The notes below the pieces were generated by a model. That model ran no database searches. It was not told the origin of the DNA and was given only the letters and a program-made list of their open reading frames with translations. The translations under genes and the position numbers were made by a program. From Polaromonas sp. CF318 (GTDB taxonomy: Bacteria > Pseudomonadota > Gammaproteobacteria > Burkholderiales > Burkholderiaceae_C), in assembly GCF_000282655.1 (NCBI RefSeq), contig NZ_AKIV01000060.1, positions 1-64,000 of the forward strand: a DNA stretch of 64,000 nt, read 5' to 3'. Below, one piece after another: positions 1 through 64,000 of the stretch (position 1 is the first letter of the stretch; every line of letters begins with the position of its first letter).

Positions 1-66
1 CCCCCGAGGGGGCCGCTGCGCCTGCGGCCCGGCAAAGCCGGTTCCGCGGCCCCTGCTGGTTTGGGG
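1..66 (-). repeat. Dispersed intergenic repeat, copy 1 (cut by window edge)
   Basis: Read on the minus strand, this stretch is nearly the same as the first two thirds of the copies at 57690 and 40291: a GGGCCGCGGAACCGGC segment, then a TTTGCCGGGCCGCAGG segment, then a C-rich/G-rich run. The rest of the unit lies outside the window. It lies downstream of the LysR gene and has no coding capacity that I can support. Confidence 0.75.
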
Positions 67-103
67 AGCCCTCTGCTACGCATGGAGGTTGTCGGGTGGA
101 GCG

Positions 104-1045
104 CTAGACGCTGAGCAGGCCGCTGTGAGCTGCGGCGTGGCGCAGCCAGCCTGCGTCCTGGGCGAGGGCTAGAGCGGCTTCCAGGGTGCGGGATGGGTCG
201 CCGCCCTGGGCCATAAAGCCTATGGTGGTGCGCACCTCGGGGCTGACCAGGGGCAGGGCTTCGAGTTCGCGGTAGCCGCGCACCGCGCCGACCAGCGCGC
301 CCGGCATCACGGTGCAGACATTGCCCTCGGCCACTGACAGCGCCAGCGTGAGGATGGAGTTGGTCTGGATGACGGGCTCGCAGGCCTGGCCGGCTTCCTG
401 GAAAGCCTTGTCGACGATGGTGCGGTTGTGCATGTCGCGCGTGAGCAGGCACAGCGGGTGTTTGGCGGCCTCGGCCCAGGTGATCTTGGGGCCTATCCGC
501 ATCTGGTCCTTGCTGGCCTTGGCGGCGCGGCGCACGAAAAAATAGTGCTCGGTGTACTGCTTGATCTGGCGCAGGCTGGGCCCATTGGCGCGCAGCCGGT
601 CGGTGTAGCCCAGGCCCATGTCCAGCGCCAGGCTTTCCAGGCCGGCCTCCAGTTCGTTGGAGCTCATGGAGCGCACCGTGGGCGAGATGCCCGGGTAGCG
701 CGCCTGCAGCAAGGCGCAAAAGCGCGCGGCCACCGGCATGGCGGTGGGCACTGCCCCTATGGCCAGGCTCCCCTGCGGCTTGCCGATGCCGCTGTCGAGC
801 TCCTGCTGCAGCAGCTCTCGCTCATGCAGCATGCGCTGGGCGCTGAGCAGCACGCGCTCGCCTTCGGGCGTGAAGCCTTCGAAGTTGCGCCCGCGCCGCA
901 CGATGACGGTGCCGAATTCCCGCTCCAGCGCGCGCAACGCGTTGGACAGCGCTGGCTGCGTGATGTGGCAGGCCTGGGCCGCGCGGCCGAAATGTTTGTG
1001 CTCGTCGAGCGCGGCCAGGTAACGCAGGGATGCCAGCAGGTTCAT
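104..1045 (-). CDS. LysR-family transcriptional regulator
   Basis: This 313-residue protein has an N-terminal winged helix-turn-helix at about residues 3-60 (FGRAAQACHITQPALSNAL), followed by a long LysR-type substrate-binding domain, at the usual family length. The ATG at 1045 was chosen because the helix-turn-helix begins directly after it (MNLLASLRYL); longer readings add only arginine/serine-rich out-of-family sequence. It lies 22 nt downstream of the Mrp/ApbC gene on the same strand, so read-through from that gene is likely. LysR proteins usually control a nearby, often divergent, operon in response to a small molecule. The candidate target would lie to the left, outside the window. I recall similar regulators beside NAD-linked formate dehydrogenase genes in Burkholderiales, but nothing here proves that link. 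Confidence 0.93.
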   Translation of the reverse strand: MNLLASLRYLAALDEHKHFGRAAQACHITQPALSNALRALEREFGTVIVRRGRNFEGFTPEGERVLLSAQRMLHERELLQQELDSGIGKPQGSLAIGAVPTAMPVAARFCALLQARYPGISPTVRSMSSNELEAGLESLALDMGLGYTDRLRANGPSLRQIKQYTEHYFFVRRAAKASKDQMRIGPKITWAEAAKHPLCLLTRDMHNRTIVDKAFQEAGQACEPVIQTNSILTLALSVAEGNVCTVMPGALVGAVRGYRELEALPLVSPEVRTTIGFMAQGGDPSRTLEAALALAQDAGWLRHAAAHSGLLSV

Positions 1046-1067
1046 GGGGCGCCGCGCTCGGGCTTTT

Positions 1068-2159
1068 TCAGGTGTTCTTGCTGATCGTGATGGTCGGGAA
1101 TTTGGCGGAAAAGTCCTTGGACTTGGCCGCCACGGTGACGGCCATCTTGCGCGCCACGGCCTTGTAGATGCCGGCGACCTCGCCGTCCGGGTCGGCCACC
1201 ACGGTGGGCCGGCCGTTGTCGGCCTGCAGACGGATCTGCATGTCCAGCGGCAGCGCGCCCAGGTAGTCCATCTTGTAGTCGGCCGCCATTTTTTTGCCGC
1301 CGCCCTCGCCGAAAATATGCTCGGCATGGCCGCAGTTGCTGCAAATGTGCACCGCCATGTTTTCGACGATGCCCAGGATGGGCACACCGACTTTTTCGAA
1401 CATCTTGATGCCCTTCTTGGCATCCAGCAGCGCGATGTCCTGCGGCGTGGTGACGATGACGGCACCCGTCATGGGCACGCGCTGCGACAGCGTGAGCTGG
1501 ATGTCGCCGGTGCCGGGCGGCATGTCGACGATCAGGTAGTCCAGGTCTTTCCAGTTGGTCTGGCGCAGCAGCTGCTCCAGCGCCTGGGTGGCCATGGGGC
1601 CGCGCCAGATCATGGCCTCGTCCTGGGCCACCAGGAAGCCTATGGACATCACCTGGATGCCGTAGTTCTCCAGGGGCTCCATGTTCTTGCCGTCCACGCT
1701 CTCGGGCCGGCCCTCTATGCCCATCATCATGGGCTGGCTGGGGCCATAGATGTCGGCGTCGAGCAGGCCCACGCTGGCGCCCTCGGCCGCCAGGGCCAGG
1801 GCCAGGTTGACGGCCGTGGTGCTCTTGCCGACGCCGCCCTTGCCGGAGGCGACGGCGATGATGTTCTTGACGTTGGGCAGCAGCTGCACGCCGCGCTGCA
1901 CGCTGTGGCTGGCGATCTTGACCGCGACGTTGACCGAGACGTTGCCGGCGCCGGGCACGGCCTTGACGGCGGCAATCAGGCTTTTGCGCAGGCCGGCGAC
2001 CTGGCTTTTGGCCGGGTAGCCGAGCTCGATGTCAAAGGACACGTCGCTGCCGCTGATCTGCAGGTTTTTCAAGGCCTTGGTGCTGACAAAGTCTTTGCCG
2101 GTGTTGGGATCCAGCACGGCTTGCACGGCGTTCAGGACGGCCTGTTGGTCCAGGGACAT
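1068..2159 (-). CDS. apbC: Mrp/ApbC-family iron-sulfur cluster carrier ATPase
   Basis: This 363-residue protein is a P-loop NTPase of the Mrp/ApbC/NBP35 group, which binds a labile Fe-S cluster and passes it to apoproteins in the cytoplasm. Residues 1-90 form the DUF59/MIP18-like domain. A deviant Walker A follows (GKGGVGKST, residues 106-114), then the switch motif DADIYGPS and, near residue 280, a CxxC pair (CSNC) that would bridge the cluster between two subunits. The ATG at 2159 gives the family start MSLDQQAV; an upstream in-frame start adds 30 proline-rich residues without family resemblance. The gene is divergent from metG across 178 nt, an arrangement common in proteobacteria, and precedes the LysR gene. 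Confidence 0.96.
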   Translation of the reverse strand: MSLDQQAVLNAVQAVLDPNTGKDFVSTKALKNLQISGSDVSFDIELGYPAKSQVAGLRKSLIAAVKAVPGAGNVSVNVAVKIASHSVQRGVQLLPNVKNIIAVASGKGGVGKSTTAVNLALALAAEGASVGLLDADIYGPSQPMMMGIEGRPESVDGKNMEPLENYGIQVMSIGFLVAQDEAMIWRGPMATQALEQLLRQTNWKDLDYLIVDMPPGTGDIQLTLSQRVPMTGAVIVTTPQDIALLDAKKGIKMFEKVGVPILGIVENMAVHICSNCGHAEHIFGEGGGKKMAADYKMDYLGALPLDMQIRLQADNGRPTVVADPDGEVAGIYKAVARKMAVTVAAKSKDFSAKFPTITISKNT

Positions 2160-2294
2160 GGGGAAATACTCCGGTGAATCTGTCAAGTGGGGGCGGCGCT
2201 CTGGCGGCGCGGGGGTTGGGCTGAAGTCTAACGCCGTGGCGGCGCCCACTGGGGTCTTGGGGGCTTGGCGGAGCGGCCCGGGCTCACTGAGACT

Positions 2295-2300
2295 TAAAAT
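2295..2300 (+). promoter_or_regulatory. Candidate -10 element for metG
   Basis: The hexamer TAAAAT matches the sigma-70 -10 consensus at five of six bases and lies 37 nt before the metG start. I see no convincing -35 at 16-18 nt spacing, so the call rests on the -10 and on the divergent intergenic position. Confidence 0.3.
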
Positions 2301-2337
2301 CGCGGGTTAGCCCTCACCCAGCCCATAAAAGATCCCT

Positions 2338-4416
2338 ATGTCCCAGCGCCGCCTGTTTGTCACCACCGCCCTGCCCTATGCCAACGGCAATTTCCATATC
2401 GGCCACATCATGGAATACATCCAGGCCGACATCTGGGTGCGTTTCCAGCGCATGCAGGGCCATGCGGTGAACTTCGTGGGCGCCGACGACGCCCACGGCG
2501 CGCCCATCATGATCGCCGCCGAAAAAGCCGGCAAGACACCGCAGCAGTTCGTGGCCGACATCGCCGCGGGCCGCAAGCCCTACCTGGATGGTTTTCACAT
2601 CAGCTTCGACAACTGGCATTCCACCGACGGACCGGAAAACCACGAACTCGCGCGGCAAATTTACCTGGATCTCAAAAAGGCCGGCCTGATCGCGACCAAG
2701 ACCATTGAACAGTTCTTCGACGCCGAGAAGAGCATGTTCCTGCCCGACCGCTTCATCAAGGGCGAATGCCCGAATTGCCACTCGAAAGACCAGTACGGCG
2801 ACAACTGCGAGGTCTGCGGCGCGGTCTATGCGCCCACCGACCTGATCAACCCCTACTCGGCCCTGTCGGGCGCCAAGCCGGTGCTCAAGAGCTCGGAGCA
2901 CTTTTTCTTCACGCTATCCGACCCGCGCTGCGTGGAATTCCTCGAAAAATGGACGCAGGACGGCAAGCTGCAGCCCGAGGTGGCCAACAAGGTCAAGGAA
3001 TGGTTCTCGGTGCGCGAGAACGCCGACGGCACGAAGAGCGAGGGCCTGGGCGACTGGGACATCAGCCGGGACGCGCCCTACTTCGGCATTGAAATCCCCG
3101 ATGCGCCAGGCAAATATTTCTACGTCTGGCTGGACGCGCCGGTCGGCTACCTGGCTTCGCTGAAAAACCTGCTTGAAAAGCGCGGCGAGAACTACGACGC
3201 CTACATGGCCACGCCCGGCCTGGAGCAGTACCACTTCATCGGCAAGGACATCGTCACCTTCCACACCCTGTTCTGGCCGGCCATGCTGCACTTCAGCGGA
3301 CGCAAGACGCCCGACAACGTGTTTGTGCACGGCTTCCTCACGGTGAACAATGGCGAGAAGATGAGCAAGAGCCGCGGCACCGGCCTGGACCCGCTCAAGT
3401 ACCTGAGCCTGGGCATGAACCCCGAATGGCTGCGCTACTACCTGGCCGCCAAGCTCAATGCGCGCAACGAGGACATCGACTTCAACGCCGACGACTTCAT
3501 GGCGCGCGTCAACAGCGACCTGGTGGGCAAGTACATCAACATCGCCAGCCGCGCCGCGGGCTTTATCAGCAAGCGTTTTGCCGGCCAGCTCGGCGAAGTC
3601 TCGGCCGACGGCGCTGCGCTGCTGGATACCCTGCGCGCGGCGAAAGACGCCATCGCACCGCTCTATGAAAGCCGCGAATTCGCCAAGGCCCTGCGCGAAA
3701 CCATGCTGCTGACGGACCGCGTCAACGCCTATGTTGACCAGAACAAGCCCTGGGAACTGGCCAAGCAGGCCGGCATGGACGCGCGCCTGCAGGACGTCTG
3801 CACGGTGTGCATTGAAGCCTTCCGCCTGCTGACGATTTACCTCAAGCCCGTGCTGCCCGCGCTGGCCACACAGGTCGAAGCCTTCCTGAAGGTCGGCCCG
3901 CTGGGTTTTGCCGACGCCGGCGCCATGCTGGGCAAGGGCCACGTGATTGGCGACTACAAACACCTGATGCAGCGCGTCGACCCCAAGCAGCTCGAAGCGC
4001 TGTTCGAACCCCCGGCCCAAGCCGAACCCGTACCCGCCACGCCCGCGGATTTGCCCGGCGGCGAAGCGCTGGCACCCGTCATCACCATTGATGACTTCGC
4101 CAAGGTCGACCTGCGCATTGCAAAAATCGTGAATTGCGAGGCGGTGGAAGGCTCAACCAAGCTGCTGCGCCTGACTTTGGATGCCGGCGAAGGCCGCATG
4201 CGCAATGTGTTCAGCGGTATTGCCTCGGCCTACAAACCCGAGGACCTGGTCGGCAAGCTGACGGTGCTGGTGGCCAACCTGGCCCCGCGAAAAATGAAGT
4301 TCGGCATCAGTGAAGGCATGGTGCTGGCCGCCAGCCATGCCGATGAAAAGACCCATCCCGGCATCTACGTGCTGGAACCCCTGCCGGGCGCCACGCCGGG
4401 CATGCGCATCCACTGA
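2338..4416 (+). CDS. metG: Methionyl-tRNA synthetase
   Basis: This 692-residue enzyme attaches methionine to tRNA-Met in the cytoplasm. It has an exact HIGH signature at residues 20-23, a zinc knuckle with paired cysteines (CPNC and CEVC) near residues 143-160, and KMSKS at residues 341-345. The last ~110 residues form a tRNA-binding OB-fold domain of the EMAPII/Trbp111 type ([17 protein letters not shown]), which promotes dimerisation. The length is typical of the long dimeric MetRS. The ATG at 2338 puts [17 protein letters not shown] at the N-terminus as in homologs; the Shine-Dalgarno is weak. It stands alone on the plus strand between the divergent Mrp gene and the convergent GGDEF gene. 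Confidence 0.98.
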
Positions 4417-4443
4417 GCCACGCCCGGCATCGGGCCTCTGACC

Positions 4444-6246
4444 TCAGCCGGCTGCCGCGTTGATAAAACGCAAGCCGGTGCCGGAGCGGCCCGACAGCTC
4501 CCTGAGCACATTGCCCATGGCGTGCAGCAGCTGCTCGGCATCGGGCGCATTGAAAGGCGCCTCGGCCACGGCAATCCTGAACTGCATCATGGTGCCGGGC
4601 GGCAGGCTGGGGCTGTCCGCCAGGCCTCGGGCGATCAGGCGCTGCGCGATCTGCGTGAGCTCGTCGCGCGTGAGGTGGCCCTGCAGGATCAGCAAAAAAT
4701 CGCCGTCGCGGTGGCGCGCCACGGTGTCGCCGTCACTCGCCACGCCGGCCACGCAGGCCCCGGCCTGCACCACCGCGCTTTGCGCCGCTTCCATGCCGTA
4801 GTTCTGGCGGATGTCGATGGCGTTGCCCAGCCGCACGCGCATCACCGCGCCCGCGCCGGGGTCGCGCCGCTGGCGCACCAGCAGGGCGTCCAGCCGCTGC
4901 AGCAGCACACGGTGATTGCCCAGCCCGGTCAAGGGGTCCACACGCGTGAGGGCACCGACACGGGCCTGGTTGTCGCGCTTTTCGCGGCTGCGCAGGTACA
5001 GGGCCACCACCAGCAGCAGGATCTCGAATGCCGCGCCTATCTGCGCGCCGTACTGCGTGGCGGTGCCCAGCGGCAGCATGCCCTGCGTGCGCAGGATGGG
5101 GAACACCGACCCCACCGTCAGGCAGACCATGGCGGCCAGCACCCACAGGCCGACCATGGGCCGGCGCCAGACATACCAGCCGGCCACGCTGAGGTAGACG
5201 GCCATGCTGCCCAGGTAATAAGGGGTGGCCAGGTTGAAGGAGGACTTGTTGCCCATCACCAGGAAAGCCGTCAGGATGCCCGCGCCGAGCACAGTCATCA
5301 GCAGCAGGCCGCGCGACAGCCAGGGCGCGTCACGGTCGACCACCATCTGGCGCAAAAAGAGGTGCAGCAGCGCGGCGGTGGCCAGCGTCATGGCGACCGG
5401 CGCGCAGTCATTCCACCAGGCGTTGCCCGGCCAGAGAAACTCCCCGGCCAGCCCGGTCAGCGCCAGCTGGCCCGTGGCCACCACCAGCACATAGCCGGCG
5501 AAAAAAAGATGAATGCTGTCGCGCCAGGACGCCGCGTGCAGCGTGCTCATCATCGCGATCAGCAGGACCAGCCCGATGTACACCCCCAGCAGCAGGTGCG
5601 ACTCCTTGGACTGTTCATGGAAGCTGTCCGGGTCGGACAGCTCCCAGGGCACGCTGAGGGGGTAGTTGTGCGCCACCCGCAGGTAGCTGGGCCGGGTTTC
5701 GCCCGGCTGCAGCAGGAGCTCGAAGGCCGGGGTCAGGTGGCGCACCGGCCACCGCGCGACAGGCACCGCGTCACCGGACCGCTCCAGTTGCCACAAGCCG
5801 CCGGATGCCGGACGGTACAGGTCCACGCTGTCCATGTTGGGGTGGGGAACGGTGAGCATCAGCGGCGTGGGCACAGCGACCGCCGGCAAGGCCAGGCGGT
5901 ACCACAGCGCCGCCCCGCCCCCGGTGGGCATGATGTCGCTGGGCTGGACGGCACGCCCTTCGCCGGCATCAAACTTGCTGCGTACCTGCTCGAAAGTGAG
6001 GGTACCCGCGCTGTCGACCAGCACCTGGCCCTCGCCCAGGACGCCGCGCCCGGCCTTGAAAGGGCCCGGCACCACGGCCGCAGGGCTTGCGGCGGGATGC
6101 TCGACGGGGGAAGGTTCCCCCGCCGGGGAAGCAGGGGATTCTTGCGCCATAGCCATGGCCTGCGCCAGCAACAGCGCCGCCAAAGCGGCCACCCGCCGCG
6201 GCAGGCGCCATCCGGGCATCCACGAAAAACCGAAAAAACCGGGCAA
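4444..6246 (-). CDS. 7TM-DISM-type membrane protein with degenerate GGDEF domain
   Basis: This 600-residue protein begins with a signal peptide-like segment, followed by an extracytoplasmic beta-rich domain (about residues 60-215) that resembles the 7TMR-DISM sensor module. Seven or so hydrophobic helices follow (about 215-420), then a C-terminal GGDEF domain opening with VDPLTGLGNHRVL. GGDEF domains make cyclic di-GMP. Here the signature loop reads RDGDF instead of GGDEF (bases 4696-4710), and no RxxD inhibitory site is evident, so catalysis is doubtful although the nucleotide-binding opening is preserved. It may therefore act as a receptor or scaffold. The gene is convergent with metG and divergent from the SulP gene. 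The domain assignment is secure; the activity is not. Confidence 0.85.
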   Translation of the reverse strand: MPGFFGFSWMPGWRLPRRVAALAALLLAQAMAMAQESPASPAGEPSPVEHPAASPAAVVPGPFKAGRGVLGEGQVLVDSAGTLTFEQVRSKFDAGEGRAVQPSDIMPTGGGAALWYRLALPAVAVPTPLMLTVPHPNMDSVDLYRPASGGLWQLERSGDAVPVARWPVRHLTPAFELLLQPGETRPSYLRVAHNYPLSVPWELSDPDSFHEQSKESHLLLGVYIGLVLLIAMMSTLHAASWRDSIHLFFAGYVLVVATGQLALTGLAGEFLWPGNAWWNDCAPVAMTLATAALLHLFLRQMVVDRDAPWLSRGLLLMTVLGAGILTAFLVMGNKSSFNLATPYYLGSMAVYLSVAGWYVWRRPMVGLWVLAAMVCLTVGSVFPILRTQGMLPLGTATQYGAQIGAAFEILLLVVALYLRSREKRDNQARVGALTRVDPLTGLGNHRVLLQRLDALLVRQRRDPGAGAVMRVRLGNAIDIRQNYGMEAAQSAVVQAGACVAGVASDGDTVARHRDGDFLLILQGHLTRDELTQIAQRLIARGLADSPSLPPGTMMQFRIAVAEAPFNAPDAEQLLHAMGNVLRELSGRSGTGLRFINAAAG

Positions 6247-6344
6247 TCACTTCTCCAGGAAAAGCACGCTGGGACAGTCCGGAACCAGGCGCCGTGAAGC
6301 CCCAAAGCTTATCCAGTCCGCGAAAGGCTGTAAAAGTAAGTATT

Positions 6345-6373
6345 TTGACCTAATGACCCATTCACTGTAACCA
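6345..6373 (+). promoter_or_regulatory. Candidate promoter of the SulP gene
   Basis: TTGACC at 6345-6350 is a good -35 hexamer, and TAACCA at 6368-6373 is a mediocre -10 at 17 nt spacing. They lie in the 207-nt region between the divergent GGDEF and SulP genes. The match is weak in the -10. Confidence 0.25.
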
Positions 6374-6453
6374 AGCTCTTCATTGCCGGCAATGGAAAAA
6401 TGTCACGTCCAGGACTTCTCGCCGGCACATGCCTGGCACCACAATCAAAGCCC

Positions 6454-8127
6454 ATGCACCTGCCCGCTTACCTTGCGCCGTTTCGCCCTCGCCTGTTTTC
6501 AGCACTCGCCGGCTACACGCGGGAACGGTTTTTGAAAGATGCCGGAGCAGGCGTCACCGTCGGTATCGTGGCCTTGCCGCTGGCCATGGCTTTTGCCATC
6601 GCCTCCGGCCTCAAGCCCGAGGCCGGCATCTGGACCGCCATCATCGCCGGCGCGCTGATCTCGGCGCTGGGCGGCTCGGCGGTGCAGATCGGCGGCCCCG
6701 CCGGCGCCTTCATCGTGATTGTCTACGGCATCCTGGAGCGCTACGGCCTGGCCAACCTGCTGATCGCCACCGCCTGCGCCGGCGTGCTGCTGTTCCTGTT
6801 GGGCCTGCTCAAGCTGGGCACGCTGGTGCGCTATGTGCCGGTCAGCATCGTGGTGGGCTTTACCAACGGCATCGCGGTGCTGATCGCGCTGTCGCAGGCC
6901 AGGGATTTGCTGGGCCTGGTCGTGCCCAAGATGCCGGCCGATTTTTTCTCGCAGATCAAGGTCCTGGGCAACCACCTGGACAGCTTCAACCCCTATGCGC
7001 TGGGCCTGGGCCTCATCTGTCTGCTGGGCCTGTTCATCTGGCCCCGGCTGTTCGACACACAGGCGCGCGCCGCGGGCGGTTTTTTCACCATGCGCCTGAT
7101 CCGGCTGATGCAGGCGGTCGAGGGCGTGCAGCTCAAGCGCGCAACGCGCATGGCCTCGCGCATGCCCGGCCCCATCGTGGCGCTGGTCACGCTGACGGCT
7201 TTTGCCTATTTCCTGGCCCTGCCGGTGGAAACCATAGGCACGCGCTTCAACGGCATACCGCGCGCCCTGCCCTCGTTCGCTCTGCCTGATTTTTCCTGGG
7301 AGACGGTGCGCCTGCTGGTGGCGCCCACCATCACCATCGCGATGCTGGGCGCGGTGGAGTCGCTGCTGTGCGCGCGCGTGGCCGACCAGGTCTCGGGCCT
7401 GCCGCGCCACGACCCCAACCAGGAACTGATGGCCCAGGGCGTGGCCAACTTCGTCGTGCCCTTTTTCGGCGGCATGCCGGCCACCGGCACCATCGCCCGC
7501 ACCGTGACCAATGTGCGGTCCGGCGCCAGCTCGCCGGTCTCCGGCCTGGTGCATGCGCTCACGCTGGCCCTCATCGTGCTGGCGGCCGCGCCGCTGGCGG
7601 TGCACGTGCCGCTGGCCGTGCTCTCGGGCATATTGCTCTACGTGGCCTGGAACATGGGCGAATGGCGCGAGTTCGCCCGCCTGCCCCAGGCCAGCAGCCA
7701 CTACCGCCTCATCATGCTGGGCACGTTTTTCCTGACGGTGGTGTTCGACCTCACGGTGGCGCTGCAGGTCGGACTGATCCTGGCCTGTGTGCTCTTCGTA
7801 CGGCGCATGAGCAGCCTGTTCCAGGTGGTCGAGGTCTCGCGCGACGCGGACTCGGCAAGCTTTCAGCTTTACGGTTCGCTGTTCTTCGGCGCGGTGGCCA
7901 AGCTGGACCCCATCCTCACCGTGGTGGAGAGCGCACCCAAGGGCCTGGTGGTGCGGCTGGACGTCCAGTCGCTGCAATCGCTGGACACCTCCGGGCTGGA
8001 CGTGCTGGAGCAACTGCACAAGGCCATCGTCCTGCGCGGCGGCCGGCTGGTCATCGCAGGGCTCAATGCGCAGCCGCTGGCCGTGATGGAGCGCTCGGGC
8101 TTTCTGGCAAAGATCGAGATGGTCTAG
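6454..8127 (+). CDS. SulP-family anion transporter with STAS domain
   Basis: This 557-residue inner-membrane protein belongs to the SulP/SLC26 family, which moves sulfate, bicarbonate or dicarboxylates. The first ~430 residues carry a dozen hydrophobic helices with the family motif region GIVALPLAMAFAIASG and the VQIGGPAGAF segment. The C-terminal ~110 residues are a cytoplasmic STAS domain with the signature LDTSGLDVLEQLHK. I chose the ATG at 6454 (MHLPAYLAPF) because the preceding in-frame residues from the alternative start at 6400 have no family resemblance, but the 6400 start has the better purine-rich leader (GGAA). No adjacent carbonic anhydrase or sulfur gene is present, so the substrate is unknown. 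Confidence 0.92.
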   Translation: MHLPAYLAPFRPRLFSALAGYTRERFLKDAGAGVTVGIVALPLAMAFAIASGLKPEAGIWTAIIAGALISALGGSAVQIGGPAGAFIVIVYGILERYGLANLLIATACAGVLLFLLGLLKLGTLVRYVPVSIVVGFTNGIAVLIALSQARDLLGLVVPKMPADFFSQIKVLGNHLDSFNPYALGLGLICLLGLFIWPRLFDTQARAAGGFFTMRLIRLMQAVEGVQLKRATRMASRMPGPIVALVTLTAFAYFLALPVETIGTRFNGIPRALPSFALPDFSWETVRLLVAPTITIAMLGAVESLLCARVADQVSGLPRHDPNQELMAQGVANFVVPFFGGMPATGTIARTVTNVRSGASSPVSGLVHALTLALIVLAAAPLAVHVPLAVLSGILLYVAWNMGEWREFARLPQASSHYRLIMLGTFFLTVVFDLTVALQVGLILACVLFVRRMSSLFQVVEVSRDADSASFQLYGSLFFGAVAKLDPILTVVESAPKGLVVRLDVQSLQSLDTSGLDVLEQLHKAIVLRGGRLVIAGLNAQPLAVMERSGFLAKIEMV

Positions 8128-8133
8128 CGCCTG

Positions 8134-8745
8134 TTAACGCGTGCCACCGCTGGGGCTGATACTTTCCTCATCGACGGATGCCGTGCCCTTGACCTTGAGG
8201 TCGGCATCAAACACCACCGTGAAAATGCGCGCGGTACTGGGCGGGTTCAGGTAGCGCCAGTCGTAGTGGGTTTCCTGCTTGAGCGCATAAGGCGTGACCT
8301 TCATGGGCTTGCCGAGCATTTTTCGCACCTGCTCCATGCGCATGCCGGGCAGCACTTTTTCGAAGTTCTGTGGCGTCAGCACCTGCCTGAGGGCGCTCAT
8401 CTTGCCGTCCGCGCCTATGGTGATCATGTAGTTGGCCTGGCCCTGCGGCTGGCGGTTGTATTCAAAGGTGCGGGCACCCGGCGCCGCGGCCGCGCCGGGC
8501 AGGGGCGTGTCGGCCATGTCGGCGGCATCCCAGATTTTTTCGGGCTCGCCGAAGCGGGCGCGCACATCGGCTTCGGTGGCCACGCCTTCTTCCAGCTCGG
8601 CGATGCGCTGCGGGTCGCAACCCGCCAGGCCCAGGACAAATGAGAGCAGACCCATACAGGCAAACATCCTTCTTGATGAAAAAGCGGGCGACAACCCCTT
8701 TTGGGCCGGCAAAGAGGGCGAAAAAGGTGAAAACAAGGAAGGCAT
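8134..8745 (-). CDS. Predicted lipoprotein with two SmpA/OmlA-like repeats
   Basis: The 203-residue product has a lipoprotein signal: RR just before a hydrophobic stretch, ending in the lipobox LAGC. After the lipidated cysteine come two segments of SmpA/OmlA (BamE-like) character: the first around EADVRARFGEPEKIW, the second around MEQVRKMLGKPMKV and the following Y-D-W-R-Y strand. This fold occurs in small outer-membrane lipoproteins that stabilise the envelope. The ATG at 8745 keeps the two arginines in the signal n-region; the ATG codons at 8667 or 8655 would remove that charge. It is convergent with the SulP gene (6 nt apart). It is unlikely to be BamE itself, which is shorter with one such domain; the exact role is unknown. 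Confidence 0.75.
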   Translation of the reverse strand: MPSLFSPFSPSLPAQKGLSPAFSSRRMFACMGLLSFVLGLAGCDPQRIAELEEGVATEADVRARFGEPEKIWDAADMADTPLPGAAAAPGARTFEYNRQPQGQANYMITIGADGKMSALRQVLTPQNFEKVLPGMRMEQVRKMLGKPMKVTPYALKQETHYDWRYLNPPSTARIFTVVFDADLKVKGTASVDEESISPSGGTR

Positions 8746-8797
8746 GGCAGACCCCGGTAAAATCAGCCCACTATACGTTTCAGGCAGTTTAGACCCC

Positions 8798-9025
8798 ATG
8801 GCCCTCCTCAACATCTTCCGCCGCTCCGACTACACCTCCGACACGACGCAGTTCATAGACCAGCTCAAGGCCAAAAAGCCCACGCTGGAAGCGGAGCAGC
8901 GCGCCGGACGCGCCCTGTTGTGGGACAAAAACCTGAACCGCAGCGAGCAGGCCGAGTACAGCGAAGCCCGCGTGCCGCAGCAGCCCTACGTCTACGGCAC
9001 CAGCAGCCACCCCAACGGCAAATAA
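8798..9025 (+). CDS. DUF3460 family small protein
   Basis: This 75-residue soluble protein (MALLNIFRRSDYTSDTTQFI at the start) matches the DUF3460 family, which I know almost only from Betaproteobacteria and commonly directly upstream of scpA, as here. Its function is not known. It is charged and hydrophilic, has no membrane segment, and ends in a conserved-looking YVYG segment. The ATG at 8798 gives the family N-terminus; the longer in-frame reading upstream crosses the promoter region of the minus-strand lipoprotein. The 38-nt gap to scpA suggests co-transcription. Confidence 0.88.
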   Translation: MALLNIFRRSDYTSDTTQFIDQLKAKKPTLEAEQRAGRALLWDKNLNRSEQAEYSEARVPQQPYVYGTSSHPNGK

Positions 9026-9063
9026 AAGGGCCACGGCCCTTTACGCTCGCATCCGCTGTTTTC

Positions 9064-9942
9064 ATGTCCCAGCCCCATTTCCCGCCTGAACCCCAGGAAC
9101 TGCCGCCGGCCGCCGGCCAGGCGCAGCCCGTGGTGGGCACGGACATGCCCGAAGTGATAGACCAGGTCGCGCTGGCTCGCCTTTACGGCGAGCCGCTGTT
9201 CGCGATGCCGCACGACCTGTACATCCCGCCCGATGCGCTGCAGGTCTTCCTCGAGGCCTTTGAAGGCCCGCTGGACTTGCTGCTCTACCTGATCCGCAAG
9301 CAGAACTTCAACATCCTCGACATCCCGATGGCGGCGGTCACGCGCCAGTACCTGACCTATGTCGACGAGATTCGCGCCACCAACCTGGAACTGGCGGCCG
9401 AATACCTGCTGATGGCGGCCATGCTGATCGAGATCAAGTCGCGCATGCTGCTGCCGCCCAAGAAGGTGGCCGAGGGCCAGGAGCCCGAAGACCCGCGCGC
9501 CGAACTGGTTCGCCGCCTGCTCGAGTACGAGCAGATCAAGCTCGCCGCCCACAAGCTCAACGAAGTGCCGCAGTTCGGCCGCGATTTCCTGCGCGCCCAG
9601 GTCTATGTCGAGCAGTCGCTGCAGCCGAGATTTCCCGACGTCAATGTGGTCGACCTGCAGGAAGCCTGGCGCGACATCGTCAAGCGTGCCCGCCTGGTGC
9701 AGCACCACGTCATCAGCCGCGAAGAACTCTCGGTGCGCGAGCACATGAGCATCGTGCTGCGCAAGCTGCAGGGCCGCAAGTTCCTGGAGTTCGAGGAGCT
9801 GTTCGACGCCGCGCGCGGCATGCCGGTGCTGGTCGTGACCTTTATCGCGCTGCTGGAGCTCTCCAAGGAAGGCCTGCTGGAAGTCACGCAGGCCGAGGCC
9901 TTCGCGCCCATCTACGTGCGCCTGGCGTACACCCCAGCCTAG
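9064..9942 (+). CDS. scpA: Segregation and condensation protein A (ScpA)
   Basis: This 292-residue protein is the kleisin subunit of the Smc-ScpAB condensin, which organises and segregates the chromosome. The kleisin core begins at VFLEAFEGPLDLLLYLIRKQ and runs through LAAEYLLMAAMLIEIKSRMLLP to a C-terminal winged helix (FLEFEELFDAARG...VTFIALLELSKEG). An N-terminal extension of ~55 residues rich in proline, glutamine and alanine is typical of betaproteobacterial ScpA. The ATG at 9064 was chosen because the upstream in-frame sequence overlaps the DUF3460 gene out of frame. No scpB or smc lies in the window. nadB starts 13 nt after its stop. Confidence 0.95.
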   Translation: MSQPHFPPEPQELPPAAGQAQPVVGTDMPEVIDQVALARLYGEPLFAMPHDLYIPPDALQVFLEAFEGPLDLLLYLIRKQNFNILDIPMAAVTRQYLTYVDEIRATNLELAAEYLLMAAMLIEIKSRMLLPPKKVAEGQEPEDPRAELVRRLLEYEQIKLAAHKLNEVPQFGRDFLRAQVYVEQSLQPRFPDVNVVDLQEAWRDIVKRARLVQHHVISREELSVREHMSIVLRKLQGRKFLEFEELFDAARGMPVLVVTFIALLELSKEGLLEVTQAEAFAPIYVRLAYTPA

Positions 9943-9955
9943 ACCTTCCCCCTTC

Positions 9956-11569
9956 ATGACACGCTTGCCGGCCCCGCCGCTGCACGCCTTTGACGTCCTC
10001 ATCATCGGCAGCGGCCTGGCGGGCCTGGCCTGCGCGCTGCTGCTCGCCCCGGGCCGGCGCGTGGCGGTGGTCACCAAGCGCGAACTCAACGACGGCTCCA
10101 GCGCCTGGGCCCAGGGCGGCATGGCCGCGGTGCTGGCCGAGGGTGACACGCTGGCGCAGCACGTGGCGGACACCCTGGTCGCGGGCGCGGGCCTGTGCGA
10201 CCTGCCGGCCACGCAGGCCGTGGTGCAGGGCGCGCCCGAGGCCATCGCCTGGCTGCGCCAATTGGGCGTGGCGTTTTCGGAGGACGGCGAACACCCCGGC
10301 GAGCTGCACCTGACCCGCGAAGGCGGCCACAGCCAGCGCCGCATCGTGCACGCGGCCGACGCCACCGGCGCGGCCGTGCAGCGCACGCTGATCGAAAAGG
10401 TGCGCGCCACGCCGGGCATCACACTGTTCGAGCACCACATGCTGGTCGACCTCATCACCGACCGGCAACTCAAACGGCCCGGCAAGCGCTGCCACGGCGC
10501 CTATGTGCTGGACACCCTGAGCGGCCAGGTGCTGACCTTCGGCGCCGGCCAGACCATCCTGGCGACCGGCGGTGCCGGCAAGGTCTACCTCTACTCCACC
10601 AACCCCGACACCGCCACCGGCGACGGCATTGCCGCCGCCTGGCGCGCGGGCTGCCGCGTCGGCAACATGGAATTCATCCAGTTCCACCCGACCTGCCTCT
10701 ACCACCCCGACGCCAAATCATTTTTGATCACCGAGGCCGTGCGCGGCGAAGGCGGCAAGCTGCTGCTGCCGCCCTCGGCCGGCGGCGGGCGCTTCATGCC
10801 GGCGCACGACGAACGCGCCGAGCTGGCGCCGCGCGACGTGGTGGCGCGCGCCATCGACTTTGAAATGAAAAAGCATGGCCTGGACTGTGTCTACCTGGAC
10901 ATCTCGCACCAGAGCCCGGCGTTTTTGCAGGAACACTTCCCCAACATCCTCAAGCGCTGCCTCGAGCTCGGCATCGACATCACGCGCCAGCCGATTCCGG
11001 TGGTGCCGGCCGCGCATTACACCTGCGGCGGCGTCATGACCGACCAGCAGGGCCGCAGCGACGTCGCCGGCCTGTATGCGATCGGCGAGACCGCCTGCAC
11101 CGGCCTGCACGGCGCCAACCGCCTGGCCAGCAACTCGCTGGTCGAATGTGTGGTGCTGGCGCGCGCCGCCGCGAACGCCATAGCGGCCGAAGCCGCCGCC
11201 GAAACACCGGCACTGCCGGCCTGGGATGAAAGCCAGGTCACCGATGCCGACGAGACCGTGGTGATCTCACACAACTGGGACGAACTGCGCCGCTTTATGT
11301 GGAACTACGTGGGCATTGTGCGCACCACCAAGCGGCTGGAGCGCGCGGCGCACCGCATTGCCCTGCTCGATGCCGAGATCCAGGAGTTTTATGCCAACTT
11401 CCGCGTCACGCGCGACCTGCTGGAGCTGCGCAACCTGGTGCAGGTGGCCGACCTGATCGTGCGCTCGGCCCACGGCCGGCATGAAAGCCGCGGCCTGCAC
11501 TTCAGCCGCGACTACCCCGGCATCGCTGAACAGGCCGTCCCCACCGTGTTGGTGCCGCCTGGCAGCTGA
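9956..11569 (+). CDS. nadB: L-aspartate oxidase
   Basis: This 537-residue flavoprotein oxidises L-aspartate to iminoaspartate, the first step of de novo NAD synthesis; NadA and NadC, encoded on the opposite strand at 13.7-15.7 kb, complete the path to nicotinate mononucleotide. The FAD-binding GSGLAGLACALLL lies near residue 16, NDGSSAWAQGGMAAVL follows, and the C-terminal part holds HYTCGGV and GETACTGLHGANRLASNSL, all hallmarks of the succinate dehydrogenase/fumarate reductase/NadB family. The length is typical of NadB, and no covalent-flavin histidine motif or SdhA-type extension is present. It is in an apparent operon with scpA (13-nt gap) and the small isomerase gene that follows. Confidence 0.96.
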   Translation: MTRLPAPPLHAFDVLIIGSGLAGLACALLLAPGRRVAVVTKRELNDGSSAWAQGGMAAVLAEGDTLAQHVADTLVAGAGLCDLPATQAVVQGAPEAIAWLRQLGVAFSEDGEHPGELHLTREGGHSQRRIVHAADATGAAVQRTLIEKVRATPGITLFEHHMLVDLITDRQLKRPGKRCHGAYVLDTLSGQVLTFGAGQTILATGGAGKVYLYSTNPDTATGDGIAAAWRAGCRVGNMEFIQFHPTCLYHPDAKSFLITEAVRGEGGKLLLPPSAGGGRFMPAHDERAELAPRDVVARAIDFEMKKHGLDCVYLDISHQSPAFLQEHFPNILKRCLELGIDITRQPIPVVPAAHYTCGGVMTDQQGRSDVAGLYAIGETACTGLHGANRLASNSLVECVVLARAAANAIAAEAAAETPALPAWDESQVTDADETVVISHNWDELRRFMWNYVGIVRTTKRLERAAHRIALLDAEIQEFYANFRVTRDLLELRNLVQVADLIVRSAHGRHESRGLHFSRDYPGIAEQAVPTVLVPPGS

Positions 11570-11612
11570 GCCTTTTCGAACCCTTTTCCTGCCACTCTTA
11601 CCCGGAGCCCGT

Positions 11613-11972
11613 ATGCCTCACTTAACCGTTGAATATTCCAGCAACCTCGCCGGCTTTCCCAAGGCCGAAGTGCTCCAGGCGCTGAACCAGGCCCTTACCG
11701 CCAGCCCTGAAATACAGAATGAATCCGACCTGAAAACCCGGCTGGTCGCGCTGGATAATTTTGAAATCGGCACCGCGCCGGCCTCGCGCGCTTTTGTGCA
11801 TGCCCAGCTGCGCCTGCTGTCGGGCCGCACGCCTGACGCCAAAAAGGACTTGGGCGAGCGCATCGCCGGCGTGCTGCGACGCCTGACGCCGCGGCCGGCG
11901 GGCTTGATGGTGCAACTGAGCGTGGAGATGGTGGACATGGACCGCGCGTCCTATGTCAAAGAAAAGCTTTAA
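11613..11972 (+). CDS. 5-carboxymethyl-2-hydroxymuconate isomerase-like tautomerase
   Basis: This 119-residue protein resembles the CHMI (HpaF-type) branch of the tautomerase superfamily: it begins MPHLTVEYSSNL, so that proline becomes the N-terminal catalytic base after methionine removal. A GGAG Shine-Dalgarno stands just upstream of the ATG at 11613. CHMI normally acts in homoprotocatechuate (4-hydroxyphenylacetate) degradation, but no other gene of that pathway is nearby; the neighbours are nadB upstream and pabBC converging with a 6-nt gap. The true substrate here may differ. Confidence 0.85.
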   Translation: MPHLTVEYSSNLAGFPKAEVLQALNQALTASPEIQNESDLKTRLVALDNFEIGTAPASRAFVHAQLRLLSGRTPDAKKDLGERIAGVLRRLTPRPAGLMVQLSVEMVDMDRASYVKEKL

Positions 11973-11978
11973 GGCATT

Positions 11979-13727
11979 TCAGGCGAGGGTGGCGTCTATC
12001 CAGCCCCTGAGGCTGTTCACAAAGGCCCAGGCCTCTACCCTTGCCAATTCATCCACCCGCACGACGGCTTCGCTGAGCCGGCCTTCCCGCAAGGCCAGCG
12101 CGCGGCCCACGCCAGGCAGCAGCCCGCAGGCCAGCGGCGGCGTGACCCAGCGGCCGTCCATCCGCATCGCGATATTGCCGCGTGTGCATTCGGTGATCTC
12201 ACCCAGCTCGTTCCACAGCACGCAGTCAAACACCTCCGGCGAGGCCGGCGTAAAGGCGTCGTAGTGGGCGCGGCGTGTCGTCTTGAAGCGCACAAATTCG
12301 CTGTACGCCGCGTCCAGCGGCCGCTCGGCCAGCTGCAGGCGCACCCGGGGTGGTGAGGGCTCCATGCCGTAAGCCTGGGCGCTGAATGTCCCGCCGGCGG
12401 CCAGCAGCAGGCGCACGCGCCAAAGGCCTTGCGGGTGCGCCTGCACCAGATCCCGCAGGCAGGCATCGACCTGCGCCGCATCCCATGGATGGCCGAAGTG
12501 GGCGGCGCTCGCCGCCATGCGCGCCAGGTGCGCATCGAGGTGGCGCAGTTGGCCCGCGTCCAATGCCAGGGTTTCAAGGATGTCAAAAGGCATGCTGGCA
12601 CGCTCCAGAAAAGCCCGTTTGTGGCGCCACTCCTGCCACTCGGCTTGGGCCACGGAACCCGAGGTGATGCCGCTGCCTATACCGCAACGGGCCTCTTGGC
12701 CACGCAGGCTCACAGTGCGTATGGGCACATTAAAAGTCGCCGCGCCGCCGGGCCGCAGCACACCCATGGCCCCGCAATACACACCGCGTGGCCCGGCTTC
12801 CAGTGCATGAATCGCCCGCATGGCCCGCACCTTGGGCGCACCGGTGATGGAGCCGCAGGGAAACAGCGCGGCAAACACGTCGGCCAGGCTGCAGTCGGGC
12901 CGGGTGCGCGCCTCGACGTCCGAGGTCATCTGCCAGACCGCGGGCAGGGCCTCGGTGTGGAACAGGCGCGGCACGCGCACGCTGAAAGGTTCGGCGATGC
13001 GCGACAGGTCGTTGCGCAGCAGGTCCACGATCATCACGTTTTCGGCGCGCTCCTTGGCCGAACTGCGCAGCGCCTCGGCTTGCGCGGCATCGTCCTTGGG
13101 ATTGACACCGCGAGGCGCCGTGCCTTTCATGGGCCGCGTGAGCAGCCGTCCCTCGCGCCAGTCGAAAAACAGCTCGGGAGATACCGACAGCAGTTGCTCA
13201 TCGCCCGTGTCCATCAAGGCCGCGTAGCCGCCCGGCTGGGCGCGTTGCAGGGCCTGGAACAGCGCCAGGGCGCTGCCCGCGTCGCCATCCAGCGCAGCCC
13301 GCATCTGCGCCGTGAAATTGACCTGGTAATACTCACCATCGGCAATCGCGCGCTGCAGCTGGGCCAGGGCGGCCTCAAACGCGGGACGCGTCATCGCCTC
13401 CTGCCATTGAAGCAGTGGTGAGGCCTCTTGTACGGGATCAGGCCAGGCCAGCGCGGTGTCGTGCACGGCAAACCAGGCCAAGGGCCCGTCAGCCGAGTGC
13501 ACCGGCAGCGCGGCATCAAAAGCGGGGGCGGCTTCATAGCGCAAATAGCCCACGCACCAGGCGCCTTGCCGTGCCGCGGCCTGCGCGGCATCCAGCACTG
13601 CGCGCAGTTCTTCGGGCCGCCGCGCCACCAGCACTTCGCGGGGTGCGCCAAAGGCCTGGCGCAGGCGCGGCCCCGCTGGCTGTTGGGGGTCGGCGAAATC
13701 GATGAGGGCGGAGAGCTTGCCCGTCAC
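11979..13727 (-). CDS. pabBC: Fused aminodeoxychorismate synthase component I / aminodeoxychorismate lyase
   Basis: This 582-residue fusion makes p-aminobenzoate for folate. Residues 1 to ~370 form the PabB chorismate-binding domain with PMKGTAPRG (the lysine expected of PabB), VDLLRNDLSRI, PCGSITGAPKVRAM and GIGSGITSGS. From about residue 377 (MPFDILETL) a class IV aminotransferase-fold domain of the PabC type follows, with the probable PLP lysine in FVRFKTTRR and the motif ECTRGNIAM. The glutamine amidotransferase PabA is not in the window. The gene is last in the minus-strand order nadC-nadA-pabBC, 15 nt after nadA, and converges with the tautomerase gene. A standalone pabC elsewhere is possible but not needed if both halves are active. 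Confidence 0.94.
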   Translation of the reverse strand: MTGKLSALIDFADPQQPAGPRLRQAFGAPREVLVARRPEELRAVLDAAQAAARQGAWCVGYLRYEAAPAFDAALPVHSADGPLAWFAVHDTALAWPDPVQEASPLLQWQEAMTRPAFEAALAQLQRAIADGEYYQVNFTAQMRAALDGDAGSALALFQALQRAQPGGYAALMDTGDEQLLSVSPELFFDWREGRLLTRPMKGTAPRGVNPKDDAAQAEALRSSAKERAENVMIVDLLRNDLSRIAEPFSVRVPRLFHTEALPAVWQMTSDVEARTRPDCSLADVFAALFPCGSITGAPKVRAMRAIHALEAGPRGVYCGAMGVLRPGGAATFNVPIRTVSLRGQEARCGIGSGITSGSVAQAEWQEWRHKRAFLERASMPFDILETLALDAGQLRHLDAHLARMAASAAHFGHPWDAAQVDACLRDLVQAHPQGLWRVRLLLAAGGTFSAQAYGMEPSPPRVRLQLAERPLDAAYSEFVRFKTTRRAHYDAFTPASPEVFDCVLWNELGEITECTRGNIAMRMDGRWVTPPLACGLLPGVGRALALREGRLSEAVVRVDELARVEAWAFVNSLRGWIDATLA

Positions 13728-13742
13728 GTCAGGCCAACACCA

Positions 13743-14864
13743 TCAGGCAGCGCCTATGTTCGGCACCAGCCCCGCGACCGGCCGCCCTGCCTTCAAGGCC
13801 TCGGTGAAGGCCAGCATGCGGTCTATGGGCAAACGGGCGCGTTGGCCCAGTGCCGCATCGACCGAAATTTCATTGGCGCCGGTCTCCAGCACCTGTGCCA
13901 GCCCGGCCAGGCCGTTCATGGCCATCCAGGGGCAGTGCGCGCAGCTCTTGCAGGTGGCGCTGTTGCCGGCGGTAGGCGCTTCGATAAACACCTTGCCCGG
14001 GTTCAGCGTGCGCAGCTTGTGCATCATGCCGTTGTCGGTGGCAACGATAAATTTTTTGGCATCCATCTCGCGCGCCGCTTTCAGGATGCCGGAGGTGGAG
14101 CCCACGGCATCGGCCAGGGCGACCACGTCGGCGGGCGACTCGGGGTGCACCAGCACGCGCGCGCCGGGGTGTTCGGCCTTCAGGGCCTGCAGCTCAAAGG
14201 CCTTGAACTCGTCGTGCACGATGCAGGCGCCGTTCCAGAAGACCATGTCGGCGCCGGTCTCGCGCTGGATGTAGCCGCCCAGGTGGCGGTCGGGCGCCCA
14301 GAGGATTTTCTGGCCGCGCTCCTTGAGCGCACGCACGATGTCGAGCGCGCAGCTCGAGGTCACCAGCCAGTCGGCGCGCGCCTTCACGGCCGCGCTGGTG
14401 TTGGCGTAGACCACGACCGTGCGGTCCGGGTGGGCATCACAGAAGGCGCTGAATTCAGCGGCCGGGCAGCCCAGGTCCAGCGAGCAGGTCGCATCCAGGT
14501 CGGGCATGAGCACGCGCTTTTCGGGCGACAGGATTTTTGCCGTCTCGCCCATGAAGCGCACACCGGACACCACCAGGGTCTGCGCCGCATGGTCGCGGCC
14601 GAAGCGCGCCATCTCCAGCGAGTCCGACACCAGGCCCCCGGTTTCTTCGGCCAGGTCCTGCAGGTCGGGATGCACGTAATAGTGCGACACCATGACGGCG
14701 TTGCGCGCCTTGAGCAGTTCGCGGATGCGGGTTTTGAGCGCCGCGCGCTCGGCCTGCGTGGGTTCGGCCGGCACCCGGGCCCAGGCCTGGTGCGTGCTGC
14801 AGGCGCCGGCCGCCCCGGGCTGCTCGTAATCGACGCGAATCGGCACGGCTGTTTGCATGTTCAC
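13743..14864 (-). CDS. nadA: Quinolinate synthase
   Basis: This 373-residue cytoplasmic 4Fe-4S enzyme condenses iminoaspartate from NadB with dihydroxyacetone phosphate to quinolinate. The motif [21 protein letters not shown] begins the first of three pseudo-repeated domains (shown here as [12 protein letters not shown] then AEETGG). Candidate cluster cysteines sit in [19 protein letters not shown] and [13 protein letters not shown], as in the long NadA class. It follows nadC with a 4-nt ATGA overlap, so the two are translationally coupled, and it precedes pabBC. An alternative start two codons later is equally possible. Confidence 0.97.
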
Positions 14865-15730
14865 ACCGCCTGCGCGTCAAAGCGCATGGAAAAATCAATC
14901 GCCCGCACGTCCTTGGTGAGCGTTCCTATGGAGATGCGGTCCACGCCGGTTTCGGCCAGGGTGCGCAGGCCGTCCAGGGTCACGCCGCCGGAAATCTCCA
15001 GCACGGCGCGCCCGGCGTTGATGCGAACGGCCTCTTTCAGCTCGGGCAGGCTCATGTTGTCCAGCAGGATCATGCGCGCGCCGGCATCCAGGGCCTGGGC
15101 CAGCTCGCCCAGGTTCTCGACTTCAATCTGCACAAAATCGGCCTGCGCGGCGACCTCGGCCGCGCGCGCCAGCACCTGCGCGATGCCGCCGGCCGCCGCG
15201 ATGTGGTTTTCCTTGATCAGCACCGCGTCGTACAAACCGACCCGGTGGTTGGTGCCGCCGCCCGTCACCACGGCGTATTTCTGCGCGAGCCGCAGGCCGG
15301 GCAGGGTCTTGCGCGTGTCCACGATGCGTGCGGGCGTGCCCTTCACGATGTCGACGTAGACCGCCGTCTTGGTCGCCACGGCGCTGAGCAGCTGCAGAAA
15401 ATTGAGCGCCGTGCGTTCGGCCGACAGCAGGGCCCGGGCCAGTCCGCGCACCTCGAACACCACCTGGCCGGCTTCGCAGCGCTCGCCGTCCTTCACATGC
15501 CAGAGCAGCTGGGCCTGCGGGTCGAGCTGCCGCACCGTGGCCTCCACCCAGGCGCTGCCGCAGACGATGGCGCTTTCGCGTGCCAGCACCTGCGCCCGCG
15601 CCCGGCGGGCCGCATCGATCAGGCCGGCCGTCAGGTCGCCGGCGCCAATGTCTTCGGCAAGCGCGCGCGCCGCGTCGGCCTGGGCCAGGGCGGCCAGGGC
15701 CTCAGCGGAGAAATCAAATGACTTTTTCAT
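14861..15730 (-). CDS. nadC: Nicotinate-nucleotide pyrophosphorylase (carboxylating)
   Basis: This 289-residue enzyme converts quinolinate and PRPP to nicotinate mononucleotide. Diagnostic segments are [12 protein letters not shown] near residue 30, [29 protein letters not shown] with the PRPP/quinolinate-binding Arg-Lys, KENH, and EISGGV...[14 protein letters not shown] near the C-terminus. The ATG at 15730 (MKKSFDF) was preferred to a TTG two codons upstream. The gene heads the operon nadC-nadA-pabBC and is divergent from panD across 163 nt, where its promoter must lie. Confidence 0.97.
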
Positions 15731-15893
15731 GAGCAATCTAAGAAAGGATGGGCACCATACCGTGCACTAAACTATTAAATAGAGCGTAAAACTGTCGCGA
15801 ATGTTACAGCGACCGGCCAGATGCCTGAACGCCGCGAAGCGCCCACTCACAATGGCGCTCCCCTTGCCCCTATTTTCATCCACGCCCACCACC

Positions 15894-16274
15894 ATGTTCA
15901 GAACACTGCTCAAATCGAAAATCCACCGCGCGGCGGTGACGCATTGCGAACTCAACTACGAGGGCTCCTGCGCCATCGACGAAGACCTGCTGGACGCCGC
16001 CAACCTGGCCGAGAACGAGCAGGTGCACATCTGGAACATCAACAACGGCGAGCGCTTCATCACCTATGCGATACGCGCCGAACGCGGCAGCCGCATCATC
16101 TCGGTCAACGGCTCGGCCGCGCGGCGCGCCGCCGTGGGCGACCTGGTCATCATCGCCGCCTTCGCGCAGGTGCATGAAGAGCACGTCGCGGGCTTCAGCC
16201 CCAAGCTGGTGTTTGTGAACCCCGACAACCGCATCAAGGAAGAGCGCTCCACCATCCCGGTGCAGCAGCCCTGA
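15894..16274 (+). CDS. panD: Aspartate 1-decarboxylase proenzyme
   Basis: This 126-residue pyruvoyl enzyme decarboxylates aspartate to beta-alanine for pantothenate. Self-cleavage at Gly24-Ser25 is predicted from the exact YEGSC context; Lys9, His11 and Tyr22 around it also match the family, as do the NNGERF and NGSAARRA segments. The ATG at 15894 gives the canonical [13 protein letters not shown] start. It is separated from panB and panC by the whole bio operon, and a strong terminator hairpin follows its stop, so it is probably a separate transcript. Confidence 0.97.
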
Positions 16275-16281
16275 GCCCTCC

Positions 16282-16312
16282 GGCCCCGCGCAGCGCGGGG
16301 CCCGGTCTTTTC
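16282..16312 (+). terminator. Intrinsic terminator after panD
   Basis: A perfect 9-bp stem (GGCCCCGCG with CGCGGGGCC, loop CAG) starts 7 nt after the panD stop, and a T-rich tract beginning TCTTTTC follows a few bases after it. It separates panD from the bio operon. Confidence 0.75.
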
Positions 16313-16336
16313 TCCTTTTCCTTCACACAAGGCCCC

Positions 16337-17671
16337 ATGGACAACGCAGCGATGATCCGGCGCAGCCTGCGCCATGTGTGGCACCCCTGCACGCAGATGA
16401 AGCTGCACGAAGCCCAGCCGCCCGTGCCCATCGCGCGCGCCGAAGGCGTGTGGCTTTACGACTTTGAAGGCAAGCGCTACCTGGACGGCGTCAGCTCCTG
16501 GTGGGTCAACCTCTTCGGCCACGGCCATCCCCACATCAAGGCGGCGCTACGGGACCAGCTCGATACGCTGGACCACGTCATGCTGGCCGGCTTCACGCAC
16601 CAGCCCGTCGTGGAACTCTCCGAGCGCCTGGGCGCGCTGACCGGCCTGGGCCATGCCTTTTACGGCAGCGACGGCGCCAGCGCCACCGAGATCGCGCTCA
16701 AGATGAGCGCGCATTACTGGCGCAACAGCGGCCGGCCTGAAAAAAGCCGCTTCATAGGCCTGGCCGGCGGCTACCACGGCGAAACCGTTGGCGCACTGGC
16801 GGTGACCGACATCGCACTCTTTCGTGAAGCCTATGCGCCGCTGGTGCGGCTGGCTGCCACGGTGCCCAGCCCCGACGCGCGCGGCGCCCTGGCCGGTGAA
16901 AGCCCGGCGGACACGGCACGCCGCGCCGCCGGGGGCCTGCAGGCCTGGCTGGAACAGCACCATGCGCAGACCGCCGCGCTCATCGTCGAGCCCCTGGTGC
17001 AGTGCGCCGCCGGCATGGCCATGCACGACGCGGCCTACCTGCAGGAAGCCCGCGCGCTGTGCGACCGCTACGAAGTGCATTTGATCGCCGACGAAATCGC
17101 CACCGGCTTCGGCCGCGCCGGCACGATGTTCGCCCACCAGCAGGCCGGCATACGGCCGGACTTCATCTGCCTGTCCAAAGGGCTGACCGGCGGCACGCTG
17201 CCGCTGTCGGCCGTGCTGACCACCGACGCGGTCTATGAAGCCTTCTATGACGACGAGGTGGCGCGCGGATTTTTGCATTCGCATTCCTACACCGGCAACC
17301 CGCTGGCCTGCCGCGCGGCGCTGGCCACGCTGGAGCTGTTTGAGCAAACCGATGCCCTTGCGCGCAATGCCGAAACAGCCCGGGTGCTGGATGCGGCCTT
17401 CGCGCCGCTCACGCAGCACCGCGCCGTGCGGCACGCGCGCCGTCTGGGCATGATCTGGGCCTGGGACGTGGTGCCCGGCAGCCTTCCCCATTTCGCGCGC
17501 CGCTACACGCAGCACGCCATGGCCAACGGCGTGCTGCTGCGCCCCATAGGCCAGACGATTTACGCCATGCCGCCTTATGTGATGGATGCACAGGCCGCCC
17601 AGCACCTGGCGCGCGGCGCGCTGGCGGCGCTGGAGGCCACGCTGGCCGAGGAAGGCGGCGCCCATGGCTGA
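16337..17671 (+). CDS. bioA: Adenosylmethionine-8-amino-7-oxononanoate aminotransferase
   Basis: This 444-residue class III aminotransferase uses S-adenosylmethionine as amino donor to make 7,8-diaminopelargonate. The N-terminal HVWHPCTQM and DGVSSWWVNLFGHGHP segments are specific for BioA, YGSDGASATEIALKM follows, and the PLP lysine lies in CLSKGLTGGTLPLS. The acceptor-side tyrosine/tryptophan motif SSWW supports BioA over other class III enzymes. It heads the bioA-bioD-bioF-bioB run; bioD begins 8 nt before its stop, implying translational coupling. The start gives the expected family length. Confidence 0.97.
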   Translation: MDNAAMIRRSLRHVWHPCTQMKLHEAQPPVPIARAEGVWLYDFEGKRYLDGVSSWWVNLFGHGHPHIKAALRDQLDTLDHVMLAGFTHQPVVELSERLGALTGLGHAFYGSDGASATEIALKMSAHYWRNSGRPEKSRFIGLAGGYHGETVGALAVTDIALFREAYAPLVRLAATVPSPDARGALAGESPADTARRAAGGLQAWLEQHHAQTAALIVEPLVQCAAGMAMHDAAYLQEARALCDRYEVHLIADEIATGFGRAGTMFAHQQAGIRPDFICLSKGLTGGTLPLSAVLTTDAVYEAFYDDEVARGFLHSHSYTGNPLACRAALATLELFEQTDALARNAETARVLDAAFAPLTQHRAVRHARRLGMIWAWDVVPGSLPHFARRYTQHAMANGVLLRPIGQTIYAMPPYVMDAQAAQHLARGALAALEATLAEEGGAHG

Positions 17672-18353
17672 GGCCACACGCAAGCTCTCACTGTTTGTGA
17701 CCGGCACCGACACCGGCGTGGGCAAGACCCTGGCCAGCGCCGGACTGCTGCACGCGCTGGCCCGCCACCATGTGCGCGTCGTCGGCATGAAGCCGGTGGC
17801 GGCGGGCACGGTCCAGGTCAATGGCGAAGAGGTCAATGAAGACGTACTCGCGCTGCGCGCCGCCTCCAATTACCGCGTGCCGCCCGAACTCGACAACCCG
17901 GTGCTGCTGCCCGACCCGGTGTCGCCACACATCGCCGCAGCCCGCGCCGGCACACAGATTGACATCGCCCATTTAGTGGCCTGCCAGCGCCAACTCGCCC
18001 AATTGGCCGACGCCGTGGTGGTGGAAGGCGCGGGCGGCTTCCTGGTGCCGCTGTCAAACAGCGAAACCGGCGCCGACCTGGCCCAGGCCCTGGGCCTGCC
18101 GGTGCTGCTGGTGGTAGGCCTGCGCCTGGGTTGCCTCAACCATGCGCTGCTCAGCGCCGAGGCGATACGCGCGCGCGGCCTCACACTGGTGGGCTGGGTG
18201 GCCAACCACGTCGATGCCGCCATGCTGGCGCAAGAGGACAACATCGCCTTCCTACGGAAAAAACTGCAGGCGCCGCTGCTGGCCACCCTCCAACACCAGG
18301 CCGCGCCCGACCCGCGCGCCATCCACTTTGAGCTCCCCCCCGCATGGCAATGA
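17664..18353 (+). CDS. bioD: Dethiobiotin synthetase
   Basis: This 229-residue enzyme closes the ureido ring of dethiobiotin using CO2 and ATP. A Walker A-like GTDTGVGKT stands at the N-terminus, KPVAAG follows as the substrate-side lysine motif, and [12 protein letters not shown] is the conserved central segment. The ATG at 17664 (MAEATRKL) overlaps bioA by 8 nt; an earlier in-frame start would lie deep in bioA and add arginine-rich shadow sequence. It overlaps bioF by 10 nt, or by 4 nt if bioF starts at its second ATG. Confidence 0.96.
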
Positions 18354-19552
18354 CAATGACCGCTTCCTGGCTCGACGAATTTCCGGCCCGCCTGGCCGAA
18401 CTGGACGGCGCGCACCTGCGCCGCCAGCGCCGCGCGGTGCGGCCCGAAAGCGGCGCGCGCCTGACGGTGGACGGCCGCAGCATGCTGGCCTTTTGCAGCA
18501 ACGACTACCTGGGCCTGGCCACGCACCCGGCCCTGGTGCAGGCCGCCTGCGAAGGCGCCGAAGCCTACGGCGTGGGAGCAGGCGCCTCGCCGCTGGTCAG
18601 CGGCCACAGCGAGGCCAACGCGGCGCTGGAGCGTGAGCTCGCGGCCTTTGTGGGCCTGCCGCGCGCGCTGTATTTTTATGCGGGTTATGCCACCAACATC
18701 GGCATCGTGCCGGCGCTGGTGGGCGCCGGCGACGCGATTTTTTCGGATGCGCTCAACCACGCCTGCCTGATCGACGGCGCGAGGCTGTCACGCGCGCAGA
18801 TACACCGCTACGCCCATGCCGACCTGGGCGCGCTGGAAAACGAACTCGCGCGCAGCGAGGCGCCGCGCAAGCTGGTGATCAGCGACGCCGTCTTCAGCAT
18901 GGACGGCGACAGCGCCGACATCCCCGCGCTGCTGGCGCTGTGCGAGCGCCACGACGCCCTGCTGCTGCTGGACGACGCCCACGGCTTTGGCGTGCTGGGC
19001 CCGCAGGGCCGCGGCAGCCTGGCCGCGGCCGGCCTGCACGGCGCGCAAGCCTCGCGCCGCGTCCTCTACATGGCCACGCTGGGCAAGGCCGCCGGCGTCG
19101 CCGGCGCCTTTGTGGCGGGCGACGAGGCGCTGGTCGAATGGCTGCTGCAAAAAACCCGCAGCTATATTTTTGCCACCGCCGCGCCTGCGCTGCTGGCCGG
19201 TGCGCTGCGCGCCAGCCTGATGGTCATTGAGCAGGACGAGTGGCGGCGTGCGCACCTGCAGCGCCTTATCTCGCGCCTGCGCGGCGGCCTTGCAGCAGGT
19301 CTTGAAGGCAGCGGCTGGCAGTTGTCGGACTCGCAGACCGCCATCCAGCCGCTTTTGATAGGCGCCAACGACCAGGCGCTGGCCGTCATGGAAGGCCTGC
19401 GCGCGCGCGGCATCTGGGTGCCGGCAATACGCCCGCCCACCGTGCCCGAAGGCACGGCGAGACTGCGCATCGCGCTGTCGGCCGCGCACAGCGAAGCCGA
19501 CGTCGACCAGCTGGTTGAGGCCCTGGGCGCGCTGGCAAGGCAGGCCGTTTAA
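18344..19552 (+). CDS. bioF: 8-amino-7-oxononanoate synthase
   Basis: This 402-residue alpha-oxoamine synthase condenses pimeloyl-thioester with alanine. The family motifs are [26 protein letters not shown], the aspartate/histidine pair in [10 protein letters not shown] and the PLP lysine in [12 protein letters not shown]. Starts at 18344, 18350 or 18356 are all in frame; the one at 18350 would form a classic ATGA overlap with the bioD stop. The C-terminal half ([28 protein letters not shown]) is typical. BioC and BioH for pimeloyl synthesis are not in the window. Confidence 0.96.
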
Positions 19553-19608
19553 TCATCAAGAAATCTCTTCAGCTAGACTCCAAAACCCATCCCCTGGAAG
19601 GAAGAACC

Positions 19609-20628
19609 ATGTCCCACGTTGCAGAACAAACCGTTACCTTGCACCGCCCCCGGCCCAAGGCTGAGCCGGCCCCCGCCGGCGACCAGCGCTGGAGCGTGGA
19701 CGCCATCGAGGCGCTGTTCAACCTGCCCTTCCCCGAGTTGATGCACCGCGCGCAAACCGTGCACCGCGAAAACTTCGATCCCACGCGTGTCGAGTTCGCC
19801 ACCCTGCTATCGGTCAAGACCGGCGGCTGCGCCGAAGACTGCGGCTACTGCCCGCAAGCCGCGCGCTACGACACCGGCGTGGAAGCCAGCAAGCTGATGG
19901 AGCCAGCCGAAGTTCTGGCCGCAGCCCAGCGTGCCAAGGCCGCGGGCGCCACGCGTTTTTGCATGGGCGCAGCCTGGCGCGCGCCCAAGGACCGCGACAT
20001 TGAAAAAGTGGCCGAACTGATCCGCACCGTCAAGGGCCTGGGCCTCGAAGCCTGCGCCACCCTGGGCATGCTGGAAGACGGCCATGCGCAGACCCTGCAA
20101 AGCGCAGGCCTGGACTACTACAACCACAACCTCGACAGCGCCCCCGATTTTTACGGCGACATCATCACCACGCGCGACTACCAGGACCGCCTGGACACGC
20201 TGGCGCGCGTGCGCAGCGCAGGCGTCAAGGTCTGCTGCGGCGGCATCGTCGGCATGGGCGAGACGCGCCGCCAGCGCGCCGGCCTGGTGGCCGAGCTCGC
20301 CAACCTCACGCCCTATCCCGAATCGGTGCCCATCAACAACCTGGTGAAGGTCGAGGGCACGCCGCTGGCGAACCAGGCCGACCTGGACCCGTTTGAGTTC
20401 GTGCGCACGATTGCCGTGGCGCGCATCACCATGCCGACCGCGCGCGTGCGCCTGTCGGCCGGTCGCCAGCAGATGGGCGACGGCGTGCAGGCCCTGTGCT
20501 TCCTGGCAGGCGCCAATTCGATTTTTTACGGCGACAAGCTGCTGACCACCGGCAACCCTGACACCGAGGCCGACGTCAAGCTGCTCGAACGCCTGGGCAT
20601 GAGCCGCTCGGCGCCTGAAACGCGCTAA
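19609..20628 (+). CDS. bioB: Biotin synthase
   Basis: This 339-residue radical-SAM enzyme inserts sulfur into dethiobiotin. The CxxxCxxC cluster motif is CAEDCGYC, and further conserved parts are [28 protein letters not shown] with a candidate [2Fe-2S] cysteine in the preceding strand, and the basic residue region [16 protein letters not shown] strong GGAAGGAAG Shine-Dalgarno precedes the ATG at 19609. It is the last gene of the bio run, 56 nt after bioF, and may have an additional promoter in that gap (TAGACT at 19574). Confidence 0.98.
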
Positions 20629-20715
20629 CACGCACAGCTTGTCTGGGCTCTCTAAACCGCGGCTAAAAAAGCACGGTGAAGCTGGTTAGACTCTCGCTAA
20701 ATTCCGGATGCGCCC

Positions 20716-22495
<1,780 letters not shown>

Positions 22496-22508
22496 GCTGC
22501 AACGCTAC

Positions 22509-22967
22509 ATGCACATCGTCCCCATCGACCCGCTGTCCCCCGAAGCGCAATCGCTGCTCGCGCAGTCCGACGCCTATATGGCGGCGCTCTACCCGGCTGA
22601 AAGCAACCACCTGGAAAGCGCAGAGGCGCTGCGCCAGCCCCACGTGCTGTTTGTGGGCGCCCACGTCGACGGCGCGCTGGTGGGCTGCGGCGCGGTCAAG
22701 ACGCTGGACGACGACGGGATCTACGGTGAAATCAAGCGCGTCTTTGTGCTGGATGCGCACCGCGGCAAGGGGCTGTCCAAGGCCATCATGCAAACGCTGG
22801 AGGCGCACCTCACGGCTGGCGGCGTGAGCCTGGCCCGGCTGGAGACCGGCATTCACCAGCCCGAGGCGTTGGGCCTCTATGAGAAGCTCGGTTATGTCGC
22901 GCGGGAACCGTTTGGCGGGTATGCGCCCGACCCCTTGAGCGTCTTCATGGAAAAGCAGCTCGCATGA
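22509..22967 (+). CDS. GNAT family N-acetyltransferase
   Basis: This 152-residue GNAT-fold protein carries a recognisable acetyl-CoA loop, RVFVLDAHRGKGLSKAIM, at about residues 77-94, followed by LETGIHQPEALGLYEKLGY, the usual C-terminal strand. Its closest family type by eye is the PanZ-unrelated small GNATs that acetylate amino groups of metabolites or proteins; the substrate cannot be inferred. It may be co-transcribed with panBC (13-nt gap) and overlaps the next GNAT gene by 4 nt (ATGA). Confidence 0.88.
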   Translation: MHIVPIDPLSPEAQSLLAQSDAYMAALYPAESNHLESAEALRQPHVLFVGAHVDGALVGCGAVKTLDDDGIYGEIKRVFVLDAHRGKGLSKAIMQTLEAHLTAGGVSLARLETGIHQPEALGLYEKLGYVAREPFGGYAPDPLSVFMEKQLA

Positions 22968-23434
22968 GCGCGGTGTCCATACGCCTCGCCGCCGAGCCCG
23001 ACCTGGCGGCGGTGGCCGCACTGTTCGACGCTTACCGGCAGTTTTACGAACAACCCGCCGATGCCACGCTGGCGCTGCAGTTCATCGGCGAGCGCATGCG
23101 CAGGCAGGAATCGGTCATCCTGGTCGCGCAGGTTGAAAAATCCATTGTGGGTTTCTGCCAGCTCTACCCCAGCTTCTGCTCGGTGATCGCCCAGCCGATC
23201 TACACGCTGTACGACCTCTTTGTGGCGCCCGATGCCCGCAAGACCGGCGCCGGCCGCGCGTTGATGCAGGCGGCCCACGCGCACGCGCAGCAAAACGGCT
23301 TCGCGCGGCTGGACCTCAGCACCGCCAGGAGCAACCACAAGGCGCAGGCCTTGTATGAATCCTTGGGTTGGGTGCGCGACGAGGTCTTCCTGTACTACAA
23401 CAAGGCGGTTCCCGGGACGATTTTGCCGGCCTGA
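22964..23434 (+). CDS. GNAT family N-acetyltransferase
   Basis: This second GNAT protein has 156 residues. The acetyl-CoA-binding region is LFVAPDARKTGAGRALMQAA, and DLSTARSNHKAQALYESLGW is the C-terminal motif. It differs clearly in sequence from the preceding GNAT, so the pair is not a recent duplication. The ATGA overlap with its neighbour implies translational coupling and perhaps a common physiological role. The substrate is unknown. Confidence 0.88.
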   Translation: MSAVSIRLAAEPDLAAVAALFDAYRQFYEQPADATLALQFIGERMRRQESVILVAQVEKSIVGFCQLYPSFCSVIAQPIYTLYDLFVAPDARKTGAGRALMQAAHAHAQQNGFARLDLSTARSNHKAQALYESLGWVRDEVFLYYNKAVPGTILPA

Positions 23435-23513
23435 TCAGGTCAAACGCGCTGACGGGCAACACCCGCCTTGGGGTATAAAGTTCCATAGCCCCCACGTTCC
23501 CAGGAGTTCCGCC

Positions 23514-23843
23514 ATGGCCATTCCCCACGCCGCATCCGGGCAGCTCGTTGACGTCCAGCCGCTGGCGGGCAAGCTCTCCGAGGGTCGCACCGTCGCACTG
23601 TTCAAAAGCGAGGAGCTGGAGGTCATGCGCCTGATCGTGCCGGCCGGCAAGACCGTGCCCTCGCACCAGGTCAAGGGAGAGATCACCGTGCAATGCCTCG
23701 AAGGCGAAGTGGCGTTCACCGCGAACGGCCTGACCCAGCCCATGAAAGCCGGCCAGTTGCTCTGGCTGGCCGGCGGCGTGCCGCACGGCCTGACGGCGGT
23801 GCGGGATGCATCGCTGCTGGTGACGCTGCACCTGCGCAAGTAG
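23514..23843 (+). CDS. Small cupin-domain protein
   Basis: This 109-residue single-domain protein has a cupin fold by motif: the strand LMRLIVPAGKTVPSHQVKGE (shown here to its glutamate) corresponds to motif 1, and PMKAGQLLWLAGGVPHGL to motif 2. The metal-binding histidines are partly kept (H in PSHQ, H in PHGL), so metal binding is possible. A good AGGAG Shine-Dalgarno precedes the ATG at 23514. Such small cupins are often of unknown function. It converges with gpsA, 25 nt away. Confidence 0.8.
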   Translation: MAIPHAASGQLVDVQPLAGKLSEGRTVALFKSEELEVMRLIVPAGKTVPSHQVKGEITVQCLEGEVAFTANGLTQPMKAGQLLWLAGGVPHGLTAVRDASLLVTLHLRK

Positions 23844-23868
23844 CCACGCCTTGGCGTGAAGGGGAGAT

Positions 23869-24879
23869 TCAGGCCAGCTCGGCCGTAGGCCCGCGGCCCA
23901 TCAGCATCGCCACCGCCTCGGCGGGCTGGAGCTTGCCGTCCAGCAAGGCGACAACGCTTTGGGCAATCGGCATCTCCACGCCCAGGCCGGCGGCGCGCTG
24001 CACCACGGTGCGGGCGCAGTACACGCCTTCGGCGACATGGCCCAGCGAAGCCACCGCCTGCGCAAGCGTTTTGCCCTCGGCCAGCAGCAGGCCGACCTTG
24101 CGGTTGCGGCTCAGGTCGCCGGTGGCCGTGAGCACCAGGTCGCCCAGGCCCGACAGGCCGGTGAAGGTTTCGGCGCGGGCGCCCAGGGCCACGCCCAGGC
24201 GCGTCATCTCGGCCAGGCCGCGCGTGATCAGCGCGGCGCGGGCATTGAGGCCCAGTTGCAGGCCGTCGCACAGGCCCGTGGCGATGGCCAGCACGTTCTT
24301 GACGGCGCCGCCCACCTCCACGCCCACGACGTCGTCATTGGCGTACACGCGCAGTGTGGCGCCGTGGAAAGCGGCGACCAGCGCGTCTCGCACCTCGGCA
24401 TGTTCGCTGGCCGCGACCAGTGCCGTCGGCTGGCCGCGCGCGACTTCGAGCGCAAAGCTGGGGCCGCTGAGCACGCCGGCCCTCAAGCCGGGAGCGGCCT
24501 GCGCGCGAATTTCGTGGACCATCAAGCCGAAAGGCGATGCAGCGGCGTCCACCGGGGCCTCAAAGCCCTTGCTGAGCCAGGCCACGGGCGCACCGGCATC
24601 CCGCAGGCTGTGCAGCATGCCGCGGGCCGCCGACACCGGCGTCGCGAGGATGATGAGGTCTTGCCCGGCCAGGGCCTGGGCCAGCGGCGCGTCGCCACCT
24701 TGCAGCGCCAGGGCGGCGGGCAGGGTGATGCCGGGCAGGTAGCGGGCATTGACGCGCTCGGACCGCAGGCCGGCCAGCTGGGCGGCATCGCGCGCCCACA
24801 GGGTGACCTGGTGGCGCGAGGCGCTGCTGACGGCCAGCGCCGTACCCCAGGCACCCGCGCCTATGACCAGTATTTTCAT
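23869..24879 (-). CDS. gpsA: Glycerol-3-phosphate dehydrogenase [NAD(P)+]
   Basis: This 336-residue cytoplasmic enzyme makes sn-glycerol 3-phosphate from dihydroxyacetone phosphate for phospholipid synthesis. The dinucleotide fold begins GAGAWGTAL at residue 7. WLSKGFE, the catalytic-lysine segment [13 protein letters not shown] and [14 protein letters not shown] all match the family. It is the last gene of the minus-strand run rhodanese-grxC-secB-gpsA, an order well known from Proteobacteria. The start at 24879 gives the usual N-terminus directly at the nucleotide fold. Confidence 0.97.
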
Positions 24880-24930
24880 GAGGGTGTCACGCGGACATCA
24901 TGAGGCGGCCGGGAGCATCCCGGCGGGCCC

Positions 24931-25398
24931 TCAGACGATGATCTGGGACGGAGCCGGAGCAGCCGCCGCGGCTTCGGCCTGCTGCTGCTCGTACATGGCC
25001 TGGAAGTTGATTTCGGCCATGTGCACGGGCGGGAAACCGCCGCGCTGGATCACGTCGGCCACGTTGCCGCGCAGGTAGGGGTAGACGATTTGCGGGCAGG
25101 CGATGCCCAGGATGGCGCCCAGTTGCTCGGGCGGCACGTTGCGGATTTCAAAGATGCCGGCCTGTTTGGCCTCCACCAGGAACACCGTCTTGTCGGCAAT
25201 CTTGGTCTGCACGGTGGCCGTGACGGCGACTTCGAACAGGCCTTCGGCGATGGGCGTGGCGCCCACGCCCAGCTGGATGTCCACGCTGGGCTGCTCCTGG
25301 TTCAGCAGGATTTCGGGCGAATTGGGCTGCTCCAGCGACACGTCCTTGAGGTAAACGCGCTGGATCTGGAATACGGGGTCAAGATTGGCTTCAGCCAT
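24931..25398 (-). CDS. secB: Protein-export chaperone SecB
   Basis: This 155-residue tetrameric chaperone keeps preproteins unfolded and passes them to SecA. The N-terminal [19 protein letters not shown] and the later [19 protein letters not shown] are typical. The C-terminal tail is rich in glutamine, alanine and proline and lacks the zinc-binding tail (that belongs to SecA). It lies between grxC and gpsA, a conserved arrangement, and is likely read from a promoter upstream of the rhodanese or grxC gene. Confidence 0.97.
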
Positions 25399-25486
25399 GG
25401 TGTTCTTTCGGGTGCTGGGAGGGAATCGATGCGCCGGCAGGCCGGCGGCCAGCGCGCATTATCTCAGGCATTCCTGCCTCAAAAAT

Positions 25487-25750
25487 TCAGGCTGGATTAT
25501 TCAGGAGAGGCATCAGGCCGCCGCGGCCATCGAGCGCCATCAGGTCGTCACAGCCGCCCACATGGGTCTCGCCGATGAAGATCTGCGGCACCGTGCGCCG
25601 GCCGGTGATGTCCATCATCTTCTGGCGTTCGCCGGGCACCATGTCGACGCGGATTTCATCGAGTTCGGTGACGCCGCGCTGTTTGAGCAGCTGTTTGGCC
25701 TGGATGCAGTAAGGGCAGGTGCCGGTGGTGTAGATCTTGACGGTTTGCAT
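25487..25750 (-). CDS. grxC: Glutaredoxin 3
   Basis: This 87-residue dithiol glutaredoxin reduces disulfides with glutathione. The active-site CPYC is at residues 12-15; TVPQIFIGETHVGGCDDL is the glutathione-binding cis-proline and GG region. The ATG at 25750 has a GGAG Shine-Dalgarno and gives the usual MQTVKIYTTGTCPYC start; an earlier in-frame ATG adds eight atypical residues. It lies between the rhodanese gene and secB. Confidence 0.96.
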   Translation of the reverse strand: MQTVKIYTTGTCPYCIQAKQLLKQRGVTELDEIRVDMVPGERQKMMDITGRRTVPQIFIGETHVGGCDDLMALDGRGGLMPLLNNPA

Positions 25751-25857
25751 GGTGTCTCCGGATCGCGCCGGCATGGGCGCGGCGCGGGAAAAGTGGATGA
25801 ATCAGGACTTGCCGGGTGAGGCAGGTTTCATGCCTGCTTTGCCCGGCCCAGCCTTGT

Positions 25858-26268
25858 TCAGGCCTTTTCCAGAGGAAGGTTAGCCTCTTTCCAGGCTTTA
25901 AGCCCGCCGCCCAGCGATTGGGCTTGCTCGTAACCGAGCTTTTTGGCCACGGCGACGGCACGGCCGGCGCGCGCACCGGTGGCGCACACCAGGATCAGGG
26001 GCAGGCCCTTGTTCTTGACCGTCAGGGGCAATTTCTCTTCCAGTTCGCTGAAAGGCACGTTTTTGGCGCCCGTGACGTGGCCGGCGGCGAATTCATCGGC
26101 TTCGCTGACATCCACGACCACCGCCTTTTCGCGGTTGATCAGCTGCACCGCGCCGCTGGCGGTCAGTGCGCCGGCATTCAGGCCGCTGGAAATCATGGGC
26201 CAAACCAGCATGCCGCCCGAGGCGAGTGCTATCGAAATCAGCATCCAGTTATCGATCAGAAATTTCAC
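25858..26268 (-). CDS. Membrane-anchored rhodanese-like protein
   Basis: The 136-residue protein has an N-terminal hydrophobic segment (about residues 7-25) and a single rhodanese domain with [20 protein letters not shown] and the catalytic-cysteine loop [10 protein letters not shown]. Proteins of this type (YibN-like) sit before grxC-secB-gpsA in many Proteobacteria. The cysteine is present, so sulfurtransferase or persulfide chemistry is possible, but the donor and acceptor are unknown. It is divergent from gpmA across 124 nt and probably the first gene of its operon. Confidence 0.92.
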
Positions 26269-26307
26269 GGTAAACCCTTTGTGTATTTTTCAGCTAACCC
26301 GTGATTT

Positions 26308-26313
26308 TAGAAT
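26308..26313 (+). promoter_or_regulatory. Candidate -10 element for gpmA
   Basis: TAGAAT matches the -10 consensus in five of six bases and lies 79 nt before the gpmA start in the divergent gap with the rhodanese gene. The -35 region (ATTTTT at 26285) is poor. Confidence 0.3.
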
Positions 26314-26392
26314 GGAGGGAGAAACCGCCCCGCCGGGCAGCCTCCGAATTCCCTTTATTTCCCCCTTTTTTCCACTCTCCACCCTTCCGACC

Positions 26393-27136
26393 ATGTACAA
26401 ACTCGTGCTCATACGCCACGGCGAATCGACCTGGAACCTTGAAAACCGCTTCACCGGCTGGACCGACGTGGACCTCACGGAAACCGGCATTGAACAGGCC
26501 AAAAACGCCGGCAGGCTGCTCAAAAGCGAGGGCTACGAATTCGACCTGGCCTACACCAGCGTGCTCAAGCGGGCGACCCGCACGCTGTGGCACACGCTGG
26601 ACGAGATGGACCGCACCTGGCTGCCCGTGGTGCACAGCTGGCGCCTCAACGAGCGGCACTATGGCGCCCTGCAGGGGCTGAACAAGGCCGAAACCGCGAA
26701 AAAATTCGGCGACGAGCAGGTGCTGGTCTGGCGCCGCAGCTACGACACCCCACCGCCACCGTTGGAGGCGAACGACCCGCGCAGCGAACGCGATGACCCG
26801 CGCTACGCCAAACTGCAGCCCGGCCAGGTGCCGCTGACCGAGTGCCTCAAGGACACCGTGGAGCGCGTGCTGCCCTTCTGGAACGAATCCATGGCGCCCG
26901 CCATCAAGGCCGGCAAGCGCATCGTGGTCGCGGCGCACGGCAATTCCATACGCGCGCTGGTGAAATACCTGGACAACATCTCCGACAGCGACATCGTGGG
27001 GCTCAACATTCCCAACGGCATTCCGCTGGTTTATGAGCTGGACGCCAACCTCAAACCCCTGCGCCACTACTACCTGGGCGACAGCGAGGCCGCGGCCAAA
27101 GCCGCCGCCGCAGTGGGCGCCCAGGGAAAAGCCTGA
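26393..27136 (+). CDS. gpmA: 2,3-bisphosphoglycerate-dependent phosphoglycerate mutase
   Basis: This 247-residue glycolytic enzyme interconverts 3- and 2-phosphoglycerate. The phosphohistidine motif [10 protein letters not shown] puts the catalytic histidine at residue 9; [15 protein letters not shown] and [18 protein letters not shown] follow, and the second histidine is in [14 protein letters not shown]. The length and motifs fit dPGM rather than a general histidine phosphatase. The ATG at 26393 starts directly at the fold; the upstream in-frame extension runs antisense over the rhodanese gene and was rejected. It is followed by the ctp gene on the same strand after 185 nt. Confidence 0.97.
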
Positions 27137-27321
27137 CTCTCCCACAAGGGCTTAGCCGTCCGGATTTTGTAAAAGTCCTGTAAATAGCCGCCTGTTTCGC
27201 TTCTTTTTTCGCCCCGCGCCTTGGCTAGGGTGGAACTGGAGGCCCCGGCCTTTCTCCAAGGTGTATATTGCTTCCCACGGGGGGAACAAGGGTTTCCCAA
27301 CGGCTTACGAAGGTATTTTTT

Positions 27322-28761
27322 ATGGGTCAAAAGCTCAAGATAGCAGGCTGGATTTCAATCGGCGCCGTGGCGGGGGCTCTCACCACGGTACAGCTGCAGG
27401 CGGTGGCCCGCGCGGGCATCGCCCCCCTGCCACTCGAGGAGCTGCAGCAGCTGGCCGCGGTTTTCGGCATGGTCAAGACCGATTACGTCGAGCCGGTGGA
27501 CGAGAAAAAGCTCATCACCGACGCCATCTCCGGCATGGTGGCCAGCCTGGACCCGCACTCGGTCTATTTCGACAAGAAGTCCTACAAGGAATTCCGCGAA
27601 GGCACGACGGGCCGCTTTGTCGGCGTCGGCATCGAAATCAGCCAGGAAGACGGCCTGGTCAAGGTGGTTTCGCCCATCGAAGGCTCGCCCGCCGACCGCG
27701 CCGGCCTCAAGCCCAACGACCTGATCACCCGCATCGACGACACCGCCGTCAAGGGCCTGACACTCAATGAGGCCGTCAAGAAGATGCGCGGCGAGCCCAA
27801 GACCAAAGTGCTGCTGACGATCTTCCGCAAGGACGAAAACCGCACCTTCCCGGTCACCATCACGCGCGAGGAAATCCGCACCCAGTCGGTTCGCAGCAAG
27901 GTGGTGGAACCCGGTTACGCCTGGGTACGCCTGAGCCAGTTCCAGGAGCGCACGGTCGAGGACTTCGTGACCAAGCTCGAGCAGATCTACAAGCAGGAAC
28001 CCAACCTCAAGGGTCTGGTGCTCGATTTGCGCAACGACCCGGGCGGCCTGCTGGACGCCGCCGTCGCCGTGTCGGCCGTTTTCCTGCCTGACAACGTCAC
28101 CGTGGTGTCGACCAATGGCCAGCTCGCCGAAAGCAAGTTCACCTACAAGGCCTCGCCCGAGTTCTACCAGCGCCGCAACGGTGCCGACCCGCTCAAGCGC
28201 CTGCCCGCGGCCCTCAAGAACGTGCCGCTGGTGGTGCTGGTCAATGAAGGCTCGGCCTCGGCCAGCGAAATCGTCGCCGGCGCGCTGCAAGACTACAAGC
28301 GTGCCACCATCATGGGCACGCAGACCTTCGGCAAGGGCTCGGTGCAAACCGTGCGACCGCTGGGCCCCGACACGGGCCTGAAGCTCACCACGGCGCGCTA
28401 CTACACCCCCAGCGGGAAATCCATCCAGGCGCGCGGCATCGTGCCCGACGTGATGGTGGACGAAACCGCGGAAGGCAGCCCGTTTGCCGCCCTGCGCACC
28501 CGCGAAGCCGACCTGGAAAAACACCTCAACAGCGGCCAGGGCGCCGAGGTCAAGGACGCCAACCGCGAAAAAGCCCGCGAGATAGCGCTCAAACGCCTCG
28601 AGGAAGAAGCCAAGAAGACACCTGAGCAGCGCCGCCCGCCCGAACTGGGCAGCGACAAGGACTTCCAGCTGGCGCAGGCGATCAACCAGCTCAAGGGCCG
28701 TCCCGTGCTGGTCAGCAAGACCGCCGTGGTGGAACCCAAGAACGAGAAAAAAGAAAACTGA
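27322..28761 (+). CDS. ctpA: C-terminal processing peptidase (S41 family)
   Basis: This 479-residue envelope protease has an N-terminal hydrophobic signal/anchor (about residues 7-28), a PDZ domain (GIEISQEDGLVKVVSP...GLKPNDLITRIDD) and the S41 catalytic domain with the serine in NEGSASASEI and the lysine in TQTFGKGSVQT. It would trim C-termini of periplasmic substrates. The charged C-terminal tail rich in Lys, Glu and Arg is common in betaproteobacterial homologs. The ATG at 27322 has a GAAGGT leader and gives MGQKLKIAGW. The placement gpmA-ctpA-moeB is one I recall from other Burkholderiales. Confidence 0.95.
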   Translation: MGQKLKIAGWISIGAVAGALTTVQLQAVARAGIAPLPLEELQQLAAVFGMVKTDYVEPVDEKKLITDAISGMVASLDPHSVYFDKKSYKEFREGTTGRFVGVGIEISQEDGLVKVVSPIEGSPADRAGLKPNDLITRIDDTAVKGLTLNEAVKKMRGEPKTKVLLTIFRKDENRTFPVTITREEIRTQSVRSKVVEPGYAWVRLSQFQERTVEDFVTKLEQIYKQEPNLKGLVLDLRNDPGGLLDAAVAVSAVFLPDNVTVVSTNGQLAESKFTYKASPEFYQRRNGADPLKRLPAALKNVPLVVLVNEGSASASEIVAGALQDYKRATIMGTQTFGKGSVQTVRPLGPDTGLKLTTARYYTPSGKSIQARGIVPDVMVDETAEGSPFAALRTREADLEKHLNSGQGAEVKDANREKAREIALKRLEEEAKKTPEQRRPPELGSDKDFQLAQAINQLKGRPVLVSKTAVVEPKNEKKEN

Positions 28762-28786
28762 GGCCGTGACGGGATAGCGCCGGGAT

Positions 28787-28830
28787 AACCGGCCTTTCCC
28801 GGCTTTCCCGGTTTTCCCAGGCCGGTTTTT
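28787..28830 (+). terminator. Probable intrinsic terminator after ctpA
   Basis: An 8-bp stem (AACCGGCC at 28787-28794 with GGCCGGTT at 28820-28827) is followed by further Ts to 28830. The 25-nt loop is long, but it contains CCGG pairs that could shorten it. Confidence 0.45.
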
Positions 28831-28885
28831 CGCACTCCTGTTCCCTCGAGGCCGCCCTTTCCCTTCGGCGGACTCCTTTCCTTCC

Positions 28886-29641
28886 ATGAACGACGACCAG
28901 CTGCTTCGCTATTCCCGGCACATCCTGCTCGACGATATCGGCATCGAAGGCCAGGACAAGCTCCTGAAGGCGCATGTGCTGATCGTCGGGGCCGGCGGCC
29001 TGGGCTCACCGGTCGCGCTTTACCTGGGCAGCGCCGGCGTCGGCCACATCACCATCGCCGACCACGACCGCGTCGAGGCCACCAACCTGCAGCGGCAGGT
29101 CGCCCACACCCTGGGCCGTATCGGCGAATTCAAGGCCGAATCCGCACGGCAGGCCATCGCGGCGATCAACCCCGACGTCACGGTCACGCCCGTCACGCAG
29201 CGGGCCGAGGGCGCGCTGCTGGACGAGTTGGTGGCCAAAGCCGACCTGGTGCTCGACTGCACCGACAACTTCGCGACCCGCCACGCGATCAACCGCGCCT
29301 GCGTGAAGCATCGCAAGCCGCTGGTCTCGGGCGCGGCCATCCGCTTCGACGGCCAGGTCGCGGTGTTCGACGCGGGCGATGCGCAGTCGCCCTGCTATGC
29401 CTGCGTGTTCCCCGAATCGGAGCTGATGGAAGAAGCCCTGTGCGCCACCATGGGTGTGTTCGCACCACTGGTCGGCATCATCGGCAGCACACAGGCGGCC
29501 GAAGCCCTGAAGCTGATTTGCGGCGTGGGCGAGGCGCTCACCGGGCGCCTGTTGATGCTGGAAGGCAGGCGCATGGAGTGGAGCGAGATGAAACTGGCGC
29601 GCAACACCACTTGCGCGGTCTGCGGCGGCATTCATCGCTGA
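28886..29641 (+). CDS. moeB: MoeB/ThiF/HesA-family adenylyltransferase
   Basis: This 251-residue E1-like enzyme adenylates the C-terminal glycine of a small sulfur-carrier protein (MoaD or ThiS). The nucleotide motif is GAGGLGSPVALYLGSAGVG, DHDRVEATNLQRQ carries the arginine and asparagine for ATP, and LVLDCTDNFATRHAIN contains the conserved aspartate. Two CxxC pairs (CYAC and CAVC) form the structural zinc site, and CATMGVFAPLVGIIGS holds the candidate catalytic cysteine. No rhodanese domain is fused. With no moaD or thiS nearby, MoeB versus ThiF cannot be decided from context. It converges with the AsmA gene 4 nt away. Confidence 0.93.
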   Translation: MNDDQLLRYSRHILLDDIGIEGQDKLLKAHVLIVGAGGLGSPVALYLGSAGVGHITIADHDRVEATNLQRQVAHTLGRIGEFKAESARQAIAAINPDVTVTPVTQRAEGALLDELVAKADLVLDCTDNFATRHAINRACVKHRKPLVSGAAIRFDGQVAVFDAGDAQSPCYACVFPESELMEEALCATMGVFAPLVGIIGSTQAAEALKLICGVGEALTGRLLMLEGRRMEWSEMKLARNTTCAVCGGIHR

Positions 29642-29645
29642 TCTT

Positions 29646-31661
29646 TTATTTGACGGCGGCCGCCGGAATACGCGACCCGGCGCTGGAGGCGGCGGCCTGT
29701 TTCAGGATCGCCGCGCAGTTTTCGTCCTGGCCCGGCCCGGTTTCTATGGTGGCGGCCAGTGCCAGCAAGGGATTGACCACACCCAGCGCGAGCGCGATGC
29801 CGGCGCGACCGGCCAGCGCGCCCTTGTCGGGACCTGCCGACGGGGCCGCGAAAGTGCCGCCGATTTTTAGGGGCGAGCGCAAGCTCAGGATGCTGCGGTC
29901 CTTGGGTGCCGGCTCCAGGACCAGGTCCAGGGTTTCATCGGCCAGGCTGATGTTGCCACGTCCGTTGATCACCGTGTCCGAGGTGTCGAGCACGATGGTC
30001 TTGCTGCTCATCAGTCCCTGCTTGACCTCAAAGGCGGCAGCCGCGCAGCGCAGCTGCACATTGCGGTCGCCGCGCACCAGGAACTTGATGATCTCGCCGC
30101 CGTCCAGGCCCATGAACTCGAGCAGGATGTTGCTGATCTGGCCCTTGCCCATCAGGACGGCCACATCGCCCGAAGACGTGCCCAGCATTTGCGCCAGCGA
30201 ATTGCCGCGTCCCTTGAGGTCGAGCTGGCCGCTCATTTTTCCCAGGCTGCTTTTGGTGGTTTCCACCGCGGGGAAGAGCTGGTTGAGCTGCACGCCGCGC
30301 AGGTCCAGCCGGGCCGCAAAAATCGCCGGCACCACATTGGAATCTATGCGTATGGCGCCGGCCACCGTGCCCCCCGCGATGCCCATCGATATCGGCTCGA
30401 GTTGCAGGGCGCCGCCTGTCAGCTTGACGTGGACGCTGCCCTTGTCCAGCGGCAACACCTGCACATGCCGGATGTCGGCCGCCGAATACACCACGTCGGC
30501 GTTCATGGCCTTGAGCCGGGTGACATCCAGTGTTGCCACGGGCAAGACCTTTCGCGATGCGCGATCCGGTTTGCTGCTTTTCGCCGGCGCGGGTTCATCC
30601 CCGGCTTGGGTAGTCGCCGCCTTCACGGGGGTGGGCCCCGCCGGCGCAGGCAATCCGATCACCGGCGCCAGGTCGGCGAAGTCCAGCAGTTTGGACTGCA
30701 CCTTGCCGGTCAGCAAGGGCACCGGCGCGGACTGGTCGAAATTCAGCGCACCGCTGAGGTCCGAGCTGCCCAGGCGGCCCTGGATCTGGCTAGCGGCCCA
30801 GACCTTGCCGTGCCTGGCGAGTTTGCCGCGCAGTTTGTAAGGCGGCGTGGACGGCAGCACCACGCCCAGCAGCTTGTAGAGTTCCTCGAGGTTGCGGCCC
30901 TGCAGGTCAAAGCTGGCATCCACCCCCGCAAGGTCCGCCAGGTTGGCGATGCTGCCCTTGGCCTTCAGGCTGGTCCTGCCGGCCACCGCATTCACCTCGA
31001 TGGGAAAAGGCGCTTCAAGGTCCTTGCTCAGCTGCAGCACGCCGCCGGTGCGCCCATGGGCGCTGAAGGCTTCGTTTTGCCATTTGCCCGTCGCCTTGTA
31101 GGTGAGGGGCAACTGACCCGTAGCTTCCTGTGCAAGCGAAAAATCCACATGGATGTTGGCGCCCTGCGCCGCCGCCTGGTAGTCCACGCTACCGCCGTCG
31201 ATCAGCAAGGCATCGATGCGCGGAATGGCGCCCTCATCGGAGGTGTCGCGCGCCAGCGCCCAGGTCCGGCGCCCATCGGGCTCCATCTGCAGCCCTATTT
31301 CCGGCGCCGTCAGCGCGATGCGCGGCAACACGACCTTGCCCACCAACAGCGGCAGCAACCTGATGTCGAATTCGGCCGCCTCCGCCTTGACCAGGTAAGG
31401 CTTGCTGGCCCACTCGGGATTGGCAAACTCGACACCGTCGGCCCTGACCGTGACGGTGCGCCCCAGGTGCACCGACAGATGCCGGGTGATTTCAAAGCGC
31501 CGGCCCAGCTGGTCGGAGACATGGCGGTTGATGGGGCCGCGCAGCATATCCCAGGGGAAAAACACCAGTACCAGCACCAGGGCAAGCAGCACGGCGCCTA
31601 TAGCGGCAAGCCACCTTCGCCAGAGGACCGGCGCGGACTGTGGGGTATTCATGGGTGGCAT
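29646..31661 (-). CDS. AsmA-family protein
   Basis: This 671-residue protein has a single N-terminal membrane anchor (about residues 15-35) followed by a long periplasmic beta-rich part typical of AsmA: FFPWDMLRGPINRHVSDQLGRRF at the start (only the first part being the anchor end) and repeated short beta segments to GTSSGDVAVLMGKGQISN near residue 510. AsmA-like proteins are now linked to lipid transport between the two membranes. A low-complexity, alanine/proline/lysine-rich linker near residues 330-365 splits the domain. The gene is convergent with moeB. Its start lies next to the only long non-coding stretch of the window. Confidence 0.88.
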   Translation of the reverse strand: MPPMNTPQSAPVLWRRWLAAIGAVLLALVLVLVFFPWDMLRGPINRHVSDQLGRRFEITRHLSVHLGRTVTVRADGVEFANPEWASKPYLVKAEAAEFDIRLLPLLVGKVVLPRIALTAPEIGLQMEPDGRRTWALARDTSDEGAIPRIDALLIDGGSVDYQAAAQGANIHVDFSLAQEATGQLPLTYKATGKWQNEAFSAHGRTGGVLQLSKDLEAPFPIEVNAVAGRTSLKAKGSIANLADLAGVDASFDLQGRNLEELYKLLGVVLPSTPPYKLRGKLARHGKVWAASQIQGRLGSSDLSGALNFDQSAPVPLLTGKVQSKLLDFADLAPVIGLPAPAGPTPVKAATTQAGDEPAPAKSSKPDRASRKVLPVATLDVTRLKAMNADVVYSAADIRHVQVLPLDKGSVHVKLTGGALQLEPISMGIAGGTVAGAIRIDSNVVPAIFAARLDLRGVQLNQLFPAVETTKSSLGKMSGQLDLKGRGNSLAQMLGTSSGDVAVLMGKGQISNILLEFMGLDGGEIIKFLVRGDRNVQLRCAAAAFEVKQGLMSSKTIVLDTSDTVINGRGNISLADETLDLVLEPAPKDRSILSLRSPLKIGGTFAAPSAGPDKGALAGRAGIALALGVVNPLLALAATIETGPGQDENCAAILKQAAASSAGSRIPAAAVK

Positions 31662-32073
31662 GGAGGATCAGGCCTGCATCAGGAAAGCGCAAGGCACCAG
31701 GTTCGCCGCACAGTGGCCGGGAAGGCGCTGGAAGCACTGGCTAGCATGCGTTTGTCTCCCTGCGTTGTGGTGCCATGCCTGCGCCTGCAAGGGCGCGGGG
31801 CTCCGTTTAGCCCTGCATTCCACTATCGGCCGGATCGCCGCATGGGGCAGTCGGCAGGCACCATGACACACTGTGAGCATGTGCCTACAGCCCGCGTAGT
31901 GTGGCTGAGATGCACACGCAACGCAGCCGTAGGTGGCCTCCTACAAGTGCTGGCCTTGGCCGCTGGCAGAATGGGCCCAGGTTAAAGATACATTAGGAAA
32001 CAAGAGACATTCGCATTTTTGGGACTTTCGTAATACTTCGAAAGCCACGCGGCCTCCTACCTGGACCTGAGCA
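31662..32073. other. 412-nt intergenic region with CCTAC elements
   Basis: No gene is supported in this stretch between the AsmA gene (minus) and the receiver gene (plus). It holds three CCTAC elements: CCTACAG at 31884-31890, GTAGG-N6-CCTAC as a perfect dyad at 31929-31944, and GGCCTCCTAC at 32051-32060. The last shares ten identical bases with 31935-31944. It probably contains the promoters of both flanking genes; no clear -35/-10 pair was seen. Confidence 0.6.
31929..31944. promoter_or_regulatory. Inverted repeat GTAGG-N6-CCTAC, possible operator
   Basis: A perfect 5-bp dyad with a 6-nt spacer lies 130 nt before the start of the receiver gene. Its size suits a dimeric helix-turn-helix regulator such as the LuxR-type protein encoded at 32457. 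The core TCCTAC recurs near other genes of the locus (34602, 37976). Confidence 0.35.
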
Positions 32074-32454
32074 GTGAGACTGAAAACGTACATCGTAGAA
32101 GACAATCCGACCATTCGCGAAAATCTGATTGGGACGCTGGAGGAGTTGGCACGCATTGATGCCGTGGGAACCGCAGACACCGAAAACGAAGGCAAGGCCT
32201 GGCTGGCGGAGAACAGCGAGGACTGGGACCTGGCGATTGTTGACCTGTTTCTCAAACAGGGAAGCGGCCTGGGGGTGCTGGCCGCCTGCAGGGACCGCCC
32301 TTCGCGGCAGAAAGTCGTGGTCTTGAGCAACTATGCCACCGCCGACATTCGCCAGCGCTGCACGCAACTCGGCGTCGACGCAGTCTTCGACAAATCCAAC
32401 GAGATCGACGCCCTGGTGGACTATTGCATCCAGCAGAGCGCCGCCGCCGATTGA
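32074..32454 (+). CDS. Single-domain (receiver-only) response regulator
   Basis: This 126-residue protein is a bare CheY-like receiver. The acidic pair is E9/D10 (VEDN), the phospho-accepting aspartate is D57 (LAIVDLFL), the switch serine is S85 (VVVLSNYA), and the conserved lysine is K107 (VFDKSNE), so all key positions are filled. It starts with GTG at 32074; no better start is present. It has no output domain and must act through a partner, for instance by competing for the kinase at 33216 or binding the regulator at 32457. It lies tail to tail with that regulator, only 2 nt apart. Confidence 0.9.
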   Translation: MRLKTYIVEDNPTIRENLIGTLEELARIDAVGTADTENEGKAWLAENSEDWDLAIVDLFLKQGSGLGVLAACRDRPSRQKVVVLSNYATADIRQRCTQLGVDAVFDKSNEIDALVDYCIQQSAAAD

Positions 32455-32456
32455 AC

Positions 32457-33089
32457 TCAATCAATCAGCTTGTTCTTGAGCGCGTAGTAAGTCAGGTCGC
32501 TGTTCGAGGAAAGGCTCATCTTCTCCATCACACGGGTACGGTAGGTGCTCACCGTTTTCACGCTCAGCGACAACGCCTTGGCGATGTCGCCCGCCGTCTC
32601 GCCTTTTGCCAGTTTGAGGAACACCTGGAACTCCCGCTCGGACAGCTGCTCGTGGGAGGCAACGTCATTGGGCCGGTTCAGCTGCTGAGCCAGCAACTCC
32701 GCCACCGCCGGGGTGATGTAGCGCTTGCCCAGCGAGATCACGCGGATCGCGTCGACAATTTCGGAAGGGTCGCACTCCTTGTTGAGGTAGCCGCTGGCGC
32801 CCTGGCGGATCAGGTTGACCGCATAGTGCTCCTCGGGATAGCCGCTGAGAATGAGAATGCCGACATCGGGCGCCTTCGCGCGGATCATGGCCAGCGCGTC
32901 AATGCCGCTTTGGCCCGGCATGGACAAATCCATGACGAGGATGTCGAGTTCGACATTGCGAACCAGGTCAATGGCCTCGCGGCCGCTGCCGGCCTCGCCG
33001 ACAACGCGCAAGTCGACCTGGTCCGAGAAAAACTGCTTGAGCCCCGAACGCACAATGGCGTGGTCGTCCACAATTCCGATTTTGATCAT
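32457..33089 (-). CDS. NarL/FixJ-type response regulator
   Basis: This 210-residue regulator has a receiver domain (VDDH near residues 8-11, phospho-aspartate in ILVMDLSMPG at about residue 54, lysine in YLNKEC) and a C-terminal LuxR-type helix-turn-helix (LSEREFQVFLKLAKGETAGDIAKAL followed by SLSVKTVSTYRTRVMEKM, here in two pieces). It is divergent from the CHASE3 histidine kinase across 126 nt, so the two form a natural two-component pair. Likely targets are the flanking stress genes, whose upstream regions share a TCCTAC element; this is an inference. Confidence 0.95.
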   Translation of the reverse strand: MIKIGIVDDHAIVRSGLKQFFSDQVDLRVVGEAGSGREAIDLVRNVELDILVMDLSMPGQSGIDALAMIRAKAPDVGILILSGYPEEHYAVNLIRQGASGYLNKECDPSEIVDAIRVISLGKRYITPAVAELLAQQLNRPNDVASHEQLSEREFQVFLKLAKGETAGDIAKALSLSVKTVSTYRTRVMEKMSLSSNSDLTYYALKNKLID

Positions 33090-33203
33090 GTCGCTGTCTT
33101 CCTATAAAGCTGCAAGCCGGCAACGCCGTGAAAAGAGCCTTGAACTGGCGCCTGCTTTAATTTTCAGCACCCATTATTGACGAATTCTTCACCGAAGTAC
33201 CAA

Positions 33204-33209
33204 ACGGAG
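33204..33209 (+). promoter_or_regulatory. Shine-Dalgarno that fixes the kinase start
   Basis: ACGGAG lies 6 nt before a GTG at 33216. This makes GTG the likely start of the histidine kinase, in place of a TTG at 33177 that has no such leader. Confidence 0.6.
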
Positions 33210-33215
33210 TTTGCC

Positions 33216-34556
33216 GTGAAAGCATTTGCGATACCCAGAATGGCCATCAGCCTGCCTTTGGCGGTGCTGGCCGCCGCCTTCCTCATCTTCATCAATGAGG
33301 CGAGTTTCCGCAAGTCTACCGAAGCGGCGGCCAGCATTGAAGAGGCGCAGCAGACCCGCGGCGCCATCAACAAGCTTCTGCAGCATATGCTGGACGCGGA
33401 AACCGGCCAGCGGGGCTACCTGCTGACGGGGGACGCGCGCTACCTGGAGCCCTACAACGCCGCGCTGGCCGACATCGACCACAACCTGGACACGCTGCGC
33501 CAGCTGTTCACGCCCTACCGGGAACAGCTCGCGGAGTTCGGCCAGATGTCGCGGCACGTTTCCCGCAAGCTGGCCGAAATGGACCTGAGCGTTCGCATGC
33601 GCAAGGAGGGCAATGAGGACGCCTGGAAGTTCGTGCTGACCACGGACGTCGGCAAGGAACACATGGAGGCCATCCGCGAGCAGTCCGCTAGGCTGGCCGC
33701 CGGCAGCGTCAGCAAAATGGAGCAGGGGCAGGACCAGATCCGGCGCTCGCTGCAGCTGTCGCGCATCGGGGTAGCCACCGTGGCGCTGGCGGGCTTGCTG
33801 GCCTTCTACATGTACCTGCTGCAGACCAAGGCCTTGCTGGCCTCCGGCCGGCGCGAGCAGGAATCCCTGCAGCGCGAACGCGACTTCCTCGAGGTGCAGG
33901 TGCGTGAACGCACCGCCAACCTGGCCGAGCTGGCCACCCACCTGCAGAATGTGCGCGAGGACGAACGCGGCCACCTGGCTCGCGAACTGCACGACGAGCT
34001 GGGCGCGCTGCTGACCGCGGCCAAGCTCGACGTGGCGCGTTTGAAGTCGCGCCTGGCGGGCAGCATGCCGGAAGCGGTGGAGAGGCTCACGCACCTGACC
34101 AACACGCTCAACAGCGGCATCGCACTCAAGCGGCGCATCGTGGAAGATTTGCGCCCGTCCTCGCTGTCACACCTGGGCCTGGTGGCCTCGCTGGAAATCC
34201 TGGGGCGGGAGTTCGAGGAACGCTCGGGCCTGACCATCACCACCGACCTGGAGCCCGTCGAGCTCGGCGGTTCCGCGCAGCTGACCGTCTACCGCCTGGT
34301 GCAGGAGTCGCTGACCAACATCGGCAAATACGCGGAAGCCAAGCAGGCCGAGATCAGCCTGCATAACTTCGACAGCTACATCACCGTCGAGGTCAAGGAC
34401 AACGGCAAGGGTTTCAAGGTCGGCAGCGTGGGCGCGGGAAGCCATGGGCTGGCCGGCATGCGGCATCGCGTGGAAGCGGCGGGCGGCCGCCTCACCGTCA
34501 CCAGCGCCGAAGGTGAGGGTACGCGCATTTCCGCGGTGCTGCCGAAGACGCGTTGA
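33216..34556 (+). CDS. CHASE3-domain sensor histidine kinase (HisKA_3 type)
   Basis: This 446-residue inner-membrane kinase has a first membrane helix ([18 protein letters not shown]), an extracytoplasmic CHASE3 sensor (about residues 30-165, with QRGYLLTGDARYLEPY), a second helix (VATVALAGLLAFYMYLL), a coiled coil, and a HisKA_3 dimerisation domain with the phospho-histidine in LARELHDELGALL. The ATPase domain has the N-box VQESLTNIGKYA, the G1 box VKDNGKGF and a GSHGLAGMRHR G2 region. HisKA_3 kinases pair with NarL-type regulators, which fits the divergent gene at 32457. The GTG start at 33216 is supported by a good Shine-Dalgarno. Confidence 0.94.
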   Translation: MKAFAIPRMAISLPLAVLAAAFLIFINEASFRKSTEAAASIEEAQQTRGAINKLLQHMLDAETGQRGYLLTGDARYLEPYNAALADIDHNLDTLRQLFTPYREQLAEFGQMSRHVSRKLAEMDLSVRMRKEGNEDAWKFVLTTDVGKEHMEAIREQSARLAAGSVSKMEQGQDQIRRSLQLSRIGVATVALAGLLAFYMYLLQTKALLASGRREQESLQRERDFLEVQVRERTANLAELATHLQNVREDERGHLARELHDELGALLTAAKLDVARLKSRLAGSMPEAVERLTHLTNTLNSGIALKRRIVEDLRPSSLSHLGLVASLEILGREFEERSGLTITTDLEPVELGGSAQLTVYRLVQESLTNIGKYAEAKQAEISLHNFDSYITVEVKDNGKGFKVGSVGAGSHGLAGMRHRVEAAGGRLTVTSAEGEGTRISAVLPKTR

Positions 34557-34601
34557 CATGCGCGCGCGCCTCGCGAACGGCGTAACAAAATGTCGGCCCC
34601 C

Positions 34602-34607
34602 TCCTAC
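34602..34607 (+). promoter_or_regulatory. TCCTAC element upstream of DUF1328 gene
   Basis: TCCTAC lies in a CCCTCCTACAGGG context and ends exactly 133 nt before the DUF1328 start codon. The same hexamer is at the same distance from the second BON gene. It may be a regulator-binding site. Confidence 0.35.
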
Positions 34608-34727
34608 AGGGCGTGGCCATTCGAACTGACACAGGCACACGTCCGCAGCCGATGAGACCATCCCGGGACGTTCTCTAAGCTTGGCTCAAGGCCGCTTCAA
34701 TCGAAGCATGGGCCATCCACCCGGAGC

Positions 34728-34733
34728 AAGGAG
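34728..34733 (+). promoter_or_regulatory. Strong Shine-Dalgarno of DUF1328 gene
   Basis: AAGGAG stands six nt before the ATG at 34740 and supports translation of the 54-residue frame. Confidence 0.7.
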
Positions 34734-34739
34734 CCTCAG

Positions 34740-34904
34740 ATGTTGCACTATTCCGTCGTTTTTCTCGTGATCGCGCTGATCGCCGCCGTGTTCGGTTTCG
34801 GCGGCATCGCGGCCGGCGCCGTCGAGATCGCCAAGATCCTGTTTTTCATTTTTGCCGTGATGGCCGTCGTCAGTTTTGTCATCAGCCTGCTGCGCAAGAA
34901 CTGA
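34740..34904 (+). CDS. DUF1328 small membrane protein (YtjA-like)
   Basis: This 54-residue protein begins [20 protein letters not shown] and has two hydrophobic helices separated by a short [11 protein letters not shown] turn, ending in LLRKN. This is the DUF1328/YtjA pattern, a family of tiny inner-membrane proteins of unknown role that are often induced by stress. An AAGGAG Shine-Dalgarno six nt upstream and a terminator 35 nt after the stop support a real, separately transcribed gene. It comes after the kinase gene, 183 nt away, and probably has its own promoter in that gap. Confidence 0.9.
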
Positions 34905-34938
34905 CAGCCCCGCCTTTCGCCGAAGGCCTCCCGCATGA

Positions 34939-34970
34939 GCCGCGTCACCCGGTGACCCGGCTTTTATTTT
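34939..34970 (+). terminator. Intrinsic terminator after DUF1328 gene
   Basis: A stem made of GCCG...CGGC and TCACC...GGTGA with a single-base apex offset (34939-34961) is followed by TTTTATTTT. It separates the DUF1328 gene from the DUF883 operon. Confidence 0.65.
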
Positions 34971-35013
34971 CCCTTCTTCTTTTCAATGCTCCCTCAACCC
35001 ACCAAGGACCGCC

Positions 35014-35400
35014 ATGACCCCCCAGACCGCCACCAACACCGCACGCCAAGCCTCCGATGAGCTGCTGCAGACCGCCGAGAAAACCGTGGCCAGCACCCGC
35101 AGCTATGCCAACGAGGCCCTCGACAAGGCCGAAAGCAAGGTACGCGACCTGCGAGGCAGCGTCGACCCCGTGGTCGACATGCTGGCCTCCAAGGCCCAGC
35201 ACCTGGCGCGCCAGAGCCTGGACATCGCCGCCGAAGCCAAGGACCGCGCGCAGCGCTCGCTGTCCAACGCGACGGCCGCCACCTCGCGCTATGTCGCCGA
35301 CCAGCCCCTGCGCTCCGTGCTGATCGCCGCGGCCGTGGGCGCGGGCGTCGCGCTGCTGATTTCCTCGGCACGCCACCACCGCCAGCAGAACCGCTACTGA
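35014..35400 (+). CDS. DUF883 family protein (YqjD/ElaB-like)
   Basis: This 128-residue protein has a long amphipathic, alanine/lysine/glutamate-rich helix (about residues 10-95) and a C-terminal membrane helix (VLIAAAVGAGVALLISSA) followed by a short basic tail. This is the DUF883/YqjD architecture; E. coli YqjD and ElaB are stationary-phase inner-membrane proteins that can bind ribosomes. It is the first of four closely spaced genes (35014-36836), which suggests a single operon, and is followed by a YqjE-like gene, as in enterobacteria. Confidence 0.85.
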   Translation: MTPQTATNTARQASDELLQTAEKTVASTRSYANEALDKAESKVRDLRGSVDPVVDMLASKAQHLARQSLDIAAEAKDRAQRSLSNATAATSRYVADQPLRSVLIAAAVGAGVALLISSARHHRQQNRY

Positions 35401-35435
35401 GCCACCGCGACAGAGACCACCAAGACCACTCCGCC

Positions 35436-35801
35436 ATGCTCCATCCCCTTTTTTCCACCATCGTGCAGCGGCCCGACCTGGTCGTGGATCACCTGTCGGC
35501 CTATGCGGCGCTGTTCCAGGAAGAAGCTTCCGAGGCCAGCGCCGAATTGCTGGCGCGCGTGGTGGCCTGGGCCGCGGCGATTGTGGCGGCCGCGGTCTTC
35601 CTGGGCCTGGCCGGTACCGCCGTGATGCTGGGAATGCTGCACAACCAGTTCCATTGGGCGCTGGTGGTGGTGCCGGGCATCGCGCTGGCCATCCTGGTGC
35701 TGGCCATGCTGCGGGCGCGCAAGCCTTTCGCCGCGGAACGCTTTCCCGAACTGAAGGCGCAGATCGACAGTGACGCCCGTGCCTTGCGCATGGCCGCCTG
35801 A
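35436..35801 (+). CDS. Phage holin family / YqjE-like membrane protein
   Basis: This 121-residue protein has two membrane helices (WAAAIVAAAVFLGLAGTAVML and ALVVVPGIALAILVLAML) flanked by charged helices, matching the phage-holin-like/YqjE families. Its partner YqjD-like gene lies 35 nt upstream and no phage gene is near, so a role as a cellular stress-linked membrane protein is more likely than lysis. The function is unknown. An unrecognised gene begins 22 nt downstream. Confidence 0.78.
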   Translation: MLHPLFSTIVQRPDLVVDHLSAYAALFQEEASEASAELLARVVAWAAAIVAAAVFLGLAGTAVMLGMLHNQFHWALVVVPGIALAILVLAMLRARKPFAAERFPELKAQIDSDARALRMAA

Positions 35802-35823
35802 ACAGCGTCACCCATACCGCGCC

Positions 35824-36279
35824 ATGACATCCCTCGCTCAACTCACCCAGCCCACGCCGCAGGAAAGGCTGGCCAGCAGCCGCAAGGCCATCGTCAGGCA
35901 CATGAGCCGCGACAAGCTGTCCCATGACGAGCCGGAACAGTCCGCGCGGCACGGTGATGAAGGCCCGTCGCATGCCGAAGGCGGCAGTTGGGGCTTCATC
36001 AAACACGCACTGGGCGCCTGGTGGCAGCACCACCCCGTGAGCGCCGCACTCAACCTGGTACGGCCCGTGCTCGGGGAGTACGCCAGGGAAAAACCGCTGC
36101 AGTTGCTGGGCATCGCCGCCTTGGCGGGCGCCGCGGCCGTGGCTTTCAAGCCCTGGCGGCTGGTATCCCTGGGCAGCGTGCTGCTGGCCACGCTCAAGTC
36201 GTCGGAGATCTCCGGTGCCCTGCTGTCCATGCTTTCCCGTCCGGCGCAGGACAACGAGCAGACGCAAAGGACACCATGA
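35824..36279 (+). CDS. Conserved-looking protein of unknown function in YqjDE-type operon
   Basis: I do not recognise this 151-residue protein. Its first ~75 residues are hydrophilic (RKAIVRHMSRDKLSHDEPEQ is representative). A tryptophan-containing segment (ALGAWWQHHPVSAALNLV) and two moderately hydrophobic helices follow (LQLLGIAALAGAAAVAF and LVSLGSVLLATL), with a polar tail at the end. It therefore probably sits in the inner membrane with a cytoplasmic N-terminus. It overlaps the ferritin-like gene by 4 nt (ATGA) and follows the holin-like gene by 22 nt, so it is in the same operon. It occupies the place of yqjK in enterobacteria, but I see no YqjK resemblance that I would defend. Confidence 0.75.
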   Translation: MTSLAQLTQPTPQERLASSRKAIVRHMSRDKLSHDEPEQSARHGDEGPSHAEGGSWGFIKHALGAWWQHHPVSAALNLVRPVLGEYAREKPLQLLGIAALAGAAAVAFKPWRLVSLGSVLLATLKSSEISGALLSMLSRPAQDNEQTQRTP

Positions 36280-36836
36280 ACACGCCCGTCATTTCCAAAC
36301 GCCCTACCGCAACTTCCGGCGAACTGGTGCTTGACGAAACCGGCCTGGATGCGGCCCGCAAGAGCCTGGCCGACGGCGCCATCACACCGGCCTACGGTCC
36401 GCACCGCGACGCCATCGTGAAGCTGCTCAACGACGCCCTCGCGACGGAACTGGTCTGTGTGCTGCGCTACAAGCGCCACTATTTCATGGCCGGCGGCCTG
36501 TCCTCACCCGCCATCGCGGATGAATTCCTGGTGCACGCGAATGAGGAATCCGGGCACGCGGACCGCATCGCCCGGCGCATCGTGCAACTGGGCGGCGAGC
36601 CCGATTTTTCACCCGGCACGCTGCAGCAGCGCAGCCATGCCGACTACGACGAATCCAACGACCTCAAGACCATGGTGCGCGTCAACCTGGTCGCCGAGCG
36701 CATCGCGGTGGAGATCTACCGCCAGATGATCGCGCTGATCGGCGACAAGGACCCGACGACGCGGCGCATGCTCGAGGACGTTCTTGCCGACGAGGAAGAA
36801 CATGCCGACGAACTCAAGGACTGGCTCGAAAAATAA
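36276..36836 (+). CDS. Ferritin-like (bacterioferritin-type) protein
   Basis: This 186-residue protein has a ferritin-like four-helix bundle. Candidate iron ligands are in ATELVCVLRYKRHYF, ANEESGHADRIARRI (ExxH), VAERIAVEIYRQM and DEEEHADELKDWL (ExxH). A 45-residue N-terminal extension precedes the bundle, longer than in classical bacterioferritin. A heme-ligand methionine is not obvious. It likely oxidises or stores iron, or protects DNA during oxidative stress. It is the last gene of the DUF883-holin-unknown operon, overlaps its upstream neighbour by 4 nt, and is followed by a terminator. Confidence 0.85.
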   Translation: MNTPVISKRPTATSGELVLDETGLDAARKSLADGAITPAYGPHRDAIVKLLNDALATELVCVLRYKRHYFMAGGLSSPAIADEFLVHANEESGHADRIARRIVQLGGEPDFSPGTLQQRSHADYDESNDLKTMVRVNLVAERIAVEIYRQMIALIGDKDPTTRRMLEDVLADEEEHADELKDWLEK

Positions 36837-36849
36837 ACCATGACCGCAG

Positions 36850-36886
36850 GCCTGTGGGCGTGGTGCCGTTCACAGGCAGGCTTTTT
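36850..36886 (+). terminator. Intrinsic terminator after ferritin-like gene
   Basis: A 7-bp stem (GCCTGTG with CACAGGC) and a 14-nt loop are followed by AGG and a CTTTTTC tract. It ends the operon that began at 35014. Confidence 0.55.
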
Positions 36887-36930
36887 CAACCCTGCACCAA
36901 AACCATGAAATCAACACAAGAGGAAACAAT

Positions 36931-37245
36931 ATGAAATACGCTCGCGCAATTGCATTCGCCGCCCTGGCAGGCATCACCATCATTGGCAGCGGCTGCGCTG
37001 TCGGGCGTGGCCAGGAAACTGCCGGCGCCTATGTCGACGACGCCGCCATCACAACGTCCGTGAAGGCGAAATTCGTCGAGGACAAAACCGTGGCGGCCAC
37101 CTCCATCAAGGTGGAAACGCTCAACGGCACCGTCCAGCTGTCCGGCTTCGCCAAATCCGCCGCGGAAAAGGCCCAGGCTGAAAACATCGCCCGCAACGTG
37201 AAGAACGTCAAGGCTGTTCGCAACGACATCGTCGTTCGCCCGTAA
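36931..37245 (+). CDS. BON-domain lipoprotein
   Basis: This 104-residue protein has a lipoprotein signal ending in the lipobox IGSGC at about residue 22 and one BON domain (VDDAAITTSVKAKFVEDKTV...LNGTVQLSGFAKS...NVKAVRNDI). BON domains bind phospholipid surfaces and are found in osmotic-stress proteins such as OsmY. A good AGAGGA Shine-Dalgarno precedes the ATG. It has its own likely promoter after the ferritin terminator and converges with the other BON gene on a shared bidirectional terminator. Confidence 0.9.
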   Translation: MKYARAIAFAALAGITIIGSGCAVGRGQETAGAYVDDAAITTSVKAKFVEDKTVAATSIKVETLNGTVQLSGFAKSAAEKAQAENIARNVKNVKAVRNDIVVRP

Positions 37246-37279
37246 ACGGTCAGGCCCTATGCCACCGCAAGGTGGCTGG

Positions 37280-37315
37280 AAAAGGCAGGCATGGGATTCC
37301 CGTGGCCTGCCTTTT
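37280..37315. terminator. Bidirectional terminator between two BON genes
   Basis: A perfect 11-bp inverted repeat (AAAAGGCAGGC with GCCTGCCTTTT, 14-nt loop) gives a U-tail on both strands and lies between the convergent BON genes. Confidence 0.8.
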
Positions 37316-37336
37316 GCACGTCCGGGCTCGCGGCCT

Positions 37337-37843
37337 CTAGCCGGCAGCCTTGACTTCAAGTTTGTTGTCCACCGATTTGACGCCTTTGACCGCCTTGGCC
37401 AGCTCGGCGGCCTTGTCGCGGGCGGCCGTCGTGGGCGCGGAGCCCTTGAGGATCACTGCGCCGTCACGGGTGTCCACATTGATCTTGAGCACGCTCAGGT
37501 CGGGGTCCTTCGCGAAGCCCGCGGTGACGGTGGTGGTGATGGTGAGGTCGTCGATTTTTTCACCGGCCTTGGCGGCCATGTCCTTGCCGGAAGACTCGGC
37601 GCTCTGGGTCGCGTTTTTCACTGCGGCGCCGGCACTGGCCATCTCGCTCTCGGCCTTGGCTTTGGCCCTGGCCGCGGCGTCTTCGGTTTTCGCAATGGCC
37701 GAGTCGAGTTGCTGGCCGGCTGTTTTGCCCTCGTCCTGCTTGTTGCAGGCCGACAGGGCCAGCGCCAGGGATGCCGCGACCAGGACGGCCAGCGGACGCA
37801 GGGCATGGCTCGCATGCGAGGGATTCAAGAGGGTGGGAATCAT
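37337..37843 (-). CDS. BON-domain lipoprotein with alanine-rich linker
   Basis: This 168-residue protein has a lipoprotein signal (hydrophobic helix PLAVLVAASLALALSAC with the lipobox LSAC), an alanine/lysine-rich, probably helical linker of ~50 residues and a C-terminal BON domain (DDLTITTTVTAGFAKDPDLSVL...DGAVILKGSAPT...VKSVDNKLEV). It shares the BON family with the convergent gene at 36931 but is not a close copy. The probable role is in the envelope stress response. A TCCTAC element lies 133 nt upstream of its start. Confidence 0.88.
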   Translation of the reverse strand: MIPTLLNPSHASHALRPLAVLVAASLALALSACNKQDEGKTAGQQLDSAIAKTEDAAARAKAKAESEMASAGAAVKNATQSAESSGKDMAAKAGEKIDDLTITTTVTAGFAKDPDLSVLKINVDTRDGAVILKGSAPTTAARDKAAELAKAVKGVKSVDNKLEVKAAG

Positions 37844-37975
37844 GGTGGCTCCTTATCGGGATGTGAGGGGCCCGGCCTGAACGGCCGGGCGCAAGAAAAT
37901 GGCGAAGCGGCGTTCGCGCACATTCACTCTAGCCAGATGGCCCGTTGCCGCACATCGGCCCAGGCTGAAACAGCC

Positions 37976-37981
37976 GTAGGA
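37976..37981 (-). promoter_or_regulatory. TCCTAC element upstream of BON gene 37337-37843
   Basis: On the minus strand this reads TCCTAC in a CCTTGTCCTACGGC context. It ends 133 nt before the start codon at 37843, the same spacing as for the DUF1328 gene. Confidence 0.35.
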
Positions 37982-37999
37982 CAAGGGGCAGCGCCCGTA

Positions 38000-38521
38000 T
38001 TAGCGGCAGCTGCCGTGCCGCTTGCGGAATTGCGCGGGATACACCGGCGGCGCGGCGTGCGACGGCGAGAAGATTCCCAGTCCCGCGGCCCTGGCGTGGC
38101 GCTGCTGCGCAGCATAGGGGCCGGCGTTGCCCCGGTTGCGGTAAGACCAGGCCAGGCCCTGCGCCACCATCCAGCGGCCTGTGTCATCGCCTTTGAAGCT
38201 GATCTTCGCCAGCAGGCGGCCGTAGTCATCATACTGCCGCCCGTGCACCGCCACGCGCTGGCCCAGCAGCATGCGCATCAGCGCGTCGCGGGAGGCGGTG
38301 CCGCCGGCCTGGCAGATTTCCGGCGCATCTATGCCGCTGATGCGAATGCTGACCGGCTTGCCGCCGCCGGGCGGCCGCACCCTCAGCGTGTCGCCGTCGA
38401 CCACATAGGTCACCACGCCGGACCAGGCGCTTGGTGTGGACTTCGCTTGGGAAGATGCCTGGACGGGAAGCCACGAGCCCAGCAGCGCGGCCATCACGAG
38501 AGCTCTGGAAAAGAACACCAT
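38000..38521 (-). CDS. Thermonuclease-family (SNase-like) secreted nuclease
   Basis: This 173-residue protein has a signal peptide (MVFFSRALVMAALLGSWLPVQA) and a staphylococcal-nuclease-like OB fold. YVVDGDTLRVR, ISGIDAPEI and YDDYGRLLAKI hold the expected acidic and arginine active-site residues. It should act outside the cytoplasm as a calcium-dependent nuclease. The ATG at 38521 was preferred to a TTG ten codons upstream because it gives a clean signal peptide. It lies 16 nt after the DUF429 gene, so the two may be co-transcribed. Its C-terminus is short and basic. Confidence 0.88.
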   Translation of the reverse strand: MVFFSRALVMAALLGSWLPVQASSQAKSTPSAWSGVVTYVVDGDTLRVRPPGGGKPVSIRISGIDAPEICQAGGTASRDALMRMLLGQRVAVHGRQYDDYGRLLAKISFKGDDTGRWMVAQGLAWSYRNRGNAGPYAAQQRHARAAGLGIFSPSHAAPPVYPAQFRKRHGSCR

Positions 38522-38537
38522 CGCGTAAAGAGGGCGG

Positions 38538-39356
38538 TCAGGCTGTGACAATCCAGCCTTCCAGTGGGTCCATCTCCAGCGGCAAACCGTAGCGCGGCGC
38601 GCCCTGCCGCTGCGCCCAGGCCGCCTGCATCAGGCACAGCACGGCATCCAGGCTGTCGCCGCTGGCGTCGTCAGCCAGCGCGTCGCGCTGGGCATGGCTG
38701 ACTTTCAGGCGCAGCCCCAGCCGGGTTTGCCCGTTTTCCAGCGCGGTGATCAGGTCCTTGCGCGCGATCAGCCGCTCCGGCGTCTGTTTGGCCTTGTCGT
38801 CGTTCTTGTAGCTGCGCTTTCCGATCAGCTCTCGCGCCAGCAGCCCGGGATAGGCTTCCAGCGCGACACGGCCGGGGTCGCCCGCGTGCAGGCCCGGGAT
38901 GTGCACACCGGCCGCCAGCAGCAGCGGCAGCGCGGCGTGCAGCATGTAGGCCACAGGCGGGTTGACCCACTTCATCGACGGGCTGGAGCCTGCCAGCTTG
39001 TCGAAGGCGCGGTGCGCAAATTTTCCGCCCACCGGACGCGCGTCGCAGAACGCGGCGAAGGTTGTGCGAATTTCCGCGCGCGACAGGCCGGCGTAGTGCT
39101 CCACGCACTCGCGCCATTGCAACGGCCAGCCCAGGTGTTCCACCAATTCGCGCGGCAACCCGAACGGAAAATCGAAGCCGCCCACCCACTCGCTCGGCTG
39201 CGACAGCCAGGCCGCGAACGCATCCAGGGTTTCGAGCCTTTCCAGCCGCTCGAGCATCACCCGGCCGCCGGCTTCGTGGCCCAGTGCCATGACGATCGGC
39301 TTGCGGCGCGTCGGTGTGCTGGAAAAGTCGCAGCCGAGCAAGGGCGTGTTGGCCAT
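38538..39356 (-). CDS. DUF429 family protein (predicted RNase H-like fold)
   Basis: This 272-residue protein begins with a strand-acid pattern (LLGCDFSSTPT), continues with GGFDFPFGLPRELV and ends with GDSLDAVLCLMQAAW. These spaced acidic residues are typical of the DUF429 family, which is predicted to have an RNase H-like fold and is often annotated as a possible nuclease. The family assignment is by motif resemblance; the function is unknown. It follows the EamA gene by 2 nt and precedes the nuclease gene. Confidence 0.65.
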   Translation of the reverse strand: MANTPLLGCDFSSTPTRRKPIVMALGHEAGGRVMLERLERLETLDAFAAWLSQPSEWVGGFDFPFGLPRELVEHLGWPLQWRECVEHYAGLSRAEIRTTFAAFCDARPVGGKFAHRAFDKLAGSSPSMKWVNPPVAYMLHAALPLLLAAGVHIPGLHAGDPGRVALEAYPGLLARELIGKRSYKNDDKAKQTPERLIARKDLITALENGQTRLGLRLKVSHAQRDALADDASGDSLDAVLCLMQAAWAQRQGAPRYGLPLEMDPLEGWIVTA

Positions 39357-39358
39357 GG

Positions 39359-40240
39359 TCAGCCCACCGCCAACGCCATCACGCCGGCCGCGATGAAGCC
39401 GGCTCCGAGCAATCGCAGCAGGCGGTCGCCCTCACCCAGCAACTGGCCACCGATCAGCGCGGCGAACAGCATGGAAATTTCCCGCGCGGGCGCGACGTGC
39501 GAGAGCGGGGCCGTCTGCATGGCGTAGAGCACCAGCACATAGGACACGGGACTGATGATGCCGACAAAGACCGCGTATTTCCACTGCCGCCGCCACAGCA
39601 GGGCCGCGGCCGGCACGTCACGCAGCACCTGCGGAGCGACCACGACCAGCCGCAGCAGGTTACCCATGTAGTCCAGCAGGATCGGCGACATGAGCAAGAC
39701 CTTGACCGTGTAGCCGTCCACCACCGTGTAGCTCGCAATGAAGACGCCGGTGATCAGCCCATAGATCATGCCCTTGTGGATACGCTTGCGTTGCGCCGGA
39801 TCGTGCGTGGCCCGCCACAGGCCCGGCCCGCCGGCGATAAGAAACACGCCCACGACCACACCGGCAATGCCCGCGGCGCCGAGGGTGGAGATCTGCTCCC
39901 CCAGCACGAAGATCGCGGCCAGCGACGACAGCAAGGGGCCCGAGCCACGCGCCAGCGGATAGACCACGGTGAGGTCGGCCTTGCGGTAGCCGCGCAGCAG
40001 CACGACGTAGTACAGCGTGTGGAGGACGGCGCTGGCGGCCAGCAGCAGCCACTCCGCGCTGCCCCAGCCCGGCACCTGGTCCTTGCCCAGCCAGATGCCC
40101 AGCGGCGCCCAGAACAGCATCATCACGATGCTGGTGAAAGCGGCGAAGCGAACATCGCCGCCGGCCTTTTTGGCGGCGATGTTCCAGCTGGCGTGAATCA
40201 GGCCGGCAAGAACAATCAGGGCAAGGGCGGAAAGGGGCAC
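39359..40240 (-). CDS. EamA-type (DMT superfamily) transporter
   Basis: This 293-residue inner-membrane protein has about ten hydrophobic helices arranged in two EamA repeats. The first ends near VYPLARGSGPLLSSLAAIFVLGE and the second near LSHVAPAREISMLFAALIGGQLL, both with the proline/glutamate pattern of the DMT family. Members export metabolites or amino acids; the substrate is unknown. It is the first gene of a three-gene minus-strand run with the DUF429 and nuclease genes. A dispersed repeat lies directly upstream. Confidence 0.9.
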   Translation of the reverse strand: MPLSALALIVLAGLIHASWNIAAKKAGGDVRFAAFTSIVMMLFWAPLGIWLGKDQVPGWGSAEWLLLAASAVLHTLYYVVLLRGYRKADLTVVYPLARGSGPLLSSLAAIFVLGEQISTLGAAGIAGVVVGVFLIAGGPGLWRATHDPAQRKRIHKGMIYGLITGVFIASYTVVDGYTVKVLLMSPILLDYMGNLLRLVVVAPQVLRDVPAAALLWRRQWKYAVFVGIISPVSYVLVLYAMQTAPLSHVAPAREISMLFAALIGGQLLGEGDRLLRLLGAGFIAAGVMALAVG

Positions 40241-40290
40241 CGGTCAAGCCAACACAACAAGGCTGCGGTGCAGCATGAAGCGCCTTCTTG

Positions 40291-40384
40291 CCAGCCAGGG
40301 CCGCGGAACCGGCTTTGCCGGGCCGCAGGCGCAACGCCCCCTCGGGAGGTAGCTACCCGCGCAACGGCGGAGCGTGGGGGTCAT
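40291..40384 (+). repeat. Dispersed intergenic repeat, copy 2
   Basis: This ~94-nt copy shares the GGGCCGCGGAACCGGC segment, GCCGCAGGCGCA and the closing GTGGGGGTCAT with the copy at 57690. The middle is altered. It fills the 148-nt gap between the BLUF gene (whose stop is 40389) and the EamA gene start. Confidence 0.8.
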
Positions 40385-40388
40385 CTAC

Positions 40389-40811
40389 TCAAACGCGCCC
40401 GCAGATGGAGGCGGTGGCCATCAGGTCTTCGAGCAGCGCGTACGACACCTTGCCGGAGACGGAATAGGGGTCGAGCTCGGCCTTCTCGGAATACTTCAGC
40501 AGGATGGAATGGTTGAGCTTGGAGAGGTTGACCTGCCCCATGGTCCAGCCGCCGAAGCGCCGCTCGGAGATTTCCTCGAAGTGCAGCAGCACCACGTCCT
40601 TGTGGCGGGCGTCCTGCTGGATGTGGCCGAACAGGTCGCTGACCGCCATGCGCCCGCCTTCGATGGCCTGCAGGAAGATGCCGCCGCCGTAGCAGAGGAT
40701 GCCGGTGATGCCGGTGGCCGGGTTGTGCTGGCGCGACTGCGACAGGATGCCCTCGATGGCTTCGGGGCTGGTGTCGACCGCGCGGCTTGCGTAAAGTAAA
40801 CGTACGAGCAT
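40389..40811 (-). CDS. BLUF-domain blue-light photoreceptor
   Basis: This 140-residue protein is a short BLUF protein, a flavin-binding blue-light sensor. The key residues are present: Tyr7 (LLYAS), Asn30 (RQHNPATGITG), Gln48 (FLQAIEG), and Trp89 and Met91 (FGGWTMG). The ~45-residue C-terminal extension has no enzymatic domain, so it must signal by protein contact. The start at 40811 puts the domain at the N-terminus. The gene lies 2 nt after the folE stop on the same strand, so FolE and BLUF are almost certainly co-expressed. Confidence 0.92.
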   Translation of the reverse strand: MLVRLLYASRAVDTSPEAIEGILSQSRQHNPATGITGILCYGGGIFLQAIEGGRMAVSDLFGHIQQDARHKDVVLLHFEEISERRFGGWTMGQVNLSKLNHSILLKYSEKAELDPYSVSGKVSYALLEDLMATASICGRV

Positions 40812-40813
40812 GC

Positions 40814-41536
40814 TTAGCCTTTTTGCGGAATCAGTGCGAGAAATTCGCGGCGCAGGGTCGAATCTTTCAGGAACACGCCGCGCATCACCGAGTTGATCAT
40901 CTTGCTGTCCATGTCTTTCACGCCGCGCCAGGCCATGCAGTAGTGGCTGGCCTCCATCACGATGGCCAGGCCGTCGGGCTGGGTTTTTTCCATGATGAGG
41001 TCGGCCAGTTGCACCACGGCCTCTTCCTGGATCTGCGGGCGGCCCATGACCCATTCAGCCAGGCGCGCGTATTTGGACAGGCCGATCACATTGGTGTGCT
41101 CATTGGGCAGTACGCCTATCCAGATCTTGCCGATGACCGGGCAGAAGTGATGGGAGCAGGCGCTGCGCACCGTGATAGGCCCGACGATCATGAGCTCGTT
41201 GAGGTGCTCGGCGTTGGGGAACTCGGTGATGGTGGGCGAGGCCACGTAGCGGCCCTTGAACACCTCGTTGAGGTACATCTTGGCCACGCGGCGCGCGGTG
41301 TTGTTGGTGTTGTGGTCGCCGGCGGTGTCTATCACCAGGCTGTCGAGCACGCCCTGCATCTTGCCTTCGACTTCGTCCAGCAGTTTTTCGAGTTCGCCGG
41401 GCTGGATGAACTGGGCGATGTTGTCATTGGCGTGAAAGCGCTTGCGCGCCAGCGCCAGCCGTTCGCGGATCTTGACGGAAACGGGCGTACCCTCGCCGGT
41501 CGCGTCCTGGGGGGGCGTGTCGGATTTCATAAGCAT
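40814..41536 (-). CDS. folE: GTP cyclohydrolase I
   Basis: This 240-residue enzyme converts GTP to dihydroneopterin triphosphate, the first step of folate synthesis. The zinc ligands and core motifs are VRSACSHHFCPVIGK and ASHYCMAWRGVKD, and EFPNAEHLNELMIVG precedes them. The N-terminal ~40 residues are a variable extension. Starts at 41536 and 41530 are both possible. It is co-transcribed with the BLUF gene (2-nt gap). NudB, which acts on its product, is encoded 1.5 kb upstream on the same strand. Confidence 0.96.
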   Translation of the reverse strand: MLMKSDTPPQDATGEGTPVSVKIRERLALARKRFHANDNIAQFIQPGELEKLLDEVEGKMQGVLDSLVIDTAGDHNTNNTARRVAKMYLNEVFKGRYVASPTITEFPNAEHLNELMIVGPITVRSACSHHFCPVIGKIWIGVLPNEHTNVIGLSKYARLAEWVMGRPQIQEEAVVQLADLIMEKTQPDGLAIVMEASHYCMAWRGVKDMDSKMINSVMRGVFLKDSTLRREFLALIPQKG

Positions 41537-41671
41537 GCCAGATATTACCAGCCCGTCCCCCTGCCGTCTTGTCCGGAATTTGGCGGGGTCTTTGGCCTTC
41601 TGACCCATCCGCATGGGCGCATGCAGCTATCAATTTAGGAGCTGATTACCGGAAACGGCGGTTTCGGGAAG

Positions 41672-42892
41672 TCAATAGCGCTGGCCCGCCACCAGCAACG
41701 CCAGCCGCACCAGGGCATAAGCCCCCCAGCCCCGCAGGCGCTGGCCCAGGGGGCGGTGGCTGTGGGCGGCCGGATCCATGCGCCGCCCCTGCTTGACCAT
41801 GGCATCGCGCAAAATGCCCGCCAAGCCTTCGGCAAAGGCCTTGTCCTCGACCACCACGTTGGCTTCACGGGCCAGCAGCAGGCTCAAGGGGTCCAGGTTG
41901 GACGAACCCACGGTGGCCCAGTGCCCGTCCACCACGGCCACCTTGGCGTGCAGAAAGCCGGCCTCGTATTCATGGATCTCCACGCCCGCCGCCAGCAGGA
42001 CGCCGTAGACGGGCCGGGCCGCGTGGTATTGCATGAAGTACTCATAGCGGCCCTGCAGCAACAAGGTGACGCGCACGCCGCGCCGCGCCGCGCCTATCAG
42101 GGCGCGCCGCAGCTTGCGCCCCGGCAGGAAGTAGGCGTTGGCGATGATGATCTCGTGGTGAGCTTTGCCTATAGCCTTGCGGTAGGCGCGCTCTATGCTG
42201 CTGCGGTTGCGCAGGTTGTCGCGCAATACCATCGCCGCCCTGGGGCCGGCACCGTGGCCTGCGGCGGGCGGCGTAGCGCCCGTGCGCCCGCCGTAACCCG
42301 CCGCCTTGAACTTCTCCCACGCGGCGTTCATGTGCCGCTGCCGCGCGCTGTAACCCGCCTGCACGCGCCACCACAGCAGCGCCATGGCATCGGCGGCCTC
42401 CAGCGCCAGCGGCCCGGTGGCGGCCACGGCAAAATCGACGCGCGGCGCCTGGAGCTCCCCGTGATTCGGGTCGTAGAAATCGTCGAGCACATTGATGCCG
42501 CCGCAAAACACCGTGTGCTGGTCAACGACGCACAGCTTGCGGTGCAGGCGGCGCCAGCGCTCCGGCACCAGCAGGCCCAGGCCGCTCAAGCCCGTGCCCA
42601 AGGGAGAGTACACGCACCAGTCGACCTTGGCCTGCGCGAATTTTTCGCGCCATTCGGCCGGCAGCGGGCTGGTGCCTATGCCGTCCACCAGCACCTGCAC
42701 CGTCACGCCGCGGCTGGCGGCGCGCACCAGCGCCTCAGCCACCTGCGCCCCGGCGCCGTGAAAATCGAAAATATAGGTTTCCAGCTGGACCCAGCTATGC
42801 GCCGCATCCAGCGCCTGGACCAAAGCGGGGAAAAAATCCCGCCCGCCCTGGAGCAGTTGCAGCGCGCCGGTCTTGTGGAGGGGATACAGCAT
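41672..42892 (-). CDS. clsB: Cardiolipin synthase B-like phospholipase D protein
   Basis: This 406-residue protein has two HKD phospholipase D motifs: HRKLCVVDQHTVFCGGIN and HAKVAVVDGHWATVGSSNLDPLS. This makes it a cardiolipin or phosphatidyl transferase of the ClsB type, which lacks N-terminal membrane helices; ANAYFLPGRKLRRAL is another family segment. The ATG at 42892 gives MLYPLHKTG as the start. It lies downstream of nudB (145 nt), in a stretch whose order aspS-nudB-cls I know from other Betaproteobacteria. Confidence 0.9.
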   Translation of the reverse strand: MLYPLHKTGALQLLQGGRDFFPALVQALDAAHSWVQLETYIFDFHGAGAQVAEALVRAASRGVTVQVLVDGIGTSPLPAEWREKFAQAKVDWCVYSPLGTGLSGLGLLVPERWRRLHRKLCVVDQHTVFCGGINVLDDFYDPNHGELQAPRVDFAVAATGPLALEAADAMALLWWRVQAGYSARQRHMNAAWEKFKAAGYGGRTGATPPAAGHGAGPRAAMVLRDNLRNRSSIERAYRKAIGKAHHEIIIANAYFLPGRKLRRALIGAARRGVRVTLLLQGRYEYFMQYHAARPVYGVLLAAGVEIHEYEAGFLHAKVAVVDGHWATVGSSNLDPLSLLLAREANVVVEDKAFAEGLAGILRDAMVKQGRRMDPAAHSHRPLGQRLRGWGAYALVRLALLVAGQRY

Positions 42893-43037
42893 GGGCGGTG
42901 GCGTTCGTCCCTGTGCGAATGGAGAGATGGGCGTGGGGTCCGTCCCATTTAAACCGAGCAGCCGGTGTTTGCCAATCCCGTGAAACGCCAACTCACAAAG
43001 TGTTGCGCCTGCGCGCGGCCCCTGTGGCCTTTGCGGC

Positions 43038-43484
43038 TCAGGCCATGAATTGCGGCAGCAGCAGCACCGCCTCGGCATTCGAGGGCGAGAAGCACAGGTC
43101 GGCCGCCGCGTGGTGCGGCAGCCATTGCCAGGCGGTGTGCTCCCGGGGGTTGAGCTTCACCTCGCGGGCCTCGGGCAGGCACAGGCTGAAGACGTGCTCG
43201 GTGTTGCGGGTCACGCCAGGTGCATAACGATGGCGCCAGACCGGGTAGATCTCGTAGACGTTGGCAAGGCCCCAGTCGCGGAACTGCGCCGGCGGAGCCG
43301 CGATGCCCGTCTCCTCAAGCACCTCGCGCATGGCGGTCTCCAGCAAGGGCTCGTCCACCCCGTCTTTGGACCCCGTCACGCTTTGCCAGAAGCCGGGATT
43401 ATCGGCGCGCTCTATCAGCAGCACCTCGCGCTGCGGCGTGTGGATGACCACCAGCACGGATTCGGGGATCTTGAAGGCTTTCAA
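43038..43484 (-). CDS. nudB: Dihydroneopterin triphosphate diphosphatase
   Basis: This 148-residue Nudix hydrolase removes pyrophosphate from dihydroneopterin triphosphate, the step after FolE in folate synthesis. The Nudix box is GSKDGVDEPLLETAMREV followed by LEETGI. The N-terminal IPESVLVVIHTPQREVLLIERAD and the segment GFWQSVTG are typical of NudB. It follows aspS by 36 nt on the same strand. Confidence 0.93.
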   Translation of the reverse strand: MKAFKIPESVLVVIHTPQREVLLIERADNPGFWQSVTGSKDGVDEPLLETAMREVLEETGIAAPPAQFRDWGLANVYEIYPVWRHRYAPGVTRNTEHVFSLCLPEAREVKLNPREHTAWQWLPHHAAADLCFSPSNAEAVLLLPQFMA

Positions 43485-43520
43485 GGCATCCCCGCTCCGG
43501 GCCGGCAGTTGGCGCGCCGT

Positions 43521-45326
43521 TTAGACGGGTTGGGGGTTGCGCAGGCGGATGTGCAGCTCGCGCAACTGTTTTTCGTCCACCGGGCTGGGCGCATGCGTGA
43601 GCAAGTCCTGCGCGCGCTGGGTTTTCGGGAAGGCGATCACGTCGCGGATCGACTCGGCGCCCGTCATCATGGTGACGATGCGGTCCAGGCCGAAGGCCAG
43701 GCCGCCGTGCGGCGGCGCGCCGTACTGCAGCGCGTCCAGCAGGAAGCCGAACTTCTGCTGGGCTTCTTCAGGGCCGATTTTCAGCGCGCTGAAAACCTTG
43801 CTCTGCACTTCGGCGCGGTGGATACGGACCGAGCCGCCGCCCAATTCCCAGCCGTTGAGCACCATGTCGTAGGCCTTGGCGATGCAGCGGCCCGGGTCGG
43901 TGTCCATCCAGTCTTCGTGGCCGTCCTTGGGCGCGGTGAAGGGGTGGTGCACGGCGCTCCAGCGCTGGCCATCCTCGTCGAACTCGAACATCGGGAAGTC
44001 CACCACCCACAGCGGCTTCCAGCCCTTGGTGAACAGGCCGGTCTTTTTGCCGAAGTCGCTATGGCCGACCTTCAGGCGCAGCGCGCCAATGCTGTCGTTG
44101 ACGATCTTGGCCTTGTCGGCGCCGAAGAAAATGATGTCGCCGTTCTGCGCGCCCGTGCGCTTGAGGATCTCGGCAATGGCGGCATCGTGGATGTTCTTGA
44201 CGATGGGGCTTTGCAGGCCCTCGCGGCCTTTGCCGGCGTCGTTGACCTTGATCCAGGCCAGGCCCTTGGCACCGTAGATCTTCACGAACTCGGTGTAGCC
44301 GTCGATCTCGCCGCGGCTCATCTCGGAGCCGCCGGGCACGCGCAGGGCCACCACGCGTCCGCCCGCCGTCGTGGCCGGCGCGCTGAAGACCTTGAAGTCC
44401 ACGTCGGCCATGACGTCGGTCAGTTCGGTGAATTCGAGGTTCACGCGCAGGTCGGGCTTGTCGGAGCCGAAGCGGTGCATGGCGTCGGCATAGGCCATGA
44501 CGGGGAACTCGCCCAGGTCGGTGTTCAGCACGGTCTTGAAGATGCTGCTGATCATGCCCTGGAACAGGTCGCGGATGTCCTGCTCGCCCATGAAGGAGGT
44601 TTCAATATCGATCTGCGTGAATTCGGGCTGGCGGTCCGCGCGCAGGTCTTCGTCGCGGAAGCACTTGGTGATCTGGTAGTAGCGGTCGAAGCCGGACACC
44701 ATGAGCAGCTGCTTGAACAGCTGCGGGCTTTGCGGCAGCGCGAAGAACATGCCCTCGTTGACGCGGCTGGGCACCAGGTAGTCGCGCGCGCCTTCGGGCG
44801 TGCTCTTGGTCAGCATCGGCGTTTCAATGTCGATGAAACCGTTGGCGTCGAGGAACTTGCGCGTTTCCATGGCCACGCGGTAGCGCAGCATCAGGTTGTT
44901 CTGCATGTAGGGGCGGCGCAGGTCCAGCACACGGTGCGTGAGGCGCGTCGTCTCCGACAGGTTGTCGTCGTCGAGCTGGAAGGGCGGCGTCACGCTGGGG
45001 TTCAGCACGATCAGTTCGTGGCACAGGACCTCGATCTTGCCGCTCTTGAGGTTCTCGTTGGTCGTGCCCTCGGGGCGAGCCCGCACCACGCCTTTGACCT
45101 GAACGCAGAATTCGTTGCGCACGCCTTCGGCGGTCTTGAACATGTCGGCACGGTCCGGGTCGCAAACCACCTGCACATAGCCTTCGCGGTCGCGCAGGTC
45201 GATGAAGATGACGCCGCCGTGGTCGCGCCGGCGGTTGACCCAGCCGCACAGGCTCACGGTCTGGCCCATGAGGCTCTCGGTCACCAGACCGCAATAGTTG
45301 GAACGCATTTGGGAAACGATGGCCAT
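43521..45326 (-). CDS. aspS: Aspartyl-tRNA synthetase
   Basis: This 601-residue class II enzyme charges tRNA-Asp, or tRNA-Asp and tRNA-Asn if it is non-discriminating. The N-terminal OB-fold domain ([19 protein letters not shown]), the motif 2 region ([22 protein letters not shown], as two parts) and motif 3 ([12 protein letters not shown]) are clear, and the bacterial GAD insertion lies between. The start at 45326 gives [13 protein letters not shown]; the ATG at 45308 would also fit. It is preceded by the DUF502 gene (44 nt) and followed by nudB. Confidence 0.97.
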
Positions 45327-45370
45327 AAAAATACTCGAACTTTCAGCGCTTTTGGGGCGGTTGTCGCCGT

Positions 45371-46012
45371 TTAAAGGGGAGGGGTCAGGGGCAGGGTCGC
45401 GGGCAGCGGCGCGGGCTTTGCGGGCACCACGACACCCATGGAAATCACGTAGGTCAGGGCTTCATCGACGCTCATCTTGAGTTCGATGCAGTCGCTTTTT
45501 TTCAGCATCACGAAATAGCCGCCGGTGGGGTTGGGCGTGGTCGGGACGTAAACGCTCAGGTAGTCGCCCTGCAGGTGGTTGACCACGTCGCCGCCGGGCG
45601 TGCCGGTGAGAAAACCTATGGTCCAGACGCCTTCACGCGGCCACTGCACCAGCAGGGCCTTGCGAAAGGCGTTGCCGTTTTCTGAAAACACCGTGTCGGA
45701 GACCTGCTTCACACTCGAATAGATGGAGCGGACGATGGGGATGCGGCTCAGGAAGGAATTGCCCCAGCGCACCAGCTTCTTGCCGAAAAAATTGCTGGCG
45801 AAGGCGCCCATCAGCAGCACGATCAGCAGCATGAGCAGCACGCCGAAGCCGGGGATGTGAAAACCCAGCAGCTTGTCGGGATGCCAGGCGCCCGGCAGGA
45901 TCAGCAGCGTCTGGTCCAGCGTGCCGACGATCCAGTCGAGCACCCACAGCGTGATCGCCAGGGGCACCAGCACCAGGAGTCCGGCCAGAAGCCAGCGGCG
46001 AATGGATGCCAT
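45371..46012 (-). CDS. DUF502 membrane protein
   Basis: This 213-residue inner-membrane protein has two or three N-terminal hydrophobic helices ([38 protein letters not shown]) and the DUF502 signature region [16 protein letters not shown] followed by VFVPTTPNP-like residues (here [13 protein letters not shown]). The function is unknown. It overlaps the FmdB gene stop through TGATG, an indication of translational coupling, and is 44 nt upstream of aspS. Confidence 0.9.
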
Positions 46013-46386
46013 CACGAAGAAGACTTGGAAGAAGAATCGCCGGCCGAAGCCTTGGCGGGTGCGGCCGGTGCGGGAGCCGGAGCCGCCGCGGTGCTTGCCG
46101 GCGCGGGGGCGGTAGAGTCGGCCGGTTTACTGTCCGTTCCCTTGCCGTTGGCCGTGCCTGCTTCGCCGCCCTCAGTCTTGGGCGCGGCCACGCCCGTGCT
46201 GTTGCCGCCCCGAAAATCCGTCACATACCAGCCCGAGCCCTTGAGCTGGAAACCCGCAGCCGTGACCTGCTTTTTGAACGCGGGCGCGCCGCACTGCGGG
46301 CACACGGTGAGTGGCGCATCGGAGATTTTTTGCAGAACGTCCTTGGCATGCCCGCAGGACTCGCATTTGTAGGCGTAGATTGGCAT
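46012..46386 (-). CDS. FmdB-family zinc ribbon protein
   Basis: The first ~50 residues of this 124-residue protein form the FmdB/CxxC zinc ribbon, with CESC and CPQC pairs. A conserved-looking aromatic segment (GFQLKGSGWYVTDF) follows. The last ~60 residues are a low-complexity tail of alanine, proline, serine and lysine. FmdB proteins have been suggested as regulators, but the role is not settled. It is the first gene of the FmdB-DUF502-aspS run. Confidence 0.92.
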   Translation of the reverse strand: MPIYAYKCESCGHAKDVLQKISDAPLTVCPQCGAPAFKKQVTAAGFQLKGSGWYVTDFRGGNSTGVAAPKTEGGEAGTANGKGTDSKPADSTAPAPASTAAAPAPAPAAPAKASAGDSSSKSSS

Positions 46387-46500
46387 AGTGCTTAAGGCTT
46401 TGAGGGGATATTCCCAGGAATACCCGGGGAATTTGCCCGGGAAAGGTAGCCCGGGTGCAAAGCCCTCAATTATAGGCCGTTGAGGCCCTTCCCGGCGGCT

Positions 46501-48054
46501 TTAGAAGAGCCGCACGCGCAGGATGAACTGCATGGCGATCAGCCCCAAAACAAAGCCCAGCCCGCCGTAAATCACGCTTTGCAACAGCTTGTTGGTGCGT
46601 TTTTGTTCGAGCAGCAGTTCCTCGATCTCCCGGCGATGCAGGCCCGGCGGTGATTTGAGGTACTGCGACAGCAGGCGCGGCAGGCCCGGCAGCAGCTTGG
46701 CATAGGCCGGTGCCTCGGCCTTGAGCTGCGCCAGCAGTTTTTCGGGGCCCACCTGTTCCAGCATCCATTTTTCGAGAAAGGGCTTGGCGGTGCTCCAGAG
46801 GTCCAGGTCGGGATCCAGTTCCCGCCCCAGGCCCTCGATGTTGAGCAGGGTTTTTTGCAGCAGCACCAGCTGGGGCTGGATTTCGACGTGAAAGCGCCGC
46901 GATGTCTGGAACAGCCGCATCAGCACCAGCCCCAGCGAGATTTCCCGCAGCGGCCGGTCGAAATAGGGCTCGCAACAGGCGCGTATGGCGGCTTCCAGCT
47001 CGTCGACCCGGGTTTCGGGGGGGACCCAGCCGGATTCGAGGTGCAGCTCGGCCACCCGCTTGTAGTCGCGCTGGAAAAAGGCGCTGAAGTTCTGCGCCAG
47101 GTATTCCTTGTCGACCTCGGTCAGCGTGCCCACGATGCCGAAGTCCAGCGAGATGTAACGGCCGAAAGTTTCCGGCGCCAAGCTCACCTGGATGTTGCCC
47201 GGGTGCATGTCGGCATGGAAAAAACCGTCGCGAAAGACCTGGGTGAAGAAAATGGTGACGCCGTCGCGCGCCAGCTTTTTCATGTCCACGCCGGCTTCCA
47301 GCAGGCGCTGCACCTGGCTGATGGGGACGCCCTTCATGCGCTCCATCACCATCACGTCGGGCATGCAGAAGTCCCAGACCATCTCGGGAATCATGACCAG
47401 GTCGAGGTCCTGCATGTTGCGGCGCAGCTGGGCCGCATTGGCCGCCTCGCGCAGCAGGTCCAGTTCGTCGTGCAGGTATTTGTCGAACTCGGCGACCACC
47501 TCGCGGGGTTTGAGGCGCTTGCCGTCGGCCGAGGCGCCCTCCACCCAGCCGGCCATCATGTGCATCAGCGCCAGGTCTTTTTCGATGGCGGGCAGCATAT
47601 TGGGCCTGAGCACCTTGACGGCCACCTCGCGCCCGTTCGGCAGGGTGGCGAAGTGCACCTGAGCGATGGAGGCGCTGGCGACCGGCGTTTGCTCGAAGCT
47701 CGCAAAAATACGGTCCAGCGGCCGGCCGAAGGCTTTTTCGATGATGGCCACGGCCACGGCGGACTCAAACGGCGGCACCCTGTCCTGCAGGCGGGCCAGC
47801 TCGTCGGCAATGTCGGGCGGCAGCAGGTCGCGGCGGGTGGACATCACCTGGCCGAACTTGACGAAGATGGGACCCAGGCTTTCGAGGGCTTCGCGCAGGC
47901 GCTCGCCGCGCGGCGCCTTCAGGTTGCGCCCGATGGAAACGATGCGCGTCAGCAGGCGCACCCCCGGGCGCTGGAAACTGGAGAGCACCAGCTCGTCCAG
48001 CCCGAACCGCAGCACGGTCCAGACGATGAAGATGCCCCGGAAAAGCCGGGTCAT
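46501..48054 (-). CDS. ubiB: UbiB ubiquinone biosynthesis ATPase/kinase-like protein
   Basis: This 517-residue protein belongs to the UbiB/ABC1/ADCK family of atypical protein kinase-like proteins needed for ubiquinone synthesis. The KxGQ motif is [16 protein letters not shown], the nucleotide-binding alanine-rich loop is [10 protein letters not shown], and DMHPGNIQV and [10 protein letters not shown] are the catalytic-loop and metal motifs. A membrane helix closes the C-terminus ([11 protein letters not shown]). It overlaps ubiJ by 4 nt. Confidence 0.97.
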
Positions 48055-48659
48055 GCAGAGGCCTTCGCGGTCGGGGCGCCCTCACCCGCCGCGGGGCTTG
48101 CGGGCGCCGCCTGCGTGGCGACCCCGGATGAAGCGGGAGCCGGAGCCAGCGGCGTCCTGGCGAGGAACTGCTTGAGCCCTTCAAACAGCCGGCGCCCGGC
48201 GTCGGCCACCGCGTGGGCGGGTGCATCGCCGATCAGGCGCGACAGGTCTTCCTCGGCATCCCAGCGCAGGTTTTCGGCCAGCCAGCCCAGTTCGGCGGCC
48301 AGTTGCACGTCGCCTTCGATCTTGACCGGCGGCGGCTTGCCGGCCAGGACGGACTGCACGACGGTGAGGGGCGACTCGGTGGCGACGGCCAGCGTGAGGT
48401 CAGGTTTGGCGCCGGGCACCGCCCGGTCCACCAGGCCCGCGGGCGTGACCACCAGGTCGATCGAAAAATGACCCCAGCGCAGGTGCACCACGCGCCCCTT
48501 TTGCCGGAGCAGCCGGTCCTGGGCCTGCTTTTCCTGCATCAGGACATGGTTCAGGAACAGCACCAGTCGCTGCTGCCCCTCGTCGACCACCCAGGCGGGA
48601 GGCTGAAAGCGGGTGGCGATGGATTCCAGAAACGAAAAAGGGGACGTGGTGGTATTCAT
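48051..48659 (-). CDS. ubiJ: UbiJ-like ubiquinone biosynthesis accessory factor (SCP2 domain)
   Basis: This 202-residue protein has an N-terminal SCP2 lipid-binding domain and continues with a helix ([23 protein letters not shown]) that fits UbiJ, which with UbiK organises the soluble ubiquinone synthesis complex. The C-terminal ~40 residues are alanine/proline-rich. It overlaps ubiB by 4 nt (ATGA) and is directly upstream of it. Confidence 0.92.
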
Positions 48660-48716
48660 ACGTCCCCGATTTTGCAGGATAAAACACCCGACAAGGTAAG
48701 CAACCTACTTATCTAC

Positions 48717-48776
48717 CGGCAGGCGCAGCCCCCTGAGGGGGAACGGGCTACACGAAGTGAGCCCGGACGGGGGTAG
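48717..48776 (+). repeat. Dispersed intergenic repeat, copy 3 (3' half, diverged)
   Basis: This ~60-nt copy retains the second half of the family: CAGGCGCAGCCCCCT, then a GGGCTACACGAAGTGAGC segment similar to the GCGCTACACGCAGTGAGC of the copy at 57690, and a closing GGGGGTA. It fills the gap between the Tim44-like gene and ubiJ. Confidence 0.7.
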
Positions 48777-48777
48777 T

Positions 48778-49782
48778 TTATTGAAGTGCCTGTACGCCGG
48801 CCACCAACCAGCCGCTGCCGCCATTGCGGGGTTTGGTCATGTTCCAGACCTCGCGGAAGGGGCTGGCACCGGCGGAGGCGTCTTCGCGGATCATGCCGGA
48901 GAACTCCACGCTGGCCATGTAGACGTCGCTCAGTTCCTCGATGCCGAGCAATTGGGCGTCCAGCATCACGACCTCGGTCTTGTTGACCTGGCCGCCGGTG
49001 TGCGATTCGCGGTCGGCGAGCTGGGTCTTGATCTGCTCGAGCATGTCGTCCGTCATCATGGCGCGCAGGCTCTGGATGTCGGAGCGGTCCCAGGCATCCT
49101 GCAGCGTCACGAAATTGGCCTTGCTGGCCTTGAGGAAGCCTTCGGCGTCAAAGCCGGCCGGGACACCCCAGGACTGCGAGCCCAGCAGGGCCGAGCCGAT
49201 CATGGAGCCGCCCGCAGCGGGTGCGGCCGCGTCGTATTTGTTGGCGTCGAATGCCATGCTGCTGCGCTCCCAGGGGCGCGCGGAGGCATCGTTGCCGACA
49301 TTTTCGGGGCTGTAGTTTTTGGGAGTGGTGGCATTGCCTGCGCCCTGGAAGGCGAAGGGCGCCTGCCCGGAGGCCGCGCCGGGCGCACTGGCCGCTCCGC
49401 CCTTGAGCCTGCGCATGACAAAACCGATCACCAGCATGACCACCAGCGCCAGCAGGGCGAACAGCATGATCTGGCCGAAGGCGCCGCCCAGGCCCAGCGA
49501 CGAAGCCAGCCAGGCCAGGCCCAGGCCGGCGGCCAGGCCGCCCAACATCGCACCCCAGGGGCGCTTGGGCGCCTGCGCGGGCGCCGCGGCGGGGGTTGCC
49601 GGCTTGGCGGCGGAATTCGTGGCGGAGCCGGCGCCGCCGGGCGCCGCCTCGCGTTGCGTGACGTTGGACGACTGTTTGCCGATCGACTTGCCGCCAGCCA
49701 GGCGCTTGGCCTCGGCCGACGTGCCTGCCAGGGCCATGGCCGTGACCAGCACGGTGGAAAGAATTGCGGACCAGATCTTCAT
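48778..49782 (-). CDS. Tim44-like domain protein
   Basis: This 334-residue protein has a signal peptide (MKIWSAILSTVLVTAMALAG), a low-complexity linker, a central hydrophobic hairpin (about residues 75-125; FGQIMLFALLALVVMLVIGFV) and a C-terminal Tim44-like domain (KASKANFVTLQDAWDRSD to EVWNMTKPRNGGSGW). Such proteins are widespread in Proteobacteria, but their function is not established. It lies between ubiE (upstream, 29 nt) and ubiJ-ubiB in a ubiquinone gene run. Confidence 0.9.
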   Translation of the reverse strand: MKIWSAILSTVLVTAMALAGTSAEAKRLAGGKSIGKQSSNVTQREAAPGGAGSATNSAAKPATPAAAPAQAPKRPWGAMLGGLAAGLGLAWLASSLGLGGAFGQIMLFALLALVVMLVIGFVMRRLKGGAASAPGAASGQAPFAFQGAGNATTPKNYSPENVGNDASARPWERSSMAFDANKYDAAAPAAGGSMIGSALLGSQSWGVPAGFDAEGFLKASKANFVTLQDAWDRSDIQSLRAMMTDDMLEQIKTQLADRESHTGGQVNKTEVVMLDAQLLGIEELSDVYMASVEFSGMIREDASAGASPFREVWNMTKPRNGGSGWLVAGVQALQ

Positions 49783-49811
49783 ATCGTCTCCTTAATCACA
49801 CTTCAACAACT

Positions 49812-50543
49812 TCAGCACTTGATTCCAACATGCAATGCCACTACGCCGCCCGTCATGTTGTGATAGTCCACATGGCCGAAACCACCTTTACGCATCAGGG
49901 CTTTAAGTTCTTCCTGGCCCGGGTGCATGCGGATGGACTCGGCGAGGTACTGGTAGCTTGAGTCATCGTTGGCCACCAGCTTGCCCAGCCGGGGCAGGAC
50001 CTTGAAGGAATACCAGTCGTAGATTTTTTCCAGCGGCCTGGCCACCTTGGAGAATTCGAGCACCAGCAGCTTGCCGCCGGGCTTGAGCACGCGGTTCATC
50101 TCGCGCAGCGCGTCCTCCTTGTGCGTCATGTTGCGCAGGCCGAAGGCCACGGTCACCACGTCGAAACTCGCATCGGGGAAAGGCAGGTGCTCGGCGTCGC
50201 AGACCAGCGTCGGCAGGTTCACGCCGGCGTCCAGCAACCGGTTGCGGCCTTCGCGCAGCATGGCCTCGTTGATGTCGGTGTGCACCACCCGCCCGGTGCT
50301 GCCCACCTTGGGGGCAAAGGCCAGCGCCAGGTCGCCCGTGCCGCCGGCGATGTCCAGCACCTGGTAGCCCTCCTTGACGTTGGCCACCAGCACGGTGTAG
50401 GCCTTCCAGGCGCGATGCAGGCCCATGGACATCAAGTCGTTCATCACGTCGTATTTGGGCGCCACGGAATCGAAGACGCCGCGCACGCGGCGCGCCTTGT
50501 CCTGCTCGTCGACGGATTCAAAACCGAAATGGGTACTGCTCAT
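49812..50543 (-). CDS. ubiE: Ubiquinone/menaquinone C-methyltransferase UbiE
   Basis: This 243-residue SAM-dependent enzyme methylates the quinone ring. The start [28 protein letters not shown] is typical (first part shown), [12 protein letters not shown] is the SAM-binding motif 1, and [20 protein letters not shown] and [15 protein letters not shown] are UbiE signatures. It is 29 nt upstream of the Tim44-like gene; a DUF971 gene lies 164 nt before it, an arrangement common in Betaproteobacteria. Confidence 0.97.
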
Positions 50544-50707
50544 AGGTCAATGCTAGAGGGCAAAGCCAGGAATGGCCGCGACAACCCTGGGCTGACGCGG
50601 GACATTGCGGGCTTATTGCTGGCTTTTATGCTGGAAAAACAACAGTGCCGCGGCGGGCCTTGACCGCCCGGCGCGGCGCGTTGAAGGGCTTCGCGCGGCT
50701 CGCACCA

Positions 50708-51121
50708 TCAGTGGCTGGCGCAGCCGTGCCCGCCGGCCTGGGGCATGGGCGCATCGCGGTCCACACCGGCGGCCTGCAGGCGACGCTGGTAGTCGTCCCA
50801 GAGGCGGTTTTGCTCGGCCCCCAGGTGGTAGAGGTAGTCCCAGGAAAAAATCCCGCTCTCGTGGCCGTCCGAAAACACCGGCTTGACCGCGTAGTTGCCT
50901 ATGGGCTCGAGCTCGACCACCATCACCTCGCGCTTGCCGGTCTGCAGGATTTCCTGGCCCGGGCCGTGGCCCTGCACCTCGGCGGACGGGGAGTAAATGC
51001 GCATGAGTTCGAAGGGAATCCGAAACTCGGCGCCGTCGGAAAAAGCGATCTCAAGAACGCGCGACTGGCTGTGAACCGTCAGCGCCGTGGGCGTCGGGGA
51101 GCCGGGTTGAAGGCCTGCCAT
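50708..51121 (-). CDS. DUF971 family protein
   Basis: This 137-residue protein contains a DUF971 domain (LEIAFSDGAEFRIPFELMRIYS to GIFSWDYLYHLG), similar to the N-terminal domain of gamma-butyrobetaine hydroxylase. The C-terminus (DYQRRLQAAGVDRD...GHGCASH) is variable. The function is unknown; the family has been linked by context to Fe-S assembly and quinone genes. The ATG at 51121 gives MAGLQPGSPTPTAL; the longer in-frame start upstream has no family resemblance. Its neighbour downstream is ubiE. Confidence 0.88.
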   Translation of the reverse strand: MAGLQPGSPTPTALTVHSQSRVLEIAFSDGAEFRIPFELMRIYSPSAEVQGHGPGQEILQTGKREVMVVELEPIGNYAVKPVFSDGHESGIFSWDYLYHLGAEQNRLWDDYQRRLQAAGVDRDAPMPQAGGHGCASH

Positions 51122-51201
51122 GGGGAATTGCTTTCTGAAAGGGAAAGGCCGGACAGACCGGCCGTCATGGTTTTGGCAATATCTCTGTTGACACCCGGGC
51201 C

Positions 51202-54200
51202 CTAAACCAGCACGCGCTCGATGCCGCCGTGGTTGGCCGCCTCCACATAGGCCGGCAGCCATTCCTTGCCCAGGATCTGGTTGGCCATTTCGACGACGAT
51301 GTAGTCCGCCTCGAGCAGGCCGTTCTGCAGGTCGCTGCCGTAGCGCGAGAGCCCTTGCAGGCAGCTCGGGCAGCTGGTGAGTATCTTCACATTGCCGGTG
51401 TCGGCGACCGCGCCGGACGCCCGCAGCGTGGCTTCGCCCTTGCGCAGCTCCTCTTCCTTGCGAAAGCGGATCTGCGTCGAGATGTCGGGACGGGTGACGC
51501 CAAGCGTGCCCGATTCGCCGCAGCAGCGGTCGTTCTTGAGCACGTTGTCGCCCATCAGGGCTTTGACGGTCTTCATCGGCTCCTGCAGCTTCATGGGGCT
51601 GTGGCAGGGGTCGTGGTAAAGGTAACCCGCACCGGGTTGGTCGGTGCGCAGGGTGATGCCTTTTTCGAGCAGGTACTCATGGATGTCGATGATGCGGCAG
51701 CCCGGGAAGATTTTCTCAAACTCATAGCCCTGCAGCTGGTCGTAGCAGGTGCCGCAGCTGACCACCACGGTCTTGATGTCCAGGTAGTTCAGCGTGTTGG
51801 CCACGCGGTGGAACAGCACCCGGTTGTCGGTGATGATTTTTTCGGCCTTGTCGAACTGGCCGCTGCCGCGCTGCGGGTAGCCGCAGCACAGGTAACCCGG
51901 CGGCAGCACGGTCTGCACGCCCGCGTGCCAGAGCATGGCCTGCGTCGCCAGGCCCACCTGGCTGAACAGCCTTTCGGAGCCGCAACCGGGGAAATAGAAC
52001 ACAGCCTCGGTCTCGGAGGTGGTACTTTTCGGGTTGCGGATGATGGGGACGTAGTCCTTGTCCTCGATGTCCAGCAGCGCGCGCGCGGTCTTCTTGGGCA
52101 GGCCGCCCGGCATCTTCTTGTTGATGAAGTGGATCACCTGCTCTTTCACGGGCGCCTTGCCGACCGTGGCCGGCGGCAGCGCCGTCTGCTTGCGCGCCAG
52201 CCGGCGCAGCAGGTCGTTGGCCAGGCGCTGGGCCTTGAAGCCCACGTCCACCATGGCACCGCGCATGAACTTGATGGTCTGCGGGTTGGTCGCGTTCAGG
52301 AAGAACATGGCGGCGGCGTTGCCGGGCCGGAAGGACTTCTGCCCCATCTTGCGCAGCAGGTTGCGCATGTTCATCGACACTTCGCCGAAGTCGATGTCCA
52401 CCGGGCAGGGGGTCAGGCATTTGTGGCAGACCGTGCAGTGGTCGGCCACGTCCTCGAACTCCTCCCAGTGCTTGATGCTCACGCCGCGCCGGGTCTGCTC
52501 TTCATACAGGAAGGCCTCCACCAGCAGCGAGGTCGCCAAAATCTTGTTGCGCGGGCTGTAGAGCAGGTTGGCGCGCGGCACGTGGGTGGCGCACACGGGC
52601 TTGCATTTGCCGCAGCGCAGGCAGTCCTTCACGCTGTCGGCGATGGCACCTATGTCGGACTGCTGCATGATCAGCGATTCGTGCCCCATCAAGCCGAAGC
52701 TGGGTGTGTAGGCATTGGTCAGGTCGGCCTGGAGCCCCTGCCCTTCCCTGCCAAGGTGCCCCTGGTTGCGCAACAGCTTGCCCTTGTTGAAGCGCCCTTG
52801 CGGGTCGACCTTCTGCTTGTATTCGGTGAAGGGCCGCAGCTCCTCGTCGGTCAGGAACTCCAGCTTGGTGATGCCTATGCCGTGTTCGCCGGAAATCACG
52901 CCGTCCAGCGAGCGGGCCAGCACCATGATGCGCGCCACGGCTTCGTGCGCGGTCTGCAGCATCTCGTAGTCGTCGCTGTTGACCGGCAGGTTGGTGTGCA
53001 CATTGCCGTCGCCGGCGTGCATGTGCAGCGCCGCCCAGACGCGGCCCTTGAGCACGCGCTTGTGAATGGCCGTGCATTCCTCGAGGATGGGCAGGAACGC
53101 GCCACCCGAAAAAATCGCCTGCAGCGGAGCGCGGATCTGGGTTTTCCAGCTGGCGCGCAGCGAATGGTCCTGCAGCTGCGGGAACAAGGTGGCCACGCCC
53201 TCCAGCCAGCCGGACCAGAGCGCGCGCACCTCGGCCAGCAGCGCCAACGCCTGGGCGACGCGGTCTTCGAGCAGCTCGGCCGACGGAATGTCGTTGGCGT
53301 CGTCCGATTTGCCCAGGGGCAGGCTGCCCTGGAGGAAAAAGGCCTCGAGCTCGTCGCACAGCTTGATCTTGTTGCGCAGGCTCAGCTCGATGTTGATCTG
53401 CTCGATGCCGTCGGTGTACTCAGCCATGCGCGGCAGCGGAATCACGACGTCCTCATTGATCTTGAAGGCGTTGGTGTGTTTGGAAATGGCGGCCGTGCGC
53501 TTGCGGTCCAGCCAGAATTTCTTGCGCGCTTCGGCGCTGATGGCGATAAAACCTTCGCCGCTGCGCGAGTTGGCGATGCGCACGATCTCGCTGGTGGCGC
53601 GGGCCACCACGTCGGCGTCGTCGCCGGCGATGTCGCCGATCAGCACCATCTTGGGCAGGCCGCCGCGCTTGGACTTGGTGGCATAGCCGACGGCGCGCAG
53701 GTAGCGGTCGTCCAGGTGCTCCAGCCCGGCCAGGATGGCTCCGCCGCGCTTTTGCTCGGCGAACATGAAGTCCTTGATCTCCACGATGCTGGGCACCGCG
53801 TCCTTGGCATTGCCGAAGAACTCCATGCAGACGGTGCGCGTGTGCGCCGGCATGCGGTGCACGATCCAGCGCGCGCTGGTAATCAGGCCATCACAGCCTT
53901 CCTTCTGGATGCCCGGCAGGCCGCTGAGAAACTTGTCGGTGACGTCCTTGCCCAGGCCTTCCTTGCGGAATGACTTGCCGGGAATGTCCAGCCGCTCGCG
54001 GCGCAGAGGCGTCTTGCCGTCGGCCTCGAAATACTGCAGCTCGAAGCTGGCCATGTCGGCGTCGTGGATCTTGCCCAGGTTGTGGCCCACGCGCGTGACC
54101 TCCAGCCAGGTCGCTTCGGGCGTGACCATGCGCCAGGAGGCCAGATTGTCCAGGGCGGTGCCCCAGAGCACGGCCTTTTTGCCGCCCGCATTCATCGCAA

Positions 54201-55101
54201 TGTTGCCGCCTATGCAGGAGGCTTCGGCCGAGGTCGGGTCGACCGCGAACACAAAGCCGCCGCGCTCGGCCGCATCGGCCACGCGCTGGGTGACGACGCC
54301 GGCTTCCGTCCAGATGGTCGCAACCGGTTTGTCGACACCGGGCAGCGAGACCATTTCGACCTCGGTCATGGCTTCGAGTTTTTCGGTGTTGATGACGGCC
54401 GACTTCCAGGTCAGCGGGATCGCCCCGCCCGTATAGCCGGTGCCGCCGCCGCGCGGGACGATGGTCAGGCCCAGTTCGATACAGGCCTTGACCAGGCCGG
54501 CCATTTCCACTTCGGTGTCGGGGGTGAGGACCACAAAGGGGTATTCGACGCGCCAGTCGGTCGCGTCGGTGACATGCGAGACCCGCGAGAGGCCGTCGAA
54601 CTTGATGTTGTCGTTGCGGGTCAGCTTGCGCAGCTTGCGTTCAGCCAGCCGGCGCAGGTCGTAGATCTCGCTGAACGAGGTGTAAAAGCGGGTGACCGCC
54701 GCGCGGGCGGCGTCCAGCAGCTCGCCCACGATGGCGTCGCGCTGCGGGTCGGCCTCAGGCGTGCGGCGCTTTTCCACCTCGGTCAGCCGGTGCTGCAGGG
54801 CGTCGACCAGCAGCTTGCGCCGCTTGGGGTTGTCCAGCAGGTCGTCCTGCAAATAGGGGTTGCGCTCCACCACCCAGATATCGCCCAGCACTTCATACAG
54901 CATGCGCGCGGAACGGCCGGTGCGGCGCTCGTCGCGCAACCGGTTCAGCAGGTTCCAGGCGCGTTCGCCAAGCAGGCGTATCACCACCTCGCGGTCGGAA
55001 AACGAGGTGTAGTTATAGGGAATTTCGCGGATGCGGGCTTCGCCGGCCTTTGCGTCATCGGCAAAGACATGGAGTTCTTGGAGTGTGGTAGGGGCGTTCA
55101 T
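51202..55101 (-). CDS. DUF3683 FAD-linked oxidase / 4Fe-4S / CCG-domain fusion protein
   Basis: This very large protein (1299 residues) joins several redox modules: an N-terminal DUF3683 domain, an FAD-binding type 4 domain with [16 protein letters not shown] near residue 240, an FAD-linked oxidase C-terminal domain containing [15 protein letters not shown], two CxxCxxCxxxC motifs ([11 protein letters not shown] and [11 protein letters not shown]) for two 4Fe-4S clusters, and two CCG domains ([10 protein letters not shown] and CCGESGTLG). This resembles a D-lactate or glycolate dehydrogenase fused to a GlpC/GlcF-like Fe-S subunit. The fusion is known to me mainly from Betaproteobacteria. The substrate is not known, D-2-hydroxyacids being the best guess. 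It stands alone on the minus strand. Confidence 0.93.
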
Positions 55102-55258
55102 CGTGAAAAGCCAGCGGCTTCAGACCCGTGTCCAGCGCTGTTGCCCTATATTACCGCAGCGCACCATTTGGGGCCGTGTCCGCACCGCTTCGGGCCGGTC
55201 CTAAGTCATCTTATGGAAATCCCGCTTGTCGGACGTCTGCCAAATCGCTTAAATCCGT

Positions 55259-55286
55259 GTGTCATAAACAGTTCCTAGACTGTCCC
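55259..55286 (+). promoter_or_regulatory. Possible Pho-box-like region and -10 upstream of ugpB
   Basis: GTGTCAT (55259-55265), a weak AGTTCCT 11 nt later, and CTGTCCC at 55280 resemble PhoB half-sites at near 11-nt spacing. TAGACT at 55276-55281 could serve as a -10. The second half-site is poor and the geometry is unusual. The ugp operon is a Pho regulon member in E. coli, which is why I searched here. Confidence 0.25.
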
Positions 55287-55331
55287 GTTTAACTTGGCGC
55301 GCCTGTTCGCGCCCAAATCCCAGGAGTTTTA

Positions 55332-56645
55332 ATGAAAAACCGTCTTTCCGCCTTTGCTTTTGCGGCCCTAGGCCTTTGCGTGCCTTTGGCCGGCCAGGCG
55401 CAGACCGAGATCCAGTGGTGGCACTCCATGACGGCCGTCAACGGCGAATGGGTCAACGACCTGGCCAAACAATTCAATGAAAGCCAGAAGGAATACAAGG
55501 TAGTCCCCACCTTCAAGGGCACCTACGACGAATCCATGACCGCCTCCATCGCGGCCTTCCGCGCCGGCAACGCGCCCCACATCCTGCAGGTGTTCGAAGT
55601 CGGCACCGCCACCATGATGGCCAGCAAGGGCGCGGCCATTCCCGTCGGCCAGGTCATGAAGGACGCCGGCGAGAAATTCGACCCCAGCGCCTACATCTCG
55701 GCCGTGGCCGGTTACTACACGGCGCCCAACGGCCAGATGCTGAGCTTCCCCTTCAACAGCTCGACCACCATCTTCTACTTCAACAAGGACGCCTTCAAGG
55801 CCGCCGGCCTGCCCACCGACAAAGCCCCGGTGACCTGGCCCGAAGTGGTGAATGCCGCCGCCAAACTCAAGGCCGCGGGCCACAAATGCCCCTTCACCAC
55901 GGCTTGGCAGGGCTGGACCCAGCTGGAAAGCTTCTCGGCCTGGCACAACGTCGAGTACGCGACCAAAAGTAACGGCCTGGCCGGGCTTGATGCGCGCATG
56001 AAGATCAACTCGCCGCTGCACCAGCGCCACATCGAGAACCTGGCCAACATGGCCAAGCAGGGCCTCTTCGTCTACAAGGGCCGCGGCAATGTGCCGGAAG
56101 CCAGCTTTGTGTCGGGCGAGTGCGCCATGATCAACACCTCCTCGGGCTTTTACGGCAACGTGGCCAAGAACGCCAAGTTCGCCTACGGCCTGGCCCCTCT
56201 GCCTTACTACCAGGATGTTCCCGGCGCGCCGCAGAACACCGTGATCGGCGGTGCCAGCCTCTGGGTCATGTCGGGCAAGAAGCCCGCCGAATACAAGGGC
56301 GTGGCCAAGTTCTTCAGCTTCATCTCCACGCCTGAAGTGCAATCGGCCAGCCACAAGCGCACGGGCTACCTGCCGGTGACCACCGCGGCTTACCAGTTGA
56401 CCGAAAAATCGGGCTTCTACACGCAGAACCCGGGTACCGACGTCGCCGTGACGCAGATGATCCGCAAGGTGACCGACAAGAGTCGTGGCATCCGCCTGGG
56501 CAACTATGTGCAGATACGCGCGATCGAGGACGAGGAACTCGAAAGTGTCTGGAACGGCAAAAAGACGGCCAAAGAAGCGCTGGACTCCATCGTCAAGCGC
56601 GGTAATGAACAGCTCGAACGCTTCCAGAAGGCCAACAAAGGCTGA
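55332..56645 (+). CDS. ugpB: sn-Glycerol-3-phosphate ABC transporter, substrate-binding protein
   Basis: This 437-residue periplasmic protein has a signal peptide (MKNRLSAFAFAALGLCVPL) and the type 1 extracellular solute-binding fold beginning TEIQWWHSM. WWHSM, the FNESQKEYKVVPTFKG region and the SSGFYGN and GGASLWVM segments match UgpB of the glycerol-3-phosphate system. A strong AGGAG Shine-Dalgarno precedes the ATG. It heads the ugpBAECQ run and is followed by a terminator-like hairpin that probably allows more binding protein than membrane subunits. Confidence 0.96.
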   Translation: MKNRLSAFAFAALGLCVPLAGQAQTEIQWWHSMTAVNGEWVNDLAKQFNESQKEYKVVPTFKGTYDESMTASIAAFRAGNAPHILQVFEVGTATMMASKGAAIPVGQVMKDAGEKFDPSAYISAVAGYYTAPNGQMLSFPFNSSTTIFYFNKDAFKAAGLPTDKAPVTWPEVVNAAAKLKAAGHKCPFTTAWQGWTQLESFSAWHNVEYATKSNGLAGLDARMKINSPLHQRHIENLANMAKQGLFVYKGRGNVPEASFVSGECAMINTSSGFYGNVAKNAKFAYGLAPLPYYQDVPGAPQNTVIGGASLWVMSGKKPAEYKGVAKFFSFISTPEVQSASHKRTGYLPVTTAAYQLTEKSGFYTQNPGTDVAVTQMIRKVTDKSRGIRLGNYVQIRAIEDEELESVWNGKKTAKEALDSIVKRGNEQLERFQKANKG

Positions 56646-56689
56646 TCACGCAAGCGACAGTGCAAGCCCGCCCGCCGGGCTACACTCGG

Positions 56690-56737
56690 CCCGCCTAACG
56701 CCCTTCCCCTTCACCGGGGAAGATCAGGCGGGTTTTA
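56690..56737 (+). terminator. Hairpin after ugpB (terminator/attenuator)
   Basis: A stem of CCCGCCT (56690-56696) with AGGCGGG (56726-56732) encloses a second stem TTCCCC/GGGGAA, and TTTTA follows. It lies inside the operon, so it is likely a partial terminator that sets the UgpB to UgpAEC ratio. Confidence 0.65.
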
Positions 56738-56776
56738 TGTTTAAGCGCCCCCAAGTTTCTGCCCATTGAAGGCCCT

Positions 56777-57658
56777 ATGGAAAAACGCGTTGTCTTTCGA
56801 TCCAGCTGGCTGCCCTGGCTGCTGCTGTTGCCGCAAATGGCGGTCATCCTGGTGTTCTTCTTCTGGCCCGCGGCGCAGGCCCTGCTGCAGTCGCTGCAGC
56901 AGCAGGATGCTTTCGGCACCTCCATCGAATTTGTCGGCCTGGCCAATTTCCGGCAGTTGCTGGACGATCCGAGTTATGTGGAGTCCTTCAAGACGACCGC
57001 GTTTTTCTCGGTGATGGTGGCGGGCATAGGCATCAGCCTGTCGCTGGTGCTGGCGGTTTTCGCCGACCGCATCACGCGCGGGGCCATGTTCTACAAAACC
57101 ATGCTGGTGCTGCCCTATGCGGTGGCGCCCGCCGTGGCGGCTGTTTTGTGGGTCTTCATGTTCTCGCCCTCGCTGGGCGTGGTGGCCTACGCATTGGGCA
57201 AGATGGGCATCAACTGGAACCACCTGCTCGATTCCGGCCACGCCATGACGCTGATTGTGATGGCTTCGGTCTGGAAGCAGATTTCCTATAACTTCCTGTT
57301 CTTCCTGGCGGGCCTGCAGTCGATCCCCAAATCGCTGATCGAGGCCGCCGCGATCGACGGCGCCCGGCCCTGGCGCCGTTTCTGGACCATCCAGTTCCCG
57401 CTGCTGTCGCCCACCACCTTCTTCCTGCTGGTCATCAACGTGGTCTATGCCTTCTTCGACACCTTCGCCATCGTCGACGCCGCCACCCAGGGCGGCCCCG
57501 GCAAGGACACGGCCATCCTGGTCTACAAGGTGTATTACGACGGCTTCAAGGCCATGGACCTGGGCGGCTCGGCCGCGCAGTCGGTGGTGCTGATGGTGAT
57601 CGTGGTGGCCCTGACGGTCATCCAGTTCCGCTATGTCGAGAAGAAAGTGCAGTACTAA
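56777..57658 (+). CDS. ugpA: sn-Glycerol-3-phosphate ABC transporter, permease UgpA
   Basis: This 293-residue permease has six predicted membrane helices and the EAA loop EAAAIDGARPWRRFWTIQF, which contacts the ATPase UgpC. The N-terminus (MEKRVVFRSSWLPWLLLLPQ) and FFFWPAAQALLQSLQQQDAFG are typical of UgpA. It lies 131 nt after ugpB; ugpE follows after a gap that contains a dispersed repeat. Confidence 0.95.
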   Translation: MEKRVVFRSSWLPWLLLLPQMAVILVFFFWPAAQALLQSLQQQDAFGTSIEFVGLANFRQLLDDPSYVESFKTTAFFSVMVAGIGISLSLVLAVFADRITRGAMFYKTMLVLPYAVAPAVAAVLWVFMFSPSLGVVAYALGKMGINWNHLLDSGHAMTLIVMASVWKQISYNFLFFLAGLQSIPKSLIEAAAIDGARPWRRFWTIQFPLLSPTTFFLLVINVVYAFFDTFAIVDAATQGGPGKDTAILVYKVYYDGFKAMDLGGSAAQSVVLMVIVVALTVIQFRYVEKKVQY

Positions 57659-57689
57659 ATGCTCTCCAAAAAGCACATGAATTCCTGTT

Positions 57690-57784
57690 CAGCAGGGGCC
57701 GCGGAACTGGCTTTGCCAGGCCGCAGGCGCAGCGGCCCCCTCGGGGGGCAGGGCGCTACACGCAGTGAGCAACCGTGGGGGTCA
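57690..57784 (+). repeat. Dispersed intergenic repeat, copy 4 (most complete)
   Basis: This 95-nt unit runs from CAGCAGGGGCCGCGGAAC through CTTTGCCAGGCCGCAGG, a C6/G6-type palindromic stretch and GCGCTACACGCAGTGAGC to GTGGGGGTCAT. It lies between ugpA and ugpE and ends 4 nt before the ugpE ATG, so it is transcribed as part of the operon. The first half can fold into GC-rich hairpins. Confidence 0.85.
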
Positions 57785-57788
57785 TATC

Positions 57789-58640
57789 ATGGTTGAAAAA
57801 CGCGGTACGCACGGCATCCTCGCCCATGTGGTGGTGATGCTGGGCGTCTTTATCGTCGCCTTTCCCCTCTACCTGGCCTTTGTGGCTTCCACCCACACGG
57901 CGCAGGAAATCGTGCAGGCGCCCATGCCGCTGCTGCCGGGCACCAACATGCTCGACAGCTACAAGGCGGCGCTGTTCGGGCGCGAGTCCGCGGCCGGCTC
58001 CAACGCGCCGGTGGCGCACATGATGTGGGTCAGCCTGGTCACGGCGCTGGTGATCGCCATCGGCAAGATCGCCATCTCGTTGCTATCGGCCTTTGCCATC
58101 GTGTACTTCCGCTTCCCCTTCAAGAAGACCTGCTTCTGGGCCATCTTCATCACCCTGATGCTGCCGGTGGAGGTGCGCATCCTGCCTACCTACAAGGTGC
58201 TGTCGGACCTGAACATGCTCAACACCTACGCGGGCCTCACCGTGCCGCTGATCGCCTCGGCGACGGCAACTTTCCTGTTCCGCCAGTTCTTCCTGACGGT
58301 GCCAGAAGAGCTGACCGAGGCCTCGCGCATGGACGGCGCCAGCCCCATGCGCTTTTTCTTTGACGTGCTGCTGCCGCTGTCCAAGACCTCGATCGCCGCG
58401 CTTTTTGTCATCCAGTTCATTTACGGCTGGAACCAGTACCTCTGGCCGCTGCTGGCCACGACCAGTGAAGACATGTACCCGGTGGTCGTGGGCATCAAAC
58501 GCATGATCGCCGGCGGCGATGGCCAGAACGAATGGAATGTTGTCATGGCGACCGCCATCCTGGCCATGCTGCCGCCCGCCCTGGTGGTGGTGTTGATGCA
58601 GAAATGGTTCGTCAAGGGCCTGGTCGACACCGAGAAATAA
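57789..58640 (+). CDS. ugpE: sn-Glycerol-3-phosphate ABC transporter, permease UgpE
   Basis: This 283-residue permease has six predicted membrane helices and the EAA loop [21 protein letters not shown] (20 of its residues: [20 protein letters not shown]). The start [20 protein letters not shown] and the motif [14 protein letters not shown] are typical of UgpE. The ATG at 57789 was preferred to one eight codons upstream that lies inside the dispersed repeat. No Shine-Dalgarno is evident, since the repeat ends 4 nt before the start. ugpC follows after 32 nt. Confidence 0.95.
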
Positions 58641-58672
58641 AAGAAACCAACAAGACAAGACGGAACATCACT

Positions 58673-59692
<1,020 letters not shown>

Positions 59693-59732
59693 TCTTTCAA
59701 TTTCCGCAGTTTTAGCAGTTCCCGAGAAGACC

Positions 59733-60485
59733 ATGACGAATCCCGTGACCGCCGCCAATTGGCCTTATCCCCGATGGGTGGCGCACCGCGGTGCCGGCAA
59801 GCTGGCGCCTGAAAACACCCTGGCCTCCTTCATGCTCGGCGCCAGGCATGGCTACCGCATGTTCGAGTGCGACGTAAAGCTCAGTGCCGACGGCATCCCG
59901 TTTTTGCTGCACGACGCCACACTGGAGCGCACCAGCAACGGCAAGGGCGTGGCCGGCGAGTTGAACTGGGAAACGCTGGCAAAACTGGACGCGGGCAGCT
60001 GGCATTCGCCGGCCTTTGCCGCCGAAGGCCTGGCCAGCTTTGAGCGCATCGCCCGCTATTGCCTGGACAACGCCTATTTCCTGAATATCGAGATCAAGCC
60101 CACGCCGGGCGCGGAGTCCCGTACCGGCACCGTGGTGGCCGACGAAGCGGCCCGGCTGTGGCAGGGAACGGCCGTTCCGCCGTTGCTGACGTCTTTCCAG
60201 CCGCTGTCACTGGAAGCGGCCCGCGCCGCCCAGCCGCAGTTGCCGCGCGGCCTGCTGCTCGACGAACTGCCGGCCCACTGGCTGGAAACAGCGACCCGGC
60301 TGGACTGCGTAGCCATCGTCTGCAACCACAAGCTGTGGAACGCCGACACCGTGGCGCAGGCCAAAAAAGCCGGCTTCAAGCTGCTGAGCTACACCGTCAA
60401 CGACGAGACCAATGTAAAAAGGCTGCTGGCGCTGGGCACCGACGGCATCATCACAGACGCGGTGAACGTCTTCAAGCCTGACTAG
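59733..60485 (+). CDS. ugpQ: Glycerophosphodiester phosphodiesterase (cytoplasmic)
   Basis: This 250-residue enzyme cleaves glycerophosphodiesters to glycerol 3-phosphate and an alcohol, in the cytoplasm since it has no signal peptide. The GDPD motifs are AHRGAGKLAPENTLASF and ECDVKLSADGIPFLLHDATL (both with the catalytic histidines and acids), with NIEIKPTPG later. It ends the ugpBAECQ operon, as in E. coli, and converges with a small membrane-protein gene 4 nt away. Confidence 0.95.
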   Translation: MTNPVTAANWPYPRWVAHRGAGKLAPENTLASFMLGARHGYRMFECDVKLSADGIPFLLHDATLERTSNGKGVAGELNWETLAKLDAGSWHSPAFAAEGLASFERIARYCLDNAYFLNIEIKPTPGAESRTGTVVADEAARLWQGTAVPPLLTSFQPLSLEAARAAQPQLPRGLLLDELPAHWLETATRLDCVAIVCNHKLWNADTVAQAKKAGFKLLSYTVNDETNVKRLLALGTDGIITDAVNVFKPD

Positions 60486-60489
60486 GCTT

Positions 60490-60780
60490 TCAGGCCCGCC
60501 AGGCGCCCAGCAATATCCACTGGCAGACGGCAGCGCCGGCGACCATCGCGGCGTAAGTCATCATCTTCCCGTCCCGGCCAAAAAACACCAGGCCGGCGAC
60601 CAGCACCGCCACATTCGCGGCAAAAACAATCGCCGTCTGCGCCCACCAGGTGACGGCAACGGGCCGGCTTGACCTGAATACGCCACCAAAGACACGGCTG
60701 GACAAGACCAGCAGCAGCGCGACGGCGGCGGCCGGCAGGACAAAATTGAGCAGGTGATTGGCCAGCAGGTAAAAGGTCAT
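60490..60780 (-). CDS. Small membrane protein of unknown function
   Basis: I do not recognise this 96-residue protein. It has three or so hydrophobic helices ([58 protein letters not shown]) and few charged residues. The ATG at 60780 gives [10 protein letters not shown]; longer in-frame readings would cross the hemA promoter. It lies between the convergent ugpQ and the divergent hemA. An inner-membrane location is the only safe statement. Confidence 0.75.
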
Positions 60781-60887
60781 GCGCTTGCGACGATGGTTGG
60801 AAATGCCGGGAAGGCGCCAAAACAGGCCCCCAAAAGGGCTATCAGGGCGATTGTCAGGGCTCCCCGCCGGCCCGGCCGCTTCAATTT

Positions 60888-60893
60888 TATAAT
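60888..60893 (+). promoter_or_regulatory. Perfect -10 element TATAAT before hemA
   Basis: TATAAT matches the consensus exactly and ends 6 nt before the hemA start codon. Transcription starting about 7 nt downstream would begin at or next to the ATG, giving a leaderless or nearly leaderless mRNA. A clear -35 at normal spacing was not seen. Confidence 0.5.
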
Positions 60894-60899
60894 CCGGGA

Positions 60900-62189
60900 A
60901 TGTCAGTCTGGGCCCTTGGGCTAAACCATAACACCGCACCGCTCGATTTGCGCGGGCGATTCGCCTACGCCCTGGACCAGATCGAGCCCACTTTGCGCGG
61001 CCTGCGCGCCTCGCTGGCGCGCCAGCCCGAAGCGACGCTGCTCTCGACCTGCAACCGCACCGAAATCTACTGCGCCGGCGACAAGACCGACCTGGAGCAC
61101 ACACTGGAGTGGCTGGCGCACAACGGCGGCGTCTCGCCCGCCCTGCTGCGCTCCCACGCCTACACCTTGCAAGGCGACCAGGTTGCCCGCCACGCCTTTC
61201 GCGTGGCCAGCGGCCTGGACTCCATGGTGCTGGGCGAGCCGCAAATCCTGGGCCAGATGAAGGACGCGGTGCGCGCCGCCGAAGACGCCGGCGCCATGGG
61301 CACCACGCTGCACCAGCTGTTCCAGCGTTCTTTCGCCGTAGCCAAGGAAGTGCGCAGCAGCACCGAAATCGGCGCGCACAGCATCAGCATGGCGGCGGCC
61401 AGCGTCCGGCTGGCCGGCCAGTTGTTTGAGAACCTGAGCGACATCAAGGTGCTGTTTGTCGGCGCCGGCGAAATGATCGATCTGGCGGCCACCCACTTCG
61501 CCGCCAAAAACCCCAAGGCCATGGCGATTGCCAATCGCACGCTGGAGCGCGGCGAAAAGCTGGCCGGCCGCTTTGGGGCCGAAGTGATGCGCCTGGCCGA
61601 TTTACCCAGCCGCCTGCACGAATTCGACGCGGTGATCAGCTGTACCGCCAGTACGCTGCCCATCATCGGCCTGGGCGCGGTCGAGCGCGCCGTCAAGCTG
61701 CGCAAGCACCGCCCCATGTTCATGGTCGACCTGGCCGTGCCGCGCGACATCGAACCCGAAGTCAAGGCCCTGCCCGACATCTACCTCTACACAGTGGACG
61801 ACCTGGCGCACGTGGTGCAGACCGGCAAGGACAACCGCAAGGCCGCCGTGGCGCAGGCCGAGGTCATCATCGACGCCGGCGTGCAGAACTTCATGCACTG
61901 GCTGGGCCAGCGCCGCAGCGTGCCGCTGATCCAGCAGCTCAATGCGCAGACCGACGAATGGCGCGCCGCCGAGATCGTGCGCGCCAAAAAGCTGTTGGCC
62001 AAAGGCGAGCCCATTGATACGGTGCTGGAAGCCTTGACCCGCGGTCTGACCCAGAAAATGCTGCACGGCACGCTGGCCGAGCTGCATGCGGGCGATGCCA
62101 GCAGCCGTGAAGCCACGGCGCAGGCCGTCTCCAGGCTGTTTTTGCGCGGTCAACTGCCCAAAATCCAGTCCGACGACAAAGAGCGTTAG
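60900..62189 (+). CDS. hemA: Glutamyl-tRNA reductase
   Basis: This 429-residue NADPH-dependent enzyme reduces glutamyl-tRNA to glutamate-1-semialdehyde, the first step of C5-pathway heme synthesis. The catalytic cysteine is C51 in [27 protein letters not shown] opens the protein, [14 protein letters not shown] and [14 protein letters not shown] follow, and [15 protein letters not shown] is the NADPH-binding fold. It heads the hemA-prfA-prmC run, a widely conserved order in Proteobacteria. Confidence 0.97.
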
Positions 62190-62285
62190 CGCACGCCCCT
62201 GCGCTGATGTCTCGCGCCGGCGCCAGCCGGCAGCTTTATTGACGGCCTTGCGGCCTCCTCTTTCGGCTTTTCCGCCCCCACATTC

Positions 62286-63407
62286 ATGAAACCCTTTCTT
62301 CGCCAAACCCTGGACCGCCAGCTTTTACGGCTTCACGAGCTGGACGCGCTGCTGTCGGCCAGCGACGTGGTCAGCGACCTGGACCGATTTCGCGCCCTGA
62401 CCCGCGAACATGCCGAAGCCAGCGTGGTGGCCGAGCAGTACATGCGGCTGACCAGCCGCGAGGCCGACCTGCACAGCGCCGAAAGCATGCTGGCCGAAGC
62501 CAGGGACGATCCCGAGATGGCCGCCATGGCCGAAGAAGAGATCGCCGCGGCCAAGGCCGATATCGCGCAGATCGACGAAGCCCTGCAACTGATGCTGATT
62601 CCCAAAGACCCGGACGACGTGCGGCCGGCCTTTGTCGAAATCCGCGCGGGCACTGGCGGAGACGAGTCGGCGCTGTTTGCGGGCGACCTGTTCCGCATGT
62701 ACACCCGCTTTGCCGAGCGCAACCGCTGGCAGGTAGAGATCATCAGCGAGTCGCCGAGCGAGCTGGGCGGCTACAAGGAGGTGGTGCTGCGCATCGAGGG
62801 CGCCGCCGACGCCATGGGCGTGGGCGTCTACGGCAAGCTGCGCTTTGAATCGGGCGGCCACCGCGTGCAACGCGTGCCCGCCACCGAAACCCAGGGCCGC
62901 ATCCACACCAGCGCCTGCACCGTGGCCGTGATGCCCGAACCCGACGAGGCCGTGGCCATACAGATCAACCCGGCCGACCTGCGCATAGACACTTACCGCG
63001 CCAGTGGTGCCGGCGGCCAGCACATCAACAAGACCGACTCGGCGGTGCGCATCACGCACATCCCGACCGGCATCGTCGCCGAATGCCAGGAAGGCCGCAG
63101 CCAGCACAGCAACAAGGCCCAGGCGCTCAAGGTGCTGACCGCCCGCATCCATGAAAAAGACCGCGCCGAGCGCGCCGCCAAGGACGCGGCCCTGCGCAAG
63201 GGCCTGGTCGGCACGGGCGACCGCAGCGACCGCATACGCACCTACAACTTCCCGCAGGGGCGGCTGACCGACCACCGCATCAACCTGACGCTGTACAAGC
63301 TGCTGGCCATCATGGAGGGCGACCTGGGCGACGTGATCACCGCGCTGCAGGTGGCGCGCGGCGCCGAGCAGCTCGCCGAACTCGAAACCGCCAACAGCGG
63401 GCTCTGA
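62286..63407 (+). CDS. prfA: Peptide chain release factor 1
   Basis: This 373-residue protein terminates translation at UAA and UAG. The stop-codon recognition motif PAT is in [14 protein letters not shown] and the catalytic GGQ is in [20 protein letters not shown] rather than SPF distinguishes RF1 from RF2. The target glutamine would be methylated by PrmC, encoded 12 nt downstream. The start at 62286 gives the expected N-terminal coiled coil. Confidence 0.97.
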
Positions 63408-63419
63408 GACATCCCCGCC

Positions 63420-64000
63420 ATGAACGCGCCCAACTGCGCCCAGGCCCTGGCCGCCGCCCAGACCCTGGGGCTGGATCGGCTGGACGCCCAGTTGCTGCTG
63501 CTGCACGCCCTGGGCAAGCCCGGCGACGCGCGGGCCTGGCTGCTGGCGCACGACACCGATCTGCTGCCGGAGCAGGCGGCGCAAGATTTCCGCGCCATGT
63601 GCCTGCGACGGGTCGCCGGAGAGCCTCTGGCCTACATCGTCGGCGAAAAGGAGTTTTTCGGCCTGGCATTGCGGGTGGATGCCCGCGTGCTGGTGCCGCG
63701 GCCCGATACCGAAACCCTGGTCGAATGGGCGCTCGAGTCCCTGCGAGCACCCGGCGTGCCGGCGGCACCCTCTGTGCTGGACCTGGGTACGGGCAGCGGC
63801 GCGATCGCGCTGGCCATCGCGCACAGCCTGCAAGCCGACGGCCGCCAGGGCAAGGTCGTGGCCGTGGACGCGAGTGCCGATGCGCTGGCGGTGGCCCGTG
63901 GCAACGCCGCGCGCCTGAAACTGAAGCTGGATTTCATCGAAAGCCATTGGATGGAGAAAGTTGGCGGACACTTTCATGTGATCGCCAGCAATCCGCCCTA
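63420..64000 (+). CDS. prmC: Release factor glutamine methyltransferase PrmC (partial, cut at window end)
   Basis: The visible ~193 codons encode the N-terminal part of PrmC (HemK), which methylates the GGQ glutamine of release factors. The helical N-terminal domain is followed by GEPLAYIVGEKEFFGL, VLVPRPDTETLVEWAL, and the SAM-binding motif LDLGTGSGAIALAIA. The window ends in the middle of the tyrosine codon of the catalytic NPPY motif. The ATG at 63420 follows the prfA stop by 12 nt, so the genes are in one operon. Confidence 0.95.
   Translation, partial: MNAPNCAQALAAAQTLGLDRLDAQLLLLHALGKPGDARAWLLAHDTDLLPEQAAQDFRAMCLRRVAGEPLAYIVGEKEFFGLALRVDARVLVPRPDTETLVEWALESLRAPGVPAAPSVLDLGTGSGAIALAIAHSLQADGRQGKVVAVDASADALAVARGNAARLKLKLDFIESHWMEKVGGHFHVIASNPP

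What the first reader, a model, noticed from the sequence alone, without database searches (positions are those of the whole stretch)
32074..37843. Kinase/regulator locus coupled to a string of small envelope and iron-stress genes
Twelve bases to six kilobases hold a receiver-only regulator, a NarL-type regulator, a CHASE3 HisKA_3 kinase, then DUF1328, DUF883/YqjD-like, YqjE/holin-like, an unrecognised membrane protein, a ferritin-like protein and two BON lipoproteins. The sequence shows close spacing, ATGA overlaps and terminators at unit ends. Family knowledge links YqjD, BON/OsmY-like and ferritin-like proteins to stationary-phase, osmotic or oxidative stress. My inference is that the two-component pair governs these genes as one envelope-stress programme. 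The combination with a second, output-less receiver is the part I have not seen described.
Basis: partly seen in the sequence, partly recalled or inferred. Interest (0 to 1): 0.62.

Follow-up and report, generated by a model that had tools for sequence, protein, structure and literature searches.

The report
Stress two-component locus with RNA pseudoknot
In Polaromonas and related soil and water bacteria, a sensor-regulator pair, a bare receiver protein and a set of small envelope and stress genes tend to stay together and share a DNA control box, and in many of them one small gene also carries an RNA knot in front of it that is not in the RNA family catalogue, so the locus looks like a real stress circuit that can now be tested.

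Summary
The inference that the two-component pair governs the small genes is well supported by comparison, not proven. Regulator and DUF1328 co-occur across 150 family genomes (72 both, 8 and 9 alone, 61 neither), and linkage persists in loci whose flanking genes differ. An 18-bp inverted-repeat box laid out like the GacA/UvrY box (TGTVRG-N6-CCTACA) lies about 150 bp upstream of the bare receiver and of whichever small gene comes first. In 60 loci not used for training it precedes the receiver in 34 of 47, the first small gene in 32 of 46 and later small genes in 0 of 111; DUF1328 loci of genomes lacking the regulator score in 1 of 11. BON2 is not supported as a member; the ferritin gene is optional. 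I read this as a GacA-like envelope-stress circuit with a self-induced receiver. Receiver role, signal, direction of control and RNA function are inferred.

The parts
31872..31889 (+). GacA-like box 1 (distal), upstream of the receiver gene (and of the divergent AsmA-like gene)
   Evidence: TGTGAGCATGTGCCTACA, PWM score 21.4; an equivalent second site is seen in most genus loci
31928..31945 (+). GacA-like box 2 (proximal), 146 bp upstream of the receiver start
   Evidence: CGTAGGTGGCCTCCTACA, PWM score 19.2
32074..32454 (+). receiver-only response regulator (REC)
   Evidence: Pfam Response_reg 51.9 bits, no output domain; E9, D10, D57, K107 in 81 of 81, position 85 S in 72 and T in 9
32457..33089 (-). 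NarL/GacA-like response regulator
   Evidence: Pfam Response_reg + GerE; best NCBIfam model UvrY/SirA/GacA 181.8 bits, below its cut-off 280; 93-100% identical in the genus loci
33177..34556 (+). CHASE3-HisKA_3-HATPase sensor kinase, divergent from the regulator (start codon uncertain)
   Evidence: Pfam; divergent in 34 of 35 genus and 43 of 43 family/order loci (76% group) that hold it
34591..34608 (+). GacA-like box 3, 149 bp upstream of DUF1328
   Evidence: TGTCGGCCCCCTCCTACA, PWM score 22.2
34740..34904 (+). DUF1328 small membrane protein, first gene of the small-gene unit
   Evidence: Pfam PF07043 55 bits
35014..35400 (+). YqjD-like (DUF883_C) protein
   Evidence: PF19029 26.8 bits, just under the cut-off of 27
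35436..35801 (+). YqjE/holin-like membrane protein
   Evidence: PF07332 20.6 bits, below cut-off; position as PA3041 in PA3040-3042
35824..36279 (+). unrecognised protein; family with WW..HP..RPWR and a DUF883_C-like glycine zipper
   Evidence: no Pfam match alone; profile-profile match to the YqjD alignment over 29 columns, probability 94%; 13 of 22 members match DUF883_C at E<=1, best 5.7e-6
36276..36836 (+). Dps-like/ferritin-like protein (optional member)
   Evidence: Pfam Ferritin 97.6 bits; solved Dps-like protein 8w1d 208.9 bits; present in 13 of 35 genus loci
36850..36899 (+). H-type RNA pseudoknot upstream of BON1: P1 36850-36856/36871-36877, P2 36861-36866/36894-36899
   Evidence: P1 7 of 7 pairs with two-sided changes; P2 96.7% paired in 47 sequences; no Rfam match
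36931..37245 (+). BON1, OsmY-like BON-domain protein
   Evidence: Pfam BON 71.7 bits; OsmY model 68.6 bits, below its cut-off 174
37337..37843 (-). BON2 lipoprotein, convergent neighbour; membership not supported
   Evidence: Pfam BON 68 bits; box upstream in 0 of 26 genus loci

Best explanation
The locus is one regulatory unit. A CHASE3 kinase senses an extracytoplasmic cue and phosphorylates the GacA/UvrY-like regulator (inferred from the divergent pair). The phosphorylated dimer binds 18-bp inverted-repeat boxes about 150 bp upstream of two transcription units, the bare receiver and the DUF1328-YqjD-YqjE-unknown-(ferritin)-BON1 genes (box positions shown; binding and activation inferred). 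The induced receiver keeps every phosphorylation residue (shown) and probably takes phosphoryl groups from the kinase as negative feedback, or passes them on (inferred). The small products sit in or on the inner membrane or envelope and prepare cells for envelope, osmotic or stationary-phase stress (from family knowledge). The last gene, BON1, has an extra control layer in many members: its mRNA carries an H-type pseudoknot just upstream of the ribosome-binding site (fold supported by covariation; effect on BON1 inferred).
For: Gene order kept in the 35 genus loci fetched and, in whole or part, in most of 45 family/order loci. Genome co-occurrence 72/8/9/61, odds ratio 61. Box in 60 loci not used for training: 91 hits at score 14 or more against 4 in one Markov control; receiver 34/47, first small gene 32/46, later small genes 0/111, kinase 2/54, regulator 4/60, ThiF 0/33, CtpA 1/32. 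The box follows the first gene when DUF1328 is missing (YqjD in L077, L079, L099, L108, L109; BON1 in L103). DUF1328 loci of genomes without the regulator: 1/11. Receiver residues 81/81. Named Variovorax: regulator, kinase, receiver and YqjD in 9 of 9 loci, a box in 9 of 9. Pseudoknot. Published parallels: 18-nt UvrY site far upstream of its promoter; PA3040-3042, a YqjD-YqjE-unknown operon induced by envelope stress and stationary phase.
Against: No binding or expression data. Ten of the 60 outside loci hold the kinase with no small gene detected (L107, L110, L114, L115, L117, L121, L122, L127, L129, L130; L107 and L117 are cut by contig ends), and four hold the regulator alone (L084, L113, L119, L126). 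Eight genomes have the regulator without DUF1328 and nine the reverse. The regulator-kinase intergenic region rarely has a box (genus 0 of 35 before the regulator, 1 of 35 before the kinase), so the pair does not look self-regulated. In 14 of 46 outside loci the first small gene has no box at this threshold. One genome without the regulator has box-like sites before both DUF1328 copies (G176: 14.1 and 10.5). Box positions could belong to another GacA-like regulator. The pseudoknot was not found in 20 of 67 BON1 upstream windows, and in none of the 9 Variovorax loci. P1 has more A-C than G-U cells in the larger alignment (25 against 19), so wobble pairs point to the sense strand only for P2.
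Confidence: 0.7

Rival explanations
1. Neighbourhood only: the two-component pair and the small genes sit together through chromosomal synteny and are controlled separately (for example by RpoS or an ECF sigma factor).
For: Left-flank genes CtpA and ThiF are kept in 33 of 45 family/order loci, and in 9 named Variovorax loci DUF429 on the right is kept too. YtjA, a DUF1328 protein, is listed as under sigma-S in Salmonella, and PA3040-3042 is AlgU-controlled.
Against: In the 45 loci right-flank NUC and DUF429 are seen in 3 and 4 while DUF1328, YqjD and BON1 are seen in 31-35 (about 7.4 kb fetched on that side). Co-occurrence 72/8/9/61. Shared box before the receiver and the first small gene, not before later ones.
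Confidence: 0.13
2. The boxes are read by another GacA-like regulator, and the local pair acts elsewhere.
For: Almost no box in the regulator-kinase intergenic region. The box resembles the general GacA/UvrY site. G176, without a regulator match at E<=1e-80, has box-like sites before DUF1328.
Against: Box presence mostly follows the regulator: 1 of 11 DUF1328 loci in genomes without it. The regulator's best NCBIfam model is UvrY/SirA/GacA, and only one match at E<=1e-80 exists in the own genome.
Confidence: 0.13
3. The receiver is an activating phosphorelay hub, like MrrA of Caulobacter, and not a feedback sink.
For: MrrA is a single-domain response regulator essential for stress-response activation (abstract). 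A second CHASE3 kinase (57% identity) lies elsewhere in the genome without the other locus genes beside it.
Against: No search for a phosphotransfer protein was made. Being a box target itself fits feedback at least as well.
Confidence: 0.3
4. The element before BON1 is only a terminator of the upstream genes.
For: In the window, P1 plus T-run scores as terminator-like.
Against: The T-run is weak or absent in several loci of other genera while P1 pairing and the near-invariant GGUGC/GCACC pairing stay. The element ends 31 nt before the BON1 start codon, leaving little room for a promoter behind it.
Confidence: 0.15

Closest known systems
GacS/GacA, BarA/UvrY (-SirA)
   Same: NarL-type regulator closest to UvrY/GacA among NCBIfam models; 18-bp inverted repeat with N6 centre placed far upstream
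   Different: Below the model's cut-off (181.8 of 280); box ends CCTACA, not CTTACA; adjacent kinase is CHASE3-HisKA_3 without receiver or HPt match; predicted targets are protein genes next door; csrB-type sRNAs were not searched for
PA3040-3042 operon of Pseudomonas aeruginosa (PMC11302039, passages read)
   Same: YqjD-like, YqjE-like and an unrecognised protein in this order; envelope stress and stationary phase
   Different: AlgU-controlled there; here DUF1328 precedes, BON1 (and sometimes a Dps-like gene) follows, and a two-component system with its own box is attached; homology of PA3042 to the unknown protein not tested
Single-domain response regulators of the alphaproteobacterial general stress response (MrrA, LovR; PMC5964349, abstract read)
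   Same: Receiver proteins tied to a stress pathway
   Different: PhyR/EcfG were not seen in the locus; here the receiver gene itself carries the box
H-type pseudoknot cis-regulatory RNAs (for example small riboswitches; recalled)
   Same: Two crossing short stems just upstream of a ribosome-binding site
   Different: No Rfam family matches; strong matches only before this BON gene in 120 family genomes; ligand, if any, unknown

Membership tests
GacA/UvrY response regulators | receiver plus GerE/LuxR output | tested here: met
GacA/UvrY response regulators | score above the NCBIfam UvrY/SirA/GacA cut-off (280 bits) | tested here: not met
   181.8 bits; so filed as GacA-like, not GacA
GacA/UvrY response regulators | 18-bp TGTAAG-N6-CTTACA site | tested here: inconclusive
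   same length and N6 centre, but consensus TGTVRG-N6-CCTACA; binding not shown
GacA/UvrY response regulators | tripartite hybrid BarA/GacS kinase as partner (recalled) | tested here: not met
   adjacent kinase has CHASE3, HisKA_3, HATPase only
GacA/UvrY response regulators | csrB/rsmZ-type sRNA targets | not tested
   no whole-genome search for csrB-type genes was made
Single-domain response regulators | receiver domain only, with acidic pair, phosphoacceptor Asp, S/T and Lys | tested here: met
PA3040-3042-type operon | YqjD-like, YqjE-like, unknown in order | tested here: met
   (YqjD and YqjE by weak Pfam matches)
PA3040-3042-type operon | third protein homologous to PA3042 | not tested
   PA3042 sequence not fetched
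Known Rfam RNA family (for the BON1 leader) | match at gathering score | tested here: not met
   0 matches in 7 loci at gathering; nothing near threshold in the window; 6 hits at E<=1 in 6 further loci, none reaching its gathering score

The most novel reading that the evidence does not exclude
A two-layer stress circuit not described in the literature searched: a GacA-like system whose box-controlled receiver feeds back on its own kinase, plus a new class of H-type pseudoknot leader that senses a condition or ligand and sets the output of the last gene (BON1) independently of the rest of the operon.
Probability: 0.35. Interest if true: 0.75.

Novelty: new variant of a known kind. Interest (0 to 1): 0.6.

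Why it matters
It turns a string of poorly understood small genes (DUF1328, DUF883, YqjE-like, BON) into a predicted regulon with a candidate regulator, a predicted binding site and a feedback candidate, in environmental bacteria (Polaromonas, Ramlibacter, Variovorax). No such circuit appeared in my literature searches. The pseudoknot is a compact, directly testable candidate RNA regulator upstream of an OsmY-like gene.

Tried and rejected
Whole-genome regulon: exact boxes are few per genome (2 to 10 matches counted by strand in 7 genomes of the genus; controls 0 to 3). One site before a multi-HAMP protein is shared with a near relative (L134, L293). Another site is shared (L133, L290), but the small gene behind it in L133, which has no Pfam family, was not found in L290. 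No wider common regulon was established. sigma-70 promoters: none found. Terminators at unit ends: not above chance. RNAalifold alone predicts only P2 as a nested fold; P1 rests on covariation counts. CsrA-site reading of the leader: looked at by eye, not consistent across genera, dropped. Kinase on plasmids: one distant record, 46% identity. Literature: nine searches listed no paper that described this locus, box or RNA as far as titles, abstract beginnings and the passages read show; the library lacks most subscription papers. Structure prediction and fold search were not used.
Full report
OBSERVATION. All ten genes are present at the stated places. The only ATGA overlap is between the unrecognised gene and the ferritin-like gene. 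Terminator-like sites number 4 against 6.7 expected, and no sigma-70 consensus promoter was found. BON2 is convergent. The window's genome is 5.0 Mb in 159 contigs, and named neighbours with near-identical regulators place it in Polaromonas.

CONSERVATION. With the kinase as query, 54 of 61 genomes of the genus (own included) have a match; I count 47 near-orthologous places there and fetched 35 of them, own included. In these 35 loci: receiver 35, regulator 35, kinase 35, DUF1328 31, YqjD 34, YqjE 32, unknown 32, ferritin 13, BON1 32, BON2 26 (some contigs end inside the locus). Flanking genes are kept too, so genus synteny alone proves little. With the regulator as query, 80 of 150 family genomes (E<=1e-80) and 19 of 200 order genomes (E<=1e-70) match. 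I fetched all 45 further places at 76% identity or more (L073-L117) and 15 of 59 at lower identity (56-74%, L118-L132). In the 45: receiver 39 (convergent with the regulator in 39 of 39), kinase 43 (divergent in 43 of 43), DUF1328 31, YqjD 35, YqjE 18, unknown 18, ferritin 9, BON1 31, BON2 11, but right-flank NUC 3 and DUF429 4; left-flank CtpA and ThiF 33 each. In the 15: receiver 8, kinase 11, DUF1328 8, YqjD 5, BON1 4. The right side was fetched to about 7.4 kb from the regulator (three loci less); in the genus 56 of 57 NUC and DUF429 places fall within that reach, so some loss may still be a matter of reach. No flank gene was detected on either side, and a core of the unit stays, in L083, L087, L100, L112, L116, L118, L124 and L128; some of these lack single members (L116 has no receiver). 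Against: ten of the 60 have the kinase and no small gene detected, four the regulator alone (listed under evidence against). The regulator is 93-100% identical in the 35 genus loci, the kinase 67-87% outside own and nearest relative. Among the 80 named loci, 9 Variovorax loci all hold receiver, regulator, kinase, YqjD and ferritin, and 5 Ramlibacter loci hold the kinase in 4 and YqjD in 5; DUF429 is kept in the 9 Variovorax loci (that count does not tell BON1 from BON2).

CO-VARIATION. DUF1328 is found in 81 of 150 family genomes. Against the regulator set: both 72, regulator only 8, DUF1328 only 9, neither 61; Fisher p 3.5e-23, odds ratio 61, not corrected for relatedness. In 57 of the 72 a DUF1328 copy lies within 3 kb of the regulator homologue; that is 58 of 129 DUF1328 copies. 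The unknown protein's family matches 6 of 200 order-sample genomes at E<=1e-4; the four above 100 bits (own, G078, G246, G327) all carry it in the regulator locus, the other two are weak (26-28 bits).

THE BOX. Aligned upstream regions showed a shared 18-bp inverted repeat. A weight matrix was trained on 91 sites picked in genus loci by similarity to the consensus, so genus counts are circular. In the 60 other loci (59 outside the genus; L073 inside) it gives 91 hits at score 14 or more in 757 kb against 4 in one Markov-1 control. By position, within 330 bp upstream (150 bp for later small genes): receiver 34 of 47, first small gene 32 of 46, later small genes 0 of 111, kinase 2 of 54, regulator 4 of 60, CtpA 1 of 32, ThiF 0 of 33, BON2 2 of 14, ferritin 1 of 13. 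AsmA scores (29 of 29 in the genus, 5 of 12 outside) where it shares the intergenic region with the receiver. Where DUF1328 was not detected the box lies before YqjD (L077, L079, L099, L108, L109) or BON1 (L103). In the 64-kb window only the three locus sites reach 14. Control: I fetched 11 of the 12 DUF1328 places of the nine genomes without the regulator; 1 of 11 reaches 14 (L298, 14.1, with CCTACA on the reverse strand; L299 of the same genome scores 10.5). Of 59 DUF1328 copies in regulator-bearing genomes but away from the regulator I fetched 9; 1 of 9 reaches 14, and 6 of 9 have as best upstream site one that ends CCTACA or CCTACG about 100 to 140 bp upstream, which could be trans control (this last remark is after the fact). 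UvrY binds an 18-nt palindrome far upstream of csrB/C when phosphorylated (PMC4682653, passages); the GacA box is TGTAAGN6CTTACA (PMC8523701, passages).

THE RECEIVER. E9, D10, D57 and K107 are invariant in 81 of 81 receivers, position 85 is S (72) or T (9). It is therefore likely phosphorylated. As a box target it fits feedback; a relay role as for MrrA (PMC5964349, abstract) is the main alternative.

THE RNA. Upstream of BON1 lies an element with two crossing stems. On a plain MAFFT alignment of 25 sequences, P1 has two-sided changes in 7 of 7 pairs and 85.2% of cells paired, P2 97.3%; overall 90.9% paired against 25-43% when partners are slid, and 0 of 500 shuffles reach the covariation score. 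On 47 sequences aligned to the P1 model (P2 not used as structure in the fit): P1 83.7%, P2 96.7%. RNAalifold alone chooses P2. G-U exceeds A-C in P2 (14 to 2) but not in P1 of the larger alignment (19 to 25; in the smaller 13 to 8). The model finds 47 places in 92 sources (25 of them are training sequences); each lies in one of the 67 BON1 upstream windows, 30 of 32 in the genus and 17 of 35 in L073-L132. In 78 of the 80 named loci it gives 48 matches, two of them under 20 bits, mostly in genomes of the genus already sampled; none in the 9 Variovorax loci. In 120 family genomes, 72 have a match at E<=0.01; every match below 1e-9 (11 genomes) lies before BON1; of 30 fetched places, 12 have BON1 and the other 18, all weak, have none of the locus genes within about 1.5 kb. 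Rfam: nothing. P2 ends 31 nt before the BON1 start codon and P1 begins 13 nt after the ferritin stop, so BON1 translation control, transcript processing or attenuation are all possible; I favour translation control.

THE SMALL PROTEINS. The unknown protein is a family with WW, HP and RPWR motifs and a stretch like the DUF883_C glycine zipper. The ferritin-like protein is closest to a solved Dps-like protein, and E58, E91/H94, E141 and E173/H176 are kept in at least 97% of 25 members. PA3040-3042 of P. aeruginosa has YqjD, YqjE and an unknown protein, is AlgU-controlled and is induced by envelope stress, phage exposure and stationary phase (PMC11302039, passages). A CsbD/DUF1328/BON cluster is more expressed in an antimonite-resistant Achromobacter mutant (PMC11719878, passage), and YtjA (DUF1328) is in a table of sigma-S controlled small coding RNAs of Salmonella (PMC5437024, passage).

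VERDICT. Coupling of the pair to the small genes is strongly suggested by comparative evidence. Direction of control, receiver role, signal and RNA function are inferred. Nine searches of an open-licence library listed no description.

Noticed in passing
L070 (own genome, contig C104), L069, L071: A second CHASE3/HisKA_3 kinase, 57-58% identical to the window kinase, with no receiver, regulator or small genes of this locus detected in the fetched stretch (next to metK in L069, near groEL in L070, where it lies at a contig end); it could feed the bare receiver.
   Followed up: partly
L134 (own genome C43:80328) and L293: A box of the same type about 150 bp before a multi-HAMP protein, with an identical site in a near relative: a possible further regulon member.
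   Followed up: partly
L291 (relative G043): Four boxes in a row upstream of a gene that looks by eye like an exported glycosyl hydrolase.
   Followed up: no
L133/L290, L138: Boxes roughly 150-170 bp before a small gene without Pfam family (L133; the box but not the gene was found in L290) and before a transglycosylase/penicillin-binding gene (L138).
   Followed up: partly
window 29646-31661: An AsmA-like gene (label by eye) is divergent from the receiver and shares its two boxes, so it may be co-controlled in the genus.
   Followed up: no
window 32457-33089: The regulator is unusually conserved (93-100% in the genus loci) compared with the kinase (67-87%), which suggests constraint beyond this locus.
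   Followed up: no
L306, L307, L308, L309, L311, L312: Second DUF1328 copies away from the locus carry sites ending CCTACA/CCTACG about 100 to 140 bp upstream (6 of 9 examined); among 11 copies in genomes without the regulator one (L298) has such a site, on the reverse strand.
   Followed up: partly
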